A stretch of 21,657 nucleotides of DNA, taken from positions 1 to 21,657 of IMG/VR virus record IMGVR_UViG_3300033064_005047, one strand, 5' to 3'. Each line of letters begins with the position of its first letter. The stretch's first letter is position 1. The translations under genes and the position numbers were made by a program. The notes beneath the pieces were generated by a model, which saw only the letters and a program-made list of their open reading frames with translations, was not told the origin of the DNA and did not search any database. Below are positions 1-21,657 of this stretch, one piece after another. Source of the DNA: a virus.

Positions 1-118
1 ATTTCTTCGTCTTCGTCGTCTTCGTCGTGCATTACTTTCTGGTCCATGTCTTCGTCTTCGTCGTCGTCGTCGTCGTCCTCGTCGACCATGTCCTCTTCGT
101 CTTCGTCTTCGTCGTCTC
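1..118. repeat. Imperfect GAC/GAA trinucleotide repeats
   Basis: The plus strand shows repeated tcg/tct triplets (dense at 1-28, 48-88 and 92-118). On the minus strand these are GAC, GAA and GAG codons for the Asp/Glu runs of the acidic protein. The runs are in frame and imperfect, so they look like protein-level acidic selection plus possible repeat slippage. They may vary in length between related phages. Confidence 0.8.
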
Positions 119-389
119 CGTACATTTCTTTCATTTTCATGGGGTTCTTCTTCTTTTTCTTTCCATGAGTGGCTCCTGGCATCATTGTGCCGTCTGGCAT
201 CATGTGCATGGCGTCGTCGTCGTCGTCACCCATTTCGTGAGCGGCCTTCATTTGGATAGGCATTGCGCCACACTTTGCGCAAACTTTTGCGCCTGGAACG
301 TATCCACACTCAGCGCCAGCGTTCTTGGGACACTTCAATACAGAGCCGTCTGTGTCAATCTTGACCACTGCGTTCTTGTCGTAATCCAT
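1..389 (-). CDS. Zn-ribbon and acidic phage head protein, partial (C-terminus outside window)
   Basis: The reading frame starts with ATG at 387-389 on the minus strand, behind a good AAGGAG ribosome site (398-403, 8-nt spacing), and is still open at base 1 (129 residues visible). Residues 20, 28, 37 and 40 are Cys in a C-x7-C-x8-C-x2-C pattern, which suggests a small zinc ribbon. Then come a Met-rich stretch, a Lys run (about 77-81) and long Asp/Glu runs from about residue 91 to the edge. It is the next gene after the protease on the same strand, the usual place of a scaffold, decoration or major capsid gene. It could be the N-terminal arm of the major capsid protein or a separate acidic chaperone-like head protein; the window cannot decide. 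The coding frame is certain; the function is inferred from position only. Confidence 0.75.
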   Translation of the reverse strand, partial: MDYDKNAVVKIDTDGSVLKCPKNAGAECGYVPGAKVCAKCGAMPIQMKAAHEMGDDDDDAMHMMPDGTMMPGATHGKKKKKNPMKMKEMYGDDEDEDEEDMVDEDDDDDDEDEDMDQKVMHDEDDEDEE

Positions 390-472
390 TGTAAAGGCTC
401 CTTATGTTTTGCGAGACGACAATATCACAAGAAGCCGCCTCACGATGTATTTATTGAAATTCGTTTTCACAA

Positions 473-478
473 ATTATA
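473..478 (-). promoter_or_regulatory. Candidate -10 box (TATAAT) upstream of the acidic head gene
   Basis: The 133-nt gap 390-522 between the protease stop and the next minus-strand start is the longest non-coding stretch in the window. Read on the minus strand it contains a perfect TATAAT about 84 nt upstream of the ATG at 389. I see no good -35 hexamer 16-18 nt further upstream, so this is a weak promoter call. A separate promoter here would let the next (probably capsid) gene be made in excess over the protease. No terminator hairpin is evident in the gap. Confidence 0.3.
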
Positions 479-522
479 CTTCACATACTTATTGGTGGGT
501 GATATGTATTCCAAATCTCTTG

Positions 523-3500
523 TCAGTCCGAGGGTGGACCAGTTTTGTCTATAAATGTTGACATCGCTGCTGAAGAAAGTGCTTCAAGCAATTCGGCGAA
601 TATTTCTCCACGGCTTCCTGCTGTTCCACCCCTGCCAGCGGTCATTTGTCTATCGATAACAGACATTACGGCATCGAGAATTTTGTCTGCTTCATCTGCG
701 CTTATCTTGATTGACCCAACGTTTGTCCGTTTTGAGTCAGGCTTAAACGCACCCGCCTTGTACTTCGAAATTTTTTGTTGGAGGAGTGTCAACCCATTCT
801 TGACAATGTCATTTTCTGCTTTGCTTAGTTCCCTGGTAAGAGATGAGTCAATTTCTTTCCACCAAGTTGACTCTTTGATGATTTCTGTTCGCGGAGTAAC
901 ACTTCCACTTGACCTAAGCGAACGACTTGAGCGCCTATTGGCGTAAGTTGTCTGAAATTGTCTTGCTTCATCAATCACGGCGCCAAGGTCTCGGATTCTG
1001 ACTGGCCTTGCTCTCCCTGCGCTCCTTAGGTTGCCGCTTCGATATCCAGGCTCTTCGTCACCGTTGTCAACGTCATTTTCATCCGTATCGTAGGAACCCC
1101 CAGACATTCTCATTCGTTCAGATTCGCGTTGCAGTAAATCCTCATTTGCATCCAATTCGCTTTCGCGCTCTTCCATTTCCGAAATGTGTTCGCTAAGCCC
1201 ACCCGAAATTGTTTTTAGTCCTTCGATTGTTTCCTGTTCCTTCTTGGTAAGAGAACTTACTTCTTCTACTTCTGTTTCTTCTTTCCCTGTTTCTTTGTTT
1301 TTCTTCTTAACAGTTCTTTGCGTCTTGGTTATTTTTGGGTCCTCTAAGTCTTTAATCAGAGATTCAATTTTTTCCATGCCATCTTTAATACTTGAAGAAT
1401 CTGGAACGTCGGACTCATCGGCGATAATAATATCGAAATCATCAAGTGCTTCTTTGATGATGTCGGCGAACTTCTTGTCTATGTTCCCTGCTTCTGTTTG
1501 CCTGTCCACGAAAACTCTAACTTTTTCTAATTTGTCGGTGGCTCTTCTGGCGGCTTTTGCATGTTGGGCGCTGTCGGGTTTATCAGGGTCTGTCTCGAAT
1601 TGACGAACGCCTCGTTTGGCCTTCGTCGCCTCGGCTGTGCTTTTCTCCTTTTCAAGTCTTTTCTTCGCTGCTGCTTCGCGCTTTTCCACACGGTCTTTTT
1701 CAATTTTTCTTTCGCGCTCTTCGTTTCTTTGCGCAGCCGTAGGTTGCGTTAATCTTTCCAAGCGGACGCGCCTTTTATCTTGAAGTTCTTCATCACGGGC
1801 CTCGGGGTCCTCAGCCATAGACTGGTCTATAGCCTCTCCCGTAATTTTTCTAATAAGTTTTGCCCATTCAAATGAATCGGGTCTTAGGCCAATAAGGGCT
1901 TCTTCGTTTGACCCTTCGTTACCCGCGCCGTCGGGAGCCGAGTTGAGCCATTTGAGTTTTTCTTCTCCGTTCATTTCGTACCAATTACTTGGGAGAAATT
2001 CCTTTTTAATGAAATCGTCAACGTTCATTACATTATTTCTTCTGGGGCCAAGTACTGGCAACTTCTCACCAGGCCTACCAACAATGTTCGTTCGCTTGCC
2101 TTGAGCAACTCCCTGTCTAGCGGAAGCATTGCCCACACCGCCCTTTGCTCTTTTGTCTATGTTGGTTCTTGTGTATTTTTTATCCGTAAGTACTTGTCTC
2201 AAAATATCGCTAGGCGACCTACCTCTTTTACCAGGCTCCGAACTTCCGTATTTTTCAAAACTTGGGAGAAGTTTTTCAAATTCCTGTTGAACGGAATTGA
2301 GTAATGAAGTTCCGTCGCCCTCGAATAACGCAGGCTGAATCATCTCTCCAACCTTCTTGGCGTTTTTAATAGAGTCACGAAGTTTGACGATTGGATTGTC
2401 ATCCGTTAATTGATTCTCCCCAATAACCGAATCAAGCATTTTAAGGAGTTTTACTTTTTCAGCCCTCGTGAAATTGATATCTATTCGAGGCTTTTCATTT
2501 CCAGTAAGACCCAACGAAGAAGCGAACTTTGGTTTTTTGGGTGTTGAGGCAGGGCCATCGCCAGGAGTGACATTGCTGGGAGGGCCGCCCTCCGAACGCA
2601 AACCCCTCATTCTCGGAATCGCGCGTGACGGGTCTGGTTGCTCCATCCACGTTCCGTCAAAAATTAAACCGTCGCCGTCTATGTCTCGACGTTTTCTTGG
2701 GTCTGTTATTCCTGTTATTTCTGCCAGCGCGGTCCTGCCGCGCCTAACTTTTTTTCCCCCACCACCAATACCTCTTCCAATTCTCCCGAATAGTGCCTTG
2801 GTGGCATTTTCCACCGCGTCGTAGGCGTCTTCGCTAAGGGGTGAGGCAATGACGATTCCGTCTTCACTGACGTATGTTTCAATTCTGTGATAATCGAATA
2901 ATGGGTCAAGCGCTTGTTTTACTTCAAATGCGTACTCTGGGGCGCACGACACAATTAATTCAGATTTTTCCATTTGATGCTGGCTAATCAAGTGTTGCAG
3001 TGAGCCGACAATGCCTGAAAGTTGTTCTACTAAATTCGGCTGTTCGGATAACTGTTCAGCAAGTGACTTCTCGTCGTCTAAATCAAAAAAGCCATTTGCC
3101 GCGGCGTCGGAACCATACTTGACGGGAACCGTCGGCATTGGCGTTGATGGCTTACCTTGCACTGCTGGGAAATTGGGAATTCTTTGTTGTCTGGGACCAG
3201 GATTATTGAGTGCCGAACCAGGACCAACAATCACCATCGGGGAACCCATCTTTTCGGGTTTCCCAAACATGTATTGTTCGCCATCGAAGTAGTAGCCGAG
3301 CCTGAACACCCCTTTGCCTGGCTTCATGAATACCACTGAACTCTCTGTCGCCTTCATGATTTTTACTGGCCCATTTGTTCGTGTCGCCAGTTCCCTCTCC
3401 AGAGCAGCAGACCTATCGCTGCTGGCTGGTTGTGCGATGCCTTGAGCGAAAGGGTCGATTGGGGCATCGGGTTCTTCGGCGACAACCGCCGACGGGCCAC

Positions 3501-4035
3501 CCATCATGCTCATATGCATCTTTTCTGAATCGCTTTTTACAGAAATAGTTCCAGTCAATTGATTTGCGCCGTGGAGAACAGGGCTCAATTCATACAATTC
3601 GACTTCCCTCAAAACGTTTGCTTGACGAGAATTATCAAAAATGGCATCTAGGGTTTTGTACCCAATCGACCATTCTTGTTCTTCGCCAAAAAAGGCAACG
3701 TTGGTAAAGGCTTCTCTGCCTTTTTCCGAATTTAGATTAAACTGCACTTTTGCATAAAGACCACCAACACCAGCACTTTTCATCTTTGATGGCAAACGGG
3801 AGTCATTTGGCGCAACTTCGTATATTTCCAGAACTTTGCCAATTGGGTCATTCCAGTTGTGACCCCAAACCACTCTGGGCTTTCGACGGATAAGGCTCTT
3901 TGCGAATGCACCAGAAATAACAATGTCGCCCACAGAATCCTTATTGCCAATTCCAGCAACGAAACACTCAACAATCCCTTGCGCTTCGTCGATGTTAAAC
4001 TGCCCAGAATTGGACTTAAAGTTTATGTTTTGCAT
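523..4035 (-). CDS. HK97-type prohead protease fused to a very long C-terminal extension
   Basis: The first ~180 residues match the HK97 prohead protease family (peptidase U35), the serine protease that matures the procapsid. Visible landmarks are the GDIVISGAFAKSL segment, the catalytic-type His in VVWGHNW (about residue 59), Ser in EWSIGYK (about 123) and the ELYELSPV segment (about 147-154). Family members are usually near 200 residues; this one has about 1170. The extension holds Pro/Gly-rich linkers, a basic GRGIGGGGKKVRRGR patch, a DIDGDGLIFDGT motif (about 451-462) like a calcium-binding loop, and a highly charged, probably coiled-coil middle (roughly 750-880). It may be a protease-scaffold fusion processed during assembly (inference). 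I chose the ATG at 4033-4035, or the adjacent one at 4036-4038, because AAAGGAT lies just upstream at 4043-4049; the frame could extend to a TTG at 4113, which has no properly spaced ribosome site. Confidence 0.9.
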   Translation of the reverse strand: MQNINFKSNSGQFNIDEAQGIVECFVAGIGNKDSVGDIVISGAFAKSLIRRKPRVVWGHNWNDPIGKVLEIYEVAPNDSRLPSKMKSAGVGGLYAKVQFNLNSEKGREAFTNVAFFGEEQEWSIGYKTLDAIFDNSRQANVLREVELYELSPVLHGANQLTGTISVKSDSEKMHMSMMGGPSAVVAEEPDAPIDPFAQGIAQPASSDRSAALERELATRTNGPVKIMKATESSVVFMKPGKGVFRLGYYFDGEQYMFGKPEKMGSPMVIVGPGSALNNPGPRQQRIPNFPAVQGKPSTPMPTVPVKYGSDAAANGFFDLDDEKSLAEQLSEQPNLVEQLSGIVGSLQHLISQHQMEKSELIVSCAPEYAFEVKQALDPLFDYHRIETYVSEDGIVIASPLSEDAYDAVENATKALFGRIGRGIGGGGKKVRRGRTALAEITGITDPRKRRDIDGDGLIFDGTWMEQPDPSRAIPRMRGLRSEGGPPSNVTPGDGPASTPKKPKFASSLGLTGNEKPRIDINFTRAEKVKLLKMLDSVIGENQLTDDNPIVKLRDSIKNAKKVGEMIQPALFEGDGTSLLNSVQQEFEKLLPSFEKYGSSEPGKRGRSPSDILRQVLTDKKYTRTNIDKRAKGGVGNASARQGVAQGKRTNIVGRPGEKLPVLGPRRNNVMNVDDFIKKEFLPSNWYEMNGEEKLKWLNSAPDGAGNEGSNEEALIGLRPDSFEWAKLIRKITGEAIDQSMAEDPEARDEELQDKRRVRLERLTQPTAAQRNEERERKIEKDRVEKREAAAKKRLEKEKSTAEATKAKRGVRQFETDPDKPDSAQHAKAARRATDKLEKVRVFVDRQTEAGNIDKKFADIIKEALDDFDIIIADESDVPDSSSIKDGMEKIESLIKDLEDPKITKTQRTVKKKNKETGKEETEVEEVSSLTKKEQETIEGLKTISGGLSEHISEMEERESELDANEDLLQRESERMRMSGGSYDTDENDVDNGDEEPGYRSGNLRSAGRARPVRIRDLGAVIDEARQFQTTYANRRSSRSLRSSGSVTPRTEIIKESTWWKEIDSSLTRELSKAENDIVKNGLTLLQQKISKYKAGAFKPDSKRTNVGSIKISADEADKILDAVMSVIDRQMTAGRGGTAGSRGEIFAELLEALSSAAMSTFIDKTGPPSD

Positions 4036-4070
4036 CATTAAATCCTTTTGGCCATCAATAATAGTAAACG

Positions 4071-4101
4071 ACCAAATGTTTGCCCATTGAAGGTATTTGG
4101 T
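4071..4101. repeat. Imperfect inverted repeat in the portal-protease gap
   Basis: ACCAAAT at 4071-4077 pairs with ATTTGGT at 4095-4101 across a 17-nt loop; two more flanking bases pair after two mismatches. It lies in the 97-nt gap 4039-4135 between the portal stop and the protease start. The stem is short and AT-rich and could be chance. It has no U-run, so it does not look like an intrinsic terminator. Confidence 0.25.
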
Positions 4102-4135
4102 TATTATGTCCAACCCTCAAAACAAAATACAGAAA

Positions 4136-6157
4136 CTAGTTTGCGAACACCCAAGCGCGGCGCGCTTCGTTGCTGCAAATTTCTGCTACCGACTTGGCGA
4201 GAATGTTTGAAAAAATGGAAACACAATTCGCCCTAAACACGATGCTTCTCTCCTCTTCTGTTTTTACGCCAAGACTGGTCACGTACGCAGAAGTGAGAGA
4301 GTTATATGTGTTTTCGTTAATCTGTTTAAATCTTTGCATTTGGGCTTCAAGTTGAGCGACAACATCAGACTGGTCAAGGGTTTTCTCTAAATATTCCGAA
4401 CTATCCGAGATAATGGTGGACAGAACTGGCTTTATGTCTTCGTCAAATTGTCTATTCCAAATTTCGGTATTGAAGATTGTGTCAATTGTTAGGGTGCCAT
4501 TCTGTAATGATTTCTTTGCCTTTACCCCGTGGACTTTTTCCAAAGTGACACGCTGTTGCCGTTCGATTGTGCGCTCAAGGGCCCTATTTAATATCGCCGA
4601 CCATCTTTGCAGGGAAACGCTGTCTTCTTTGGTTTCGATAAATCCAAATGCTTCTGCTGAAAGTTGCTGACCTGGTGGCAGTGCGCCACTTTCCATTCCA
4701 GCATCCATTGGAGGCGCTCCAGCCCCCATTTGAGGTGCTGCAGCGTCCATAGGAGGCGCTCCAGCGCCTTGTGGTAACTGGCCACCTGGCGGAACGCCCT
4801 CTCCCGCAAGGGCCCCTGCCATCGTGTTGGGGTCAAGCGGACTTGCATTGGGGTCGGCCATTCCAGGTTCGGCTCCTGGCGGTGGCATGCCAGGCATTCC
4901 CGCCTGCGGTTGCGCTTCCATTTTCTTTTCCGTGTTGGCGATTGGAGTCAAGTTTGGATTCATCAGCAGTGAGTCAGCCAAATCGCTTTCTACTTTTTTG
5001 CGACTGGTGGCTTCGCGATACTCGTTTGTACTGATGAGCCCCATTTGCACTTCGTCCATAAAATATCTTGAGCGTTCCTGTTTATACAAAATTAAGATAG
5101 GAACACTCTCCACGTCGAAGTCAACGTAATTAACTTCATCCAATTCGTCAAATGCTCGGGCCAGCAAATCCAAGTGGGGGAGCATTGTTTCATTCCAAAA
5201 CACTCGGTGCTCTTCTGCTGCGTTGCTGAATGTTCTTCCTGAGGCGTTTCCAATAACAGATTCTGGAACTCCGAATGCGGCAAGGATTTCCTCTTTTTGA
5301 ATTTGACGCATCTGTACATAAGAGGCATCTCTTGGGCTTGCAGAAGTATCAACGTAATCAACGCCTTCATCCGAAGAAATTACCGTTGTGCTGCCAGCCC
5401 TTCCAATATTCCCTCTGAACCTGTTGCGAAGTTCGTCCTTGTCGTCATCATCTATTTCCCCTTTAACAACAAGAATTCCGCCTGGTCTGCCGTCATTAAT
5501 GAGGTAATTTCTATTATAAACTTTTGCTAAGTTTTCAATTTCGATTGCGACGCCAGCAGACTCCATCGGCGTTAAAGATAGATATGGGTCAAGAGGATGG
5601 GGACGACGAATCCAAAGAACATCTTCTGGCTTCATGATTATCCTGTTCCCCGTCGGGAGATTCACCTCATATCCAGAAACGAATTTCTTTGCGTCTGGAA
5701 TTGGCGCTGTGAACTGAGGTGGAAGAAGATTAAGAGCAATCAATCTTCCGTCACGACCTTTGATTTTCTCAACAAAAGCGCCTCGGGAAGACATGAGCAA
5801 TTGCGATGTCAGACGGTACCTAAAGATGAAGGAGTTTTCTCCCTCGTTGGCTTTGGTATTGAATAGTTCAATAAGGGGAGAGCGAAGTGCCCTTCTTCCA
5901 GTAACCACTTCTCCATTTCTTGCATTGTCTTTTCGAAGAATAATCGGAAGTCTTGCTTGATTACCTGCAATTGCATCAACGCATCTTTGAACCCATGTGA
6001 TTTTTTGGAAACCCTCACGGTAAGCCCTTTCGATATCCCACATATCGTGGTACGGCTTGCCGACGCGACCTGGGTCGAGATTTATTGGGGCGCCGACTCC
6101 CAGCGCTTTCACTGCTGAATTGCTCAGCGATTTATTTGAAGATGAGTTCCAAGCCAT
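4136..6157 (-). CDS. Phage portal protein (HK97 family) with Pro/Gly/Met-rich linker and C-terminal helical domain
   Basis: This encodes the dodecameric ring at the capsid vertex through which DNA is packaged and to which the tail attaches. Residues 1-400 have the HK97-portal pattern: an N-terminal DMWDIERAYREGF segment, WVQRCVDAIAGNQARLP (about 55-71), NLLPPQFT (about 143-150), the MKPEDVLWIRRPHP and LSLTPMESA region, NDGRPGGILVVKGEI, and FGVPESVIGNASGRTFSNA. Residues about 417-495 are a low-complexity linker rich in Pro, Gly, Met and Ala with a near-duplicate GAPPMDA unit, followed by a helical domain of ~180 residues. At 673 residues it is longer than typical HK97-type portals (about 400-500); the linker and last domain account for the excess. 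It starts at ATG 6157, 7 nt after the small membrane gene, without a strong ribosome site. The protease gene follows 100 nt downstream. Confidence 0.95.
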   Translation of the reverse strand: MAWNSSSNKSLSNSAVKALGVGAPINLDPGRVGKPYHDMWDIERAYREGFQKITWVQRCVDAIAGNQARLPIILRKDNARNGEVVTGRRALRSPLIELFNTKANEGENSFIFRYRLTSQLLMSSRGAFVEKIKGRDGRLIALNLLPPQFTAPIPDAKKFVSGYEVNLPTGNRIIMKPEDVLWIRRPHPLDPYLSLTPMESAGVAIEIENLAKVYNRNYLINDGRPGGILVVKGEIDDDDKDELRNRFRGNIGRAGSTTVISSDEGVDYVDTSASPRDASYVQMRQIQKEEILAAFGVPESVIGNASGRTFSNAAEEHRVFWNETMLPHLDLLARAFDELDEVNYVDFDVESVPILILYKQERSRYFMDEVQMGLISTNEYREATSRKKVESDLADSLLMNPNLTPIANTEKKMEAQPQAGMPGMPPPGAEPGMADPNASPLDPNTMAGALAGEGVPPGGQLPQGAGAPPMDAAAPQMGAGAPPMDAGMESGALPPGQQLSAEAFGFIETKEDSVSLQRWSAILNRALERTIERQQRVTLEKVHGVKAKKSLQNGTLTIDTIFNTEIWNRQFDEDIKPVLSTIISDSSEYLEKTLDQSDVVAQLEAQMQRFKQINENTYNSLTSAYVTSLGVKTEEERSIVFRANCVSIFSNILAKSVAEICSNEARRAWVFAN
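4704..4765. repeat. In-frame direct repeat in the portal linker
   Basis: A 20-base unit (TCCATTGGAGGCGCTCCAGC, 4704-4723) recurs at 4746-4765 with a single mismatch, spaced 42 bases (14 codons), so both copies are read in the same portal frame. They encode the duplicated GAPPMDA motif in the Pro/Gly/Met linker. This looks like a recent tandem duplication that lengthened the linker. Confidence 0.8.
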
Positions 6158-6164
6158 TTGTTAC

Positions 6165-6344
6165 TTACTCAGCGCCCAATAGATATCCAAAAACTCCACA
6201 AGTGACTCCCGCGACGATAAAACCGACAGGCGGTGCTATAAGAAAGCCTCCTACTGCAGTAAACAGTATAAATGACGCCATCAAGATATTCGCGAAGGTT
6301 CTTCTATTTCCTTTACTTCTAAAAAACGCTAACGCTTTTGTCAT
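6165..6344 (-). CDS. Small protein with two predicted membrane helices
   Basis: This is a 59-residue protein starting at ATG 6342-6344, with GGAG at 6349-6352 (4-nt spacing). A short basic N-terminus (KALAFFRSKGNRR) precedes two hydrophobic stretches at about residues 17-37 and 40-57, separated by APPVG. The open frame continues upstream to 6590, but that part lies antisense to the terminase and lacks the same support, so I use the short form. It sits between the divergent terminase and the portal on the portal's strand. Size and topology would fit a class II holin-like or inner-membrane accessory protein, but no lysis gene is nearby, so function is unassigned. Confidence 0.7.
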   Translation of the reverse strand: MTKALAFFRSKGNRRTFANILMASFILFTAVGGFLIAPPVGFIVAGVTCGVFGYLLGAE

Positions 6345-6382
6345 ATCACTCCAAACTAGTGCATGGGATGGTCTACGATTGA

Positions 6383-7693
6383 ATGATGACGAAAGACTGG
6401 TCAAAAATTCTTGAGTACCTTGAACCCAAAGCACCTTCTTTCTGTCCTGAACAACCGTCAATAAATCAAAGAGTTTTTTTAAGAACCTATTCGATTGAAG
6501 CACTATTCGGGGGCGCTGCAGGAGGGGGCAAGTCTTCGGCGTTATTGATGGCCGCTCTTCAGTATGTTGATATTCCTGGGTATTCGGCAATTTTGTTTAG
6601 AAGAACATTCGCTGACTTGTCCCTGCCTGGTGCGCTAATGGACAGATTCCGAACCTGGGTAAGAAATTACGACGACGTTCACTGGAACAATAATAGTTAC
6701 GTAGCCACCTTTCCATCTGGAGCAAGAATCTCCTTCGGATATCTCAATAACACCAACGATTACCTGCGTTATAAGGGGAGCGAGTTTCAGTTCATCGGCA
6801 TGGACGAAGTAACGGAAATTAGAGAAAATGACTATAGGTACCTGTTTTCACGACTTCGCCGTCCTGCGAGCGGGCCACTGTCGTCCGTCCCCCTTCGGAT
6901 GAGGTGTGCTTCAAACCCAGCCCCGAACTGGGTGCGCCAAAGATTTATTGTTGAGGGTCACGAAAAGGGGAGGGTATTCGTTCCATCACGGCTTACTGAC
7001 AACCCTGGCATTGATGCCGAGTCATATCGACAGGCCCTTTCCGCATTGGACCCTGTAGAGCGCAGGAGGCTGGAAGAGGGAGATTGGTGGTCGACGACGC
7101 TCGGGTCAATGTTTGACCGAACATCCGCAATTATCATAGATGACGGAGAGGTGCCCGTTGTCACATCATCTGCCAAAGTAGTCAGGTTTTGGGACTTGGC
7201 GGCCACCGAGCCCAACCAAGCGACACCAGACCCCGACTGGACGGTGGGGACTCTGATGCTTTTTGACCAAGGTATCGCATACGTACTGGATATTAAGAAA
7301 AAACGGGTCAAATCAGACAAGGTTGAACAATTAATTTATCAGACCGCCTACGAAGATGGAATTGGCGTACCAATCAGGATGGAGCAGGAACCAGGCTCTT
7401 CTGGCAAGGCCCTGGCGGACCAATACGCCAGATACGTTCTGCCAGGATTTGATTTTGGAGCAAGTAGGTCAACTGGAGACAAAATCACAAGAGCAAGGCC
7501 GTTTGCTGCCGCTTTGGCAAATGGGAACGTAAGGGTAGTAAGGGGCACATGGTTGAGTGACTGGCTGGATGAATTGTCTTCGTTTCCTGAGTCAACAAAC
7601 CACGACGACCAAGTGGACTCGGCTGCTGGAGCGTTTAATTATTTAACTGGATTAGGGTTGCCCCAACGTCGAAAAGCCAGTATTGTTGTGTGA
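6383..7693 (+). CDS. terL: Terminase large subunit (packaging ATPase and nuclease)
   Basis: This 436-residue protein drives DNA into the prohead and cuts the concatemer. The ATPase domain has a Walker A loop GGAAGGGKSS (residues 43-52), a Walker B FIGMDE (acidic pair 141-142) and an SNPA coupling motif (177-180). The nuclease domain has the RNase H-like acidic residues expected of the family: Asp in RFWDLAA (271), the EQEPGSSGKA segment (335-342) and HDDQVDS (408-413) near the end. Start: ATG at 6383 or the adjacent ATG at 6386; a stop codon at 6380-6382 in the same frame rules out anything earlier. The ribosome site is weak (GGGATGG further upstream). No small terminase subunit is recognisable beside it. 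It is divergent from the portal and its membrane-protein neighbour, with only 38 nt between them. Confidence 0.97.
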   Translation: MMTKDWSKILEYLEPKAPSFCPEQPSINQRVFLRTYSIEALFGGAAGGGKSSALLMAALQYVDIPGYSAILFRRTFADLSLPGALMDRFRTWVRNYDDVHWNNNSYVATFPSGARISFGYLNNTNDYLRYKGSEFQFIGMDEVTEIRENDYRYLFSRLRRPASGPLSSVPLRMRCASNPAPNWVRQRFIVEGHEKGRVFVPSRLTDNPGIDAESYRQALSALDPVERRRLEEGDWWSTTLGSMFDRTSAIIIDDGEVPVVTSSAKVVRFWDLAATEPNQATPDPDWTVGTLMLFDQGIAYVLDIKKKRVKSDKVEQLIYQTAYEDGIGVPIRMEQEPGSSGKALADQYARYVLPGFDFGASRSTGDKITRARPFAAALANGNVRVVRGTWLSDWLDELSSFPESTNHDDQVDSAAGAFNYLTGLGLPQRRKASIVV

Positions 7694-7720
7694 ACTCACC
7701 GCAAACTACTAGGAGAAACA

Positions 7721-8233
7721 ATGACGGTTATTATGGATATATCGGTTTTTGAAAAATGGCGTGCGGACCTTTACGAAGTTGACGCCCTGCTGGAAAAATA
7801 TATTCAAACGGTTCCAGATGTTGCAGAAGCGGCAGAAATGCTGATTCAACTCAACATGGTCAAACGGGATATTGCAGTTATTTATGATTCGTTTGCGGGA
7901 AAAATCGGAACACTTATGGGCAACATTGGTGAAGTGGAAACGCAGTCTGGTGCCACCATTGAAAAGAAAAGCGCAGTCGAACGCAAAAAATGGATGCATC
8001 CCGAACTTGCGTCGGCAGTTGCTGAACGCCTTACGGACATGTCTGTTGACATGGACACTGGGGAACGGGTAATGACACCAGCCCAAATGGTGCAAAAACT
8101 TCTTGATTATGCGGCTGTTTCGTATTGGCGCGTGGGGAAGTTGGGGGAGTTGGGTATCAATCCCGACATTTACTGTGAGCAGGGCGAAACAAAAACCAGC
8201 ATTATCGTACGATTGGGAAGTAAAAACAAATGA
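7721..8233 (+). CDS. Hypothetical phage protein upstream of the Rad52-like gene
   Basis: This 170-residue protein has a clear AGGAG ribosome site (7711-7715, 5-nt spacing) and its stop overlaps the next start (ATGA at 8230-8233), so it is probably translationally coupled to the Rad52-like gene. It is predicted mostly helical with acidic and Met-rich segments (about 1-75), a central basic stretch (KKSAVERKKWMHPEL), and a C-terminal alpha/beta-like part. I see no catalytic or metal-binding motif. Its place at the head of a recombination cassette suggests an accessory role in DNA metabolism, but this is inference only. Confidence 0.85.
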   Translation: MTVIMDISVFEKWRADLYEVDALLEKYIQTVPDVAEAAEMLIQLNMVKRDIAVIYDSFAGKIGTLMGNIGEVETQSGATIEKKSAVERKKWMHPELASAVAERLTDMSVDMDTGERVMTPAQMVQKLLDYAAVSYWRVGKLGELGINPDIYCEQGETKTSIIVRLGSKNK

Positions 8234-8886
8234 GCGATATTTACGCCCGCCTGTCGGAACCATTTCCACAAGAAATGGAAAAAACTCTAAATAAGGGTGG
8301 GGCCAACCTCACGTATATTCCAGTTAGCGAAGTCATTACTCGTCTAAACAAGGTTCTCGGTGTTGACAAATGGTCAATGACTGTTGTGAGTTGCCAGCGA
8401 GATGCGAGCGACCCAGATTTTGTGGTTGCCCATGTGCGCATTGAGTATTTCATCAATGAGTTTCTCTCAATCACGCGAGACGGTATCGGCGGTCAAAAAA
8501 TTAAGCGGACTAAGGCTGGTGGGATTCTTGACTTGGGCGATGAGTTTAAGGGCGCTATTTCCGATGCGCTAAAGAAGGCTGCACAAACATTTGGTGTTGG
8601 GCTATATCTTGCCCGCAGTGAGGAGGCAATGGAGATTGAGCAGGCCATAGATGCATCAAATGCTCCGCTTTCCGACCACGAGCAAAAATGGGAAAACTTC
8701 AAGGGCATATCCAAGGCCCTTTCCAAGTCCCAACGTGAATTACTTTCCAATGCATGGATTGCCCAATATGGCGACAAACCCAAGCCACAATCGGCCTCTG
8801 ACGTTGATGCACCAACACTTGAATTCTTGACTTCACAGGCAGTCGCTGCCCAGTTTGGGACTGCAAATGTCACAACATCAGAATAA
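8230..8886 (+). CDS. Rad52/Rad22-like single-strand annealing protein
   Basis: This 218-residue protein probably binds single-stranded DNA and anneals complementary strands in phage recombination. The N-terminal ~130 residues carry the family pattern: YIPVSEVITRLNKVLG (29-44) followed by DKWSMTVV, a central beta strand region (FVVAHVRIEYFI), and a DEFKGAISDALKKAAQTFGV segment (104-123) typical of the Rad52 core. The C-terminal ~90 residues are less conserved and may contact partners. It overlaps the upstream gene by 4 nt and the downstream nuclease start lies inside its 3' end, so both proteins are likely made together, as in other phage annealase-exonuclease pairs such as Red beta/exo. Confidence 0.9.
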   Translation: MSDIYARLSEPFPQEMEKTLNKGGANLTYIPVSEVITRLNKVLGVDKWSMTVVSCQRDASDPDFVVAHVRIEYFINEFLSITRDGIGGQKIKRTKAGGILDLGDEFKGAISDALKKAAQTFGVGLYLARSEEAMEIEQAIDASNAPLSDHEQKWENFKGISKALSKSQRELLSNAWIAQYGDKPKPQSASDVDAPTLEFLTSQAVAAQFGTANVTTSE

Positions 8887-9655
8887 GGCACTTGAAGCGC
8901 CACCTCACTTATCTCCAAGTTCGCTTTCCACATTTGAGCAGTGCCCCCTCAAATTCAAATACAACAAAATAGACAAGATTCCAGATAAGTCTGGAATTGA
9001 GGCCGTGATGGGCAACTTTGTTCATGATGTGTTGGAAAATTTATACAAACTCGAACCAACCGACAGAACAAAAGCAGCCGCACGAGAACTAGCGCGCGAT
9101 GTTTTCTACAGTCAATATTCAGATGTCGTGAATTCGCTCCTGCATCGAGAGGAAGCAGTAAAAAAATTTAGATGGCAGGCGTGGTTTTGCATAGATAATT
9201 TGTGGAAAGTCGAGGACCCCAGCAGTATCCATCCAATTGGCCTGGAAAGCGAACTCAACCACAGTCTTGGCGGTGTTGTTCTGAAGGGTTTTATTGACAG
9301 ATATACCAAAGGAGACGACGAACATGGCCTCGTAATCTCTGACTACAAAACTGGGAAAACACCACGCAAGGAATGGCTGCACGACAAATTTGAACAATTG
9401 CGTATTTACGCAGCGATTATGCAAGAAGTGCAAATCTTTCCAGTGACCACTCTTGAGTTAATTTACTTAAAAGATGGCGTCAAGTTCTCAGAGGAAGTTA
9501 CTCCAGAATTGCTTCGGCTAACAGTAGACAGAATATCGAATATAAAATCTTTGGTTGACGATAGGTGTGCAACTGGCATATTTGAGGCGAAGAAATCAAA
9601 ACTATGCGACTGGTGCTCCTATAAAAACATTTGCCCAGTCTGGAATAAAAAATAA
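8867..9655 (+). CDS. Cas4/RecB-like PD-(D/E)XK nuclease with likely Fe-S cluster
   Basis: This is a 262-residue nuclease of the PD-(D/E)XK superfamily. Landmarks from the ATG at 8867: LSPSSLSTFEQCPLKFKY (Cys 26), GNFVHDVLENL (His 53), a GFIDRY Asp (144), the ISDYKTGK motif (Asp 159, Lys 161), an EQLRIYAA motif (Gln 177), and a C-terminal CDWCSYKNIC (Cys 247, 250, 256). One Cys near the N-terminus plus three near the C-terminus is the AddB/Cas4 pattern that holds a 4Fe-4S cluster. It likely resects DNA ends for the Rad52-like protein. A TTG in frame at 8855 would add four residues, but the ATG is the better start. Its 5' end overlaps the Rad52-like gene by 20 nt, and its TAA overlaps the next start (TAATG at 9653-9657). 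Confidence 0.92.
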   Translation: MSQHQNKALEAPPHLSPSSLSTFEQCPLKFKYNKIDKIPDKSGIEAVMGNFVHDVLENLYKLEPTDRTKAAARELARDVFYSQYSDVVNSLLHREEAVKKFRWQAWFCIDNLWKVEDPSSIHPIGLESELNHSLGGVVLKGFIDRYTKGDDEHGLVISDYKTGKTPRKEWLHDKFEQLRIYAAIMQEVQIFPVTTLELIYLKDGVKFSEEVTPELLRLTVDRISNIKSLVDDRCATGIFEAKKSKLCDWCSYKNICPVWNKK

Positions 9656-10182
9656 TGGACTACATCTCCGATGATGAATTTGCGCGCCTCGTTTCGGAGG
9701 ATGTAAAAAACAAAGTTTCAAGCCGTCAACGCCAAGTTCTTTTGCGAGAAGAAAATTGGAATAAGTGGAAGCGAGCCCTACTTATTTTGACCGACAACCT
9801 TCAGTCTCAAATTGACGATTTGTCTGACGACCAACGAAGTGATGGTGAGCGGTTTCTTTCGATGGGCGAAGATGGAGCGGTCTTATTGCGCGAATCGGAA
9901 TTGTCCTACCGCACACGGAAAACAAAAATTGAACGATTCAGGTTCCACGTCAATAGACGTCTCGACGATGTGGTGAAAATGATTGAACTTGGGGAGTCCA
10001 ATCACATCAACAAAGACACAATAAACTCTGGTGGTGACGTCAATTTTTACAGAAAAGCAATCGCCATGCATAGAAAATTGCTTGACGATTACGACCTGGA
10101 AGCGACCCAAATTGACAGGGCTCTTTGGAAGTCCCTGGACAATGAATGGGCATTTGACGAAATAGATGAAAGTAATCTCTGA
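9655..10182 (+). CDS. Hypothetical helical phage protein in the recombination cassette
   Basis: This 175-residue, highly charged, apparently all-helical protein is coupled to both neighbours by one-base stop/start overlaps (TAATG upstream, TGATG at 10180-10184 downstream). It has N-terminal acidic repeats (DYISDDEFARLVSEDVKN) and a middle rich in Arg and Lys (YRTRKTKIERFRFHVNRR, about 85-103). The pattern could suit a nucleic-acid-binding or partner-binding protein, but no family is recognised. Its position between exonuclease and HNH genes points to a DNA-processing context. Confidence 0.85.
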   Translation: MDYISDDEFARLVSEDVKNKVSSRQRQVLLREENWNKWKRALLILTDNLQSQIDDLSDDQRSDGERFLSMGEDGAVLLRESELSYRTRKTKIERFRFHVNRRLDDVVKMIELGESNHINKDTINSGGDVNFYRKAIAMHRKLLDDYDLEATQIDRALWKSLDNEWAFDEIDESNL

Positions 10183-10496
10183 TGCGATACAGAAGCGAGA
10201 AAAAAGAAAAAGAATACGAATTGCGCCGCCCGCTTGTTGCCAAACTTCTAGAAACATATCCCTATTGTCAGGCTTGCGGTGTGTTTGCTAAGCATGATGG
10301 CAAAGTCACCTATCAGCAAAATCCTTCACAGGATATTCACGAATTGGTTAGGCGCTCACAGGGCGGCTCGATACTTGAAGAAGACAATCTATTAGCGGTT
10401 TGCCGTAAATGTCATGACAGAATCGGGAGGTATCCGCAATTGGCTTTTGACCTTAACTTGTCTCGTCATCACTGGGACGATTCCCCAAAGGACTAG
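10182..10496 (+). CDS. HNH endonuclease
   Basis: This 104-residue HNH nuclease shows two zinc-knuckle pairs, CQAC (29-32) and CRKCH (74-78), flanking DIHELVRRSQGGS (51-63), with the His 53 and Asn 69 (EEDNLLAVC) expected of the HNH fold. Small phage HNH proteins are often packaging partners of the terminase or nicking enzymes; here it sits with recombination genes, so a nicking or repair role is also possible. It is too short and too well integrated (one-base overlap with the upstream gene) to look like a free-standing homing endonuclease inserted later. Confidence 0.9.
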   Translation: MRYRSEKKEKEYELRRPLVAKLLETYPYCQACGVFAKHDGKVTYQQNPSQDIHELVRRSQGGSILEEDNLLAVCRKCHDRIGRYPQLAFDLNLSRHHWDDSPKD

Positions 10497-10507
10497 TATT
10501 TCAAATC

Positions 10508-11083
10508 ATGAGCAACATCGAGGCGATGCGACCTCCAAGGGTCATGGGGCTCGACCTTTCACTCACGTCAACTGGTGTAAGTGTTAACGGTGAAACATTT
10601 TCGATAAAGCCAAAAACAAAAGGGACCGAACGGTTGGTTGATATATCGGGTCAAATTGTGCATTGGGTTGAAAACACAAGGCCGATAGCCGCAATTATCG
10701 AGGGTTACTCGTTTGGGTCAAAGTTTTCTCGGGCCCACTCCCTTGGTGAGTTGGGTGGAGTTGTCAAGGTGGCCCTTTATGGATATGGGCTGAATGTTGT
10801 TGAGGTTCCACCAAAATGTAGGGCCAAGTTTGCTACTGGCAACGGGAATTCAAATAAACTTGATGTTCTCATGTCCCTAAAAAATCAATTCCCCGCACAA
10901 TTTTTTGAGGACCGTGGGAACGACGAATGTGATGCTTGGGTTCTTGAACAAATGGCTTACGCAAAGTTGGGAGAATCCGACCACGAATGGTCCAAGGTCC
11001 AACTGTCCGCCTTGGACAAGATAGATTGGACACCACTGCACGAAGCAATTGAAGCAAACACAACCTGGGCACCATCAAAATAG
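10508..11083 (+). CDS. RuvC-like Holliday junction resolvase
   Basis: This 191-residue protein of the RuvC/RNase H-like superfamily resolves branched DNA. The catalytic acidic set is visible: Asp 16 in MGLDLSLTSTG, Glu 65 in AIIEGYSFG, and Asp 139/142 in NDECDAWVLEQ. The KFATGNGNSNK segment (107-117) matches the loop seen before the last helix in RuvC proteins. It starts at 10508, 11 nt after the HNH gene, with no strong ribosome site, so the precise start is uncertain; the ATG at 10526 is an alternative. It probably clears recombination and replication junctions before packaging. Confidence 0.9.
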   Translation: MSNIEAMRPPRVMGLDLSLTSTGVSVNGETFSIKPKTKGTERLVDISGQIVHWVENTRPIAAIIEGYSFGSKFSRAHSLGELGGVVKVALYGYGLNVVEVPPKCRAKFATGNGNSNKLDVLMSLKNQFPAQFFEDRGNDECDAWVLEQMAYAKLGESDHEWSKVQLSALDKIDWTPLHEAIEANTTWAPSK

Positions 11084-11101
11084 GCATTTAGGAGAACAAT
11101 C

Positions 11102-11440
11102 ATGACGAGGTCTGCCCCAATAAGTCAAGTTGAAATAGAACAAGAACTATTACGGTTTATGGACATGCTGGAAACAGAAACAGAAGCCTTTGAAAAATTG
11201 GCTGTTGATTCTGCAAAAAAGGAATCTCTCTTTAAGGCCAATTGGGCAAAAGAATATCTGTCAGCGAAAGGGTCAATCAAGGAGCGTGAGGCTTGGGCCG
11301 ACTACAAGATGGATGACCCACACACTGATTACAAAATTGCGGAGGCCTTGGTGAAATCGAAGAGGGAAAAATTACTGTCCCTGAGGACATCAATGGATTC
11401 GCTTAGGACCCTTAATGCAAATGTTCGGGTTCAGGTATGA
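11102..11440 (+). CDS. Hypothetical coiled-coil-like phage protein
   Basis: This 112-residue charged, helical protein has an AGGAG ribosome site at 11090-11094 (7-nt spacing). Heptad-like spacing of Leu/Met is seen in ELLRFMDMLETETEAFEKL (about 15-33) and in SKREKLLSLRTSMDSLRTL near the end, suggesting a coiled coil or oligomer. The stop overlaps the next start (ATGA at 11437-11440), tying it to the ParB-like gene. No catalytic motif is seen and no function is assigned. Confidence 0.8.
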   Translation: MTRSAPISQVEIEQELLRFMDMLETETEAFEKLAVDSAKKESLFKANWAKEYLSAKGSIKEREAWADYKMDDPHTDYKIAEALVKSKREKLLSLRTSMDSLRTLNANVRVQV

Positions 11441-12231
11441 ACAAAATACATCCCTCCCTTCAGTCAATGGCGTTTCCAATTGAAAAACTTGCTCACCTCG
11501 ACAATAATCCCAGAAAGGGAAACGTCGATGCAATTTCGGCATCCTATGATGAATTCGGTCAAATAAAGCCAATTGTTGTTAGGGATAACGAGGACGGAAC
11601 CGCAACGATAATTGCTGGGAACCACCAAGTTATGGCTGCCAAAAAATTAGGCTGGGACAAAATTGCTGTTGTCTTTATTGACGGCGACGACAAACATGCA
11701 ATTGCCTATGCGTTGGCAGATAACAGAACAATGGAACTTGGTTATACCGACGACGAAATGCTCCAAAAACTACTTGCCGAAGTATCCATTGAATACAGTG
11801 ATTTGTGGACAGGGCTTGGATGGGACGAATTTGAAATGGCCGCAATGGATGAACGAGCGTCAACAAGAGAAAACAATGACATGTCTTTGTCGTCTTATGT
11901 TCCGCCAGTAATTATTGAGCAAACCGATAATTCTGTAACTGATTTTGGGCAACATCTTTCTTCACTGGTAAGAACAGATGAAGACGGCGAAAACAAAATG
12001 ATTGCCTCGACCGACATGGACCAAAAAAACGTTGTTCTTCAAGGTTCTGGGGTCGCGATTCCTGGTTCTGCTCCTCAGGCAATCGTTTCTGTTCAGGTTG
12101 TATTTGATTCTCCAGAACAACAAAGAAGATGGTACGACTTCATCAAGTGGCTGAGGAACGACCCAGCGATTGAGGGAAATACGACATCCGAACGTCTTGT
12201 ATATTTCATTGACTCACACACCAGCGCATGA
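11437..12231 (+). CDS. ParB/Srx-fold protein (IbrB-like), first of two
   Basis: This 264-residue protein has an N-terminal ParB/sulfiredoxin-fold domain. The ParB box appears as FGQIKPIVVRD (40-50) and TATIIAGNHQVMAAKKLG (55-72), followed by YALADNRTMELG (91-102). The usual GxHR nucleotide-binding signature reads GNHQ here, so the Arg is replaced. The second half is different: a linker, then a compact region VVFDSPEQQRRWYDFIKWL (about 219-237). ParB-fold proteins bind or hydrolyse CTP, or act as nucleases or kinases; which applies here is unknown. It overlaps both neighbours by 4 nt and directly precedes a PAPS-reductase-family gene, the IbrB-IbrA arrangement known from E. coli and its phages. 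Confidence 0.88.
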   Translation: MNKIHPSLQSMAFPIEKLAHLDNNPRKGNVDAISASYDEFGQIKPIVVRDNEDGTATIIAGNHQVMAAKKLGWDKIAVVFIDGDDKHAIAYALADNRTMELGYTDDEMLQKLLAEVSIEYSDLWTGLGWDEFEMAAMDERASTRENNDMSLSSYVPPVIIEQTDNSVTDFGQHLSSLVRTDEDGENKMIASTDMDQKNVVLQGSGVAIPGSAPQAIVSVQVVFDSPEQQRRWYDFIKWLRNDPAIEGNTTSERLVYFIDSHTSA

Positions 12232-13370
12232 CAAGGCAAAGACTATTTCTTGATATAAATTGCGTAGAGGCAGCCCGTCAACGCATGCGCCACGTATATG
12301 ACACCTTCGATACGGTATGCATCCAATTCTCGGGAGGAAAAGACTCAACGGCAATTTTGCTTTTGGCAAAAGAGGTCCACGAGGAACGTGGTCTCGGTCC
12401 AGTAAAAGTTATTTTTCGAGATGAAGAAATGGTCAGCCCTGCCGTAATCGAATATGTGGAGTACATACGGAGCAAGCCATGGGTCGACATGGAGTGGTAT
12501 TGCTTGGCTCACGGTTCGGAAATTTGGGTATTGGGACACAGGCAATCAGTGATTCTGTGGAGCGAAAAGCGTCGGAAGGAAGGTCGCCTGGTCAGAGAAA
12601 TGCCACCTTTTGCAATATCGGCCAAAAGTTTTGGAATCAGTGGCCACTCGTATTTGCCAGAACATCCCGACTACTACACAATGCAGGGCAAGAAAGGTAA
12701 TGTTGCTTTCGTAACAGGGGTAAGAGCCAACGAATCGATGGTCAGATATCGCTCCCTTGTTCAGAAGTTACACGAGAACTACATTGTCACTCCATACAAA
12801 ATGAAACGCAAAATGCCGCTCAAGTTTGCAAAGGTCATCTACGACTGGCAGGCGGCAGACGTTTTCAAATTTATTGTCGAAGAACACAATGAGCGCTATT
12901 GTGAGTATTACGACAGAGCCTCGGTTACTGGAAGCAACTCAAGAGTTGGGATTCCATTGCACGCAGTGGCAATCAGGAGACTTGGCGACGTTGTTGCCAC
13001 CGAGCCAGAATTTTACGACAAATTAGTAGAGGTGTTCCCATACATAGATGCTCAATATAAGTATTGGCCATCCTTTGATACAGAAAAACTAGTATCAAAA
13101 TATTCCAAAATGGGTTGGGGCGGCGTCCACGAGTTCATAGATGAATATATGATTGGCGAAACAAATCAACAACGAGCCATGTCCTTCGCAGCCGAATTTC
13201 GCCGCAAGCACATGGCTGACCCCAAATCATACACAATTTACTCATTGGTAAATTCGCTTTTCATGCATTCGATAGCCAGTTCTATGGCCGCAACCCCAAT
13301 TGGTCCAAAAACCAGAGTTCACTCAATGAGGGAAATTGATTCTACAGAAATCACGAAAGAGGGATTATGA
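12228..13370 (+). CDS. PAPS reductase-family PP-loop ATPase (IbrA-like)
   Basis: This 380-residue protein of the phosphoadenosine phosphosulfate reductase / PP-loop superfamily binds ATP or a related nucleotide through the loop FSGGKDSTA (34-42). Other family marks are the VIFRDEEM strand-turn (61-68), TGVRANESMVR (163-173) and KVIYDWQAADVFKFI (202-216). The only Cys are at about 12, 31, 92 and 225, so neither the C-terminal ECGLH-type active-site Cys of true PAPS reductases nor an obvious DndC-type Fe-S Cys cluster is present. A sulfonucleotide reductase role is therefore unlikely; nucleotidyl or adenylyl transfer chemistry is possible (inference). It is sandwiched by ParB-like genes with 4-nt overlaps on both sides (12228-12231 and 13367-13370). 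Confidence 0.9.
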   Translation: MTRQRLFLDINCVEAARQRMRHVYDTFDTVCIQFSGGKDSTAILLLAKEVHEERGLGPVKVIFRDEEMVSPAVIEYVEYIRSKPWVDMEWYCLAHGSEIWVLGHRQSVILWSEKRRKEGRLVREMPPFAISAKSFGISGHSYLPEHPDYYTMQGKKGNVAFVTGVRANESMVRYRSLVQKLHENYIVTPYKMKRKMPLKFAKVIYDWQAADVFKFIVEEHNERYCEYYDRASVTGSNSRVGIPLHAVAIRRLGDVVATEPEFYDKLVEVFPYIDAQYKYWPSFDTEKLVSKYSKMGWGGVHEFIDEYMIGETNQQRAMSFAAEFRRKHMADPKSYTIYSLVNSLFMHSIASSMAATPIGPKTRVHSMREIDSTEITKEGL

Positions 13371-13921
13371 GAATTTTAAAAATAGAATACTTTTCAGTTG
13401 ATTCGCTCAAGAAGGGCGACTGGCACTCCAACCACGTCCTAAGACCAGACCTGCTGACACTGTCGGCATCAATGCAAAAATATGGATTCATCTTCCCTAT
13501 TTTGGTGCGCGCTGAGGACAACGCGATTATTGACGGGTATCACAGATGGATGTTGGCAAAAGATAACCCCAAGATGGCTGCCCGAGTCGGAACTCAAATT
13601 CCTTGCATAGTCCACAATGTCGACACACTTGAAGCGGCGCTGATGCATCTTCAGTTAAATAGAGGCCGTGGAAGTCTGGTCGCCCATAAGGTTGCGGCCG
13701 TGGTCAGGGATTTGATTTTCAGTAACAAATACTCAGAAGAAGACCTCGATTTGCTTCTGTCAATGAAATACGATGAATTAAGTCTGTTGCTTGACGGCAC
13801 GATGATTAAAAAATTGAACACATCCGAGCATAAGTACTCCAGAGCCTGGGTTCCAATTGAGGCTCCCGCGGGAACTGTAGAAAACTTTAAAACGGAACGT
13901 CCTCCAAATCCAGACAGATGA
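13367..13921 (+). CDS. ParB/Srx-fold protein, second of two
   Basis: This 184-residue protein has a ParB-like domain with SMQKYGFIFPILVRAEDN (35-52), then AIIDGYHRWMLAK (53-65), retaining the GxHR motif as GYHR (57-60), then HLQLNRGRGSLVAHKVAAVV (94-113), a helix with the NxxRG pattern of ParB-fold relatives. It lacks the longer C-terminal part of the first ParB-like protein and has a Pro/charged tail. It overlaps the PP-loop gene by 4 nt (ATGA), so the three proteins are probably made together and may form one complex. Its intact GxHR contrasts with GNHQ in the first copy, so the two are probably not redundant. Confidence 0.88.
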   Translation: MRILKIEYFSVDSLKKGDWHSNHVLRPDLLTLSASMQKYGFIFPILVRAEDNAIIDGYHRWMLAKDNPKMAARVGTQIPCIVHNVDTLEAALMHLQLNRGRGSLVAHKVAAVVRDLIFSNKYSEEDLDLLLSMKYDELSLLLDGTMIKKLNTSEHKYSRAWVPIEAPAGTVENFKTERPPNPDR

Positions 13922-14005
13922 CACCCACAGGGCCGTGGTAATGGTAAAATCTGTAGTGGACGCTTTCATCAAGTGTTGTCAACATTCGGCGATGAGGAGT
14001 AAATA

Positions 14006-14227
14006 ATGATTTCACCTATTTCCATCGGCAAGTCTCTGCTTAGCCCAATGCCATTTGGGGTTAAGAATTTTACTCCGATTATTTATCTATTGGACCCTGT
14101 CAAACAAAAAGGTGACGAAGACGAAGGTCGGGCGGGAAGAGCCAGACGTCGTCTCTCCAGGATTACCGAAAGAGCCACAGAAGTGGCAAGAGGACTTCTC
14201 GGACGACTTCGCCCCCGCAGAGGCTAA
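14006..14227 (+). CDS. Small basic hypothetical protein
   Basis: This 73-residue frame has GAGGAG at 13995-14000 (5-nt spacing) before ATG 14006. The N-terminal half is hydrophobic (PFGVKNFTPIIYLLDPV, 16-32) and the C-terminal half is Arg-rich (GRAGRARRRLSRI and LLGRLRPRRG). It follows an 84-nt gap after the second ParB-like gene and precedes the connector, so it may open the tail operon. The Arg-rich tail would suit DNA or acidic-protein binding, but no family is recognised. Another frame (14055-14246) overlaps it, but this one has the better ribosome site. Confidence 0.6.
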   Translation: MISPISIGKSLLSPMPFGVKNFTPIIYLLDPVKQKGDEDEGRAGRARRRLSRITERATEVARGLLGRLRPRRG

Positions 14228-14260
14228 ATTGCTTCTACCCCTGTAAGGGAGGTTGACTAA

Positions 14261-15133
14261 ATGCTTGTATCTTTGGCTAATTTGACAACCTACATGGATA
14301 TTTCTCTATCCTTACGGCAACAAGATGCGGCAGAAATGATTTTGCAGGGTTTGCAAAGCGAACTCGAGACTCACCTTCGTCGACCCATTGAAGTAACTGA
14401 GTTTGTTGAAGAAACTCATATCCTTGAGGCAAATCATGTCAACATACCGATGGGTTCATATTTCTATAATCAAGGGTTGGGCTTGGGAGATTCAGACCCA
14501 AACGGGATAATCACATACGCCTCCCCACCAAGCACTATCTATTTACGTAATACACCGATTGCGTCTGTTTCAAAAGTAGAGATGGATGGGCCAACGATAA
14601 ATAATAAAATTCTTGGCGAGGGTGTCAAGAGAACTGCGGCAATAACTGCTGCGACCGTAAGTTCTGGTACAGCAACATACACCGCAGCAAATCATGGTTT
14701 TACCCTTGGCCAAACAGTAACAATTATTGGCGTAACGCCGACGACGTTTAATTTATACGCAAAAACAATTACTGCGGTTTCACAAAATACATTTGCCATT
14801 AACAATTCTGGCGTTAGCGGCAATTATGTATCTGGTGGTTCTGCGGAAGCCAATGGCGGCGACTATACGGTCAGAAGATACGGCATTGATATTTATGCAG
14901 GATTTGCAAACGACATCATCAGAATCACCTATAGGGGTGGACTCGATGGAGACAATATAAAGATGTTCAAACTGATGATTTTGAGAGCAGCAACACGAGA
15001 GATGCAAAATATGCACGATGACGTAGTGGGCGTAAAAGACTTGAACCCCCGAAATGTTGCCGTTGCGGAAACTGGTTTCCTAGAGTCAGAGTTGATGGCG
15101 ATGAAGAAATATTCGCGAAGGCGAATTTCATAA
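14261..15133 (+). CDS. Head-tail connector (gp6-like) with an inserted beta domain
   Basis: This 290-residue protein has the alpha-helical N-terminus of gp6-like connectors, the ring under the portal: LTTYMDISLSLRQQDAAEMI and LQSELETHLRRPI, about 8-43. The fold's strands follow, IYLRNTPIASVSKVEMDG (93-110) and DYTVRRYGIDIY (201-212), and then the C-terminal helices from about 233. Residues about 124-196 interrupt this with a Thr/Ser/Gly-rich all-beta stretch (TVSSGTATYTAANHGFTLG and similar), which reads as an inserted Ig-like or carbohydrate-binding-like module. Start: ATG 14261 with AAGGGAGG (14245-14252, 8-nt spacing). Its TAA overlaps the next start (TAATG at 15131-15135). Confidence 0.85.
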   Translation: MLVSLANLTTYMDISLSLRQQDAAEMILQGLQSELETHLRRPIEVTEFVEETHILEANHVNIPMGSYFYNQGLGLGDSDPNGIITYASPPSTIYLRNTPIASVSKVEMDGPTINNKILGEGVKRTAAITAATVSSGTATYTAANHGFTLGQTVTIIGVTPTTFNLYAKTITAVSQNTFAINNSGVSGNYVSGGSAEANGGDYTVRRYGIDIYAGFANDIIRITYRGGLDGDNIKMFKLMILRAATREMQNMHDDVVGVKDLNPRNVAVAETGFLESELMAMKKYSRRRIS

Positions 15134-15600
15134 TGGCGAAACCTACGGAATTAAATGTAAGAATGAAGATAGATGTCGACACCAAGGATGCCAGTGATTA
15201 TTTAAAAGCAGTCACAAAACGAATGAAGAACCTAAGGCCAGTTTGGCCCAAAGTGCAACAGCAACTTAAGGTTTACATGATTTCTAACTTCACTTCACAG
15301 GGTCTTCCTGTTGGCGGATGGAAGCCTCTTGACGCGGAATATGCTTCGTTGAAAATGCAAAAGTTCCCTGGGGCACCGATGCTCGTCCGACAAGGTGGGC
15401 TTTTTTCTCAAGTCCTCAAGGGACCTGCAATGCAAGGTGGCCGCAGTAATGCGGAGTTTTCGTTTGATGGAAAAGTCGCTGCGTTCCATCAATATGGTAC
15501 AACCAAGATGGCAGCGAGACCAATACTTTTTGCTTCAGAAGAATTTATTGAAGACGCAGGCGAAACAATAATCGAATACATTCACGAGGGCAGAATTTAG
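15133..15600 (+). CDS. Virion morphogenesis / neck protein (gpG- or gp10-like)
   Basis: This 155-residue protein resembles the Mu gpG and HK97 gp10 families, head-closure or tail-completion proteins of the neck. Landmarks are the N-terminal helix DASDYLKAVTKRMKNLR, the GLPVGGWKPLDAEYASLK segment (about 56-73), and the characteristic FHQYGTTKMAARPILFAS (about 114-131) close to the C-terminus. It overlaps the connector by one base and is followed 4 nt later by the terminator-like gene, as expected for a neck cluster. Confidence 0.88.
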   Translation: MAKPTELNVRMKIDVDTKDASDYLKAVTKRMKNLRPVWPKVQQQLKVYMISNFTSQGLPVGGWKPLDAEYASLKMQKFPGAPMLVRQGGLFSQVLKGPAMQGGRSNAEFSFDGKVAAFHQYGTTKMAARPILFASEEFIEDAGETIIEYIHEGRI

Positions 15601-15604
15601 ATTT

Positions 15605-16240
15605 ATGTCCAATTACCTCATGCATGGGCCTCATTTTGCAAAAGACTATGTTTCTTCTTATTTGCAGAATGACATACCGAAAAGAATCATTAGATACAGG
15701 AATGGCTGGAACCTCTCAAGCACTCAGTTGCCAACGCCCGAGAAGTTTTTTGCTTTTGAACCTCTTGCGCTAGATGTTTGGCCCACCATTATCACCGTGG
15801 CAATTTCAACAACGAAATTTGAAAGGTTGGGATTTGACGGCCCAGACCCCCTGTATCGAGTCAACTACAACATGAGAACTTATGTTTGGTGTAGAGCAAT
15901 AGGGCCAGAAGAGGCCACTCTTGCACGAGACAGACTTACATCCGTGGTTCGCTCCGCATTGTTGGACTACCCGTGCCTGCAGGCAGTGGACCCCCGTCAA
16001 TCATTCCGTGTAATGATTGACGAAAATACGATACGTGAAGAATTTTCAGAAATAACCCTGCTTAAAGGCGACAGGGTTTTGTGCGGAGGATACGTCGGAT
16101 ATGACTTGGGCATAGACGAAATAGTAAAGCGTCAAGATATTGGAGAAATTTCAGAAATAGAATTGGCCGTTTCCCAGCAGGGCCCAACTGACTCAAACCT
16201 CGACAATAGTGACTGGACTGACGTTCATACTATTCAGTAA
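15605..16240 (+). CDS. Tail terminator-like protein (probable)
   Basis: This 211-residue alpha/beta protein sits between the neck protein and the sheath block, the normal place of the tail terminator that stops tail growth and joins it to the head. Residues ~50-150 show alternating strands and helices (LALDVWPTIITVAIS, YRVNYNMRTYVWCRAI, EEATLARDRLTSVVRSALL), a pattern seen in such proteins; the last 60 residues are acidic. Assignment rests on order and pattern, not on a firm motif. The ribosome site is weak, so coupling to the upstream gene is likely. Confidence 0.65.
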   Translation: MSNYLMHGPHFAKDYVSSYLQNDIPKRIIRYRNGWNLSSTQLPTPEKFFAFEPLALDVWPTIITVAISTTKFERLGFDGPDPLYRVNYNMRTYVWCRAIGPEEATLARDRLTSVVRSALLDYPCLQAVDPRQSFRVMIDENTIREEFSEITLLKGDRVLCGGYVGYDLGIDEIVKRQDIGEISEIELAVSQQGPTDSNLDNSDWTDVHTIQ

Positions 16241-16261
16241 TTATTTATGAAGTACAATCTA

Positions 16262-16273
16262 TGTTGCGCAACA
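16262..16273. promoter_or_regulatory. Perfect 12-bp palindrome, candidate operator
   Basis: TGTTGCGCAACA at 16262-16273 is its own reverse complement. It lies in the 43-nt gap between the terminator-like gene and the next gene, directly before the AAGGAG ribosome site (16273-16278) and 3 nt after a TACAAT (16253-16258) that resembles a -10 box. I see no matching -35 hexamer. A repressor or activator site, or an mRNA element that controls access to the ribosome site, is possible. Chance is not excluded. The core TTGCGCAA also occurs in coding sequence at 275-282. Confidence 0.4.
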
Positions 16274-16283
16274 AGGAGTTTAT

Positions 16284-16619
16284 GTGACGCATTTATTCAA
16301 AAAATTGACCGACGGCAACTTTGACGTTGAGGGCCCTGCCCTTGTCGTCAAAAACGTCACCCAAGGCCCATTTGAAGTAGACGAAGACGGTAGAACGCTT
16401 CACAGCATGGGTATTGCAGCAATCGACGACCAGTGTCCCATTTGCAAATCTGGGATTGAAACAGGGAAACTCGTCGTTCTTAAAACAATTAAAGTTTCCA
16501 AAAATAAGAACAAGAGCGTTTTGGAGTCTTCCGAGGAAACAGCATCAACAGTTGCGCCCGCGGAAGACAATGATTCTGTACAATTGGGAATCAAATTAAC
16601 ACGCGAAGTTCTCAAGTAG
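16284..16619 (+). CDS. Small CxxC protein between terminator and sheath
   Basis: This 111-residue protein starts with GTG at 16284, with AAGGAG at 16273-16278 (5-nt spacing). An ATG two bases earlier (16282) is followed at once by TGA, so it cannot start this frame. The N-terminal 50 residues are beta-like and acidic, then comes DQCPICKSGIETGK with a CxxC pair (51, 54), then a Lys-rich stretch and a Ser/Glu/Ala-rich tail. Only two Cys are present, so a zinc site would need a partner chain. It lies 13 nt upstream of the sheath and may be a tail assembly accessory (inference from place). No family is recognised. Confidence 0.8.
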   Translation: MTHLFKKLTDGNFDVEGPALVVKNVTQGPFEVDEDGRTLHSMGIAAIDDQCPICKSGIETGKLVVLKTIKVSKNKNKSVLESSEETASTVAPAEDNDSVQLGIKLTREVLK

Positions 16620-16632
16620 TGAGGAAGGTGTC

Positions 16633-18105
16633 ATGCCAGGCGTAACAATTCAAACAGCGGTAAGAGTCGGCCCAAATGCAGCAACGTCGATTGAGACGTC
16701 GCAAATGTTCGTGGTCGGAAAAACCGCACGCGGACCAGCAACCCAAGCCAAATTGGTAACCAGTCTCGCAGAATTCGAAGCAATTTATGGTGGTTTCGCG
16801 TCGTACTCGATGACGCACCCAACTGTTCAGACATTTTTTGAAGAGGGCGGCACACGCGCATACATCTCCAGAGTTGTTGGAGCCTCAGCGTCGACTGGTG
16901 CCAGCACCCTATCTGCTGGTGGCGTAGGTGGTGCAAACCTTATCACAATCACGGCCAATGGCCCTGGGGCTTGGAGTACTGCAATCACTGTCCAGGTAGT
17001 CAATCCAGGAACCGCAGGCTCTGATTTCATTGTCAAAATTTTTGACGGCGGAACCCTTGTCATGTCAACAGGCAACTGCACGACGGTTGCACAGGCAGTG
17101 GGACGAATTAATTCCAATTCTGCCGCTTCAAAAATTGTCATTGCAGCCGATTTGGGCGGCGCTGGCTTGCCAGAAAACATGGCCGCGACAGCACTTTCTG
17201 CTGGTGACGACAATGAGGAAACTGTTGTTGTCGGCACCTATGTGACTGGTCTTGGTATGTTCCTGGAATCATTTGGAAGCGGCGTTGTCGTCTGCCCAGA
17301 ATCAAGCCATACAACTGTGCAAACAGCACTTGCCAACCACGCCAACAACTACAGCAGAATTGCTTTTTTGAATGGTGCCTTTGATGACACCATCGCAGAA
17401 GCAAAAACTGCTGGCAATGCTCTTTCCGCCTCTGGCATTCAAACAGAACATGTTGCCTACTTTTACCCTTGGGTATACATCCCAACATCCACACCAGGAA
17501 TCAATCGACTCGTACCACCAGTAGGTTACGCTGCTGCAAAAAGAGCAGTTGCCCATACTCAGGTTGGTGCACACAAACCAGGCGCAGGTTTGATTTCTGT
17601 TGCTCAATTTGTCAACGGTGTGGCACTGGACATCGATAAGGCAAGCGGTGACGAACTCGACACGGCATATGTCAATGCGATTCGCGTCATCAACAATACG
17701 GTTCGAGTATACGGAGCGCGTTCAGTTTCTTCGGATTCAACAAACTTCAGATACATTACCGCTCAAGACGTCGTCAACCAAGTGGTAGTTGAAGCAAATC
17801 GTTCGCTCGAGGACCTCATCTTCAGTGTGGTCGATGGAAGAAACACCATTTTTGCAGCAGTTGAATCAAAACTGTTTTCAATTCTTGAGCCACTGCGTTC
17901 GAGCGGAGCACTCTTCGAAGCGTTTGACACAAACGGCAAGCGAGTCGATTTTGGTTACACGGTTAAGTGTGATGCATCGCTCAATCCGACTTCACAACTG
18001 GCCGACGGTCTCATTAAAGCCAGAGTCGGTGTCCGAGTCTCAAGTGTCGGCGACAAAATTGAAGTCGACATTGTTAAGTCAAACCTGACCAAAGCGGTCG
18101 TCTAG
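16633..18105 (+). CDS. Contractile tail sheath protein
   Basis: This 490-residue protein forms the outer contractile tube of a myovirus tail. The start MPGVTIQTAVRVGPNAATSIETS and the LAEFEAIYGGFASYSMTHPTV and FFEEGGTRAYISRVVG segments (about 45-80) are classic for sheath N-terminal domains. A central insertion (about 85-200, with GPGAWSTAITVQVV) is the variable outer domain. The C-terminal half carries AHKPGAGLISVAQFVNGV, NAIRVINNTVRVYGARSVSS, RYITAQDVVNQVVVEANRSL and a closing beta segment, as in sheath subunits that interlock by exchange of terminal strands. Start: ATG 16633 behind GAGGAAGG (16621-16628). It fixes the morphotype as contractile. Confidence 0.95.
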   Translation: MPGVTIQTAVRVGPNAATSIETSQMFVVGKTARGPATQAKLVTSLAEFEAIYGGFASYSMTHPTVQTFFEEGGTRAYISRVVGASASTGASTLSAGGVGGANLITITANGPGAWSTAITVQVVNPGTAGSDFIVKIFDGGTLVMSTGNCTTVAQAVGRINSNSAASKIVIAADLGGAGLPENMAATALSAGDDNEETVVVGTYVTGLGMFLESFGSGVVVCPESSHTTVQTALANHANNYSRIAFLNGAFDDTIAEAKTAGNALSASGIQTEHVAYFYPWVYIPTSTPGINRLVPPVGYAAAKRAVAHTQVGAHKPGAGLISVAQFVNGVALDIDKASGDELDTAYVNAIRVINNTVRVYGARSVSSDSTNFRYITAQDVVNQVVVEANRSLEDLIFSVVDGRNTIFAAVESKLFSILEPLRSSGALFEAFDTNGKRVDFGYTVKCDASLNPTSQLADGLIKARVGVRVSSVGDKIEVDIVKSNLTKAVV

Positions 18106-18126
18106 TAAGCAAAGGATGAATTAGTC

Positions 18127-18606
18127 ATGGCAAAAGTTAGTCAGCGTCAAGTACTTGCGAAGGTGGCACCTCACGCCGCACAACCAAGCATTGTCAATCT
18201 TCCGAAGTTCGAGACGTTTTTGTTTGCACAGGTCTCTGGTGGAGAAATTACTGCTTCAGTAGAAAAAATCTACGAAGGCGGCAGGTCTTCCCCAACCGTA
18301 TTGTGCGCGCCGTTCGACATTGGCGACATCACCCTGACGGCTCACTATGACGACGACAGAATTGAGTCCGACAGCGCCACGGGCCTGGCAGCGAAAGTTG
18401 CGAAACTACGTGAGTTTGTGGGCAAGGCCTACTACGACATCACGATTCAGACCTTTGATTGCGACTTGGCAAAGCCTGGCATGGACCGCCTGTACTCCAA
18501 GGCCCTTCTTGTCGGTCTTACGGAGCCAGACGGCGATTCGTCTTCGGGTGCACCATCAACCTTCGCCCTCACCTTCTCTGTGTCGACAGTGGCCAGTAAA
18601 CCGTAA
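18127..18606 (+). CDS. Tail tube protein
   Basis: This 159-residue protein directly follows the sheath, the usual place of the inner tube. It begins with a flexible segment (about 1-25), then beta-rich sequence (FETFLFAQVSGGEITASVEKI, about 29-49; DIGDITLTAHYDDDR, about 60-74), a short helix (TGLAAKVAKLREFVGK), and a final pair of strands. This matches the single-domain beta-barrel of phage tube proteins in size and pattern. Start: ATG 18127 with AAAGGAT at 18111-18117. Not assigned to a named family with certainty. Confidence 0.85.
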   Translation: MAKVSQRQVLAKVAPHAAQPSIVNLPKFETFLFAQVSGGEITASVEKIYEGGRSSPTVLCAPFDIGDITLTAHYDDDRIESDSATGLAAKVAKLREFVGKAYYDITIQTFDCDLAKPGMDRLYSKALLVGLTEPDGDSSSGAPSTFALTFSVSTVASKP

Positions 18607-18660
18607 ATTACTAAAACAATTTACAACTGGGCAAACAAGAGTATGTGCTAGGTTGTGTTC

Positions 18661-19191
18661 ATGAGCAACAACGAACTATACACATCAGAAGAACCAGCAA
18701 AAAAGTCTGCAAAAACGGAAAAAAGCGGCGGGAAAGAACTTACCGTTCTTGACCAATTGACGCTTGCAATCCGAAAAAAGGTTGAACGTTCAACAGTTCA
18801 CATGACTGTCCCAGAACGACCGAATGTCAAATTGATTATTAGTCCCAATATTTCTCAAAATCAAATCCGCTCGTGGAGAAAATCCGCTGGCGAGGATACT
18901 AAGTCTGGGATGGACGCACTGAGATTTGCCTGCATGGTTGTTGGTTCAACAACTCGTGGAATGCTATTCAATGATGAAGAAGTCCGCGACCAAGACGGTA
19001 ACGAATTGACTTTTGCTTCAGATTTGATTATGGAAATGACAGAAACAACACGGCCGCAGCCAGATTGCGTAAGAGCATTCTTTGGTGTTGACCCACATGT
19101 CGAGTCAGCCGCAGTAGCCATTCTTGAAGCAGCGGGTTATTCAGATACGGTAGACACCGAGGACCCCTCGAAAGAGTCTTCGACGAACTAA
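18661..19191 (+). CDS. Tail assembly chaperone, zero-frame product (gpG-like)
   Basis: This 176-residue protein comes before the tape measure, the position of the gpG-type tail assembly chaperone. Its N-terminal ~30 residues are charged and flexible; the middle (TVLDQLTLAIRKKV, VERSTVHMTVPERPNVKLI) and the helical DALRFACMVVGSTTRGMLF and DLIMEMTETTRP segments suggest a folded helical domain. I start at ATG 18661; a GTG at 18655 is also in frame, and the ribosome site is weak. The product ends at TAA 19189-19191, inside the loop of the predicted frameshift hairpin, in the typical place for the shorter of the two chaperones. Confidence 0.85.
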   Translation: MSNNELYTSEEPAKKSAKTEKSGGKELTVLDQLTLAIRKKVERSTVHMTVPERPNVKLIISPNISQNQIRSWRKSAGEDTKSGMDALRFACMVVGSTTRGMLFNDEEVRDQDGNELTFASDLIMEMTETTRPQPDCVRAFFGVDPHVESAAVAILEAAGYSDTVDTEDPSKESSTN

Positions 19192-19361
19192 TCGAAGACT
19201 CGTTAATAGTCAATTCAGCGAGGCTTGGCGAATTGTGGGGTCAAAATCCCCTTGACCTATTGCGCTCCACAGATATTGAATGGTTGATATTGATGGCGTG
19301 TGCTAAAGTAGTAGAGCAAGACCGCGAGCGAGAACGGCGCGAACTAGACAAAAAACGTTAG
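18661..19361 (+). CDS. Tail assembly chaperone, -1 frameshift fusion (gpGT-like)
   Basis: A second frame, offset by -1, is open from 19092 to the TAG at 19359-19361 and has no good start of its own. If ribosomes slip back one base at the CCCC (19164-19167), the first 169 residues of the chaperone are joined to 64 more that begin LERVFDELIEDSLIVNSARL, continue through TDIEWLILMACAKVVEQDRE and end in a charged ERERRELDKKR tail. This gpG/gpGT design is widespread in tailed phages: the longer protein bridges the tape measure and tube. The extension lacks a start and a ribosome site, so without a frameshift it would be non-coding. The -1 direction, the position and the hairpin all agree; the exact slip codon is inferred. 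Confidence 0.8.
19164..19201 (+). promoter_or_regulatory. Programmed -1 ribosomal frameshift signal
   Basis: CCCC at 19164-19167 allows the Pro CCC codon (19165-19167) to re-pair one base back. After a 6-nt spacer (19168-19173) comes a perfect 10-bp stem: GAGTCTTCGA (19174-19183) pairs with TCGAAGACTC (19192-19201) around an 8-nt loop. The zero-frame stop TAA (19189-19191) is at the end of the loop. Slip site, short spacer and strong stem in this order form the standard -1 frameshift design. CCCC is not one of the most common X-XXY-YYZ heptamers, so slippage efficiency is uncertain. Confidence 0.8.
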
Positions 19362-19381
19362 CACTCCCCTCAGCACGAGTC

Positions 19382-19401
19382 ATTAAAGAAAAATCTTTAA
19401 T
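19382..19401. repeat. AT-rich 8-bp hairpin between chaperone and tape measure genes
   Basis: ATTAAAGA (19382-19389) and TCTTTAAT (19394-19401) are perfect inverted repeats with an AAAA loop, in the 57-nt gap before the tape measure start. The stem is AT-rich and weak and lacks a following T-run, so it does not look like a Rho-independent terminator. It could be a mild regulatory or processing element, or chance in an AT-rich gap. Confidence 0.45.
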
Positions 19402-19418
19402 ATCGGCTAAGGAAAATC

Positions 19419-21657
19419 ATGCCAGACGCAATACGGAACATAGTCCTTAACGTAAGGACTACCAACGACGAGGGCCCCACACGTTCGACCGAACGCGTCG
19501 ATGAACTTGGTGACCACGCAGCAAAAACTTCGGTACGACTTAGGTCGATGGGCAGTGCGGCCAAGTCGGCTGGAAATAAATTACTGAGACTTGCGGTATC
19601 TGCAACCGCTGCACGCGCAGCGCTTAAAAACGCTGGGGATTCGTCTGAATACCTTGAACGAAAATTGTTTAAGGTTCACAAGTCAATGATGAAGTTAGGA
19701 GGGATGCTTCAAAAATTAGTGACAGGCGGCCTAAAACTCGCAACAATGGGACTAGGGGCGATGAGCATTGCTCTCGTCGGTATACATGTTCTTTTTATAG
19801 CAGGCAAATTTCTGGTCAAAGCGTACAATCTCGCTCTACAGGGGCTTGCTGCTGGCGCTGCGGCAGCAACGGTCGCCATTGGGTTGGTGGCTGCCGCCAT
19901 GAGGGAGCAACAAGCAGCACAATACGCATACGCAGGAAAAAGCAACTCCGAATTTGGAAGTGGACTTAGGCAAGCACAAGTTCATATGCGCGGGCTTCAG
20001 GCCGACACAGAGTTGGCTGGTGCTGGAGCGGAAGCACTAAATAAGGCATACGGAGAAATAGCAAAATCCAAAAACGGATATGACAACAGAAGCAAAGGAT
20101 TGTTAAAAGGACTTGGAGATTTTGCATCTGCTGGTCAACCATTGGCTGATGGTTTAGGAAAAGCAGCCGCTGTAGTCATTGCCCTTCAGGATAAGAAAAA
20201 GGGGTTTGGTGCAGTCACCGAAGCCGCAAAAGAACTTGGACCTGCGATGGTCAAGGCCATGGAAGAAGCAAAAAAGAAGGGAATAGACACAAAAGAAGAA
20301 TTTATTGAAGCAATGAATAATGGCCAACTATCCATGCTTGGCGGAGTTACGGGTCAACTAGACGCAGTCAACGGAACGCTTATCGGTCAATTCAAAAAGT
20401 ATTTTAATCTACTCAAAGTACGATTTGCAGATTTTGGTCAGCAATTTTTGCCTCAAGCAAAAGTTGCACTTGAAAAAATATTTAACATTGTAAACAAAAC
20501 CCTATCCGCAACCAGCGGAGCAATGTCGGCTCCAACTAAATATATTGACATTCTTGTTACCGCAGTTCAAAAAGTTTCTGATTTTTACATAAAACTTATT
20601 AACGAATATCTTCCAAAATCTCAGGGGATGTTCGACAGATTGGGCGCGTGGTGGGACAAATTCAAAAGTGGCTGGAGACAGGTTACCGAAGCCCTGAGAC
20701 CGCTGATTGACGGAGCCAAAGTTATTGAAAGTTCATTTGGAAAAGCATGGCGACCGATTTGGAGTGAAATAAGTAAAAGTTCTGGGGAATTCAGCAGGAA
20801 CATCCAAAGAAACGCTCCAGCATTTCAAGAATTCGGACAGACGGTAGGCAACGCAACCGCACAACTACTTAGATTACTCACTATGTTCCAAAGAGTAATT
20901 ACGAATAATCTTCCGTTTATCAGCAAAGTTGTCCGAGCCTTAGGCAACATGGTTGAACAATTCATGTCCATGTTTGGATTTTTGTCGAGGATATTCGGTG
21001 ATAAAGGTGCCGTAATGGCGCTCTTGGGGATGTCTCGCGCTTTGAAGACAACTCGTGGAACACTAATCGAAAAACAAGTAAATACGCAGAATATGCAAGT
21101 AAAAGCAGGAAGCGTAAGCATCATGGGGGGAATAAAAGGCGCTATGGATGGCGCCAAAGTGGGGGTTAAAGTCGGGGGACCCAAAGGAGCAGTAGTCGGT
21201 GGGGTGGGAGGAGCATTGGCTGGTAGTGGGCTGTTGGGTCAAAGAGCGAAAGACGCTTTCCAAAAAACTGTTGGTCGCGTAGCGGGCGTGATGAGCATCA
21301 AGTCAATAATGGGGAAAGTAGGCCTGGGTGCTACTGCTGCTTCTACGGCGGGAGGCGCCGCATCGAGTGCATCGGGCGCAACAAGTGCAGTAACAAGTTT
21401 GCTGAGGTCTACTGGGAAAGCAGCGCCAGCAGTTCAATCAGTCGCAACGTCATCGACCAGAGCCGCTAGTGGCCTTTCATCTTTTACCAATGCGCTCAGA
21501 CAATCAACTACCAGACTCACTAGAGGCCTAAGACTCGGTGGTGGTGGTGGTGGTGGTGGTGGTCCCATAGGCCCCTTGATGCCAGGACCAGTACCCCCCA
21601 CTGGTCCGTTTTCGCCACTGCCCCTTACTCCTCCCGTCGTGCCAAGGTCACCCATTA
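19419..21657 (+). CDS. Tape measure protein, partial (C-terminus outside window)
   Basis: The frame starts at ATG 19419 (an AAGGAAAA stretch lies just upstream) and stays open to the end of the window: 746 residues without a stop. The N-terminus is a charged, helical region (about 1-95). Two hydrophobic segments, about 105-130 (MGLGAMSIALVGIHVLFIAG) and about 135-160 (NLALQGLAAGAAAATVAIGL), look membrane-active, as in tape measure proteins that form a channel in the host inner membrane. The middle is helical and Lys/Ala-rich, then a glycine-zipper-like stretch (about 569-606) and a (Gly)9/Pro-rich segment (from about 707). Length, position after the chaperones and composition support the assignment: it sets tail length and is ejected during infection. 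Confidence 0.92.
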   Translation, partial: MPDAIRNIVLNVRTTNDEGPTRSTERVDELGDHAAKTSVRLRSMGSAAKSAGNKLLRLAVSATAARAALKNAGDSSEYLERKLFKVHKSMMKLGGMLQKLVTGGLKLATMGLGAMSIALVGIHVLFIAGKFLVKAYNLALQGLAAGAAAATVAIGLVAAAMREQQAAQYAYAGKSNSEFGSGLRQAQVHMRGLQADTELAGAGAEALNKAYGEIAKSKNGYDNRSKGLLKGLGDFASAGQPLADGLGKAAAVVIALQDKKKGFGAVTEAAKELGPAMVKAMEEAKKKGIDTKEEFIEAMNNGQLSMLGGVTGQLDAVNGTLIGQFKKYFNLLKVRFADFGQQFLPQAKVALEKIFNIVNKTLSATSGAMSAPTKYIDILVTAVQKVSDFYIKLINEYLPKSQGMFDRLGAWWDKFKSGWRQVTEALRPLIDGAKVIESSFGKAWRPIWSEISKSSGEFSRNIQRNAPAFQEFGQTVGNATAQLLRLLTMFQRVITNNLPFISKVVRALGNMVEQFMSMFGFLSRIFGDKGAVMALLGMSRALKTTRGTLIEKQVNTQNMQVKAGSVSIMGGIKGAMDGAKVGVKVGGPKGAVVGGVGGALAGSGLLGQRAKDAFQKTVGRVAGVMSIKSIMGKVGLGATAASTAGGAASSASGATSAVTSLLRSTGKAAPAVQSVATSSTRAASGLSSFTNALRQSTTRLTRGLRLGGGGGGGGGPIGPLMPGPVPPTGPFSPLPLTPPVVPRSPI
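21537..21563 (+). repeat. (GGT)9 repeat coding a Gly run in the tape measure protein
   Basis: Nine consecutive GGT codons encode nine Gly residues near residue 707 of the tape measure protein, followed by a Pro-rich stretch. The run is perfect at the DNA level, not just the protein level, so it is a microsatellite that may change length by slippage without breaking the frame. It likely forms a flexible hinge. Confidence 0.9.

Follow-up and report, generated by a model that had tools for sequence, protein, structure and literature searches.

Gene organization of the locus

The window, i.e., the whole stretch of 21,657 nucleotides of viral DNA analysed here, carries three consecutive genes on the plus strand, ParB1 (positions 11437-12231), PPL (12228-13370) and ParB2 (13367-13921), in which neighbours are joined by 4-nt ATGA overlaps. 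The coordinates, the order and the overlaps reported in a first-pass annotation of the sequence were all borne out. The exact ATGA overlap between ParB1 and PPL is present in 29 of 74 loci of the window's clade, so that it is the close packing of the genes that is conserved and not the overlap as such. A further gene on the same strand, UP (11102-11440), codes for a 112-residue protein of phrog_1389 (function unknown) and likewise overlaps ParB1 by 4 nt; UP was seen in the window's clade and probably stands outside the general system.

Phage genes for PAPS-reductase-like and ParB proteins are usually annotated as functions of auxiliary sulfur metabolism and plasmid partition. PPL (380 residues) matches Pfam PAPS_reduct (9e-11), and its PP-loop, SGGKDS (residues 35-40; 12330-12347, plus strand), is invariant in 64/64 homologs. 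The closest matches to the modelled fold were FAD synthase (Z 17), APS reductase (15), CysD (14.7) and MesJ/TilS (12). Thus, PPL combines the SGGxDS motif and the alpha/beta fold of PP-loop ATP pyrophosphatases. The C-terminal catalytic Cys of CysH (PAPS/APS reductase), within ECGxH, is missing from PPL, and the motif ECG(L/I/V)H was found in none of the 64 homologs, which agrees with the first reading of PPL as a family member without the reductase Cys and rules out an auxiliary metabolic role in sulfate assimilation or PAPS reduction. The sole nearly invariant Cys is C225 (61/64), and the FAD synthase match also has a Cys at the aligned place. The likeness between the model and these folds would also fit an adenylyltransferase with a small-molecule substrate.

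ParB1 has an N-terminal ParB domain (Pfam ParB_N, 1.6e-9), and a match to a Noc/ParB profile (1.9e-18) supports the ParB fold itself. Its box II, or phosphate motif, is the degenerate AGNHQ (residues 60-64; 11614-11628, plus strand), the GNHQ in place of GxHR that the first-pass annotation had singled out. The Arg of the GxxR box II is required for NTP binding in the ParB/Srx fold (PMC12704722); ParB1 of the window has Q64 at this position, and the residue is replaced in most of 52 homologs (Q in 30, R in 15, T in six and G in one). The C-terminal domain of ParB1 (residues 214-261; 12076-12219, plus strand) was seen only alongside PPL, and may be the part that docks onto it. Relatives of the N-terminal domain also occur outside the trio, where the cases inspected adjoin other DNA-modification enzymes, except for one DUF4417 fusion; in another genome, a ParB1-type domain with 59% identity is fused to an N6/N4 DNA methylase.

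ParB2 matches ParB_N at 2e-4, below the Pfam cut-off, and phrog_2159 at 2.7e-27. Its box II is DGYHR (residues 56-60; 13532-13546, plus strand), in which D, G and R60 are invariant in 60/60 homologs; the GYHR motif is therefore intact, as previously noted, and carries the GxxR Arg of NTP-binding members of the fold. The model of this IbrB-like protein matches ParB-CDP (Z 14) and has a predicted HTH-like middle domain (residues 103-147; 13673-13807, plus strand) that aligns with Noc. A role in plasmid or chromosome partition seems less likely: the two ParB proteins scored 39.5 and 19.5 bits against the full-length partition-ParB family TIGR00180 (cut-off 58.45), and the scanned genes of the window, itself a fragment, included no recognisable parA.

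Conservation of the trio

The search for the same trio in other phages that the first-pass annotation had proposed showed both ParB genes around PPL, in order, in all 51 fully flanked loci of the window's clade in IMG/VR. Among 73 other viral loci, ParB1 is kept in 64 and ParB2 in 70. The arrangement is therefore no product of chance. One contig may yield duplicate loci in IMG/VR, so that these locus counts are not independent, and sets at 70% and 75% were used against duplication. The trio is also found in unrelated phages and elements, including those of Bacillus, Mycobacterium (B3), Arthrobacter and Rhizobium, a prophage of M. abscessus and an Amycolatopsis plasmid that carries phage genes. 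A two-gene form with a "DNA methyltransferase" ahead of it was considered for Rhizobium L338C, but the gene so named codes for a ParB_N protein, i.e., ParB1.

The IbrA/IbrB proteins, and YbdN/YbdM of E. coli K-12, likewise consist of a PP-loop protein of the PAPS-reductase fold followed by an adjacent ParB-fold protein, and share 21-39% identity with PPL and 22-29% with ParB2. Across 80 bacterial loci, a pair of the PPL-ParB2 type was linked in 78 and ParB1 was found in only two, and no methyltransferase or HNH-like partner was found. Thus, PPL and ParB2 are the core pair, and ParB1 is a phage-specific third part. The description of the locus as an IbrB-IbrA-like system with an extra ParB therefore holds as anatomy, although PPL is not itself an IbrA: DUF3440 (PF11922) is matched by IbrA of E. 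coli and of a Streptococcus phage but not by PPL of the window or of loci L086 and L082, which makes PPL a sister of IbrA. PPL and ParB2 did not show the independent occurrence that would have spoken against a joint system, whereas the N-terminal domain of ParB1 does occur elsewhere. No papers on the biochemistry of IbrAB were found in a search of the open literature.

A slot for exchangeable enzymes

Outside the window's group, the trio operon may carry one extra enzyme, either a SAM-methyltransferase (MTase) or a GNAT, and never both together. At least 4-7 swaps between MTase and GNAT are seen on the PPL tree, and 2OG dioxygenases occupy the same operon slot in loci L190, L192 and L199. Arthrobacter phage Laroye has the trio together with the MTase, and Arthrobacter phage Kovu has it with the GNAT; in the B3 mycobacteriophages Phlyer and Philly, neither enzyme was seen adjoining the trio. 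The MTase (phrog_11826) is present in 18 of 50,697 phage records, adjoining the trio in all 18, and 22 of 23 IMG/VR MTase loci adjoin PPL and ParB2, the 23rd being cut by a contig edge. All 18 GNAT loci, searched for with two alignment rows because the mixed GNAT alignment was too diverse, adjoin PPL and/or ParB2. As the MTase and the GNAT were first picked up through trio loci, it is their exclusivity alone, and not their discovery, that is independent.

On the PPL tree, a long branch (1.77) leads to the window's clade, which comprises 19 representatives, has a support of 100 and has no tailoring gene. No MTase, thymidylate synthase or GNAT scored over the cut-off in 12 long contigs of this clade, which are possibly fragments, with an MTase search that had no positive control. 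What is proposed below for the trio may extend to the window itself through its kinship with the other groups.

Cassette exchange in Bclasvirinae mycobacteriophages

At the left end of Bclasvirinae genomes, the slot before terminase holds ParB1-PPL-ParB2 in some phages. In relatives, the same slot holds ParB-Tet/JBP, ParB-Tet/JBP-TAGT-deacetylase-kinase or ParB-TGT-QueC-QueD-QueE-FolE, and the ParB domains of the swapped cassettes are 47-57% identical. In the Rosebush-type DpdA (TGT)/QueCDE-FolE cassette, a ParB domain with 47% identity stands ahead of the enzyme. The DpdA product is known, dPreQ0, which replaces about 28% of G in Rosebush DNA (PMC6884629); DpdA, however, is a base-exchanging transglycosylase served by a precursor pathway, whereas PPL is a PP-loop ATPase. 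The Tet/JBP, TAGT and kinase hypermodification cassettes of Indlovu, Stinger and Tonitrus (for Tonitrus, PMC11955845), at the same Bclasvirinae locus, also have a homologous ParB gene first and terminase last, but with oxygenase, glycosyltransferase and kinase chemistry in place of PPL-ParB2. Gene 2 of KayaCho and of Indlovu, annotated as a queuine transferase, was rejected as such; both matched Tet/JBP instead, and the Tet/JBP matches fall below the Pfam cut-off. In related phages, the trio thus lies exactly at the site that others give to cassettes known to modify DNA bases, and it is probably an uncharacterised means of marking phage DNA chemically.

A proposed role in DNA-base modification

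The tailoring genes, the exchange with known cassettes and the fusion of the ParB1 domain to a DNA methylase together lead us to favour, as the probable reading, that the trio forms the central part of a phage cassette for modifying DNA bases, in which an AMP-forming PPL would be held on DNA by ParB1 and ParB2. Of the three roles that the first-pass annotation had put forward (nucleotide transfer, DNA modification and host control), DNA modification has thus gained support, while host control remains a rival. We infer that DNA is the substrate and that the ParB proteins act as adaptors. ParB2, with a nucleotide-binding ParB domain and an HTH, would hold PPL on phage DNA, as would ParB1, with a ParB domain devoid of the phosphate-binding Arg and a PPL-specific tail. 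The intact PP-loop of PPL would activate a base, or a group on a base, with release of AMP and PPi, and a nucleophile, more likely an amine or an amino acid than sulfur, would then be attached. In many relatives the swappable MTase or GNAT, or occasionally the 2OG dioxygenase, may complete the added group. The modified DNA could be shielded from host restriction, or could serve in the control of phage gene expression. A likeness to what we propose is found in the CmoX/CmoY carboxymethylcytosine system, in which CmoY, a phage homolog of asparagine synthetase, adenylates a DNA base substituent in an ATP-dependent, AMP-forming reaction, and with which ParBc genes co-occur (PMC12783734). CmoY, however, acts after a cytosine carboxymethyltransferase, whereas PPL has the PAPS-reductase fold, and no CmoX or CmoA was recognised near the trio.

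The deposited records annotate IbrB/IbrA as co-activators of prophage gene expression, and the ybdNM pair of the E. coli K-12 chromosome has its own LysR regulator (PMC9068703). It could be, therefore, that the pair, with ParB1, controls host or prophage expression, PPL making a small nucleotide signal or modifying a regulator and the HTH-like domain predicted in ParB2 acting at promoters. We regard this as unlikely, since it accounts neither for the interchangeable MTase/GNAT/2OG slot nor for the way in which DNA-modification cassettes take the place of the trio at its locus, and since an effect on expression could itself stem from DNA modification. Unlikely as well is a modification of RNA, protein or free nucleotides, for example as counter-defence acting on tRNA, dNTPs or a signal nucleotide, in which the ParB proteins would be partners that depend on NTPs. 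tRNA and small molecules are common substrates of PP-loop enzymes, the folds closest to PPL are those of FAD synthase and APS/PAPS reductase, and ParB-fold proteins bind various NTPs (PMC12704722); yet the two partners of PPL belong to the ParB type associated with DNA, an HTH-like domain being present in ParB2, and the N-terminal domain of ParB1 serves DNA methylase and Tet/JBP-glycosyltransferase cassettes in other genomes.

DndC and DndB of the phosphorothioation system also form a pair with PAPS-reductase and ParB folds (PMC10853773, PMC11662687), and PPL gave weak matches to DndC/BrxP profiles. A Dnd-like backbone or sulfur chemistry, with PPL in the place of DndC, the ParB proteins in that of DndB and sulfur from the host IscS, nevertheless seems very unlikely. 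The Fe-S cluster cysteines of DndC are unmatched in PPL, in which C225 alone is conserved; the score against TIGR03183 was 23 bits for a cut-off of 290; and the genes that recur beside the trio included none recognisable as DndD/DndE-like. Moreover, the trio has two ParB proteins, and tailoring enzymes in relatives, and a phosphorothioate would be ill-suited to methyl or acyl tailoring. Dnd phosphorothioation was rejected for these weak profile matches and unmatched cysteines.

Returning to base modification, we found no paper on the trio as a DNA modifier in a literature search. It is conceivable, although we lean slightly against so broad a claim, that the trio represents a widespread and undescribed phage hypermodification, in which PPL, guided by one nucleotide-binding and one degenerate ParB protein, adds a new group to a DNA base and swappable tailoring enzymes then methylate, acylate or hydroxylate it, and that the bacterial IbrAB and YbdNM are DNA modifiers as well. 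If the reading is right, an unrecognised DNA modification would be present in hundreds of phages, a testable function would be at hand for the IbrAB/YbdNM pair, which has long lacked an explanation, and ParB1 would be a general adaptor subunit common to chemically different DNA-modifying enzymes. Phages with the trio are in culture on harmless hosts, namely B3 mycobacteriophages (of M. smegmatis), Arthrobacter Laroyevirus and Bacillus 022DV001, and allow a direct test of DNA modification by mass spectrometry.

Results

The ParB1-PPL-ParB2 trio and its core

The 21,657-base IMG/VR virus fragment derives from a contractile-tailed phage, as read from its tail sheath, tube, terminase, portal and head protease genes. 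The trio described in the first-pass annotation was confirmed as three + strand genes at 11437-13921 with ATGA overlaps at both joins: ParB1 (11437-12231, 264 aa, ParB_N), PPL (12228-13370, 380 aa, PAPS_reduct) and ParB2 (13367-13921, 184 aa, ParB-like), all three assignments being confirmed by Pfam and PHROG. The motifs claimed were also found, AGNHQ in ParB1, DGYHR in ParB2 and SGGKDS in PPL, from which the reductase Cys is indeed absent. The small gene UP (phrog_1389, 11102-11440) shares an ATGA-type overlap with ParB1. At 523-7693, the portal gene and that of the head protease, whose C-terminal extension is very long, lie on the - strand; the terminase and the remaining genes are on the + strand.

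The 80 closest IMG/VR loci, read only to contig ends, showed the order TerL, annealing protein, exonuclease, HNH, RuvC, UP, ParB1, PPL, ParB2 and a downstream structural gene, with occasional insertions separating ParB1 from PPL. Two window-clade loci, L071 (5336-6004) and L076 (4719-5411), carry such a gene, that of L076 matching ThyX. Searching other phages for the trio, a check proposed earlier, showed that linkage is kept: ParB1 and ParB2 lie on either side of PPL in all 51 window-clade loci with both flanks present, and among 73 more distant viral loci ParB1 was found in 64 and ParB2 in 70. All three genes also occur in isolated phages of Bacillus, Mycobacterium, Arthrobacter and Rhizobium, in a M. 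abscessus prophage and in an Amycolatopsis plasmid carrying terminase and portal genes. In bacterial chromosomes, a PPL-like and ParB2-like pair was found in 78/80 loci and ParB1 in 2/80. These pairs are of the IbrA/IbrB type and, judged by enterobacterial neighbours, the YbdN/YbdM type (cf. PMC9068703); IbrA carries DUF3440, whereas PPL does not. Because PPL and ParB2 are common to phage and bacterial loci and ParB1 is rare in bacteria, the core, judged from gene content, is PPL plus ParB2, with ParB1 as a phage-specific third component. A gene with weak SNF2/helicase similarity precedes the IbrA-like gene in 21/80 bacterial loci (for example L099, 4757-6004).

The cassette is exchanged in Bclasvirinae

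Bclasvirinae mycobacteriophages differ by subcluster in the genes that open the genome, up to the terminase. B3 phages have ParB1-PPL-ParB2 at this left end, KayaCho has ParB-Tet/JBP, Indlovu ParB-Tet/JBP-TAGT-PIG-L deacetylase-kinase and Stinger ParB-Tet/JBP-kinase, the Tet/JBP assignments all being matches under the Pfam cut-off. Laurie (Rosebushvirus) has ParB-TGT-QueC-QueD-QueE-FolE (cf. PMC6392294), and Rosebush DNA was shown experimentally to carry dPreQ0 at ~28% of guanines (PMC6884629). Compared with B3 ParB1, the ParB domains encoded by these opening genes show 47-57% identity, and the same domain shares 59% identity with the N-terminal end of a ParB-DNA methylase fusion from a Gordonia phage. 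In a Rhodococcus phage with a set of genes predicted for thymidine hypermodification, parB likewise comes first (PMC11955845). That homologous ParB domains accompany Tet/JBP and TGT/Que sets and are fused to a DNA methylase suggests that DNA-modifying enzymes of differing chemistry share the ParB1 N-domain as a partner, and that PPL stands in for the enzyme. The KayaCho (L289, 810-1766) and Indlovu (L290, 809-1687) Tet/JBP genes are annotated as queuine tRNA-ribosyltransferase, likely an annotation error.

Among the proteins compared, the ParB1 C-terminal domain is confined to PPL-linked ParB1 and was absent from 11/11 other ParB1-type loci. In the phage collection it occurs in 65 records, all from phages of Mycobacterium, Arthrobacter and Bacillus, the same genera in which PPL phages have the domain. 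It is a promising candidate for the part that docks to PPL.

A tailoring slot

Many relatives carry additional genes between PPL and ParB2 or directly 3' of ParB2, coding for a GNAT, a small class-I methyltransferase, a zinc-binding HNH-like protein or, in isolated instances, a 2OG dioxygenase of the TauD or another type. Among 50,697 phage records, the methyltransferase (phrog_11826) turned up in 18, always adjoining the trio; of its 23 IMG/VR loci, 22 adjoin PPL and ParB2 and one is cut off by the contig edge. All 18 GNAT loci adjoin PPL and/or ParB2. No locus compared had both enzymes, and at least four to seven exchanges between them map to the PPL tree; in Arthrobacter phages, the same position 3' of ParB2 holds the methyltransferase in Waltz and the GNAT in Kovu. 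A constant core with an interchangeable modifying enzyme would be a usual signature of a hypermodification pathway. In the clade to which the window belongs (19 representatives with full support), no tailoring gene was found. The small zinc HNH-like family that accompanies tailoring enzymes (L191, 7393-7884, and relatives in alignment A7; CxxC...HxEDY...CxxCHxxxH) had no meaningful Pfam match and could be a nuclease.

Predicted structures

The PPL model is confident (pLDDT 90.8). Its best PDB match was the FAD synthase PAPS domain (Z 17.0, rmsd 3.4, 178 residues), followed by APS reductase (Z 15.1), FMN adenylyltransferase (14.9), CysD (14.7) and MesJ/TilS (12.1). These relatives, which include adenylyltransferases and base-modifying PP-loop enzymes, support ATP activation chemistry for the modelled fold, which would fit more than one substrate type. 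The ParB2 model (pLDDT 88.4) matched ParB-CDP over residues 3-101 (Z 14.0) and Noc over residues 1-147, including the HTH-like part. A recent survey showed that ParB-fold proteins no longer bind NTP once their box II Arg is replaced (PMC12704722). Because this residue is kept in 60/60 ParB2 and lost in most ParB1 proteins, ParB2 is likely to act as the nucleotide switch, with ParB1 as a structural adaptor.

Discussion

The first-pass annotation saw an IbrB-IbrA-like system with an extra ParB and suggested a role in nucleotide transfer, DNA modification or host control. This is partly supported; with the tailoring slot and the cassette swap it can be narrowed to a candidate cassette for DNA modification. 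In the likeliest scheme, ParB2 and ParB1 would hold PPL on phage DNA; PPL would turn a base, or a group on a base, into an adenylate, to which a nucleophile would be attached, and tailoring enzymes, where present, would then methylate, acylate or hydroxylate the attached group. The substrate and the added group are the least supported step. For the window's own lineage, the DNA-modification reading rests on core anatomy common across a long branch. A precedent is CmoY, an asparagine-synthetase homolog: this ATP-dependent adenylating enzyme acts on a base of phage DNA, and ParBc proteins occur near it (PMC12783734).

ParB1-type domains also have other neighbours. In Gordonia phage Fresco (L293), one precedes an ABC-type ATPase fused to a GNAT (603-1808) and a formyltransferase (1805-2452), both between ParB and the terminase, a candidate for another modification cassette. 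An 829-aa protein of Pseudanabaena phage Pam4 (L298, 3381-5870) joins a ParB1-type N-domain to an N6/N4 DNA methylase match and a PLP-dependent enzyme domain, and is possibly a one-protein hypermodification enzyme. In Gordonia phage Chidiebere (L297, 3432-5015), DUF4417 is fused to a ParB1-type domain.
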